A stretch of 34,139 nt of DNA, from positions 1 through 34,139 of the forward strand of contig JAKIZO010000022.1 of NCBI GenBank assembly GCA_022707965.1, read 5' to 3'. The notes beneath the pieces were generated by a model. It worked only from the letters and a program-made list of their open reading frames with translations, had not been told where the DNA came from and searched no databases. Position 1 is the stretch's first letter, and every line of letters begins with the position of its first letter. Made by a program: the position numbers and the translations under genes. Origin of the DNA: Bacteroidota bacterium (lineage in GTDB: Bacteria > Bacteroidota > Ignavibacteria > Kapaibacteriales > UBA2268). Positions 1 to 34,139 of the stretch are shown here, one piece after another.

Positions 1-1
1 T

Positions 2-166
2 TTTGTTCCGGCGGGCAAACACACAATAGAAATGAAGTTCGAATCCCCTGCATTCGAAAGAGGCAAATTAATAAGCACATCTTTAAATATTATTGTGGTA
101 ATACTTCTTGGACTTGGAATTTTTGTAGAAATCAGAAAGCGAAACAAGTCAAAAATAGTTAGTTAA
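2..166 (+). CDS. C-terminal end of a YfhO-like membrane protein (partial)
   Basis: The reading frame is open from the window edge to TAA at 164-166 and gives 54 residues. It begins FVPAGKHTIEMKFE, then has one hydrophobic helix (about residues 28-42) and a short basic tail ending in KIVS. A 'VPAG.H.IE..FE' strand followed by a last membrane helix and a basic tail is how YfhO-family multi-spanning membrane proteins usually end. These proteins are linked to glycosylation of cell-wall polymers or to membrane folding factors. Only the tail is visible, so the family call rests on this short pattern. The next gene starts 5 bases after the stop, which suggests co-transcription. Confidence 0.55.
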   Translation, partial: FVPAGKHTIEMKFESPAFERGKLISTSLNIIVVILLGLGIFVEIRKRNKSKIVS

Positions 167-171
167 ATCAA

Positions 172-1143
172 ATGAATGATTTAAATGTAAAATATAAGGT
201 ACAGAAATTTATTGTTTCTGTATCTATTATTTTGCTATTGTGCAAAATTTTAGCATATCAGATAACAAATTCCGTTGGTATTCTGACAGATGCATTGGAA
301 AGCATAGTCAATGTAGTAGCGGGTTTGCTTAGTTTGGTGAGTATTTCAGTTTCAATCAAACCAAAGGACGACAATCATCCGTTTGGTCACGGGAAGGTTG
401 AATTGCTTTCTGCATCGGTGGAAGGTATGCTGATTGCAGTTGCAGGATTTATAATCATCTATGAAGCAGTTTATAGGCTTTTTGTCCCGAGCGAAATTCA
501 AAAGCTTGACATTGGTATTATTATAATTGCAATTGCAGGACTTGTGAATTACATAGTCGGTGGATACAGCATTAAAGTTGGGAAAAAATATAATTCAATA
601 GCACTTATTGCTGGCGGAAAGCATTTGCAATCAGACACATATTCAACAATTGGGCTTGTAGTTGGGCTTATCATATTGTATTTCAGTAAGCTACAATGGC
701 TCGACAGTGTAATTGCGATAGTGTTTGGCTCGATAATAGCAATTACAGGTATCAAAATATTGCGAAATACAGTTGCTAATTTGATGGATGAAGCGGACGC
801 ACTACTGCTGGACGAATTTCTTGAAATCATAAATTCCAACAAACAGGTCGATTGGATAGATATTAAAAACACGAGAATTTTGAAATACGGGGATACTTAT
901 CACATAGATTGTGATTTAATTGTCCCCTGGTACTACAATATTAATCAAGCAACTGAATTAACAGAGAAAATGAAAAAAATATTGAATGATAATTTCAAAG
1001 AAAATATAGATTTAGCAGTGCATATTTTCCCTTGCAAGCCCGAAAATTGCAAAAATTGTGTATTATCTGATTGCAAACACCGTGTTTATCCATTTGAAGA
1101 AAAAATACACTGGACAATTAAACAGATAATTCGTTTTAAATAA
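172..1143 (+). CDS. Cation diffusion facilitator (CDF) family transporter
   Basis: This is a 323-residue inner-membrane exporter of divalent metal ions such as Zn, Fe, Mn or Cd, probably exchanging them for protons. The CDF pattern is clear: membrane helices near residues 12-30, 35-60, 82-102, 113-131 and 158-175, and the loop HPFGHGKVE (69-77). The helix-2 segment ILTDALESIVN supplies Glu43/Asn47, and the helix-5 HxxxD site is His151/Asp155. By position these match the four-ligand transport site of FieF/YiiP. After the membrane part comes a cytoplasmic domain, then a cysteine-rich tail (CKPENCKNCVLSDCKH) that probably binds metal. Many Bacteroidota-type CDFs have such a tail. The metal cannot be told from sequence. 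Two small cysteine-bearing proteins follow. I see no strong ribosome binding site before the ATG. Confidence 0.9.
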   Translation: MNDLNVKYKVQKFIVSVSIILLLCKILAYQITNSVGILTDALESIVNVVAGLLSLVSISVSIKPKDDNHPFGHGKVELLSASVEGMLIAVAGFIIIYEAVYRLFVPSEIQKLDIGIIIIAIAGLVNYIVGGYSIKVGKKYNSIALIAGGKHLQSDTYSTIGLVVGLIILYFSKLQWLDSVIAIVFGSIIAITGIKILRNTVANLMDEADALLLDEFLEIINSNKQVDWIDIKNTRILKYGDTYHIDCDLIVPWYYNINQATELTEKMKKILNDNFKENIDLAVHIFPCKPENCKNCVLSDCKHRVYPFEEKIHWTIKQIIRFK

Positions 1144-1223
1144 GTTCATTTTTTAGATGCAACTAAATACAATTTCAACAATATTTGTTACGTCTTAATT
1201 ATATGAACATTTCGGAATATATT

Positions 1224-1421
1224 ATGAACAAAACAATCATTAAAATAGCAATAGGAACAGTAGTTGGTGGGATTTTAGGATATTTATATTATTACTTTGT
1301 AGGCTGCAATGGCGGTTGTCCAATTACTTCGAATTGGATTATTTCCGTTATCTACGGTGCATTATTTGGAGCAATAGTTGCAATACCAACAAAGCGAGGT
1401 AAAAATGGAACAAATAACTAA
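1224..1421 (+). CDS. Small membrane protein, DUF6132 type
   Basis: This 65-residue protein has two hydrophobic helices (about residues 5-23 and 35-55) joined by a loop with FVGCNGGCPITSN. The C-x3-C-PITSN loop followed by a YGALFGA helix matches the DUF6132 family, small inner-membrane proteins common in Bacteroidota and relatives; their function is unknown. I chose the ATG at 1224 because it puts a short basic start directly before the first helix. An ATG at 1203 would add seven residues. The 3' end overlaps the next gene by 17 bases, so the two are probably translated together. The conserved cysteine pair faces a membrane boundary and could serve redox or metal chemistry; that is inference. 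Confidence 0.7.
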   Translation: MNKTIIKIAIGTVVGGILGYLYYYFVGCNGGCPITSNWIISVIYGALFGAIVAIPTKRGKNGTNN

Positions 1422-1620
1422 AAACACTTACGTTGAGGAATTATTAGAGACAAAACCTCATGCTGTATCTTATTTTCTGGACAAAGGCATTGCCTGCCTT
1501 GTTTGCGGGGAACCTTTTTGGGGAACAATCGAGGAACTTGTCTTAAAAAAAGGATACAGCCAGGAGCAGCTGGAACAATTCGTTGAAGAACTCAATAGAT
1601 TGCCTGAAAAAATAAGTTGA
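1405..1620 (+). CDS. DUF1858 / hybrid-cluster-associated redox-disulfide type protein
   Basis: This is a 71-residue soluble protein. The central GIACLVCGEPFWGTIEELVLKKGY carries a C-x2-C pair. The segment matches the DUF1858 family, whose members include the short 'hybrid cluster associated redox disulfide' proteins with the A-C-x-x-C-G-x-x-x-x-x-T-I/L-E-E pattern. The role is probably electron or sulfur relay through the cysteine pair; no substrate can be named. I chose ATG at 1405 because GAGGT at 1396-1400 is a well-placed ribosome binding site. A start further upstream would overlap the DUF6132 gene more heavily. The overlap of 17 bases argues for coupled translation. Confidence 0.75.
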   Translation: MEQITKNTYVEELLETKPHAVSYFLDKGIACLVCGEPFWGTIEELVLKKGYSQEQLEQFVEELNRLPEKIS

Positions 1621-1656
1621 TATTTTTTTCGTTATTAAGAAAAAAATGGTGCGAAC

Positions 1657-1953
1657 GTGAAATCTATTAAAGTTGTAATTGGTGGAGAGGAATACAGTTT
1701 AATTGGTGAGGACGAGGAACTGATAATTCGTTCGGCAAATGAAGCAAACAGGATGATAAATGAAATAAAGTCAAGATATGATAAAGAATTGCCAATGCTA
1801 ACAATTACAACATTAGCATTGGTTAATTCGATAGAAACAATGGAAATAGAAAGACGCAAATTTGAGGAAGAAAAGCAGTACTTGACGGAAGAATTGGAAA
1901 AGATGAGAGAATTCTTAGCAAATTATATAAAACAAAACGCTGAATCGCAATAG
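1657..1953 (+). CDS. zapA: Cell division protein ZapA
   Basis: ZapA is a 98-residue cytoplasmic protein that binds FtsZ and helps filaments bundle at the Z-ring. The N-terminal half (SIKVVIGGEEYSLIGEDEELIIRSANEANRMINEI, split around residue 25) has the usual beta-strand-plus-helix ZapA head. The second half (about residues 55-95) is a charged helix that forms the dimer or tetramer coiled coil. Length fits the family. The start is GTG at 1657; the nearby ATG at 1646 is out of frame. A structured RNA follows directly and then rny. ZapA next to 6S RNA is a recurring bacterial arrangement. Confidence 0.9.
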   Translation: MKSIKVVIGGEEYSLIGEDEELIIRSANEANRMINEIKSRYDKELPMLTITTLALVNSIETMEIERRKFEEEKQYLTEELEKMREFLANYIKQNAESQ

Positions 1954-1967
1954 TTCTTTGAAATTCG

Positions 1968-2167
1968 GTCGCATCATACAAATATTGTCGATGAAGAACT
2001 AATAGTATAACAATAGGGAGCTACGCTCTCGCCGGCAATGGGAGGCCTCAACCTCGTTGGAGGTAGCATTGTATGCTCAGTGGAACCCAGACCCGGTAAG
2101 GATAGCACCCACTGTGTGTTGGAGAGGTTCTTCTGCACACAATTAATCTGTATGATGCGGCTTTTTT
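1968..2167 (+). ncRNA. ssrS: Structured RNA, most likely 6S RNA
   Basis: This 200-base segment has no convincing ORF and folds back on itself. Bases 1968-1980 pair with 2149-2161 in a 13-bp closing stem with one G-U pair, followed by six T (2162-2167). Inside it, GAAGAAC at 1993-1999 is complementary to GTTCTTC at 2127-2133. Further hairpins are 2016-2021/2025-2030, 2036-2040/2067-2071 and 2078-2083/2109-2114, and TGTGTG can pair with CACACA on the 3' side. End-to-end pairing, about 200 bases, position directly after zapA, and CACCCAC followed by a hairpin on the 3' side all fit 6S RNA, which binds RNA polymerase sigma-70 holoenzyme in stationary phase. The loop CAGACCCGGTAAGGATAGCA recalls SRP RNA domain IV, so SRP RNA is the alternative. 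The exact 5' and 3' ends are estimates. Confidence 0.65.
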
Positions 2168-2291
2168 AATTAATGAACATTTGATTAAAATATAGTAATA
2201 TTATTTTTTCAATTGGATATTTTAACAATTTAATTTAAATTGTATTTTAGGTTAAATTAAATTTATTGTCAATTAATTTTTTTTAATTTTC

Positions 2292-2425
2292 GGGTATTTT
2301 ATTGAAGAAACGAAATGAAAAAATCAGAAGTTAGATATATAAAAATCAACGGGATAATTGGACTATTGGAAAAAGGACAATTAGCTTCAATTATTTTGAT
2401 TCCCTTCGTTTCTCAATAAAATCCC
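2292..2425. repeat. Long imperfect inverted repeat in the rny leader
   Basis: The arms are 2292-2313 (GGGTATTTTATTGAAGAAAC plus GA) and 2406-2425 (TCGTTTCTCAATAAAATCCC). They pair over 20 bases with two single-base bulges in the left arm. The 92 bases between them hold a weaker inner complementarity (TAATTG ... CAATTA). A 34-codon ORF (ATG at 2315, TAA at 2417-2419) lies across the right arm. It could be an RNA hairpin in the rny leader or a small non-autonomous element. The rest of the gap between the 6S-like RNA and rny (2168-2291 and 2426-2457) is plain AT-rich sequence in which I see nothing else. Confidence 0.6.
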
Positions 2426-2471
2426 ACTTTTATCAGTAGTTATTATTAGTCATATTTAGGGAGAATTGAAA

Positions 2472-4034
2472 ATGAGCCCAATTATTATCATTGTGGCGAG
2501 CATTGTTGGATTGATTGCGGGATTTGCAGCTGCATATTTTGTTGCCACCAAGATGTCCGCAGCAAAAATTCAACAAGCAGAAGAAAGTGCTAAAAACATT
2601 CTGAAAGATGCCGAAAAAGAGGCAAACAACATTAAAAAAGAAAAAATCATAGAAGCAAAAGAAGAATGGCACAAAAGAAAGCTCGAATTTGAAAATGATG
2701 CTCTTGCTAAACGCCAAAAATTACAGCAAATTGAAAAACAGCTTAAATCTGTCGAAGATGATTTAAAACGTAAAGAAAATGACTTGAATAAAAAAGAAAA
2801 TGAAGTTAAAAATTACGAAGAAAATTTAAAGAAAAAAGAAGCCGAACTAACAGAAAAAGCAAAAGAAATTGATACAATTATTGCTGAACAGATGAAAAAA
2901 TTAGAATCAATTGCGGGACTATCGTCCGAAGAAGCTAAAAAGCAATTGATGGAAGCTATGATTAACGATGCTAAACAAGATGCTGCAAATACAATCAGGC
3001 AAATTCGCGAGGAAACTAAACTCAAAGCAAATCAGGAAGCTCAGAACATAATTGTTCAGGCTATACAGCGAACTGCTTCCGACCATAGCGTCGAAACTAC
3101 CGTTTCGGTGGTTACTCTCGATAGCGACGATATGAAAGGTAGAATTATCGGACGAGAAGGACGAAATATACGTGCTTTTGAAGCAGCGACAGGAGTAGAT
3201 TTAATTATAGACGATACGCCAGAAGCAGTTGTTATTTCTGGTTTTGACCCATTTAGACGTGAAGTTGCCAAAAAAGCGCTTGAAAAATTGATGCTTGATG
3301 GGCGTATTCATCCTGCACGTATAGAAGAAGTTGTAGAAAAAACTAAAAAAGAGCTTGAAGAAGAAATAATCAAAGTCGGTGAAAGTGCATTATTAGAACT
3401 TGGAATTCATAATATGCATAAAGAGCTTGTTCGGTTAATTGGCAAAATGAAATACCGTTCCAGCTACGGACAGAACTTGCTTAACCACTCGATTGAAGTA
3501 GCAAATCTATGCGGAATAATGGCTTCTGAACTTGGACTTGACCCGCAAATTGCCAAAAGAGCAGGCTTGCTGCACGATATCGGTAAGTGCGTTGATAAAG
3601 AGACAGAAGGACCTCACGCTTTGATTGGTTTTGAACTTGCTAAGAAGTTCCGTGAAAATCCAAGTGTTTGCAATGCGATAGGTGCTCACCACGAAGATAT
3701 TGAGATGGAAACCCCTTACGCTGTGCTTGTACAAGCATCAGATAGTATAAGTGGTGCTCGTCCTGGTGCACGCCGCGAATCGCTTGAAAATTATGTGAAG
3801 CGATTGCAAAAGCTTGAATCCATAGCAGAAAGTTTCGAAGGAGTGGGCAAAACTTTTGCTATTCAGGCGGGACGCGAAGTTCGCGTAATTGTAGAACCCG
3901 AAAAAGTTGATGACAACACTGCTGATATTTTAGCTATCGAAATTGCTAAACGAATCGAAAACGAAATGGAATATCCAGGTCAAATCAAAGTTACTGTTAT
4001 CAGAGAAAAAAGAAGCGTTAGTATTGCTAAATAA
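2472..4034 (+). CDS. rny: Ribonuclease Y
   Basis: RNase Y is a membrane-anchored endoribonuclease that starts mRNA decay. The 520 residues show the full family layout. There is one N-terminal membrane helix (about 3-25) and a long charged coiled coil (about 30-180, rich in Lys, Glu and Ala). A KH RNA-binding domain contains [15 protein letters not shown]. The HD phosphohydrolase domain has [17 protein letters not shown] and [10 protein letters not shown], then the conserved C-terminal domain ending KRSVSIAK. I chose ATG at 2472 because AGGGAG at 2458-2463 sits at good spacing. The last 65 codons lie inside a 197-bp repeat that recurs at 6056-6252, so the 3' end of this copy may have come with the inserted segment. 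The encoded protein is intact. Confidence 0.97.
3838..4034 (+). repeat. Direct repeat copy A: 3' end of rny
   Basis: This 197-bp segment, from AAGGAGTGGGC to the rny stop codon, recurs at 6056-6252 at an offset of 2218 bases. By eye the copies differ at eight positions with no gaps. Five changes are silent third-position changes. Three alter the protein (Met to Leu, Glu to Lys, Arg to Ile), and the last two of these are near the very end. The longest identical run is 54 bases. Similarity stops abruptly at both edges, as expected for a duplicated attachment-type segment. Confidence 0.95.
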
Positions 4035-4063
4035 TTGGGATTTATATTTTTTTGTGAAAATGG

Positions 4064-4088
4064 GGCTGTCTCAAAAAGGCAGCCTTTT
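4064..4088 (+). terminator. Probable terminator after rny, made from an IS-end-like sequence
   Basis: GGCTGTC (4064-4070) pairs with GGCAGCC (4078-4084), seven pairs with one G-U, across the loop TCAAAAA and followed by TTTT. The first 17 bases, GGCTGTCTCAAAAAGGC, are identical to the left end of the inverted-repeat element at 4986, so the terminator may descend from an insertion-element end. Confidence 0.6.
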
Positions 4089-4212
4089 GTTGATATTATG
4101 ATATTATATAAAAAGAATTTGGTTATTTATATTTTATTATTTATATTTAGTAGTAATTTATTTACTGAAAATTAATAGTGCGGAACATTAAAGAAATATT
4201 ATCTTATTCTCT

Positions 4213-4264
4213 TATCTTTATATCTTTATATCTTTATATCTTTATATCTTTATATCTTTATATC
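4213..4264. repeat. Tandem repeat, 8-bp unit TATCTTTA, 6.5 copies
   Basis: Six perfect copies of TATCTTTA are followed by TATC. The repeat lies 51 bases before the possible TTG start of the next ORF, and the frame of that ORF stays open through it back to a stop at 4189. Eight is not a multiple of three, so a gain or loss of one unit would shift any frame running through it. Slipped-strand repeats of this kind can also vary promoter spacing. Confidence 0.95.
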
Positions 4265-4314
4265 AAAATTCCAATCTTTATCTTATTTTAAATAAGTATA
4301 TTATTCATTTTTAT

Positions 4315-4542
4315 TTGTTTTATAATTTATCTACAGTTTCAGATAAAATATCCATCAAGATAATAAATAAGTTATTTGGAAAAAGTAATTGTATAAAAAA
4401 AATTGAGGAAATATTAGCCGGCATTGCGAATATCAGTGCTGGGATTAATACAATATTTCAAAGTAATTCCAAGCACTGTTATTACTTATTTGATAAGGAT
4501 ATCGAAATAATTCTAAATAACTTGAATAATTCCGTTTATTAA
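4315..4542 (+). CDS. Possible small protein of unknown function
   Basis: An open frame of 75 codons from TTG at 4315 to TAA. It has no ATG start and no ribosome binding site. The middle, KKIEEILAGIANISAGINTIF, could form an amphipathic helix rich in small residues; the end is Asn-, Ile- and Leu-rich. I recognise no family. The frame is also open upstream to 4192 through the 8-bp repeat, where it would read repeated YLYIFISL. It could be a decayed gene whose start was lost, or a chance ORF in very AT-rich DNA. It precedes the 134-aa gene by 29 bases. Confidence 0.25.
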   Translation: MFYNLSTVSDKISIKIINKLFGKSNCIKKIEEILAGIANISAGINTIFQSNSKHCYYLFDKDIEIILNNLNNSVY

Positions 4543-4571
4543 TTATCAATTTAAATATAGGAGTAAATGTT

Positions 4572-4976
4572 ATGTCGATAAATAACCTTCCAAAACTTAA
4601 TGATATAAATGCAAAAGAATATTTCATAACTATCGAATCAGATGCCATTGCATTTGAAAATCTATATAACGATATGATTAATAATTTTTTAGGAGCTATC
4701 GAAAGCCGATTTTTGATAACTGATTCTCAAAGAATTTATATAGGATCTCTTACCAGTCAACAAAAAGAGGCTATAATATGTTCATTGAGAACTATGGCTG
4801 ATTATCTTAGAGAAGATCATTTCGAAGGTAAAAAAGTCGTTCCAATGATACAAGGTTTATCTGAAAATCCCCCAGAGCCAGTTAATAATATAAGTGTTAA
4901 AGCTGGCGCAAAAGTAGAAAAGGATTTTCAAACCGGTGCTACAAAAGGCACCTTCTTTATTGAAATAAGTTGTTAA
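4572..4976 (+). CDS. Unknown protein, 134 aa, cargo of the inserted segment
   Basis: I do not recognise this protein. It starts at ATG 4572 with AGGAG (4559-4563) well placed, so it is probably translated. There is no signal peptide or membrane helix. The N-terminal 85 residues look mostly helical (ITIESDAIAFENLYNDMINNFLG, split at about residue 30, and SQQKEAIICSLRTMADYLRED). The C-terminal part is Gly-, Lys- and Thr-rich with likely beta strands (VKAGAKVEKDFQTGATKGTF) and ends in Ser-Cys. Codon choice is very AT-rich compared with rny. The stop lies 9 bases before the inverted-repeat element at 4986. The location in inserted DNA suggests horizontally acquired accessory cargo; the function is open. 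Confidence 0.65.
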   Translation: MSINNLPKLNDINAKEYFITIESDAIAFENLYNDMINNFLGAIESRFLITDSQRIYIGSLTSQQKEAIICSLRTMADYLREDHFEGKKVVPMIQGLSENPPEPVNNISVKAGAKVEKDFQTGATKGTFFIEISC

Positions 4977-4985
4977 ATAAGAAGT

Positions 4986-5109
4986 GGCTGTCTCAAAAAG
5001 GCCAAAATCTTTGAATTTCATAATTATTTAAGTGGAAAAATCAATCACTCGCTTTTATGAGTACTCAGAAAAAAGATAGATTTTGGACAATATTATTTTT
5101 GAGACAGCC
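4986..5109. mobile_element. MITE-like element with IS-type terminal inverted repeats
   Basis: This 124-bp segment begins GGCTGTCTCAAAAAGGCCAA and ends with the inverted match TTTTTGAGACAGCC. The outer 14 bases are perfect inverted repeats, and a second matching block (CCAAAATCT) lies further in on both arms. GGCTGTCTCAAAA-type ends are familiar from transposase-bearing insertion sequences in several families, such as IS1182-like ones. No transposase is inside, so this would be a non-autonomous derivative or a solo relic. I could not see a clear target-site duplication. A third end of the same sequence, in the same orientation as the left arm, lies at 4064-4080, so 4064-5109 could also be read as one unit. 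Confidence 0.6.
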
Positions 5110-5142
5110 TTTAATAAAATACAACTAATAAAGGACAGAACT

Positions 5143-6039
5143 GTGCAAAAAACCTCGTTTATTTTGTTTATCTTACTTTTATATTCTTGTTCACCAAGTA
5201 GTAAGATAACTATCTTCGAACAAAGACAACTAATTAATGATGAATTTATTTCTTTAGATTTAGTTTTTAATTCTAAAGATACGCTTCTTAAGTATTCATG
5301 TAATATTGTCCCCTATAATATAGAGATTCCTGACAATAAAGGTAATGTTGTAAGATATGTTCTGTGGACACCTCCTTATAATTTTGATAAGTCAAAATTA
5401 GCTGTTATGGTTCCGGGAATTAATTTGAAGAATCAATTATTATATCCAATTGCATTTGAATTAATCAAAACAGGTCTTTCTGTATGTTTCATTAATCTTA
5501 GAGAAAGTGAAAATAGTCTAAATTCTAAACTAATGAGAGATACAATAAATCATGAAATTAATGACTTAATAAAATTTATAGATTTTTATAAAGAAGAATA
5601 TGAAGTCGATTCTTTGAAACTTGCGTTCTATGGCATTTCTTTGGGTGCTGTAATATGTTTAAACTATATAAATAACTCAAATGAAGACATCAGGTTATTA
5701 GTAACTGAAGGCTTACCCTATAATTTAGAAGCCTCTAAAAAACGTATGAATTTGAAAAACAAATCAGATATTGAAAGCGCATTAATCAATTTTTCGACTG
5801 ATAAACTTAAATTAAAAAATAACAAATCTACTTTCGTTTTTTCGATTTGGGGGAAGAACGATCCTATAGTACCTTATAACGAAATACAAGCAGCAATTTC
5901 AAAGCTAAAAACACATTTTTTATCATTTAACTTTAAAATTATTGACACTCAACTACATACATTTAGGACAGCAATTAACGAAAATATGTATTTTGAAATA
6001 AACAAGGAAATAATTCAACACATTTTATCAAAAATGTAA
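5143..6039 (+). CDS. Lipoprotein with alpha/beta-hydrolase fold
   Basis: A 298-residue secreted lipoprotein. From GTG at 5143 it begins with a hydrophobic signal and the lipobox LLYSC, with Cys16 as the acylated residue. The mature part looks like a serine hydrolase: oxyanion-type VPGIN (about 90-94), nucleophile elbow GISLG (Ser166), the acid in WGKNDPIVP (Asp240) and His272 in QLHTF. That completes a Ser-Asp-His triad in the usual order. The substrate is unknown; ester, thioester or peptide bonds are possible. I chose GTG because AAAGGA lies 8 bases upstream and the signal peptide starts there. A longer frame from 5083 begins inside the inverted-repeat element and would bury the signal. It is cargo of the inserted segment, with AT-rich codon use. 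Confidence 0.75.
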   Translation: MQKTSFILFILLLYSCSPSSKITIFEQRQLINDEFISLDLVFNSKDTLLKYSCNIVPYNIEIPDNKGNVVRYVLWTPPYNFDKSKLAVMVPGINLKNQLLYPIAFELIKTGLSVCFINLRESENSLNSKLMRDTINHEINDLIKFIDFYKEEYEVDSLKLAFYGISLGAVICLNYINNSNEDIRLLVTEGLPYNLEASKKRMNLKNKSDIESALINFSTDKLKLKNNKSTFVFSIWGKNDPIVPYNEIQAAISKLKTHFLSFNFKIIDTQLHTFRTAINENMYFEINKEIIQHILSKM

Positions 6040-6055
6040 TAATTATTTTATTAGC

Positions 6056-6252
6056 AAGGAGTGGGCAAAACTTTTGCTATTCAAGCTGGACGTGAAGTTC
6101 GTGTAATTGTAGAACCCGAAAAAGTTGACGACAACACTGCTGATATTTTAGCTATCGAAATTGCTAAACGAATCGAAAACGAATTGGAATATCCAGGTCA
6201 AATCAAAGTTACTGTTATCAGAAAAAAAATAAGCGTTAGTATTGCTAAATAA
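6056..6252 (+). pseudogene. Displaced second copy of the rny 3' end
   Basis: This fragment encodes the last 64 residues of RNase Y ([20 protein letters not shown] onward, ending SVSIAK), about 96% identical in DNA to 3838-4034. It lacks everything upstream, including the KH and HD domains. A GTG at 6061 directly abuts AAGGA, leaving no room for normal initiation, so I treat it as a gene fragment. It is followed by a strong terminator and then prfB, which suggests that it is the original rny 3' end and that copy A came with the inserted DNA. Confidence 0.9.
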
Positions 6253-6276
6253 ACAGAGTATTATATCCAACACGAA

Positions 6277-6308
6277 GCAGCCTTCAATTTCAGGAGGCTG
6301 CTTTTTTT
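6277..6308 (+). terminator. Intrinsic terminator after the rny fragment
   Basis: GCAGCCT (6277-6283) pairs with AGGCTGC (6295-6301) across an 11-base loop and is followed by seven T. It is probably the original rny terminator. It isolates prfB from whatever is transcribed out of the inserted segment. Confidence 0.85.
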
Positions 6309-6402
6309 ATAAAACTTTGAATTTGATGAATGATTTTTATCTTCAAGTTATTATTTGTAATTTTGTTGTTTTTATTTTTTGAATTTTATTGAAAGCAAAG
6401 AT

Positions 6403-7504
6403 ATGTTTGAACCACAGAAAGAAAAATTAGAAGAGTTAAAAGGAAGGTTAGAGAACCTAAGGAGGTTTCTTTGACATTGACGGAAAGAAAGAAAAAATAG
6501 CAACACTAAAAGAAGAAACACACAGAAATGATTTCTGGGACGACCCAAATTCTGCAAAGAAAACAATGCAAGAAATTTCCGACTTATCGGAATGGGTAGA
6601 TGAATATGAAAAAGCTGAGCAAATATTTCAAAATTCGGCTGCTTTTTTAGAATTAGCAGTTGAGGCGGAAGATGCATCTCTGGAATGTGAGTTGAATGAT
6701 GAAATTTCTCAATTTGAGAAATTCATAGAAGAGCTTGAAATAAAAAATATGCTATCGGGTGCTGATGACACAAAATCAGCAATTCTTACAATTCATTCGG
6801 GAGCGGGTGGTACAGAAGCGCAGGACTGGGCTGAAATGCTAATGTGTATGTACACACGTTGGGCTGAACGCCATAATTACAAAGTGTATCTACTTGATGA
6901 ACTCGAAGGAGATGGTGCAGGAATAAAATCTGCAACTTTGGAAATTAACGGCAAGTATGCTTATGGATACTTGAAAGCAGAGAATGGTGTTCATCGTTTG
7001 GTAAGAATTTCGCCATTTGATGTCAATGCTCGGCGACACACATCATTTGCATCGGTGTTTGTCTATCCCGAAATTGACGACGACGTGGAAATAGAGATTA
7101 ATCCGGCTGATATAGAAATGGAGACGTTCCGTTCGGGTGGCAAAGGCGGACAAAATGTCAATAAAGTCGAAACAGCAGTCAGACTGCGACATATACCAAC
7201 AGGTATTGTAGTTGCTTGCCAACAGGAACGTTCTCAATTTCAGAACCGCGAGCGAGCAATGAAAATGCTAAAATCAAGACTTTACCAGAAGAAGAGAGAA
7301 GAAGAGGAAGCTGCTCGCGCTGCTATCGAAGGGACTAAAAAGAAAATCGAATGGGGTAGCCAAATTCGTTCTTATGTTTTCCAGCCTTATACTATGGTCA
7401 ATGACCACAGAACTGAACTCAAACGAACAGATATTCAAGCAGTGATGGATGGAGACCTTGATGATTTTATCAAAGCATATTTATTAAGTGATTTAAATCA
7501 ATAG
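6403..7504 (+). CDS. prfB: Peptide chain release factor 2, with programmed +1 frameshift
   Basis: RF2 reads UAA and UGA stop codons and triggers peptide release. The coding sequence is in two frames. The first runs from ATG 6403 for 23 codons ([20 protein letters not shown], then RFL) and meets TGA at 6472-6474. Translation then shifts +1 at CTT-T and continues with GAC at 6473 to TAG at 7502-7504, giving 366 residues, normal for RF2. AGGAGG TTT CTT TGA C is almost the same as the E. coli autoregulatory site: an internal Shine-Dalgarno, slippery CTT and poor-context TGA. The protein has [17 protein letters not shown] (the SPF anticodon-like motif) and [17 protein letters not shown] with the catalytic GGQ. 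Low RF2 favours the frameshift, so the gene controls itself. Confidence 0.97.
6460..6475 (+). promoter_or_regulatory. prfB programmed +1 frameshift site
   Basis: AGGAGGTTTCTTTGAC holds a Shine-Dalgarno-like AGGAGG three bases before CTT, then an in-frame TGA followed by C. This is the established RF2 autoregulation signal: slow termination at TGA lets the ribosome slip from CUU to UUU. Confidence 0.97.
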
Positions 7505-7506
7505 TG

Positions 7507-7824
7507 ATGCACTGGTTTTATTTGCTATTGGCGGGAATTTTTGAAATTGGGTGGCCAGTTGGATTTAAGCTATCGCAAATAACTTCTTACAGATATTTAT
7601 GGATAGCATTCAGCGTTGTTAGTATGGGGTTAAGTGGCTACTTTTTGTGGCTTGCTCAAAGACAAATACCAATCGGAACTGCATACGCAATCTGGACAGG
7701 GATTGGTGCTATCGGAACATTTACAATAGGTGTTCTATTTTTCAAAGATACTGCAAGTTTATTGAAAATCATTTCAATTTTTCTAATTATTGCAGGAATA
7801 GTTGGCTTGAAGGTTGCTAACTAA
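7507..7824 (+). CDS. Small multidrug resistance (SMR) family exporter, Gdx/SugE-like
   Basis: This 105-residue inner-membrane protein has four hydrophobic helices and would act as an antiparallel dimer that exports cations using protons. The helix-1 segment LLAGIFEIGWPVGFKLS holds the essential membrane Glu (residue 13). Trp after Glu-Ile-Gly resembles the SugE/Gdx branch (guanidinium export) more than the Gly-Thr pattern of EmrE-type drug pumps. The helix-3 segment AYAIWTGIGAIGTF matches the family well. ATG at 7507 is used; GTG at 7504 is a one-codon-longer alternative that overlaps the prfB stop. Transcription is probably by read-through from prfB. I see no guanidine riboswitch in the tiny gap. 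Confidence 0.85.
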   Translation: MHWFYLLLAGIFEIGWPVGFKLSQITSYRYLWIAFSVVSMGLSGYFLWLAQRQIPIGTAYAIWTGIGAIGTFTIGVLFFKDTASLLKIISIFLIIAGIVGLKVAN

Positions 7825-8294
7825 TAAATCATAGACTTCATTTTGACAAAACTGAGCTGGCTTGGATAGGTTTGAGCAATTTTATAGGCACCTTCTTCAA
7901 TTGCAACATCAACTGTGAATTTGGCACTGATTTTAGAACACTTATAGTTGATTGTACCGCGATAAATCCATTTGTTTTCTTTATCTGCCATTTTAATAAA
8001 AATTCCTGAAGTAAGAGACATTTCAAGAAGCTCACCGAAATAATTCTTGTTGGCAATTTGTGCATTTTCGAACTCATTGTAGCTGTGATTTGATTTGTAG
8101 CTACGGGTAGTGTAGCATTCATAAGCCTGCCAAAAATTTGCATTCTTGATTAATTCTGAATAGGGTCTAATTAATTCGTTGAAAATTTTAGGTGCAATTT
8201 CTTCATTCAATTTTTGAAATGATTTGTAAGAATAGTAAGAGAGAATAAGTATTACTATTAGAATTGCGACACCAATAATATATATTCTTTTCAT
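7821..8294 (-). CDS. Membrane-anchored protein of unknown function
   Basis: A 157-residue protein. The N-terminus KRIYIIGVAILIVILILSYY is one hydrophobic helix that acts as an anchor or uncleaved signal, so the rest probably faces the periplasm. The body has a helical part (NEEIAPKIFNELIRPYSELI, about residues 30-49), then WQAYECY and a beta-rich end with a FTVDVAIEEG strand. The shape suggests a small NTF2- or DUF4864-like domain, but I cannot assign a family. The 3' end overlaps the SMR exporter stop by 4 bases on the other strand, so the two genes converge. It is divergent from the S9 peptidase at 8385. Confidence 0.75.
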   Translation of the reverse strand: MKRIYIIGVAILIVILILSYYSYKSFQKLNEEIAPKIFNELIRPYSELIKNANFWQAYECYTTRSYKSNHSYNEFENAQIANKNYFGELLEMSLTSGIFIKMADKENKWIYRGTINYKCSKISAKFTVDVAIEEGAYKIAQTYPSQLSFVKMKSMIY

Positions 8295-8384
8295 TTTTCA
8301 GAATTATTTGTTCAAACTAACTTTCAAAATACGACGATTTTTTTTATTTTGAAATAATTATTATTAACCAAATAGGAATATTGA

Positions 8385-11126
8385 ATGAAAAGAGCAACGC
8401 AATTTGTTTTGATAATATTGTTGGTGATAATTCCATTTTCGTCTTTTTCGCAGAAGAAAAAACCATATACCTTTGAAGATGCAATGAAGTTTAAGCTTAT
8501 CAGGGAAACAACTATTTCGCAAAACGGTAAATGGCTCGCATACACATTGGTTCCAGACAGAGGCGACCGGACGCTATATATTCAATCGCTCGAAGATACT
8601 GCAAAGTTTGTATTTGAACGAGGTTCAAAGCCCAAATTGTCACCCAAAACAGACTGGGCGGCATTTGAAATTCTTCCTAAACAAATCGAAATTGAAAATG
8701 CAGGCAAAAAAGATAAGTCAAAGAACAAGTTTGGAATTATGAATTTGTCGAATGGACGCACTGTGGAAAGAGAAACCGTGAAATCATTCGAGTTTTCTAA
8801 TGATGGGCGATGGTTAGCGTTTCTTTATGAAGGAGGTGAGGAAAAAGACAAGAAATTAAAAGATAAAATTGTGGGTTCGCAACTGAATTTAAGGCACTTA
8901 CCAAGCGGGACGGAGATAAGAATAGACTATGTTGCTGAATTCTTGTTTGATAGTTTGAGCAATTATATTTTTTATTCAGTTTCAACAAAATCGGGAAATG
9001 GTGACGGTCTATTTTACAGAAATTTGAATGAAGAATTCGCACCTGAATATGAAATAGTCTCTAAAAATAATATCCATATTTGTAATTTAGCCTGGAACGA
9101 GAGCGCTCAGAAGCTTGCATTTTTCTTATCTGAACTTGATAATAGCGGCAAAGCAAAGGATTATTCAATTTATACTTGGGACAAGGAAAAAACAAATGAG
9201 ATTGTTTCGACAAAAATGATAACAAGCAATTATTATATTCTACAAGTTAATGATATAAATTGGAGCCGTGATGGCAGTAAGTTATTTTTTGGAATAAAAC
9301 CAATATCTGAAAAATACGATACGAAGCAAGATTTTCCAAATTACAATGATACTACATTCTACAATATAGATAGTATTGCACAGCGGGCAGATTTATATCT
9401 CTGGCATTGGGACGACCCACTGATTATATCGCATCAGAAAATCAGCTGGAATAGGTTTAAAGACAGATATTTTTTGTGCGTATTTGATTTAACTAAGAAC
9501 TCATTTATTCAACTTGGTGATAGTGTAGTAAATAGAGTTTTTGTTCCCAAGAACAATAATTACACAATTGCGTATAGCGAAACCCCTTATTATAAAGAGA
9601 AAACCTGGTATGGTGATGTTTTTGACCTCTATTTGATTAATCTTAATAATGGCGAGAGAAAAATCATTCAAAAGCGAATTGAGGAAAATGCATATTTATC
9701 ACCGAATGGGAAATATGTTGCCTATTACTATCAAAAGAATTGGTATTTATATGATATTTCGAACAATATTGCAAAGAACATAACTGAAAATCTTGACGGC
9801 AAGTTCTTCGACATAGAGTTTGATATGCCGAGCAATGTTCCTTCGAATGGGTTTGGTTGCTGGCTCGATAGTGGAAATGCATTTATTGTCCACGATTGGT
9901 ATGATTTATGGAAGTTCGATTGTGCAAGTGGTAATGGAATGAATTTAACTAATGGAGAAGGTGAAAAAGAAAAAGTAAGCTTCCGAATTCGTAATATATG
10001 GGCTGATAAGGATTTTTATTCAGAAACTGAAACACTAATTTTGCAGGGATATAATAATTACACAAAAGTTCAAGGTATTTATACTTTGCTCCTGCAAAAC
10101 AATGAACTCAAGAAAAACTTGCTCGAACAAGAGAAGAAATATACTGTAATTGCAAAGCCTCGCTACGATAATAAGATATTATTTACACGAGAAAATTATA
10201 GTGAATATCCTGATTACTGGTTATCTCAAAATTTGAATTTTACAGAAACGAGAAAAATAACAGATGCAAACCCTGAAATTGCGGAATTCGAATGGGGCAC
10301 AACGGAAATCATACGCTGGGCAAATTCCCGTGGTGATAGTTTAGATGGGTTTATTATAAAACCATACAACTACAACCCCAAAAAACGTTATCCCGTTTAT
10401 GTTTATTTCTATGAAAGATTTTCGGATAGAACTTATAATTTTAATCCGCCAATGCTAACCCACCGCCCTATTCCACAAGTGTATAATTCTTCGGGGTATA
10501 TAATGTTTCTACCCGATATAAAGTATTATATTGGAAATCCTGGGTTTGATGCATTGGATGCAATTATGAGTGGAGCAAGGCGGTTAATTGAACTTGGGAT
10601 AGCTGATTCGACTAAATTCTGCATTCAAGGGCATTCTTGGAGCGGATACCAAACGGCTTTTATTGTAACGCAGACTGATTTCTTCAAAGCAGCTTGTGCA
10701 GGGGCACCTGTTGGAAATATGACAAGTGCTTACGGGCAGATTAGACTTGAATCGGGACTTACCCGACAATTTCAATATGAGGCACAGCAAAGCAGAATTG
10801 GTGGCACTTTATGGGATAGTTTAGATAATTACATACGCAACTCCCCCGTTTTCAATGCAAAAAAAGCAACCACACCGTTGTTAATTATGTTTGGGGACAT
10901 TGATGAAGCAGTGCCCTGGCAGCAAGGCATCGAGCTATATATGGCATATCGCAGGCTCGGGAAAAATGCGATATTTTTGCAGTATGAGAACGAACCGCAT
11001 CATCCTCGCAGGTATCAGAACAAGATTGATTATTCAATCAAAATGAAAGAATTCTTCGACCATTATGTATTAGGGAAACCTGCACCCGAGTGGATAAAGA
11101 AAGGGATTCCGTATAAGGGCAATTGA
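8385..11126 (+). CDS. Secreted S9-family (prolyl oligopeptidase-like) serine peptidase
   Basis: This is a 913-residue exported peptidase. Residues 1-22 form a Sec signal (hydrophobic LVLIILLVIIPFSSFS-type core ending before Gln). Residues of about 40-640 contain repeated WSRDGSKLFF- and SPNGKYVAYY-like segments, as in the beta-propeller that gates S9 peptidases. The C-terminal alpha/beta-hydrolase domain has the nucleophile motif GHSWSGYQ (Ser751), the acid in FGDIDEAVPW (Asp840) and the His pair in NEPHHPRR (872-873). The usual GHSWGG is GHSWSG here, a mild variant. It would clip peptides in the periplasm or outside the cell. The ATG stands 90 bases from the divergent gene, so it likely has its own promoter. 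Confidence 0.9.
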   Translation: MKRATQFVLIILLVIIPFSSFSQKKKPYTFEDAMKFKLIRETTISQNGKWLAYTLVPDRGDRTLYIQSLEDTAKFVFERGSKPKLSPKTDWAAFEILPKQIEIENAGKKDKSKNKFGIMNLSNGRTVERETVKSFEFSNDGRWLAFLYEGGEEKDKKLKDKIVGSQLNLRHLPSGTEIRIDYVAEFLFDSLSNYIFYSVSTKSGNGDGLFYRNLNEEFAPEYEIVSKNNIHICNLAWNESAQKLAFFLSELDNSGKAKDYSIYTWDKEKTNEIVSTKMITSNYYILQVNDINWSRDGSKLFFGIKPISEKYDTKQDFPNYNDTTFYNIDSIAQRADLYLWHWDDPLIISHQKISWNRFKDRYFLCVFDLTKNSFIQLGDSVVNRVFVPKNNNYTIAYSETPYYKEKTWYGDVFDLYLINLNNGERKIIQKRIEENAYLSPNGKYVAYYYQKNWYLYDISNNIAKNITENLDGKFFDIEFDMPSNVPSNGFGCWLDSGNAFIVHDWYDLWKFDCASGNGMNLTNGEGEKEKVSFRIRNIWADKDFYSETETLILQGYNNYTKVQGIYTLLLQNNELKKNLLEQEKKYTVIAKPRYDNKILFTRENYSEYPDYWLSQNLNFTETRKITDANPEIAEFEWGTTEIIRWANSRGDSLDGFIIKPYNYNPKKRYPVYVYFYERFSDRTYNFNPPMLTHRPIPQVYNSSGYIMFLPDIKYYIGNPGFDALDAIMSGARRLIELGIADSTKFCIQGHSWSGYQTAFIVTQTDFFKAACAGAPVGNMTSAYGQIRLESGLTRQFQYEAQQSRIGGTLWDSLDNYIRNSPVFNAKKATTPLLIMFGDIDEAVPWQQGIELYMAYRRLGKNAIFLQYENEPHHPRRYQNKIDYSIKMKEFFDHYVLGKPAPEWIKKGIPYKGN

Positions 11127-11156
11127 TAAAAACGTCTATAATTCAACTATTATGTT

Positions 11157-11191
11157 AAACCTTCGGAAGTTTTCAAACCTTCCGAAGGTTT
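11157..11191. terminator. Palindromic repeat between convergent genes, likely bidirectional terminator
   Basis: AAACCTTCGGAAG (11157-11169) and CTTCCGAAGGTTT (11179-11191) are perfect 13-bp arms around a 9-base loop. The hairpin lies between the plus-strand peptidase and the minus-strand operon. A similar CGGAAGGTTT palindrome occurs at 32155-32175 in another convergent gap, so it looks like a REP-type repeat family of this genome. T-runs next to the arms are short. Confidence 0.7.
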
Positions 11192-11240
11192 CCACAAGAT
11201 TTTTGCAAAGTAGCTGAAAGATAATAAATTACTAAAAAAT

Positions 11241-12467
11241 CTACTCTAATAATTTAATATCAGGTATTGAACTACCTGCGAGACCTTTTATTGAACCGTA
11301 AAGATTTACTGCATTAGTAAGGATTTTCTCGAGTTGTTTTTCTCGTTCTTTCCAAATTTTCATAATCTTGTTTTTTTCGTCGATGTAGCTTTTCTGAAGG
11401 TCGTTGAACCCAGTAATAATCGCCTCGAAAGTATCAGCAAATTCTCTGCTTGTAAGATAATTATAAACAAGTTCCATTTTGCTCTCTCTATTGACATTTA
11501 CAATAGAGGCATTATAAATTTGAATAATCATCATTCGCATAACATTTGCAAAAGCACGAATTTCGGAAAAGGGACACACCCACACCCCATCTTCGAAAAA
11601 GTATCTATCTTTGCCTTCGGGCATTGCTTGCGTCACAAGAATCAGTATATCTGCTTTTGCTTCTAAATTATCTTCTTTAAGTTTTGCAATCCAGCCTCTG
11701 TCGTAGTTCTTAGTGCGTTTGCTTTCATAGTAGATTTTGCCACACTCTTTACCGATATTATTTCGGACAATCTGAATAATATCACCACCACGCTGCCCCT
11801 TCTTAATTTCTTGAATATCGTCCAGAGGGAATAATTCTTTGAGCATATCTTCTAAGAATAATTCCTGCACTTCACCTTGCAGTTGCATAGAACCTTGTTC
11901 GGCTCGACGACGTGCATCTTCGAGCTTTGCTGTTAAATCTTCGATAGTCTTTTCTTTTTCTTTAAGTTTAAGCAAAAAGTTATCTTCGAATTGCTTGCGT
12001 AATTTATCCTGTTCTAAACGCATATTTTCAGAAAGTTTACGTTCGTATTCAAGCTGCAATCGAGATTCGATTTCCTGCTTTTCGCGTTTTAAGCGTTCAA
12101 TTTCTGCTAAGGCATTATTGAGTTCAGCTATTTTTTGAGATTTTTCAGTTAATTCCTGTTTAAGCGCTTCAATTTGAATTTTGTTTTCGTTGTAAATTCG
12201 ATTTTTTAAGTTTTCTTCAATCTGTGATTTTTCGCTTTCAAGGCGTTTTTGAACCTGTTCCTGAACGATTTGATTTAGTTTAACTTTTTCTAATTCAATT
12301 TCACGTCGTTGATTTTCAAGTTGCTCAATTGCCTGCTTGAATTGCTCTTGTTTTTCACGGAATTCTTGTTCGAATTGATTTTTTAGAGTATTCTCTATTT
12401 GAGAATAAAGAGCCTTGCTAACGTCAATTTTAGCACCACAAGAATGACAAATTACGAAATTGTCCAT
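11241..12467 (-). CDS. DUF2130 coiled-coil protein
   Basis: A 408-residue protein. The N-terminus has CHSCGAKIDV, a Cys-x2-Cys knuckle. A long heptad-rich coiled coil follows (about residues 15-205, dominated by Glu, Lys, Gln and Leu). The C-terminal globular domain is the DUF2130 part: LFPLDDIQEIKKGQRGGDII, the IYYESKRTKNY segment, and DGVWVCPF. The domain resembles nuclease-type folds with a Glu/Lys core (E-S-K), but no activity is established that I know of. I use ATG at 12467 because GAGG lies five bases upstream. A TTG at 12482 is possible but weaker. It is the last gene of the minus-strand block, 11 bases after the DUF302 gene. Confidence 0.85.
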   Translation of the reverse strand: MDNFVICHSCGAKIDVSKALYSQIENTLKNQFEQEFREKQEQFKQAIEQLENQRREIELEKVKLNQIVQEQVQKRLESEKSQIEENLKNRIYNENKIQIEALKQELTEKSQKIAELNNALAEIERLKREKQEIESRLQLEYERKLSENMRLEQDKLRKQFEDNFLLKLKEKEKTIEDLTAKLEDARRRAEQGSMQLQGEVQELFLEDMLKELFPLDDIQEIKKGQRGGDIIQIVRNNIGKECGKIYYESKRTKNYDRGWIAKLKEDNLEAKADILILVTQAMPEGKDRYFFEDGVWVCPFSEIRAFANVMRMMIIQIYNASIVNVNRESKMELVYNYLTSREFADTFEAIITGFNDLQKSYIDEKNKIMKIWKEREKQLEKILTNAVNLYGSIKGLAGSSIPDIKLLE

Positions 12468-12478
12468 ACGAGCCTCTA

Positions 12479-12880
12479 TCAAATAGATTTTTCAATTATG
12501 CTAATTAGTTCGCTCATAACTTTTGCAGACATTTCACCAATGCCAATACTAGGGAAAAGTTCATTCATTTTATTAGGGTCGCTCTTCATCATCATAATAT
12601 TCACAATCCCATCATCATCTTCGAAAACAATGATATTTTTGGGCATAAAGCACCCAAGTCGCTTATCTATACTCAAAGCGTGATGTGATTTTACTGGATT
12701 GCAAATAGAAAGAATAGTGTAATTGCGTTCCCAATGCAAATTATTACGTTCGAAGGTGTTCCTTATATTATGTTCGGCAACAAGGTTAAATCCTGCACTT
12801 GCTGCGTTTTCTTTTACTGCTTCTATGGCTTCAGAAAATGATTTATGAGTTTTCTGAATATAAAAAGGTGAAGAGTTCAT
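12479..12880 (-). CDS. DUF302 domain protein
   Basis: A 133-residue soluble protein of the DUF302 family. The family pattern is visible as KSFSEAIEAVKENAASAGFNLV near the start, the YTILSICNP strand, RLGCFMPKNIIVFEDDDGIV and a final helix. The family fold is a small alpha/beta domain with unknown function; some members sit next to metal or redox genes. A single Cys in RLGCFMPK is at the position where many members have a conserved Cys. It lies 8 bases after the MFS gene and 11 bases before the DUF2130 gene, so it is part of the same transcript. Confidence 0.8.
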   Translation of the reverse strand: MNSSPFYIQKTHKSFSEAIEAVKENAASAGFNLVAEHNIRNTFERNNLHWERNYTILSICNPVKSHHALSIDKRLGCFMPKNIIVFEDDDGIVNIMMMKSDPNKMNELFPSIGIGEMSAKVMSELISIIEKSI

Positions 12881-12888
12881 TTTTGCAC

Positions 12889-14028
12889 CTAAATTTTATT
12901 TGCGAATATATAAACAAAAGAGATAACAAGAATTAATATCCCAAAAATTGGGAAAATTTGCGAAATGTTAGCATATTGAAAGAGTGGCTGAACAACAATT
13001 GGCGAAAGAAACTGACCAACGTAAAGAGAAGTTGTAAGCAATCCACTGTTAATTCCACGATTATTTTCAGTCGAATGTGCTAATATGTGAGATTTCAAAT
13101 TTGGAATTACCAGACCATTTCCTAATCCAGAGAAAATTAGCGACGAAACAAGCAAAACTAAATTAGATGAAAATAATACCAAGAGATGCCCGAAACCCCA
13201 AATTGCAAATCCAATCATATAGACATAGCGAAACGCTACTCTATTTTTAATTTTCGGGTAAAAAAGTGATGAAATTGAAGAAAACATTATCCAAATTGCA
13301 ATCAGCAAGCCAATTTTTGATGCGGGGAAATCTGGGAACTGCGAATTTATTAAAAAAGGCAATTGAGTGGGCACCATCAGATAGCAAATCATAACAAAAA
13401 TTGCACTTAAATAAATCAAAGATGTTTTCAAATTAAAAGAGAAGTGGACACGTTGCTTTGTCTCAGAAGCACGACAAGTTTCATCAAGGAAAAATAATAG
13501 AAGAATTCCGACAATAATTGACACAGCATAGGTGATAAAAGGGACATTCCAGTTAATATCAGCGAGCAATCCACCAAGCAGTAAATAAATAACCCCTGCG
13601 AAACTCATTATTGCACCCTGAATGCCAATGAATTTGTTTCGCTTTTCACCTTCGAACAAATCACCTAATACAACTATAAATCCTGTCATCAAGGCAGAGA
13701 TTGCAATTCCAAGCAATGCTCGCCCGACTAAAATTAAATAAATATCGTTAAGATAATAGCCCGTTGTTCCCGCAATTCCATAAAGAATAGCAGCAAAAAT
13801 TAAAATCGGTTTTCTGCCGAATCTTTCGAATAAATAACCTGAAATAGGAGAAAAAATAGCAATAAATAGCGGTGGCAGTGATAATATTAATTTCGTAAGA
13901 AACTCAATATTGTCAATATCTGAGAAATCATAAGTAATATATGGCAAGGCAGGCGTTACAATTGCACCTGCCATAACTGATAGAGTGCTTCCAAATAAAA
14001 TAACAGCATTGCGAATAGTTGTTTTCAT
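12889..14028 (-). CDS. MFS transporter
   Basis: A 379-residue inner-membrane protein with about twelve hydrophobic helices. The loop between helices 2 and 3 has GYLFERFGRKPIL, the major facilitator signature (G-x4-D/E-R-x-G-R-R/K). The order of helices and the central cytoplasmic loop near residue 190 (DETCRASETKQRVHFS) are normal. Drug or sugar efflux is the usual role. In this operon it could export a product or intermediate of surface-glycan work. The start is ATG at 14028, one base after the stop of the glycosyltransferase. An upstream TTG start at 14046 would overlap that gene and is less likely. Confidence 0.85.
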   Translation of the reverse strand: MKTTIRNAVILFGSTLSVMAGAIVTPALPYITYDFSDIDNIEFLTKLILSLPPLFIAIFSPISGYLFERFGRKPILIFAAILYGIAGTTGYYLNDIYLILVGRALLGIAISALMTGFIVVLGDLFEGEKRNKFIGIQGAIMSFAGVIYLLLGGLLADINWNVPFITYAVSIIVGILLLFFLDETCRASETKQRVHFSFNLKTSLIYLSAIFVMICYLMVPTQLPFLINSQFPDFPASKIGLLIAIWIMFSSISSLFYPKIKNRVAFRYVYMIGFAIWGFGHLLVLFSSNLVLLVSSLIFSGLGNGLVIPNLKSHILAHSTENNRGINSGLLTTSLYVGQFLSPIVVQPLFQYANISQIFPIFGILILVISFVYIFANKI

Positions 14029-14029
14029 A

Positions 14030-17000
14030 TTAAAAGATAAGCTCAATTTCTTCTACATTTGGACGATTTCCAGCGATGAGTTTTTCGTATGTCATTATAA
14101 TGTGGTCAAGATAGTCATCGAAATTATGGGTCAATTTGCAATTTGAACGCCAAATACTGATTAATCCAGGATTTTCTACAACTTCCCACAAAATTTTTGT
14201 AAGTTCGGAAGGAGAATTGTGATTATAGAGTTTGCCATTTATTTCGTGTTTCACAAAATCGGGAAATCCTCCCAAGCGAGAAGCAATAACAGGAAGTTTC
14301 ATTGCGATTGCTTCGGCAATAACAAGTGGGGCACAATCCTCCCAAACGCTTGGCAATACAATCGCGTCAAGTTGCTCAGCAATTGAAGGGAGATCATCAG
14401 TTGAATATTGCCCCATAAACTTAATTCTATGATTAACATCAAGTCGTTCAAGCAAGCGATGGTAATCTTGCGAAATAAAACCATAAATGAGAAATTCAGC
14501 TTTCTCTTTCGGTATTGACTGAGCTGCCTGAACCAGCACGTGAGCACCTTTGTGTGGCATAACTCCACCAATATAACCGAAACGAAGCGGATGTTCAGGC
14601 TGCCTATTTCGTATATTCAATGAAGTTAATTTTTGTGCTTGCTCGGGCACTTGATGAACGATGGCAATCTTATCAGGGTTAATTCCAAAATCTACGAATA
14701 GTTCCTTAACTCTGCGAGATACAGCAAGGGTGTATGTAATGTGCTCATTCACTAATTTTTTGGCTGCCTGAATACGATTTCTAAATGAATTGTGTAAATC
14801 TGGATAATTGCGAGCAAGTTCAGAATTGGCAAAAAAGTCTGTGTTGTTCCACAAAGATAAATCAGAGCGATAGAGATAAAGCATTGGGTCGATAATATGG
14901 TAATTATGCGTTGTGAAAACAGAAGGAATTCCTTTGGAGAAAGGAATTTCTCCAATTGCAAATGAAAGTCCGAGGAAATTGTTGTAGTGAACTATATTAG
15001 GTCTGAATTCATCAATAACCTGTGCAAAGAGCTGGACTATTCGTTCGTCTCGGATTTCTCTTTCTGGGTTTAAAGCATCTAAAAACACCGTTGGACGATT
15101 ATAAACACCATATAGATGAACACCTTGCTCTACTCTATATTCCAGGTAATATGGTTTTTGAATTGTTGGATGGTTTGCCGTTGCATAGAACACAGCTACT
15201 TCATATCCACGTCGAGCAAGGGCAATTGCAACTGAACGAGGGAAAGTAGTTCCGCCGCCGCTTTCGTTCCAACCGTACATTGTTAGCAAAATGCGCGGTT
15301 TTGCTTGTGTTTCGGGGCTTTCAGCAATGATATTTACAGGCTCGGGCTTTGTATCAGAAATATCGAATAAATCTTCGAATTGAAAATCTGAACTTTGTTC
15401 GCTTATTTTGCAGTATGAATTGAACAATTCTTCATCAATTTCGAGCGACAAAATTTCTTGTTCGCTCAATGAATGCAAGTTTGGAACTAATAGTATATTC
15501 CCTAATCTCTGGATTTCGGCGATCTCACCTATTTCGGACAAATTCTGCACAACTTGCAATAAACGTTGATTTACAGATTGTTCGACGGGGAAATCTTGGT
15601 TATCAATATCAATAGCGTTTTCTATTTTAGTAAGTTTTCCCCACTTTTGAGCGAATAGAGCAATTTCGGGTTCAGACGGCATATTTACTTCAAGTCTTTC
15701 GTTGATAATAACTACGCTATCAGTTATACAAATCGGTGGAAACCCAATTTCTTTTGCTCGTAAGGAAAAATCAATTTCAAAGAGGAAGCTATGAAAGCTT
15801 TCGTCGAATAGCCCTATTTTTTCAATTAATTCAGAGGAAAAAGCAAGGCAATTTGCAGATAAAGCATCTGAAAAAACGCATTCGACTGAGGTGGCAAGTG
15901 TTTCATATTCTTCGTTTTGATTCTGGTATAAAAAGTTTAGTTTTTCGTCCTTTGCTTCGATTTTAATACCTGTTGAATGAACTAAACTACTATTTGGGAA
16001 AAGCTTTGGCAAAGATACAATTGACTTTGTGGATTTTAAATTATCAATAATGACATCCAACCAATTTTGAGAAACTGATTGCACTTCGTTGAGAACAACG
16101 AAGTAATTACCATAGGCATTTTTAATTGCATTATTGATTGCCTTTGCAACAGGCAGAATGTTATAATTTCTTACAAATCTAAAATTAATTCTTTGTGAAG
16201 CAAATTTTTTGAGGATATTTAATGTTTCATCAGTTGAAGCATTATCCGAGACAATGATTTCAAAGTTATATTTAGAATTATGCACATAAATAGAATTAAT
16301 CAGGCGTTCGAGCAAATGAGCCTGGTTTTTTGTATGAATGATAATCGAGACGAGTTCTATTGTGTCTTTTGTACTTTGCGTTTTTGGTTGAATTTCTTTA
16401 TTAATAGATTTTGCAGGACTGAAGACGGTATCGCCTGACATACTTTTTTTCAAATTTGCTTTTAACGAAAGTAAATCGACATCATATCTGAAAATTGAAA
16501 GGGCTTTTTCGCAATATTCATAGGAAGCGGTCTTCTCACCAATTTCAAAATATGAAAACGCAATAATTTTGAGTGCATCGAAATTATTTGGCTCAAAGTC
16601 GAGCAAACGTTTTGCAACTTGAATTGATTTTTCGTATTGTTTAGACTTCCAGTAGGCTCGGGCTAAAAGAGTGAGTGCTTCACGATTGAAAGTTTCTTCA
16701 ATTAGATTATTACAAACATCTATATTATTGGAGTAATTTTCAATTTTAAAGTAAGATTGAGCAAGTAAAAATTTTGCCTCGTTGTTGCTCGGGTCAATTC
16801 GAAGGACATTTTCAAGAAAATCAATAGTGTCTTTATATAAATGCTTTTGCAAGGCAAGTTTAGATAGAAGCAAAAATGCTTTACTGTCGCGTTCCTGGTC
16901 AATAACTTTAAGTAAATCTGCAATGATTTTGTTATTGAGAGCATCAATATTTGGGAAATATGGTATTTTCAGAGTATTTTCAAGAGCTGAGAAAAGATAT

Positions 17001-17827
17001 TGTTTAACTTCGCTTGCATATGAATAATTTTTAAGCTTAGTAAATAAATCAAAATAGTAGGTAGCTTTGACAAATGTAAAAATATCGTCAATTTGAGAAT
17101 TAAAAAGTCCGGTCATCATATCAAGAGTATTAATATGCCCAAGATGGCGGTCTTGCAATGTTTTTGAAGTCCAGGCACTTTTGGGGTGTTCGCGATATAC
17201 AGCCATCACATCATTTATGAAGAAAATATCTCCTTTGCTTGCATTAAGAAGATGAACAGCATAATCACGTGCGGGAATTGTTTTCAAAATATCAAGGTTA
17301 GTGTCGAAAAGACCGTGACGAAAAACAACGGAAGGTGAATGCATAAAGTTTCCGAAAGCAAGGTCGTAAATTGTTGAAATTTGTTTTTGCTGTGGATTAG
17401 AAATAATCGGTTTTTGATTGCTTTCTTCGTAGATAATCTTAACGGGATGAAAACAAACGGCGATATTTGGATTTCTTTCCAAAATGTCAATTTGTTTTTG
17501 CAATTTATAGTCATCAATCCAATAGTCGTCGCCGTCGCACCAGGCAATATATTTACCACGATATGCGGCAATAGTGCGTTCGCCGTTAGCAACCACACCT
17601 AAATTTCTTTCGTTTTCAATAAGATTAATAATATCAGGATACTTTTCTTTGTAGTTGCGGCATATTTGACGAGTTGCATCAGTGGAGCAATCCTCGCCAA
17701 TGATTATTTCAAAAGGGAAATTTGTTTTCTGAAAGACAATTCCTTCAATACATTGAGCAATATATTTTTCGTGATTATAAGTTAAAATTCTTACACTAAC
17801 AAGAGGATTATTAACTAAATTGCTCAT
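14030..17827 (-). CDS. Giant glycosyltransferase: GT2 - TPR - GT2 - GT4
   Basis: This is a single frame of 1265 residues with three transferase modules. The first GT2 (about 8-220) has VSVRILTYNHEKYI and the DxD-type CDGDDYW at 97-103. TPR-like helical repeats follow (about 310-460), probably for protein contacts. The second GT2 (about 491-710) begins ELVSIIIHTKN and has SDNASTDET, but where DxD is expected it reads VVLNEVQ, so it may be weak or inactive. After a linker comes a GT4 module (about 845-1250) with GWNESGGGTTFPRSVA, GYIGGVMPHKGAHVL and WEDCAPLVIAEA. It probably adds two or more sugars of a surface glycan or glycoprotein at the cytoplasmic membrane face. Start and stop overlap or abut their neighbours by a base. 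Confidence 0.9.
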   Translation of the reverse strand: MSNLVNNPLVSVRILTYNHEKYIAQCIEGIVFQKTNFPFEIIIGEDCSTDATRQICRNYKEKYPDIINLIENERNLGVVANGERTIAAYRGKYIAWCDGDDYWIDDYKLQKQIDILERNPNIAVCFHPVKIIYEESNQKPIISNPQQKQISTIYDLAFGNFMHSPSVVFRHGLFDTNLDILKTIPARDYAVHLLNASKGDIFFINDVMAVYREHPKSAWTSKTLQDRHLGHINTLDMMTGLFNSQIDDIFTFVKATYYFDLFTKLKNYSYASEVKQYLFSALENTLKIPYFPNIDALNNKIIADLLKVIDQERDSKAFLLLSKLALQKHLYKDTIDFLENVLRIDPSNNEAKFLLAQSYFKIENYSNNIDVCNNLIEETFNREALTLLARAYWKSKQYEKSIQVAKRLLDFEPNNFDALKIIAFSYFEIGEKTASYEYCEKALSIFRYDVDLLSLKANLKKSMSGDTVFSPAKSINKEIQPKTQSTKDTIELVSIIIHTKNQAHLLERLINSIYVHNSKYNFEIIVSDNASTDETLNILKKFASQRINFRFVRNYNILPVAKAINNAIKNAYGNYFVVLNEVQSVSQNWLDVIIDNLKSTKSIVSLPKLFPNSSLVHSTGIKIEAKDEKLNFLYQNQNEEYETLATSVECVFSDALSANCLAFSSELIEKIGLFDESFHSFLFEIDFSLRAKEIGFPPICITDSVVIINERLEVNMPSEPEIALFAQKWGKLTKIENAIDIDNQDFPVEQSVNQRLLQVVQNLSEIGEIAEIQRLGNILLVPNLHSLSEQEILSLEIDEELFNSYCKISEQSSDFQFEDLFDISDTKPEPVNIIAESPETQAKPRILLTMYGWNESGGGTTFPRSVAIALARRGYEVAVFYATANHPTIQKPYYLEYRVEQGVHLYGVYNRPTVFLDALNPEREIRDERIVQLFAQVIDEFRPNIVHYNNFLGLSFAIGEIPFSKGIPSVFTTHNYHIIDPMLYLYRSDLSLWNNTDFFANSELARNYPDLHNSFRNRIQAAKKLVNEHITYTLAVSRRVKELFVDFGINPDKIAIVHQVPEQAQKLTSLNIRNRQPEHPLRFGYIGGVMPHKGAHVLVQAAQSIPKEKAEFLIYGFISQDYHRLLERLDVNHRIKFMGQYSTDDLPSIAEQLDAIVLPSVWEDCAPLVIAEAIAMKLPVIASRLGGFPDFVKHEINGKLYNHNSPSELTKILWEVVENPGLISIWRSNCKLTHNFDDYLDHIIMTYEKLIAGNRPNVEEIELIF

Positions 17828-18483
17828 TATTCCACCTTTTTCAATAGTTTTGCGGGATTACCAGCCCAAACTTCACCTTCCCCAATATTTTCGAGGACAA
17901 CAGCACCCATTCCAACAGTAGCATAATTACCAATTTCAACGTATTCACGGATACAAGCATTTAGGCTGACAGTTACTGCTTTACCAATTTTCAAATAAGC
18001 ACCAGTGCAGCAATTTGCGGCAAAAAATGAGTAATCTCCGATAACGCTATTATGTCCAATAGTTGCACCAACCATAACCCTACAACATTTTCCAAATTTT
18101 GTGCCTGACGACACTGAAACATTAGGCATAATCACACACCCAGGCGATAATTCAACATTCGGGGCAACATAAGCCATAGGATGAACAAAAGTTGCAAGCC
18201 GTTCATCAGGAATATTCAAACTCTCAAATAAGGCAATACGTTCTTTTTGACCTCCAACTTTAAAAATTGTATTTATAAAGAAGTAACCTTCGTCTAATAA
18301 CCTGGGAATATCTTTCAAGCCTCCATGCACCGGGAAGCCCTCAATTTCGCTTGTGTTGTCTCTATCATTAATGAAACCAGCGCATATTAGTTCCTCATAG
18401 CCTCGTTTGTTTGCGTCGGCAATAGCGTGGGCAATTACCGAACCATTTCCAAGACCACCCATTATTAATACTTTTTTTGCCAT
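17827..18483 (-). CDS. NeuD-like sugar O-/N-acyltransferase
   Basis: A 218-residue protein with an N-terminal Rossmann-like half (KKVLIMGGLGNGSVIAHAI) and a C-terminal left-handed beta helix of hexapeptide repeats from about residue 95, ending AVVLENIGEGEVWAGNPAKL. This matches the NeuD/PglD group, trimers that move an acyl group from a CoA thioester to a sugar hydroxyl or amine. The family keeps a catalytic His in the beta helix; GATIGHNSVIGDY carries a good candidate. Its stop overlaps the glycosyltransferase start (TAATG), so translation is coupled. The acyl donor here could come from the CitE/MaoC pair upstream in the operon; that is inference. Confidence 0.85.
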   Translation of the reverse strand: MAKKVLIMGGLGNGSVIAHAIADANKRGYEELICAGFINDRDNTSEIEGFPVHGGLKDIPRLLDEGYFFINTIFKVGGQKERIALFESLNIPDERLATFVHPMAYVAPNVELSPGCVIMPNVSVSSGTKFGKCCRVMVGATIGHNSVIGDYSFFAANCCTGAYLKIGKAVTVSLNACIREYVEIGNYATVGMGAVVLENIGEGEVWAGNPAKLLKKVE

Positions 18484-18484
18484 A

Positions 18485-19183
18485 CTATATTAACTCATAT
18501 TGTTCTAAATAGTTCGCAATTGTTTTCGGTGAATTATACATTGCTAAATCAATAATTGAATAAAAAGAAATATAACAATTTTGGTCGAAATTTTCGATTA
18601 AATTAGTTTTTAAAAAGTATAATTTAAGAGATTTTTTTTCGAAATACTCTTTGCTGTATAAGTCGACACCGCCAATAGCATTGATATAAGTTAAGCAGTT
18701 TTCTTTCTTTGCAATGTCAATCAATCTATCTGCACCTTTTAATTCATTCTGATAGTTTGTCTGAGAAGATGAAATTTTAAAATCACGTTCTAAACCTATG
18801 TATTTACAAAATTCAAGAATAGAAGAAATGGCAAGTTCTGATATTTTGATTGGTTCGTTTTCTAAAACTTTGAGAATAATTTCAATTACATTATTAAAAT
18901 ATGGAGAATGCTTATAATTATAATGTAAAGTTTTGATGAATTTACCGAAAAAGTCACTTTCCCAATCGATAATTGTCTCGCAAATGAGTTTGTTTTGACT
19001 AATGGATTTGCAAGGGATGGTAAAATAATATTCATTGCCATTTGCGACAATTCGGTTTCTGTTTATCCAGCCCTTTTTAATAAAATTAACATTATCTAAA
19101 AATATAAATTTATCAACAGAATGAATGAGTTGAAAGTATCCAATATAAGGGAAAGCGTATGGCTGCATTATTGCAATTTTCAT
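18485..19183 (-). CDS. WbqC-like protein
   Basis: A 232-residue protein of the WbqC family, found in O-antigen and other surface-glycan loci. It starts with the hallmark MKIAIMQPYAFPYIGYFQLI, followed by VDKFIFLDNVNFIKKGWINR. The family is thought to act in making or attaching unusual sugar amides, but the reaction is not settled as far as I know. The fold is probably cytoplasmic; no signal or membrane helix is seen. It overlaps the CitE-like gene by 4 bases (ATGA) and leaves one base before NeuD, so it is in the middle of the operon. Confidence 0.85.
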   Translation of the reverse strand: MKIAIMQPYAFPYIGYFQLIHSVDKFIFLDNVNFIKKGWINRNRIVANGNEYYFTIPCKSISQNKLICETIIDWESDFFGKFIKTLHYNYKHSPYFNNVIEIILKVLENEPIKISELAISSILEFCKYIGLERDFKISSSQTNYQNELKGADRLIDIAKKENCLTYINAIGGVDLYSKEYFEKKSLKLYFLKTNLIENFDQNCYISFYSIIDLAMYNSPKTIANYLEQYELI

Positions 19184-20079
19184 ACTTTGCTTTTTTTATT
19201 AATCAATTCTTGTTTTTTAAGAATTTTACGAGCAGCAAGTATCATCGGCGGTCCGATAAATTTACCGTCTTTGACAGCAACGCCTTTGCCTTCGGAGTGT
19301 GCTTGTTCGGCAAGTTTAAGCATTTCTTCTGCCCAGGCAACATCTTCCTCGGAAGGTGAAAAGTATTTATGCACAAGTGGTATTTCCTTAGGATTAAGCA
19401 CAAGCATTCCTTCGAAACCAAGATTTTTAGCAATTTTCAAATTGCGTTCAAGGTCGATTAAATCGTGAACTTTAATGTGAACAGTATCAATAGGAATTAC
19501 ACCATTAGCGCGTGCAGCCATTGCAATTGTTGCCCGCGGAACGAATAAGCTTTTGCTTTCAGCGTCGTGGATACCTTCAAGGTCGGTAATAAAGTCTTCA
19601 CAACCATAGGCAAGAGCAACAACACGATTGGATGCTTTGCATAAGTCCTGTGCATTTAATACTGCGGCAGTAGTTTCCACAAGTGCAATTATTTTAAATG
19701 TCCCGATTGGTATCATTTTCTCATATTCTATGGTTTCAAGCAATTTATCGAAAAAGTAAATATCTTCGCCCAATTTTGATTTAGGATACATAAATCCAGT
19801 AATACCATCGATGGTAAGCTGATACACATCTTGCAGAAGATGGCCGCTTTCGCGGTCATTCACTCTTGGAAAAACGAAGTGATTGCGGAATTTGCCTTCC
19901 TTTACAAATCTTATGATTGTGTCTCTTGCAACTTGTTTATTTTCATCGGGTTGAACCGAGTCTTCTATATCCAGAAGCAAAACGTCTGCATCCGACCGAG
20001 CCGCACTATTAAGCAACCTTTCGTTATGCCCAGGAACAAACATCAAGCTTCTCATGAGATAAGGAAAACGGCTATTCAT
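19180..20079 (-). CDS. CitE-like acyl-CoA lyase (HpcH/HpaI family)
   Basis: A 299-residue TIM-barrel enzyme of the CitE/malyl-CoA lyase type. It cleaves or forms C-C bonds in 3-hydroxy-acyl-CoA thioesters using Mg. The motifs are RSLMFVPGHNERLL (CoA/substrate region), DVLLLDIEDSVQPDE (metal and catalytic acids), FPRVNDRESGH (Arg), KIIALVETTAAV (metal Glu) and a second acidic loop, AYGCEDFITDL. Length fits stand-alone CitE-like proteins. The partner citrate lyase subunits CitD and CitF are absent. The start overlaps a MaoC-like hydratase by 8 bases, a pairing known from malyl/methylmalyl-CoA modules. The surrounding glycan genes suggest a role in supplying an acyl group. Confidence 0.85.
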   Translation of the reverse strand: MNSRFPYLMRSLMFVPGHNERLLNSAARSDADVLLLDIEDSVQPDENKQVARDTIIRFVKEGKFRNHFVFPRVNDRESGHLLQDVYQLTIDGITGFMYPKSKLGEDIYFFDKLLETIEYEKMIPIGTFKIIALVETTAAVLNAQDLCKASNRVVALAYGCEDFITDLEGIHDAESKSLFVPRATIAMAARANGVIPIDTVHIKVHDLIDLERNLKIAKNLGFEGMLVLNPKEIPLVHKYFSPSEEDVAWAEEMLKLAEQAHSEGKGVAVKDGKFIGPPMILAARKILKKQELINKKSKV

Positions 20080-20533
20080 TGCTGTTTCTCCTTTTGATTA
20101 GGACTTTTCTTCGAAATTTAAGAACTTCAACATTATTTTGATTGTAAGCTACCGTCTCAACATAGACAATTCCTCTATCTTTTTTGGTTTTAGAGGGTAT
20201 TAAATCAAGAATTTTCGTTTTTACGTAAATAGTGTCGTTGATAAATACAGGATGCAGGTGTTCAATTTTTTCATATTCCAAATTAGCAATTGCTTTGCCG
20301 CTTATTTCAGGGACCGTCAGCCCAACCGCAAGGCTAAAAACAAGGGTGCCGACTACTAATATTTTACCGTGCTGACTTTTCTGCGCGTAATCAAGATTTG
20401 TATGCAATGGGTTTGCATTCATTGTAAGCAAAGAAAACAAATTATTATCGCTTTCGAAAATTGTTTTCGAAAGTGGATGCTCGATAATTTCGCCAACTAC
20501 AAAATCCTCGAAATATTTACCTAATTTATCCAT
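20072..20533 (-). CDS. MaoC-like enoyl-CoA hydratase/dehydratase
   Basis: A 153-residue hot-dog-fold protein. The catalytic-loop region reads LLTMNANPLHTNLDYAQ where classic hydratase-2 enzymes have G-D-x-N-P-L-H, so the usual Asp is Asn here while the His is kept. The second part, HPVFINDTIYVKTKIL, is the typical MaoC strand set. It would add or remove water on an acyl-CoA, acting before or after the CitE-like lyase. The gene ends within the start of the lyase gene (8-base overlap), so the two enzymes are made together. The Asn form may be normal for CitE-linked MaoC proteins; check by alignment. Confidence 0.85.
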   Translation of the reverse strand: MDKLGKYFEDFVVGEIIEHPLSKTIFESDNNLFSLLTMNANPLHTNLDYAQKSQHGKILVVGTLVFSLAVGLTVPEISGKAIANLEYEKIEHLHPVFINDTIYVKTKILDLIPSKTKKDRGIVYVETVAYNQNNVEVLKFRRKVLIKRRNSNE

Positions 20534-20563
20534 AATATTCCAGATTATAGAATAGATAACTAT

Positions 20564-21313
20564 CTATTTTCTTGCCAGAATCAAATTTTCCTTCTCATTT
20601 AAGCCATAAATAGATGGTTGAAATTTTGGTAAAACCTCGTAGTGGTTATAAATCTGCAAGTGGAAACCTGCCTGTTTAATATCATCAAATAGTTGTAATC
20701 CGAATATTCTTACGTGGTCGTTTTGTCCGTAAAATTTTTCTTTTAAAGATGGGGTATCAATTAAAAAATCCTCGAAATTATTATATATCAACGATGAAAA
20801 AGGAGTTTGCAGTATTGCTGTTCCTTTTGGTTTTAGCACTCTGTATATCTCAGCAAGAGCTTTTTTATAATCAGGGATATGTTCTAAAATATGATTTGCA
20901 ATAACATAATCGAAAGTAGCATCGTCGAATGTGATTTGCGTTAGGTCAATTTTGTAGAAAGGGTTGATATTCAGATGAAGGTATTTTTCGGGTTCTAAAT
21001 CTCCACAAATAAAATTCATCGAGGGCTTTGCAATTTTCTTCAAAAAATTAATTTCAGGGGCAACATAAAGAATTAACTTATTCTCGAATTTATCCAGTTC
21101 CCCAATTTCTTTAAGGAACAAATACAAATGACGTTCGCGGTCAGTGGAACCACAAGCTGGACACTGGAAGTAACGCGGGTCTGTTCCAATTATATCAAAG
21201 TTGCGAACAAAATCTGTTCCTTCGTTTTTTTGCCATTCCTTAAACTCGTTAAAATAATTTTCGCAGAAAATGCAATAGCATTTTTCCTTGACGTAATATG
21301 GATAGTCTGTCAT
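20564..21313 (-). CDS. Class I SAM-dependent methyltransferase with Cys-rich N-terminus
   Basis: A 249-residue protein. Residues of about 10-65 hold two Cys-x2-Cys pairs (CYCIFCENYF and CPACGSTDRERH), likely a zinc knuckle. The rest is a Rossmann methyltransferase of the Methyltransf_11 kind: LILYVAPEINF (motif I, weak in glycines), FDYVIANHILEHIPDYKKAL, then RVLKPKGTAILQTPF. Such Cys-headed methyltransferases are frequent in glycan and O-antigen operons and may methylate a sugar. It is the first gene of the tight minus-strand operon; 121 bases separate it from smpB, leaving space for its promoter. Confidence 0.85.
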   Translation of the reverse strand: MTDYPYYVKEKCYCIFCENYFNEFKEWQKNEGTDFVRNFDIIGTDPRYFQCPACGSTDRERHLYLFLKEIGELDKFENKLILYVAPEINFLKKIAKPSMNFICGDLEPEKYLHLNINPFYKIDLTQITFDDATFDYVIANHILEHIPDYKKALAEIYRVLKPKGTAILQTPFSSLIYNNFEDFLIDTPSLKEKFYGQNDHVRIFGLQLFDDIKQAGFHLQIYNHYEVLPKFQPSIYGLNEKENLILARK

Positions 21314-21434
21314 TTTTCAATTTTTATTAATCTTTAAATATTGGAATTAACGTATTAGAGGGCAAAATAATTTTGAAATAGTTGAAAAAAGAGCAATTTG
21401 TAAAGATTGACGAGCAAGAAAAAACAAAACGATT

Positions 21435-21905
21435 TCAGACTTTGTATTTTCTTTGAATTTCGCGTTCGGTTTCCCTTTTTTTGGTAGTTTCGCGTTTATC
21501 GTATTTCTTTTTGGAGCGACACAAACCAATTTCTACTTTAACAAGGTGCCCCGAAAAATAAATTGAGAGAGGAATTAGAGTAACGCCTTTTTCTGCAACT
21601 GCGGATTTTAGTTTGAACGCTTCACGTTTATGAATAAGCAACTTGCGTGGTCGTTTTGGTTCGTGATTTTCTCGGTTGCCGTGCTCGTAGGGAGCGATAT
21701 GAAAATTCACTAAATATAAATCTTCACCTTGAAAAGTAGCATAAGCTTCTTGCAAGCTGCATTTACTCTGGCGAAGCGACTTTACCTCTGTTCCAGAGAG
21801 GACGATGCCACATTCAATTGACTGCAACACAATAAAATCGTGACGTGCCTTGCGATTATTCGCAATAATTTTGACTTCTCTATTTAATATTTCGGCTGAT
21901 TTCAT
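21435..21905 (-). CDS. smpB: SsrA-binding protein SmpB
   Basis: SmpB binds tmRNA and brings it to stalled ribosomes for trans-translation. The 156 residues have the classic order: NREVKIIANNRKARHDFIVL, ECGIVLSGTEVKSLRQSKCS, LYLVNFHIAPYEHGNRENHE, then KLLIHKREAFKL. The basic C-terminal tail (CRSKKKYDKRETTKKRETER plus EIQRK) enters the mRNA channel. Length is normal. It is transcribed with or downstream of clpS (63 bases apart); both belong to protein quality control. The tmRNA gene itself is not in this window. Confidence 0.97.
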   Translation of the reverse strand: MKSAEILNREVKIIANNRKARHDFIVLQSIECGIVLSGTEVKSLRQSKCSLQEAYATFQGEDLYLVNFHIAPYEHGNRENHEPKRPRKLLIHKREAFKLKSAVAEKGVTLIPLSIYFSGHLVKVEIGLCRSKKKYDKRETTKKRETEREIQRKYKV

Positions 21906-21968
21906 TTTGCAAAAATACTAATAATAAGTCAATTGACTAAAATAATTGTGAAAAATAAGTTAAGAAAA

Positions 21969-22253
21969 TTAAAGTTGGATTTCGGTGCGAAGTTGAATTT
22001 CTTCTAAAACGGAGCTTACTTGAATACATTTAGCAAGTTCACCTGAGTAGACGATTGCTTTGCCTTTATTATGAACCTCGTAGGTGATGGCTTCAGCTTT
22101 CTCGTAGTTGTATCCCGTAGCTTTAATAATCTGATAAATTACTTCGTCGAAAGTGTGCCAATCGTCATTGAAAAGAATGACTTTTGCGGCAAGTTTCACT
22201 TCGTCAATTAGTTCAATTTCGCTTTCTGGATTTATGTTTATTTGCTCGGACAT
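21969..22253 (-). CDS. clpS: ATP-dependent Clp protease adaptor ClpS
   Basis: ClpS delivers N-end-rule proteins to ClpAP or ClpCP. The 94-residue protein has the core pattern [19 protein letters not shown] (N-D-x-x-x-T/H binding edge), then [20 protein letters not shown] with the H-x-x-G-x-A motif, and VYSGELAKC in place of the usual G-x-x-E-x-A. The first 20 residues are a flexible acidic lead. It lies divergent from rng with a 162-base gap that must hold both promoters. Confidence is high because all three family motifs are present. Confidence 0.93.
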
Positions 22254-22415
22254 AATTAAATATCAACATTTTTACAAAAATACAAAAATTTTCAATAATT
22301 TAAAAACAATGGTGTTAGTCGAGACTAATTATTAAACTAAAATAGCAAAAAAATGCATATTTTTGTGTAATTTTGTTTTTTATGAATTATGCGAATTGGA
22401 TAGAAAATTTAGGAA
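22254..22415. promoter_or_regulatory. Divergent promoter region between clpS and rng
   Basis: This 162-base, very AT-rich gap separates two genes that face away from each other. On the plus strand, TATTTTTG (about 22360-22367) and TAATTTTG (about 22369-22376) match the Bacteroidota-type -7 element TAnnTTTG, about 40-50 bases before rng. I see no matching TTTG box at the expected distance, so exact promoters are not assigned. Confidence 0.4.
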
Positions 22416-24005
22416 ATGAAAAAAGATATTGTTATAAATGCGGCTATCAACGAAGTAAGAGTTGCAATAACCGAAGACGGTCGCCTGAGCGAATACTATA
22501 TTGAATTACCAGAAAAAGAAAAGTCTATTGGGAACATTTATTTAGGGAAAGTTAGTAAAATTGTAACAGGAATAAATGCTGCTTTCATAGATATTGGTCT
22601 AAATCAGGATGCTTTTTTGCACTTTTCTGATATTGATGACACGAATGAGAAAAATCTTTTCTTCGAAGATGATGATACCGAGAATAATTTAGAAGAAAAA
22701 AAGACGCAAAAATCAAAGAAAGGAACAAAAAAGAAATCACTTATTCAAAAAGTAAAATTTCATACGAAAAAGTCAGGGGCAGTTGATATAAATCTTGAAC
22801 CAGGGCAATTAATTCTTGTTCAGGTGATACGCGAAGCATACCACAGCAAAGGAATGAAAGTTACAACAAAGCTGGGAATACCTGGTCGTTATACAGTTTT
22901 GCTACCGTTTGATAATGTGCTTGGTGTCTCAAAAAAAATTGCTTCTTATGTGGAAAGGCGGCGTCTTCGTCAGCTTGCAAAAAGCATTCTACCAGAAGGA
23001 TATGGCGGAATAATTAGAACAGCGGCTCAGGGCAAAAGTGAAGATGAACTTCGACGAGATTGGAACTATCTGCTCGATATATGGAAGATGGTTCACCAAA
23101 AAGCTGAAAGTTTGAAAAAGCCCGGGCTTGTATATCAAGATTTGGGGCTTGCAACAAGCGTTGTCCGCGATTTGTTCGACCAGGATGTGAAATTGCTTGC
23201 TGTTGATTCAAAAAAATTACACAAAGAAATAATTAATTATTTAAAAGTAAATTCTCCCCATTTAATAGAAAAGGTGGAGCTATACAACGGAGACCGTCCT
23301 ATTTTCGAAGCTTTCGGCATTGAAAAGGAGCTTGCAAAAACTTTTCGCAGGACTGTAAATCTGCCATCAGGTGGCGATGTTGTATTCGACCATACCGAAG
23401 CAATGCACGTAATTGATGTAAATTCTGGCAGGAGCAACGAAACAGACCAGGAAAAAAATGCGTTCAAAACAAACATCGAAGCTGCAAATGAAATTGCTCG
23501 GCAAATTAGGCTACGCGATTTAAGTGGTATGATTATTATCGATTTTATCGATATGCAACAAGAAAACAATAAGAAAAAGTTATTTCAGGAAATGACAAGG
23601 CTACTGGCAAAAGATAGAGCAAAAACTGTATGCTTCCCGCTAACTCAGTTAGGTTTAATGCAAATTACACGTCAACGTATAAATCAAAATCTTGAAGAAA
23701 AAACAAGTGAAATTTGCCACGTTTGCAATGGAACGGGAAGAATCATCTCGAAAGCAGTGTTGATTAATACGATTGAAAGGTGGCTCAAAAATTTCAGAAA
23801 AAACAGTCGTGAGTTCAAATTAATTCTTCAAGTTCATCCAAACATTGCAACATATATTACAGAGGGTACTTTTTCGATAATTTCGCGCCTGATGCTCAAA
23901 TACTTCGTTAAAATTACAGTGCAACAAAGCGATACAATAGGAATTGACAAGTTTCGATTTATTTCTGTGAGAAAAGATAAAGATATTACAAACGAGTTTA
24001 TGTAG
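22416..24005 (+). CDS. rng: Ribonuclease E/G family endoribonuclease (RNase G-like)
   Basis: This RNase cuts single-stranded RNA, matures rRNA and helps mRNA turnover. The 529 residues match the short, RNase G-type form without the long scaffold tail of RNase E. The S1-like part holds GNIYLGKVSKIVTGINAAFIDIG near residue 40, interrupted by a Lys/Glu-rich insertion (about 75-115). The catalytic core has HVIDVNSGR and IIIDFIDM, which carry the two Mg-binding Asp residues. CHVCNGTGR is the zinc-link motif. Running next to RNase Y in the same window, it gives the cell two classes of decay nuclease. It is followed two bases later by dxr. Confidence 0.95.
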   Translation: MKKDIVINAAINEVRVAITEDGRLSEYYIELPEKEKSIGNIYLGKVSKIVTGINAAFIDIGLNQDAFLHFSDIDDTNEKNLFFEDDDTENNLEEKKTQKSKKGTKKKSLIQKVKFHTKKSGAVDINLEPGQLILVQVIREAYHSKGMKVTTKLGIPGRYTVLLPFDNVLGVSKKIASYVERRRLRQLAKSILPEGYGGIIRTAAQGKSEDELRRDWNYLLDIWKMVHQKAESLKKPGLVYQDLGLATSVVRDLFDQDVKLLAVDSKKLHKEIINYLKVNSPHLIEKVELYNGDRPIFEAFGIEKELAKTFRRTVNLPSGGDVVFDHTEAMHVIDVNSGRSNETDQEKNAFKTNIEAANEIARQIRLRDLSGMIIIDFIDMQQENNKKKLFQEMTRLLAKDRAKTVCFPLTQLGLMQITRQRINQNLEEKTSEICHVCNGTGRIISKAVLINTIERWLKNFRKNSREFKLILQVHPNIATYITEGTFSIISRLMLKYFVKITVQQSDTIGIDKFRFISVRKDKDITNEFM

Positions 24006-24007
24006 AA

Positions 24008-25171
24008 ATGAAACAAAATAAAAAAATACTGACAATACTTGGTTCCACGGGCTCAATTGGCAAGCAGACGCTTGATGTTGTAAGCTCGCTCAATGGTATG
24101 TATGAAATTGGATATTTAACAGTAAATAAAAACATAAAGGAATTAGAAAAGCAGGCGGAAACGTTCAATCCGAAAGGAGTTGTAATAAAAGAAGAAGAGT
24201 ATTATCGAGATTTTGTAAAGACTACCAGATTCAAGGGAGAAATACTTTGTGGCGAAGAAGCAGTAATTTATGCCGCTGCTGACGAACAGAACGATATTGT
24301 TGTTTCATCGTTAGTAGGCTTTTCCGGAGTATTGCCTACTTTGAAAGCTATCGAAAAAGGTATAGATGTTGCACTTGCAAATAAGGAAACGCTTGTTGCA
24401 GCAGGCGAGATAATTACTCGTGAAGCGGAAAAATCTGGCTCGAAAATTATTGCTGTCGATAGCGAACATAGTGCTGTTCTGCAAAGTTTAGTAGGCGAAG
24501 ACGATAAGTCGATTGAAAAAATAATACTGACTGCTTCGGGCGGTCCTTTTTTGAATAAAAACATTGATGAATTTGAAGGGATAACAGCTCGCGAAGCTCT
24601 TCGACATCCAAATTGGAGTATGGGGAATAAAATCACTATTGATTCGGCAACGATGATGAATAAAGGCTTCGAAGTAATTGAAGCATACTGGCTATTTGGA
24701 GTTGAAATTAATCAGATAGATGTTGTAATCCACCCTCAGAGTATTATTCATTCGATGGTGCAGTTTGTCGATGGTTCGATTAAAGCACAGCTGGGTTTGC
24801 CTGATATGAGAATACCTATTTCTTATGCATTAACTTATCCAAATAGATTAAAGTATGATTTCCCAAGACTTGACTTAGCAAAAATTGGAAGTTTGACTTT
24901 CCTGAAACCTGATGTAGAAAAATTCCCGTGCCTGGATTTAGCATACAAAGCACTTGAAATTGGAGGGACAGCTCCTGCGGTGCTAAATGCTGCAAATGAA
25001 ATTGCTGTCGAGGCATTTTTAAACGAAAAAATTAAGTTTACAGATATACACAAAGTAATCCAATTTGCCCTTGGAAAAATTGAAATAAAGCAAAATCCTT
25101 CAATTGAGGAAATTGTCAGCATTGATAAGCTGACAAGAAAATTAACAAGTAATTTCATAACAAATTTATAG
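24008..25171 (+). CDS. dxr: 1-deoxy-D-xylulose 5-phosphate reductoisomerase
   Basis: Dxr (IspC) rearranges and reduces DXP to methylerythritol phosphate using NADPH, the second step of the MEP isoprenoid pathway. The 387 residues carry TILGSTGSIGKQTLDVV (NADPH fold), ALANKETLVAAGE, AVDSEHSAVLQ (metal Asp and Glu), LTASGGPF, and HPNWSMGNKITIDSATMMNKG with the flexible-loop Trp and binding Asn, Lys and Ser residues. Nothing is missing. It sits two bases after rng and 7 bases before rseP; dxr followed by rseP is a common bacterial pairing. Confidence 0.97.
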   Translation: MKQNKKILTILGSTGSIGKQTLDVVSSLNGMYEIGYLTVNKNIKELEKQAETFNPKGVVIKEEEYYRDFVKTTRFKGEILCGEEAVIYAAADEQNDIVVSSLVGFSGVLPTLKAIEKGIDVALANKETLVAAGEIITREAEKSGSKIIAVDSEHSAVLQSLVGEDDKSIEKIILTASGGPFLNKNIDEFEGITAREALRHPNWSMGNKITIDSATMMNKGFEVIEAYWLFGVEINQIDVVIHPQSIIHSMVQFVDGSIKAQLGLPDMRIPISYALTYPNRLKYDFPRLDLAKIGSLTFLKPDVEKFPCLDLAYKALEIGGTAPAVLNAANEIAVEAFLNEKIKFTDIHKVIQFALGKIEIKQNPSIEEIVSIDKLTRKLTSNFITNL

Positions 25172-25178
25172 TTGAATT

Positions 25179-26546
25179 ATGGGTGCATTAAGTGATATTT
25201 TTTATTTTATAATTGTTATAGGAATATTGGTTCTAATTCACGAATTAGGACATTTTATAGCTGCAAGATTAACGGGAATGAGAGCCGAAGTTTTCTCCAT
25301 AGGTATGGGATGGAGGCTCTTTGGATACAACAAAATAAACGGTTTCACTTTCGGGAAACTACTTGATGATATAGATTTGCAAGGACATACAGATTATAGA
25401 GTTGCTGCTTTCCCAATTGGTGGATATGTGAAAATTGCAGGTATGGTCGATGAATCAATGGACGCAGATTTTTCATCTAAACCACCAGAAAAATATGAGT
25501 TTCGAGCCAAGAATCCATTACAGAAGGCATTTGTTCTTTCAGCAGGGGTTTTGTTTAATGTAATACTTGCAATCACAATTTTTGCAGGGATTATTTTCTT
25601 TAACGGCGAACAAACTATGGATACAACAACTGTTGGATATGTAAAGAGAGAATCAGTTGGTGATTTACTGGGTTTGGAGCAAGGCGACAGGATTATTTCA
25701 ATCAATAATGTCCCTGTTAATAATTGGAACGATGTAATTAAAATTCTGACAACTGAAAAATTTGGGAAAAACAGAGTAGTTGAAGTATTACGCGACAACG
25801 AAAAAGTAACTATTCAAGCAGATGGGAGCCAGTTCATCAGACTGCTTTCAGAACAAAAAACTCTTGGTATAGAGCCCGAGAACACAAGAACTATCGTTCT
25901 TGCTGCTATTTTTGATAAGCCAGCTCAAAAAGCAGGACTGAAAAAAGATGATACAATATACTCAATTAATAGCGAGCCTATTGGTTCAGTTAGCCAGTTT
26001 GTCGATATTTTGAAAGCAAACCCGAATAAAAACCTCTTTGTTCAATGGAAACGAGGGAATGAAATCCTTGGAGACTCTATAAAGCCAGACGAAAAAGGAA
26101 CAATCGGGGTTCAAATTGCACAAATTTATCTGGGGAAGACCTCTATAAAAGAATATGGATTTATTGAATCGCTCGCTTTTGGTTGGAATCAAACAGTTTC
26201 TTCGGTTAACTTATTATTTAGCTCGATAGGGCAAATAATAAAAGGGAATATGTCCTTCCGCGAATCAATCGGGGGACCGATAATGATTGCCAAGCAAGCA
26301 GGTCAGCAGGCAGAACGAGGAATAATTAGTTTCTTAAGTTTTGTTGCATTGCTTTCGGTTTCTCTTGCAGTATTAAATATACTGCCATTTCCTGCTCTTG
26401 ATGGAGGACATTTGATTTTTGTAATTGTTGAAGCGATAATGCGACGCGAAGTGCCCGTGAAAGTAAAAATGGCAATCCAGCAAGGCGGATTGATTATCCT
26501 ACTTCTATTTATGGCATTTGTTGTCTATAACGACTTAATGAGATAA
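25179..26546 (+). CDS. rseP: Site-2 intramembrane zinc metalloprotease RseP
   Basis: RseP (M50 family) cuts membrane proteins such as anti-sigma factors and spent signal peptides within the bilayer. The 455 residues start with a helix bearing HELGH (His21, Glu22, His25). A second hydrophobic segment follows at about residues 114-134, then two PDZ domains in tandem (about 145-215 with GLEQGDRIISINNVPV, and about 225-300 with GLKKDDTIYSINSEPI). The C-terminal membrane helices hold NILPFPALDGGH, which supplies the third zinc ligand Asp. The order is complete and the length normal. It follows dxr closely. A 60-residue stretch after HELGH is longer than in E. coli. Confidence 0.96.
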   Translation: MGALSDIFYFIIVIGILVLIHELGHFIAARLTGMRAEVFSIGMGWRLFGYNKINGFTFGKLLDDIDLQGHTDYRVAAFPIGGYVKIAGMVDESMDADFSSKPPEKYEFRAKNPLQKAFVLSAGVLFNVILAITIFAGIIFFNGEQTMDTTTVGYVKRESVGDLLGLEQGDRIISINNVPVNNWNDVIKILTTEKFGKNRVVEVLRDNEKVTIQADGSQFIRLLSEQKTLGIEPENTRTIVLAAIFDKPAQKAGLKKDDTIYSINSEPIGSVSQFVDILKANPNKNLFVQWKRGNEILGDSIKPDEKGTIGVQIAQIYLGKTSIKEYGFIESLAFGWNQTVSSVNLLFSSIGQIIKGNMSFRESIGGPIMIAKQAGQQAERGIISFLSFVALLSVSLAVLNILPFPALDGGHLIFVIVEAIMRREVPVKVKMAIQQGGLIILLLFMAFVVYNDLMR

Positions 26547-26561
26547 AACAAAAATCATTTT

Positions 26562-27605
26562 ATGGAAATTTTATTATTAACAGATAAAAATAACTTTTTC
26601 GGGCAAACTCGAAAACCTTGGGTTAGTATTGATACGCAAAAGTTTATTTCAAATCTTTCAAGTTATGGAATTAATTGTAGACTGTCAACTTTTCCATTGG
26701 TTGCTACTGGCATGGAAATTCCAAGCAACGAAATAATTTTTTACCATTTTAGTCAAAAATGGAACTTACGCCAATACTTAAAAAATGTGGCTGATATATT
26801 AAATCAACTCAATAATAAACTAATACCATCTATTGATTTACTTCGTTCACACGAAAACAAAGGTTATCAGGAACTTTTAAAAAAAGTTCGAAATGTAAAT
26901 TCTCCAAAGGGTTACTACATTTCTTGTGTTGATGATGTTCTTTCAATCGACCTGCAATTCCCGCTTGTTGTAAAAACAATAGATGGCTCGAACGGCAAGG
27001 GTGTTTTTCTATGCAATAATATTCAAGAAATATATAAAAGTTTGAAAGAATATAGAGGCATTAAACTAAACGAGAAATTAGATTTGCTACGACGCAGGTA
27101 TTTTCGGAGAAAGAAAAATTATCCTGAATATCCCGATTATGATAATTATAAAGATTATATTGAATATAAAGAATACATAAAAAGAGATATAAGATTTGTT
27201 GTTCAGGAATTTATTCCCGGACAGAAGTTCGACTATCGAGTGCTTGCTATTTACGATAGATATTACGTTATTAAGCGGCACAACAGAGAAGGAGATTTTC
27301 GTGCGAGTGGTGCAAAGAAATTTGATATAGATTTCGAAATTGACGAAAATTTGCTATATTCAGCTGAGCAATTCAAAAATGCTTTTCCAGACACTCCTTA
27401 TCATTCGATGGACATAATATTTGATAATCGAGATAAAACTTACAAACTGCTGGAATTTCAAGCTTTGCACTTTGGAATAAATGTCATTGTCAAAAATGAT
27501 GGCTATTTTATTAAGAAAAATGGTTGCTGGGTAAAAGTATACAAGCGAAATGCCTTCGAAGATGAACTTGCTTATGGACTTGCAAAGTTTTTAGGTGCAA
27601 GCTAA
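26562..27605 (+). CDS. ATP-grasp domain protein
   Basis: A 347-residue protein with the ATP-grasp layout of YheC/YheD- and RimK-like ligases. The lysine segment is LVVKTIDGSNGKGVFLCNN with its glycine-rich loop. The hinge is VVQEFIPGQKFDYRVLAI. The region that would bind metal is TYKLLEFQALHFG, where many members have E-x-N, here E-F-Q. A Tyr/Lys/Asp-rich insertion (about 170-205, repeated YPEYPDY and YKDYIEYKEY) is unusual. The product is unknown; such enzymes join a carboxylate to an amine or sugar. It leads the run of glycan-like genes that follows rseP by 15 bases. Confidence 0.75.
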   Translation: MEILLLTDKNNFFGQTRKPWVSIDTQKFISNLSSYGINCRLSTFPLVATGMEIPSNEIIFYHFSQKWNLRQYLKNVADILNQLNNKLIPSIDLLRSHENKGYQELLKKVRNVNSPKGYYISCVDDVLSIDLQFPLVVKTIDGSNGKGVFLCNNIQEIYKSLKEYRGIKLNEKLDLLRRRYFRRKKNYPEYPDYDNYKDYIEYKEYIKRDIRFVVQEFIPGQKFDYRVLAIYDRYYVIKRHNREGDFRASGAKKFDIDFEIDENLLYSAEQFKNAFPDTPYHSMDIIFDNRDKTYKLLEFQALHFGINVIVKNDGYFIKKNGCWVKVYKRNAFEDELAYGLAKFLGAS

Positions 27606-27620
27606 TGAAGGAAATTGATA

Positions 27621-28670
27621 ATGGTTTTTTCTGAAATTCTTTTGAAAATACCTTATTCGATAGTATGGAAAATTTCTAATTTTTTTAGAAAAAGCGAGTT
27701 AATTGCATTTTATTGCCACGAATTGCTGGATTACGAGATTTTTCGTAACGTTCACAAACTGCTACCAAAAATTCAAGTTATAGCAAAAAATAAGAAATTA
27801 GCAAAAGAATTGGGTGCAAAATACGGTATTAATTGTAAAATTTATCCTGTATTTCCTGATGTTGTAATTATGGCACGGCATAGCTTGCACCTATTCCCCA
27901 CCTCGAATATTATCAAAATTGGGCTGCGACACGGCGCTTATCACTTCAAAAATTTCATTTCAGCGGAGAAATACAATAAATTTGATTTATTTTTCTTCAC
28001 TTCGATTTCAGAAGTTGAGCAAGCATCAAAATTGGGGATTAAAAATGCAGAATATGGTGGATTTCCCAAGTGCGACACTCTTTTCGATGAAAAGATTAAG
28101 ATTGAAGCCAATAAATTAAAGGAATTGCTTGTATATCCCGATAAACCAACAATATTGTTTTCATCCACCTGGGATAAATCGGGCATTGCAGGAGTGCATT
28201 TTTGGTACGACAGACTTGATGAATTATCAGGTAAGTATAACGTACTAGTAACTTTGCATCCCTGGGTTAGTATGCAAATAGTAGATAAAATAAAGAAAAC
28301 GAAAAATGTCAAATTGATTTCGAACGATGAGATCTATAAATATATGTTGATTTCAGATGTTTTCGTAGCTGATGTAAGCTCGATAATTGCCGAATTTATG
28401 CTGCTTGGAAAACCAATTTTTACATTTAAAATACCGATTAAGGGTCGGTTATCCGAAGAAATTTATGATTTGCTCGAAAAATATACAATTAGAATTGCTA
28501 ATTTTGATGATTTGAATAGAGAACTTTTTAGAGTTTTGCAAGAAAGAGATAAAAAATGGGACTATGAGCATTGCTTGAATTTATTTTTTTCGGGCAATTT
28601 GGGGCGACATTCGCAAATAATGGCGGGTAAAATCAAAAGTTATTTATTGACAAAAGGAATAGAAATTTGA
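27621..28670 (+). CDS. CDP-glycerol glycerophosphotransferase-like (TagB/TagF type) protein
   Basis: A 349-residue GT-B-like protein. Its second half shows the pattern of the CDP-glycerol/teichoic-acid polymerase family: PTILFSSTWDKSG, VTLHPWVS, and SDVFVADVSSIIAEFMLLGKPIF, whose D-x-S-S-x-x-x-E core is the nucleotide-binding signature. The first half has the GLRHGAYH motif with a likely catalytic His. In Gram-negative relatives such proteins make phosphate-linked surface glycans. The start is ATG at 27621 with AAGGA well placed; TTG at 27615 is less likely. It follows the ATP-grasp gene by 15 bases and overlaps the epimerase by 4. Confidence 0.8.
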   Translation: MVFSEILLKIPYSIVWKISNFFRKSELIAFYCHELLDYEIFRNVHKLLPKIQVIAKNKKLAKELGAKYGINCKIYPVFPDVVIMARHSLHLFPTSNIIKIGLRHGAYHFKNFISAEKYNKFDLFFFTSISEVEQASKLGIKNAEYGGFPKCDTLFDEKIKIEANKLKELLVYPDKPTILFSSTWDKSGIAGVHFWYDRLDELSGKYNVLVTLHPWVSMQIVDKIKKTKNVKLISNDEIYKYMLISDVFVADVSSIIAEFMLLGKPIFTFKIPIKGRLSEEIYDLLEKYTIRIANFDDLNRELFRVLQERDKKWDYEHCLNLFFSGNLGRHSQIMAGKIKSYLLTKGIEI

Positions 28671-29644
28671 TAGCAAAAGGCAAAATATTAGTTACAGGAG
28701 TTGCTGGTTTCATTGGCTCGAAAGTAGCTGAATTGCTACTTAATGATGGATATAACGTTGTTGGAATTGATAATCTTAACGATTATTATAGCCCAAAGCT
28801 AAAATTGCATAGATTAAATTTTTTAGAGAATAACTGTGATTTTCAATTTTATAATCTTGATGTAGAAAATTTCGTTGAGCTCGAAAATTTATTTGCAAGC
28901 AACAAGTTTATTTCAGTTATTAACCTTGCTGCACGTGCAGGTGTTCGAGCAAGTATAGAAAATCCATTTGTATATGTGAGCACTAATATTGTTGGCACAT
29001 TAAACCTGCTTGAATTGATGAAAAAATATGCTGTTAGCAAATTTGTGCTTGCATCGAGCAGTTCAGTATATGCAGGGGAGAAAGTTCCATTTCAGGAAAA
29101 TATGCGAGTGGATTTTCCTATTTCTCAATATGCGGCAACCAAGAAATCAGCTGAATTGCTCGCATATACATACCATCATTTGTATGGAATTGATGTGTCG
29201 GTTCTGCGTTTTTTCACTGTTTTTGGACCAGCAGGTCGACCGGATATGAGTTACTTTCAGTTTATCGAGAAAATACGTAAAGGTTTGCCAATCACGCTTT
29301 ATGGAGATGGCAACCAGAAACGCGACTTCACTTATATTGATGATATTGCCAAAGGAGTTGTAGCTTCGATGAAACCACTTGGATATGAAGTTGTTAATTT
29401 AGGTGGTGGAAGAAATCCCGTTACTATTAATCATATGATTGAACTAATTGAAATAGCTTTACAACGCAAAGCAATAATTGAATATAAACCATTTAACAAT
29501 GCAGATATGAACGAAACGGGTGCAGATATTACCAAAGCCAAAACACTACTAAGCTGGCAACCCCAAATTGATTTCGAAACGGGAATTGACAACACAATCA
29601 AATGGCACAAACAAAACATAAGTTTGTTGGATAGTTTAGACTAA
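28667..29644 (+). CDS. NAD-dependent nucleotide-sugar epimerase (UDP-glucuronate/UDP-glucose 4-epimerase-like)
   Basis: A 325-residue extended short-chain dehydrogenase. It shows the NAD motif GVAGFIGSKVAELL at about residues 11-24, the acidic ribose-binding VVGIDNLNDYYSPKLK, the catalytic SSSVYAG, and the Tyr-x3-Lys pair YAATK (Tyr155, Lys159), then RFFTVFGPAGRPDM. NLNDYYSPKLK and the GRPDM loop fit UDP-glucuronate 4-epimerases. It would make a UDP-sugar for the glycan genes beside it. Start is TTG overlapping the previous stop by 4 bases (TTGA); no ATG is available near the NAD motif. It ends 19 bases from a convergent gene. Confidence 0.85.
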   Translation: MIAKGKILVTGVAGFIGSKVAELLLNDGYNVVGIDNLNDYYSPKLKLHRLNFLENNCDFQFYNLDVENFVELENLFASNKFISVINLAARAGVRASIENPFVYVSTNIVGTLNLLELMKKYAVSKFVLASSSSVYAGEKVPFQENMRVDFPISQYAATKKSAELLAYTYHHLYGIDVSVLRFFTVFGPAGRPDMSYFQFIEKIRKGLPITLYGDGNQKRDFTYIDDIAKGVVASMKPLGYEVVNLGGGRNPVTINHMIELIEIALQRKAIIEYKPFNNADMNETGADITKAKTLLSWQPQIDFETGIDNTIKWHKQNISLLDSLD

Positions 29645-29663
29645 TTTAACAATCATTCCTAAA

Positions 29664-31496
29664 TTATTGCAAAATGAATACTGAACCACTAAAAGCTTCG
29701 AAAGAAAGACTGTTTTCAACCTTTTCAGGTGAATGATGAACTATATCGAAATGATATATTTCATCTTCAACTGGTAACTCTTTAATAGGTAGTTCAACTC
29801 TCTCACTGGAAAAATTAGCAATACATAATATTTTCTTTTCGATAATGAAAGCTAAGATATTATCGGAAGTATCAAGAAGTTCAAAGTTTTCAAATTTACT
29901 TATTTGAAGGTGTGATTTTATTTTTTCCAGTGCTGAATTCACCTGCTGTATGTAAGAAACAAGATTATCAGAGCTTTCCCAATTGAGCGAAAGAGCAGAA
30001 AAAAGTGGAAGTTTGTCAGCCGGGAATTGTTTGATTTCATCTTCGGTGAACCCCAAGCCAGTATTGACAGGCAATTGTTCCCCTAATTCAAACCCATTAT
30101 GAATAAATCTGATAGATGGAAGAAAAGACAAAACCAACCAAATCATTTTAGAAAAATCAGTGCCTCCTTTTCTGCTTGCTGAACGTTTTGTATTATGATT
30201 TTCAGGTGTCAGGAAAAAATCTATTGGGAAAACTTTATTTTCGAAATTTCTAATTATTTCTTTCATTTTCCAGCAAATATGGCTATCAAAAGGAACATAT
30301 CCCAAAACAGCGTCGTAGCCTTCTTGTTTTGATTTTGAAGTAACTGTGAAATTTTCCTCCCAGAAAATAAAATTGGGTTTAATAATTCTTGCTTCTTCAA
30401 TAATAGATTTCATCAATTCGTCAGGCATTGCGTGCCCCATATCAACCATAGCACCATCTATATCAAAGTTATTTATATAGTATGGAACAATTTGTCTGAT
30501 GTGTTCCCAAAGAGAAGAGTTCACATATTGCTGTTGATAAAGACGGGTGTCATACATTCTAACTGTATTATAGGCAATATAATTGAATTCAGTATGATTA
30601 TGCAATTTAAGATAAGTTACATCTGTCCATAGTGGTTGATTATCATCAGGGGGCCAATCAGCAAAAGCACTTGGAATTGTCAGTATCCTTCCATCATCAG
30701 TGTGTCCGATAATTTTACCATTTGATGAATACGAAACTTTGCCTGGTGTTCTGGCAAATTTGTTTAGATATTCTGATCCTGGCGAAGGAAGATTATCAAA
30801 ATCACCAATTTCAATTTTATGTTTAATCAATTTTAAAGTTTCTTCATCAAATATTGGTGGGCGGAACTCTTCCTTTGTATCAAATATCCAGTAGAACCAA
30901 TCAGGATGCTGCAAAGCAAGTTCACTATCAACCGAAGCAGTTCTGAAAACGAATTCCATAATCACTTTCATATCGAGGAGCTTCGCAGCTTCGATAAATG
31001 CTTTAAACTGCTGTTCGACTGTCAATTCAAGAACGGGTTCTGCTAAATTTTCGTCTAATTTATAGGGATTGTTAATTGAATATGGACTACCTAAATTGCC
31101 TTTCTTGCCGTATTTTCCAATAGAAGTAACAGGAAGTAGATATATAGTGCCAACACCTAACTTTTTTAGATAAGGAAGAATTGCTATGCTTTTAAGAAAA
31201 GTGCCTGTCGGGCGAAAAGTATCAGTGGGAGAATTAAGAAAATCACCATTTCCAAGATGGTCGAAAGCAGTTGCATATCGCGCAAATAAATTATAGACAA
31301 TATCGCCACCCGAAGGTGTTGCTTTCGATAACTCTAAAATCCTTTCAAAACGCTCGCAGAAGAATTCAAAAGGATTTACGTTTATTTTCTGAGTACTGTT
31401 TTTTTCTAACCAAAGCTCAGGAATGAAGAAATTGTAATTATACTTAACTAACAAGTTTTTTTTCAAAATATTATATAAATTTTTGAATTCACTCAT
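29664..31496 (-). CDS. GH13-like alpha-amylase family protein with altered active site
   Basis: A 610-residue cytoplasmic protein with a TIM-barrel of the GH13 sort (LPYLKKLGVGTIYLLPVTSI for the first barrel strand). The nucleophile region is DIDGAMVDMGHAMP: Asp352 is kept, but the near-invariant Arg two residues earlier is Met350. The general acid is in FIFWEENF (Glu380 or Glu381). The third region reads TPENHNTKR, where GH13 enzymes have N-H-D, so the stabilising Asp appears as Asn. GH13 barrels closest to GlgE-type glucan enzymes seem plausible. With two key residues changed, it may be inactive, bind glucan only, or belong to a subfamily with its own chemistry. No signal peptide. Confidence 0.75.
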   Translation of the reverse strand: MSEFKNLYNILKKNLLVKYNYNFFIPELWLEKNSTQKINVNPFEFFCERFERILELSKATPSGGDIVYNLFARYATAFDHLGNGDFLNSPTDTFRPTGTFLKSIAILPYLKKLGVGTIYLLPVTSIGKYGKKGNLGSPYSINNPYKLDENLAEPVLELTVEQQFKAFIEAAKLLDMKVIMEFVFRTASVDSELALQHPDWFYWIFDTKEEFRPPIFDEETLKLIKHKIEIGDFDNLPSPGSEYLNKFARTPGKVSYSSNGKIIGHTDDGRILTIPSAFADWPPDDNQPLWTDVTYLKLHNHTEFNYIAYNTVRMYDTRLYQQQYVNSSLWEHIRQIVPYYINNFDIDGAMVDMGHAMPDELMKSIIEEARIIKPNFIFWEENFTVTSKSKQEGYDAVLGYVPFDSHICWKMKEIIRNFENKVFPIDFFLTPENHNTKRSASRKGGTDFSKMIWLVLSFLPSIRFIHNGFELGEQLPVNTGLGFTEDEIKQFPADKLPLFSALSLNWESSDNLVSYIQQVNSALEKIKSHLQISKFENFELLDTSDNILAFIIEKKILCIANFSSERVELPIKELPVEDEIYHFDIVHHSPEKVENSLSFEAFSGSVFILQ

Positions 31497-31569
31497 AATA
31501 ACTTTTCATTTTGATTAAAAAAAATTTATTCATATTTTAATTGAAGTTTCCAATTTTAAAGGAGAATTT

Positions 31570-32100
31570 ATGAAAATTTTCAGATTTATACTAATTGTAA
31601 TAGGTATTTTTATATTTTTATTGTTCGCAATTCCTTTTTTTCTTCCAAATCGAGCATATTCAGAACGAGAGGTAGTCATAGGCAAGCCAATAGACAGTGT
31701 ATATAAATATCTACTGGATTTAAACAACTTTATTGATTGGAATCCATGGACTGAAATGGAAAAGGAGTTGGTGCTATCTGTAACAAATAATAATATGGAT
31801 GTTGGCTCAAAAATCGAATGGGAAGGGGACACTTTGGGTTCGGGCTATCTGGAACGTTTTGAAATAGAACGCAACAAACTAATAAAATCGAAGGTTGTTT
31901 TTATCAAACCCTGGAAGAGCGAAGCAAATGATATAATGAATTTTGAAAAAGTAAATGACACAAGCACAAAAGTTAAATGGGGAATGCAAATGGAACTCGA
32001 ATATCCATTTGGCAGATATTTTAACTTTTTTTATGATGAAATGGTTGGTAAAGACCACGAAAAAGGTCTTGCTAAAATAAAGGAAAAATTAGAAAAATAG
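31570..32100 (+). CDS. SRPBCC-family (START-like) protein with N-terminal membrane anchor
   Basis: A 176-residue protein. Residues 4-27 form a hydrophobic helix (FRFILIVIGIFIFLLFAIPF), followed by a START/Bet-v1-like domain. The pattern EREVVIGKPIDSVYKYLLDL, then NFIDWNPWTEME, then GSKIEWEG and a final helix with GLAKIKEKLEK matches the polyketide-cyclase/SRPBCC group. These form a hydrophobic cavity and bind lipids or other small molecules; the ligand is unknown. GGAG at 31561-31564 before ATG is a good ribosome binding site. It is divergent from the GH13 gene and convergent with trxB. Confidence 0.85.
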   Translation: MKIFRFILIVIGIFIFLLFAIPFFLPNRAYSEREVVIGKPIDSVYKYLLDLNNFIDWNPWTEMEKELVLSVTNNNMDVGSKIEWEGDTLGSGYLERFEIERNKLIKSKVVFIKPWKSEANDIMNFEKVNDTSTKVKWGMQMELEYPFGRYFNFFYDEMVGKDHEKGLAKIKEKLEK

Positions 32101-32154
32101 AGATTGAATGAATTACTAATCTTGTGGCTGTCTGAATAACATTTTTGTAATCAT

Positions 32155-32184
32155 CGGAAGGTTTAAAACCTTCCGAAGTTTTTT
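32155..32184. terminator. Palindromic terminator between SRPBCC gene and trxB
   Basis: CGGAAGGTTT (32155-32164) pairs with AAACCTTCCG (32166-32175) around a single base, followed by AAGTTTTTT. The arms share the CCTTCCGAAGG core with the hairpin at 11157-11191, so both belong to one repeat type. It can end transcription of the plus-strand gene. Confidence 0.75.
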
Positions 32185-32189
32185 GATAA

Positions 32190-32229
32190 ATTATTGTAGG
32201 GACACCAATTAGCGCATCCCTACAATAAT
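32190..32229. repeat. Inverted repeat ATTATTGTAGGGA
   Basis: Perfect 13-bp arms (32190-32202 and 32217-32229) with a 14-base spacer, directly after the previous hairpin. TGTAGGGA-x-TCCCTACA repeats are seen in many genomes as dispersed palindromes. It may help terminate trxB transcription on the minus strand. Confidence 0.75.
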
Positions 32230-32280
32230 CAAATTAGTTTTTATCACTGTTTCCTTATGAAACAGACACATAAGTATGCC

Positions 32281-33228
32281 TTATTCTAATGGATTCGCGT
32301 TAAGCCAGCGTTCGCAATCAATTGCAGCCATACAGCCACTACCAGCAGCAGTAACAGCCTGACGATAAACGTGGTCTTGCACATCTCCACATGCAAAAAC
32401 ACCGGGAATGTTTGTGTAAGTTGATTTGCCTTCTGTAATGATATATCCGTTTTCATCTAAATTGATTATTTCTTTGAAAATATCTGTATTTGGTTTATGT
32501 CCAATAGCAATAAACACACCATCAGCAGAATGTTCTGAAATTTCATTTGTTTTTACATTCCTTATCTTAATTCCGGTAAGAGATTTTATTCCGTTTTTTT
32601 CTTCGCCAAGAAATTCTTCTACGACAGAATCTAAAATAAAAGTGATTTTCGGATTAGATTTTGCTCTATCCACCATAATTTTTGAAGCACGGAATTCGTT
32701 GCGGCGGTGAATTACAGTAACTGATGAAGCGTGGTTAGTAAGATAAATTGCTTCTTCCAGAGCAGTATCGCCACCGCCAACGACAAATACTTTTTTCCCA
32801 CGATAGAAAAATCCATCACAAGTAGCACAAGCAGAAATTCCTGCACCCCAGTATTTTTGTTCGGATGGAAGTCCGAGCAATTTAGCAGATGCACCGGTGG
32901 CAATAATTACCGCTTTGCTCTTGAATTCTTTGCCGTTTGCTGTATAAATAGTGAATGGACGCTTTGAAAAATCAACTTTTGTAGCAATTTCAAATACAGT
33001 TTCTGCACCAAACCTTTGAGCTTGACGACGGAAAATATCCATCATTTCTGGTCCTTGGACACCGTTTTCAAAACCGGGGAAATTTTCAACTTCGGTTGTA
33101 ATTGTAAGCTGACCACCTGGTTGCAAACCTTCCAATACGATAACTTTAAGATTTGCTCTGCTTGCATAAAGTGCTGCTGTGAGCCCTGCTGGACCACTTC
33201 CTAATACGACAACATCATAGATTTCCAT
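32281..33228 (-). CDS. trxB: Thioredoxin-disulfide reductase
   Basis: TrxB passes electrons from NADPH through FAD to thioredoxin. The 315 residues show the FAD motif GSGPAGLTAALYASRA (about 10-25), the redox pair CATC (Cys134, Cys137), the NADPH motif GGGDTALEEA, and the second FAD motif GVFACGDVQD. The HRRNEFRAS segment carries the Arg residues that select NADPH over NADH. Length and order are normal for the low-molecular-weight type. It is divergent from the outer-membrane barrel gene with 138 bases between; AAAGGTAG precedes the ATG. Confidence 0.97.
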   Translation of the reverse strand: MEIYDVVVLGSGPAGLTAALYASRANLKVIVLEGLQPGGQLTITTEVENFPGFENGVQGPEMMDIFRRQAQRFGAETVFEIATKVDFSKRPFTIYTANGKEFKSKAVIIATGASAKLLGLPSEQKYWGAGISACATCDGFFYRGKKVFVVGGGDTALEEAIYLTNHASSVTVIHRRNEFRASKIMVDRAKSNPKITFILDSVVEEFLGEEKNGIKSLTGIKIRNVKTNEISEHSADGVFIAIGHKPNTDIFKEIINLDENGYIITEGKSTYTNIPGVFACGDVQDHVYRQAVTAAGSGCMAAIDCERWLNANPLE

Positions 33229-33366
33229 AAACTACCTTTAATAAACTCGATTATTGAACAACATAAAAATTAGTTGACGATTATACTCATATTTTCGCTT
33301 TTTACAATATAAGTAATCGGCAACGTCTAATTTCAAAGAATATGTTCAATATTTCATCATTTCTAT

Positions 33367-34139
33367 ATGAAAAAATGTTTTCTTTACTTGATAATACTTT
33401 TACTGCCTTATTTATCGTTGTTTTCACAAAGTGAAGGTGGGCGTTTTTCGGTTGGATTTTTGTATGGCTTGAATAAGTATTGGGGAGATTTTACAGACAA
33501 TCAATTCTGGATGGCGGGCGACCTTACAATGCGACTTAATTTAACGTCATCATTTTCGTTGCAGGGAACATTCAATTTAGGACAGGTTCGATACAAGACT
33601 GACGAAAAAGTTCTTGCAAAATACCCAGAATATTTTGGGAATAATGCTCAAATTGGTGACTTTTATCCTAATACTTCGATTAGAATTCGCGATATGAATT
33701 CGATTCGCTGGATGAGCGGCGATATTACTGCTTCCATTAATTTATTCCCAACGCAAAGCTTGGTTCCATATCTGTTTGGTGGAGTAGGCTTGATGAATTG
33801 GGAACCAAAAGCAGGGAATACCGGCTATGGTGGTGCATTGCCAAATAATTTAAATAAGGCTTATGATAAGAATAAAATTGTATTTCCAGTTGGTCTTGGT
33901 TTCGAAATTTATCTTACTGACGATTTAGTATTAAATGCAAAAGGCACTTACCGTTTCGGAATGAGTAAATATTTCGACGATTTATCAAAAAAAGAAGCTG
34001 CTAATGCAAATTCATCAGCAGACCAATTAACAAATTTTGGTCTTGGCTTTTCGTATTATATTTTCGGAGTAGCAGACTATGACAAAGATGGATTGAGTAA
34101 TTCACGCGAACGAGCCTTAGGCACCGACCCTCGCAACCC
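33367..34139 (+). CDS. Outer-membrane beta-barrel protein with calcium-binding repeat (partial)
   Basis: The start of a gene that runs off the window edge; 257 residues are visible. Residues 1-21 are a Sec signal (CFLYLIILLLPYLSLFSQ). Residues of about 25-235 show alternating beta strands ending in aromatic residues (RFSVGFLYGLNKYW, SFSLQGTFNLGQVRY, LVPYLFGGVGLMNW, LVLNAKGTYRFGMSKYF), typical of an eight-strand outer-membrane barrel. The last visible part, DYDKDGLSNSRERALGTDPR, is a thrombospondin type-3-like calcium loop (D-x-D-x-D-G). In OmpA-like proteins such loops link the barrel to a peptidoglycan-binding domain, which may follow beyond the edge. Confidence 0.85.
   Translation, partial: MKKCFLYLIILLLPYLSLFSQSEGGRFSVGFLYGLNKYWGDFTDNQFWMAGDLTMRLNLTSSFSLQGTFNLGQVRYKTDEKVLAKYPEYFGNNAQIGDFYPNTSIRIRDMNSIRWMSGDITASINLFPTQSLVPYLFGGVGLMNWEPKAGNTGYGGALPNNLNKAYDKNKIVFPVGLGFEIYLTDDLVLNAKGTYRFGMSKYFDDLSKKEAANANSSADQLTNFGLGFSYYIFGVADYDKDGLSNSRERALGTDPRN

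Follow-up and report, generated by a model that had tools for sequence, protein, structure and literature searches.

Why is a pair of acyl-CoA enzymes, one MaoC-like and one CitE-like, encoded inside a glycan operon? The question is raised by a stretch of 34,139 nucleotides from a Bacteroidota bacterium (the window). The N-acyl groups of surface amino sugars, pseudaminic and legionaminic acid among them, are diverse and influence recognition by phages, hosts and antibodies. To our knowledge, the biosynthesis of most non-acetyl N-acyl groups on these sugars is not known, and WbqC, which is encoded directly after the pair, is a common O-antigen gene for which we know of no function.

The genes of the run all lie on the minus strand. 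The first encodes a SAM-dependent methyltransferase (20564..21313; PF08241, 50.9 bits) and is located 30 bases upstream of the gene for a MaoC-like (R)-hydratase/dehydratase of 153 aa (20072..20533; PF01575, 64.5 bits). Next come a CitE-like TIM-barrel protein of 299 aa, type C2 (19180..20079; PF03328 HpcH_HpaI, 125.5 bits), a WbqC-family protein of 232 aa (18485..19183; PF08889, 190.4 bits) and a NeuD/PglD/VioB-like left-handed beta-helix N-acyltransferase of 218 aa (17827..18483; TIGR03570 NeuD, 148.6 bits). These are followed by a glycosyltransferase of 1265 aa with the domain order GT2 - TPR - GT2-like - GT4 (14030..17827; PF00535, TPR models, PF00534/PF13692) and an MFS transporter (12889..14046; PF07690, 150.4 bits). 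The open reading frames and family matches bear out the preliminary description, which had a MaoC-CitE pair overlapping by 8 bases and then WbqC and a NeuD-type acyltransferase. The close packing that it reported was also found, as CitE and WbqC overlap by 4 bases, WbqC and the NeuD-like gene are 1 base apart and the latter overlaps the glycosyltransferase gene by 1 base, whereas its plural glycosyltransferases are a single multi-domain protein. The methyltransferase gene belongs to the same run and is present in the same-genus relative L009, but does not belong to the wider cassette; the gene order is common to L003 and L009. The MFS transporter gene overlaps the glycosyltransferase gene by 17 bases and is probably on the same transcript, while a role of the transporter in the glycan is without support.

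A single scan of 84,980 species yielded 79 related loci, spread over about 14 phyla. In 73 of these independent loci MaoC is encoded directly upstream of CitE, an arrangement far beyond chance; the spacing ranges from -56 to +61 bases, and most of the pairs overlap. When 392 genomes of the phylum were considered, CitE (at least 40% identity) and MaoC (at least 60%) shared an identical set of 8 genomes, in which the two genes are neighbours. Glycan genes surround the pair in 78/79 loci, L045 being the only one without a glycan marker, and a NeuD-type acyltransferase is encoded in 68. A sugar aminotransferase (DegT) is found in 56/79. Among 53 neighbouring aminotransferases, 10 are of the Fuc4N type, 10 are PseC and 3 are LegC, so that different 4-amino sugars are involved. 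A search of plasmid records gave no match. In the tree, one branch with an SH-aLRT support of 100 splits the cassette CitE clade from citrate lyases, malyl-CoA lyase, CLYBL, Rv2498c and the CitE1 type.

It could be argued that the pair is a carbon-metabolism module for itaconate, citramalate or leucine breakdown, and that its location in glycan clusters is accidental or reflects regulation alone. Distant relatives are indeed found in such places: at L176, L177, L180 and L181 the neighbourhood is a citrate lyase cluster that includes CitF, aconitase and PrpD-like genes, and the sister pair L178 and L184 has MaoC-CitE in a non-glycan neighbourhood. However, all carbon-metabolism neighbourhoods belong to relatives outside the clade, at about 27-35% identity, while 78/79 close relatives are in glycan loci. 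The prospect raised in the preliminary description, that most relatives might lie beside carbon metabolism, thus did not materialise for this clade. Moreover, both proteins score far under the equivalog cut-offs of the itaconate pathway (MaoC-like protein against RipB/Ich, NF038241, 126.8 bits, cut-off 340; CitE-like protein against RipC citramalyl-CoA lyase, 114.5 bits, cut-off 375). The CitE-like protein is likewise under the cut-off for the citrate lyase beta subunit (176.8 bits, cut-off 443.4). Neither CitD nor CitF is encoded in the window, and CitF-type genes were seen only beside the distant L176-L181. Since the cassette in addition takes the slot of an N-acyltransferase, as described below, we regard a carbon-metabolism module as very improbable. 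Rather than a stray piece of metabolism, the MaoC-CitE pair is a mobile cassette in surface-sugar gene clusters.

The place of the cassette is best seen in the 11 pseudaminic acid (Pse) operons that carry it, where it sits in the slot of the N-acetyltransferase PseH. Cultured carriers with a Pse operon include Flagellimonas marinaquae JCM11811 (L053) and Algoriphagus marincola DSM 16067 (L024). A GNAT profile, derived from a single control locus, was used to scan the operons. A PseH-type GNAT was found in 0/11 cassette loci and in 18/20 cassette-free controls (Fisher p 9e-7), five adjacent GNAT matches having already been seen beforehand. The controls were not selected for the GNAT, as their approximate rank by PseI score decided which were taken, a few being left out. 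Both control operons without a GNAT have a formyltransferase in the PseH slot. In L060, for instance, PseB, PseC, PseF and PseI are above their equivalog cut-offs and the cassette lies between PseF and PseG; PseG, which acts on a substrate that bears the N-acyl group, reaches 81.6, its cut-off being 153.6. The window genome has no match to PseI. The TIGR03585 cut-off was dropped as evidence that whole genomes lack PseH, because cassette-free Pse genomes of the phylum fail this cut-off too (0/11 and 0/30).

The AlphaFold2 model of the CitE-like protein (pLDDT 94) matches solved lyases over its full length, as a TIM barrel with a C-terminal lid. The best Foldseek matches were malyl-CoA lyase 4l9y, at E 1.3e-20 and TM 0.85, and CLYBL 5vxc, at TM 0.87 and rmsd 2.5. 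In the R. sphaeroides malyl-CoA lyase, Glu and Asp are Mg ligands, an Arg is catalytic, a Glu-Asp pair are water ligands and an Asp positions the Arg (PMC3832036). The equivalents in the CitE-like protein are E135 (Glu141), D162 (Asp168), R72 (Arg76), E39 (Glu44), D40 (Asp45) and D37 (Asp42), and these residues of the Mg/CoA site are invariant in 79/79 members. The lid Asp (Asp299 in R. sphaeroides), which protonates the enolate or acts in acid-base catalysis at the acetyl-CoA carbon in malyl-CoA lyases, has been described as superfamily-wide, the sole described exception being a malyl-CoA thioesterase cluster with Glu (PMC3832036). This position is Gly276 in the window (codon 19252-19254) and Gly in 79/79 members; of 12 comparison sequences, 10 have Asp and 2 have Glu there. 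Most members of CitE1, the second CitE type of the cassette, have Glu here. In addition, a new His18 (codon 20026-20028) is near-invariant in the clade (78/79). Because of the Gly, ordinary malyl-CoA lyase chemistry cannot be assumed for the CitE-like protein.

These residues bear on what the pair may produce. In one scenario the lyase runs in reverse and makes a malyl- or citramalyl-type CoA from acetyl-CoA and glyoxylate or pyruvate, NeuD attaches a 4-malyl-like group, and MaoC yields an unsaturated form or an altered stereochemistry. The fold of CitE, which matches malyl-CoA lyase, CLYBL and Rv2498c, would fit, as would the best MaoC relatives, RipB/Ich and the beta-methylmalyl-CoA dehydratase 8hgn. 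The 4-malyl amides of Vibrio and Pseudoalteromonas glycans also share their regiochemistry with malyl-CoA formed from acetyl-CoA and glyoxylate (PMC3210612). Yet the lid Asp is replaced by Gly in all members, a plain malyl group would need no MaoC, and the genera of the malyl-glycan strains are absent among the cassette matches listed, which makes this scenario possible but doubtful. Alternatively, CitE might have no lyase chemistry and act as a CoA-thioester hydrolase, isomerase or carrier, with MaoC alone making the acyl group for NeuD, e.g. (R)-3-hydroxybutyryl-CoA from crotonyl-CoA. The thioesterase exception at the lid and the Glu of CitE1 point in this direction, and 3-hydroxybutyryl amides occur on nonulosonic acids, e.g. 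in Flexibacter maritimus (PMC3210612). However, the lid Gly of the cassette is neither Asp nor Glu, the invariant Mg-site and Arg residues make a carrier unlikely, and ordinary metabolism already supplies 3-hydroxybutyryl-CoA without a dedicated cassette. We therefore consider a CitE without lyase chemistry unlikely.

The MaoC-like protein was the one in which the preliminary description pointed to an unusual residue, Asn in place of the catalytic Asp. The Asn is present (Asn39, codon 20417-20419; His44, codon 20402-20404), but it is the norm of the subfamily: the motif TMN..P[LV]H occurs in nearly all of 77 aligned rows, with a Lys in L045 and an Asp in the unrelated second MaoC of L069 as exceptions. 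It is also found in relatives outside the clade, as TLNTQPLH in L178 and L184 and as QNTxxVH in domain 2 of 8hgn, a solved relative labelled as beta-methylmalyl-CoA dehydratase, and of 4e3e. The protein has the active-site motif of RipB/Ich and of mesaconyl-CoA-hydratase-like MaoC proteins, with His and with Asn for Asp. Asn39 as the mark of a dead or odd enzyme was thus ruled out. Judging from the alignments, the striking catalytic change lies in CitE and not in MaoC.

The best solved relative of the NeuD-like protein is VioB (7txp, E 1.6e-22). Its His144 (codon 18052-18054) aligns with a His of VioB and is kept in 74/75 members, and the TIGR03570 alignment spans residues 4-212 of 218. Two observations on this protein count against the cassette model. 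Only 36/79 loci have NeuD as the next gene downstream of CitE, and the score of the window protein is just under the TIGR03570 cut-off of 160.8, with cassette-linked members in other genomes at 122-153. A further point against it concerns the acceptor: the window operon contains no aminotransferase gene, and the genome has only two strong DegT genes, which are on other contigs and neither of which lies beside glycan genes.

For WbqC, the model (pLDDT 89) aligned with BshC 4wbd, an amide-forming enzyme of bacillithiol synthesis, over 224 of 232 residues (VIA-align, Z 15.0, rmsd 3.3), the next rows having Z of about 8. By Foldseek alone the match had E 9.4e-3. The model suggests a possible BshC-type fold and chemistry for WbqC. 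BshC has 540 aa, most of the remainder of which WbqC lacks, and the sequence identity is 10%.

Taken together, MaoC-CitE(-WbqC)-NeuD probably serves surface glycans as a horizontally mobile cassette for acyl groups: it would make a small non-acetyl acyl-CoA, from which NeuD would transfer the acyl group to a 4-amino sugar. This builds on the conserved linkage, the glycan-only context of the clade, the co-occurrence of the genes, the replacement of PseH, the conservation of the metal and Arg residues and the change of the lid Asp to Gly. Our proposals for the reaction directions, the acyl donor and the window genome's acceptor are inferences. Most likely, the CitE-like and MaoC-like proteins would form a C-C bond on an acyl-CoA and then dehydrate or hydrate the product. 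Given its family and position, the NeuD/VioB-like enzyme would acylate a nucleotide-activated 4-amino-4,6-dideoxy sugar at its 4-amino group; the glycosyltransferase of the operon, and possibly WbqC, would act on this sugar next. Missing the lid Asp, CitE may differ from its relatives in the assumed aldol step, which counts against this explanation. The preliminary description had proposed that the pair could make a branched or hydroxylated acyl-CoA, which NeuD or WbqC places on a sugar. Its main idea, an acyl-CoA made for a sugar, gains from the glycan loci, the nearby NeuD and 4-amino-sugar genes and the filled PseH slot; that the acyl group is branched or hydroxylated is no more than a possibility.

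Our leading guess for the acyl group, held with low confidence, is a C4-C5 dicarboxylic or hydroxy acid, either malyl/fumaryl-like or citramalyl/itaconyl-like. The reason is that CoA esters of this type are the substrates on which the closest characterised relatives of the two enzymes carry out consecutive reactions. Bacterial glycans with malyl or 3-hydroxybutyryl groups in amide linkage have been described (PMC3210612). A bolder version is plausible, although we would not stake the case on it: a horizontally spread glycan N-acylation route in which a CitE without the lid Asp and with a His predicted at the mouth of the active site acts with MaoC to make a novel acyl-CoA by non-canonical chemistry. 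Once NeuD has attached this acyl group to 4-amino sugars, new derivatives of the pseudaminic, legionaminic, Fuc4N and other types would result, and WbqC would be a BshC-like amide ligase that adds a further group in some clusters.

The cassette offers a specific candidate gene set for one non-acetyl N-acyl group; dozens of bacteria carry it, cultured and uncultured ones alike. Its CitE clade comprises members of the malyl-CoA lyase superfamily without the supposedly universal lid acid. In a full-text search of the open literature, outside of which most subscription journals lie, no description of the cassette in glycan synthesis was found. Several known systems can be compared with it. The cassette shares the place of PseH in the Pse operon and presumably its N-acylation step, but PseH is a single GNAT, whereas the cassette consists of a left-handed beta-helix acyltransferase and three acyl-CoA-type enzymes. 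RipB-RipC (itaconyl-CoA hydratase and (S)-citramalyl-CoA lyase) belong to the same two enzyme families, are the best NCBIfam match of the MaoC-like and the second-best of the CitE-like protein, and RipB-type MaoC keeps the Asn. The cassette differs from them by scores of about a third of the cut-offs, the lack of an adjacent CoA transferase (RipA), its glycan context and the lid Gly of CitE. With malyl-CoA lyase, CLYBL and Rv2498c, the cassette CitE has in common the TIM barrel, the C-terminal lid helix and hairpin, the Glu/Asp Mg ligands, the catalytic Arg and the Glu-Asp water pair, while the Gly at the lid and His18 set it apart. In the O-antigen acyl pathway of Flavobacterium psychrophilum (wfpC-wfpG), a 3,5-dihydroxyhexanoyl group is predicted to come from a fatty-acid-synthase-like route with its own acyl carrier protein (PMC6519341). 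There too, acyl-making genes lie beside a PglD-type N-acyltransferase and a dideoxy sugar receives a non-acetyl group on its 4-amino group, but that pathway uses a carrier protein, whereas the cassette in the window relies on a CitE-like and a MaoC-like protein without one.

The minus-strand gene run of the preliminary description was borne out by the ORF coordinates and by Pfam and NCBIfam. In order along the minus strand, the genes encode a methyltransferase (21313-20564), MaoC (20533-20072), CitE (20079-19180), WbqC (19183-18485), a NeuD-like acyltransferase (18483-17827), a glycosyltransferase (17827-14030) and an MFS transporter (14046-12889). Downstream of the methyltransferase, every neighbour in this run overlaps or sits at most one base away. 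The glycosyltransferase is one multi-domain protein of 1265 aa (GT2, TPR repeats, a second GT2-like part and GT4). MaoC scored highest in NCBIfam against RipB/Ich (126.8, cut-off 340) and CitE scored 176.8 against citE (cut-off 443) and 114.5 against RipC (cut-off 375), far under the cut-offs, which places both proteins outside any named equivalog. The window corresponds to contig 43 in a 2.1 Mb draft genome, and its closest named relative is the Ignavibacteria MAG L009 (CitE identity 96%). Another probable surface-polymer group, with a RimK-like ATP-grasp protein, a CDP-glycerol glycerophosphotransferase-like protein and a sugar epimerase/dehydratase, lies on the opposite strand at 26562-29644, 5 kb from the cassette.

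A single scan of 84,980 species yielded 80 loci, from which we obtained 79 distinct loci with a clean copy of the window-type CitE (C2), window included. Within roughly 8 kb either side of C2, 74/79 loci have MaoC, which in 73 is immediately upstream of C2, and 68 have a NeuD-type acyltransferase; NeuB/PseI was found in 16, a CMP-sugar synthetase in 14, a PseG-like protein in 12 and WbqC, which is outside the core cassette, in 10. A DegT aminotransferase was present in 56 loci; as a rough comparison, the entire 2.1 Mb window genome contains two strong DegT genes. L045 alone lacked a glycan marker in this range. The glycan setting proposed earlier for the pair therefore holds within the C2 clade, whose members do not generally lie beside carbon-metabolism genes and away from glycan genes.

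A rapidly built tree, in which the outgroup branches are long, placed the C2 clade on one side of a split with SH-aLRT support of 100, opposite distant relatives, solved lyases and a second CitE-like type, CitE1. Among 392 genomes of the phylum, CitE of at least 40% identity was found in eight, and the same eight carry an adjoining MaoC of at least 60%. Beyond these carriers, CitE matches fall to 31% or less, and their neighbourhoods are citrate lyase clusters in which CitF-type, aconitase and PrpD-like genes occur (apart from CitE, MaoC and the CitF-type cluster, the genes of distant relatives were named from their sequences by eye). A sister MaoC-CitE pair stands alone in a non-glycan neighbourhood in L178 (7351-8678) and L184 (7489-8825); it is 41-46% (MaoC) and 27-35% (CitE) identical to the cassette, and has Asn in MaoC and retains the lid Asp in CitE. 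This pair offers a metabolic counterpart with which the glycan cassette can usefully be compared.

C2 carriers belong to Bacteroidota, Cloacimonadota, Ignavibacteriota, Delongbacteria, Bacillota and others, including one betaproteobacterium, and phylum labels are partly scattered across the C2 tree. In the window's own family, just 6/54 genomes have a match of any kind. High identity across phyla together with this patchy presence points to horizontal transfer of the cassette, short of proof, as MAG binning errors are possible and the tree itself is to be read with caution. A protein of ~430 aa (cluster 12) follows the cassette in L030, L037, L038, L041, L079, L080 and L083 (Cloacimonadota and others). 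A Pfam scan of one member (L080) gave no match; by eye the protein resembles the CapK/PaaK type and might activate an acid.

MaoC Asn39 and His44 are near-invariant in the alignment of relatives, indicating that MaoC is under selection and that Asn, previously regarded as a departure from the usual Asp, is normal for this subtype. The AlphaFold2 model of CitE (pLDDT 94) matches malyl-CoA lyase and CLYBL, and all 79 C2 members have the Mg-binding residues, the Arg and the Glu-Asp pair that binds water. The lid Asp is conserved throughout the superfamily except in a thioesterase cluster with Glu (Zarzycki and Kerfeld, PMC3832036). In 79/79 C2 members it is Gly, within an F[IV]GPP motif; the register was set by the 4l9y alignment row (Asp at chain position 320, minus offset 21, Asp299). 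Located where the first strand ends, His18 occurs in 78/79 C2 members and 0/12 comparison proteins, and that it serves as replacement base is a guess.

CitE1 (~272 aa; 21-28% identical to C2) is located upstream of MaoC in 31/79 loci (L021, L053, L060, L074 and 27 further loci), in the order CitE1-MaoC-C2; in L038 and L042 it directly adjoins C2, without MaoC between. Its lid position is Glu, or Thr in two (L038/L042). In this family each subunit's site is covered by the lid of its neighbour, so that Glu from CitE1 could serve C2 if the two formed mixed oligomers. As most loci lack CitE1, C2 must function without it, and its absence from the window makes MaoC and C2 the minimal set.

In the pseudaminic-acid (Pse) operon of L060, PseB (502/408), PseC (452/424), PseF (274/206) and PseI (464/340) all passed their equivalog cut-offs; PseF and PseG are separated by the cassette, and no GNAT is present. 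Ten further loci have this plan, whole or partial, some being cut by contig ends; in L050, CitE1 and PseF are absent from the part in view. PseI was above its cut-off in 11/11 cassette-Pse genomes, and the Pse-type context requires six changes on the CitE tree. We then searched the operons with a GNAT profile derived from a single control locus. A GNAT was found within the operon in 18/20 cassette-free Pse controls (L205-L224; none has the cassette), whereas it was found in 0/11 cassette loci (Fisher p 9e-7, relatedness ignored). By eye and motif, both GNAT-less controls carry a formyltransferase-like protein in the slot of PseH, the standard GNAT N-acetyltransferase (L211, 5723-6598; L218, 7903-8778), which would predict N-formyl pseudaminic acid. 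As controls have a GNAT or formyltransferase-like protein there, the slot is one for an N-acylating activity, filled by the cassette. A similar formyltransferase-like protein adjoins a GNAT in L220 (7305-8171). PseG of L060 is unusually divergent (81.6, cut-off 153.6); this may fit a different acyl group, as PseG acts after N-acylation, and is only suggestive. None of 30 Bacteroidota-group genomes with PseI over cut-off reached the cut-off of TIGR03585 (NCBIfam PseH). A GNAT adjoins PseI in these genomes all the same, and annotation by TIGR03585 will miss such PseH-type GNATs.

We also typed 53 neighbouring aminotransferases (E 1e-120 or better): 10 were of the dTDP-4-amino-4,6-dideoxygalactose type, 10 PseC and 3 LegC, and 30 matched no equivalog at this threshold. 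Those of clear type all yield 4-amino-6-deoxy sugars, substrates of the PglD/NeuD/VioB family; the closest solved relative of the window NeuD is VioB. The WbqC model (pLDDT 89) matched BshC (Z 15.0 over 224/232 residues; following rows near 8). BshC is thought to couple cysteine to the amine of glucosaminyl-malate in bacillithiol synthesis. The match suggests that WbqC makes or alters an amide carried by an amino sugar, which gives this common O-antigen gene family a new functional lead.

The cassette is real, conserved, glycan-dedicated and of acyl type, with a catalytically altered CitE, and its role in N-acylation is well supported. In the most likely mechanism, whose chemistry is inferred, CitE and MaoC would produce an acyl-CoA and NeuD would move the acyl group onto a 4-amino sugar nucleotide, after which the glycosyltransferases would assemble the glycan. 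Fitting candidate acyl groups are the 4-malyl amides in glycans of Vibrio vulnificus and Pseudoalteromonas rubra and the 3-hydroxybutyryl and 2-hydroxyglutaryl amides in that of Flexibacter maritimus (PMC3210612). No relevant paper on the cassette was found in the open-access literature, which leaves out most subscription journals. Acyl-making genes beside a PglD-type N-acyltransferase are already known in kind, the closest published analogue being the R-group of F. psychrophilum, also made beside a PglD-type enzyme (PMC6519341). Its pathway is fatty-acid-like (PMC6519341), whereas the window cassette consists of CitE and MaoC, possibly a new enzymatic route.
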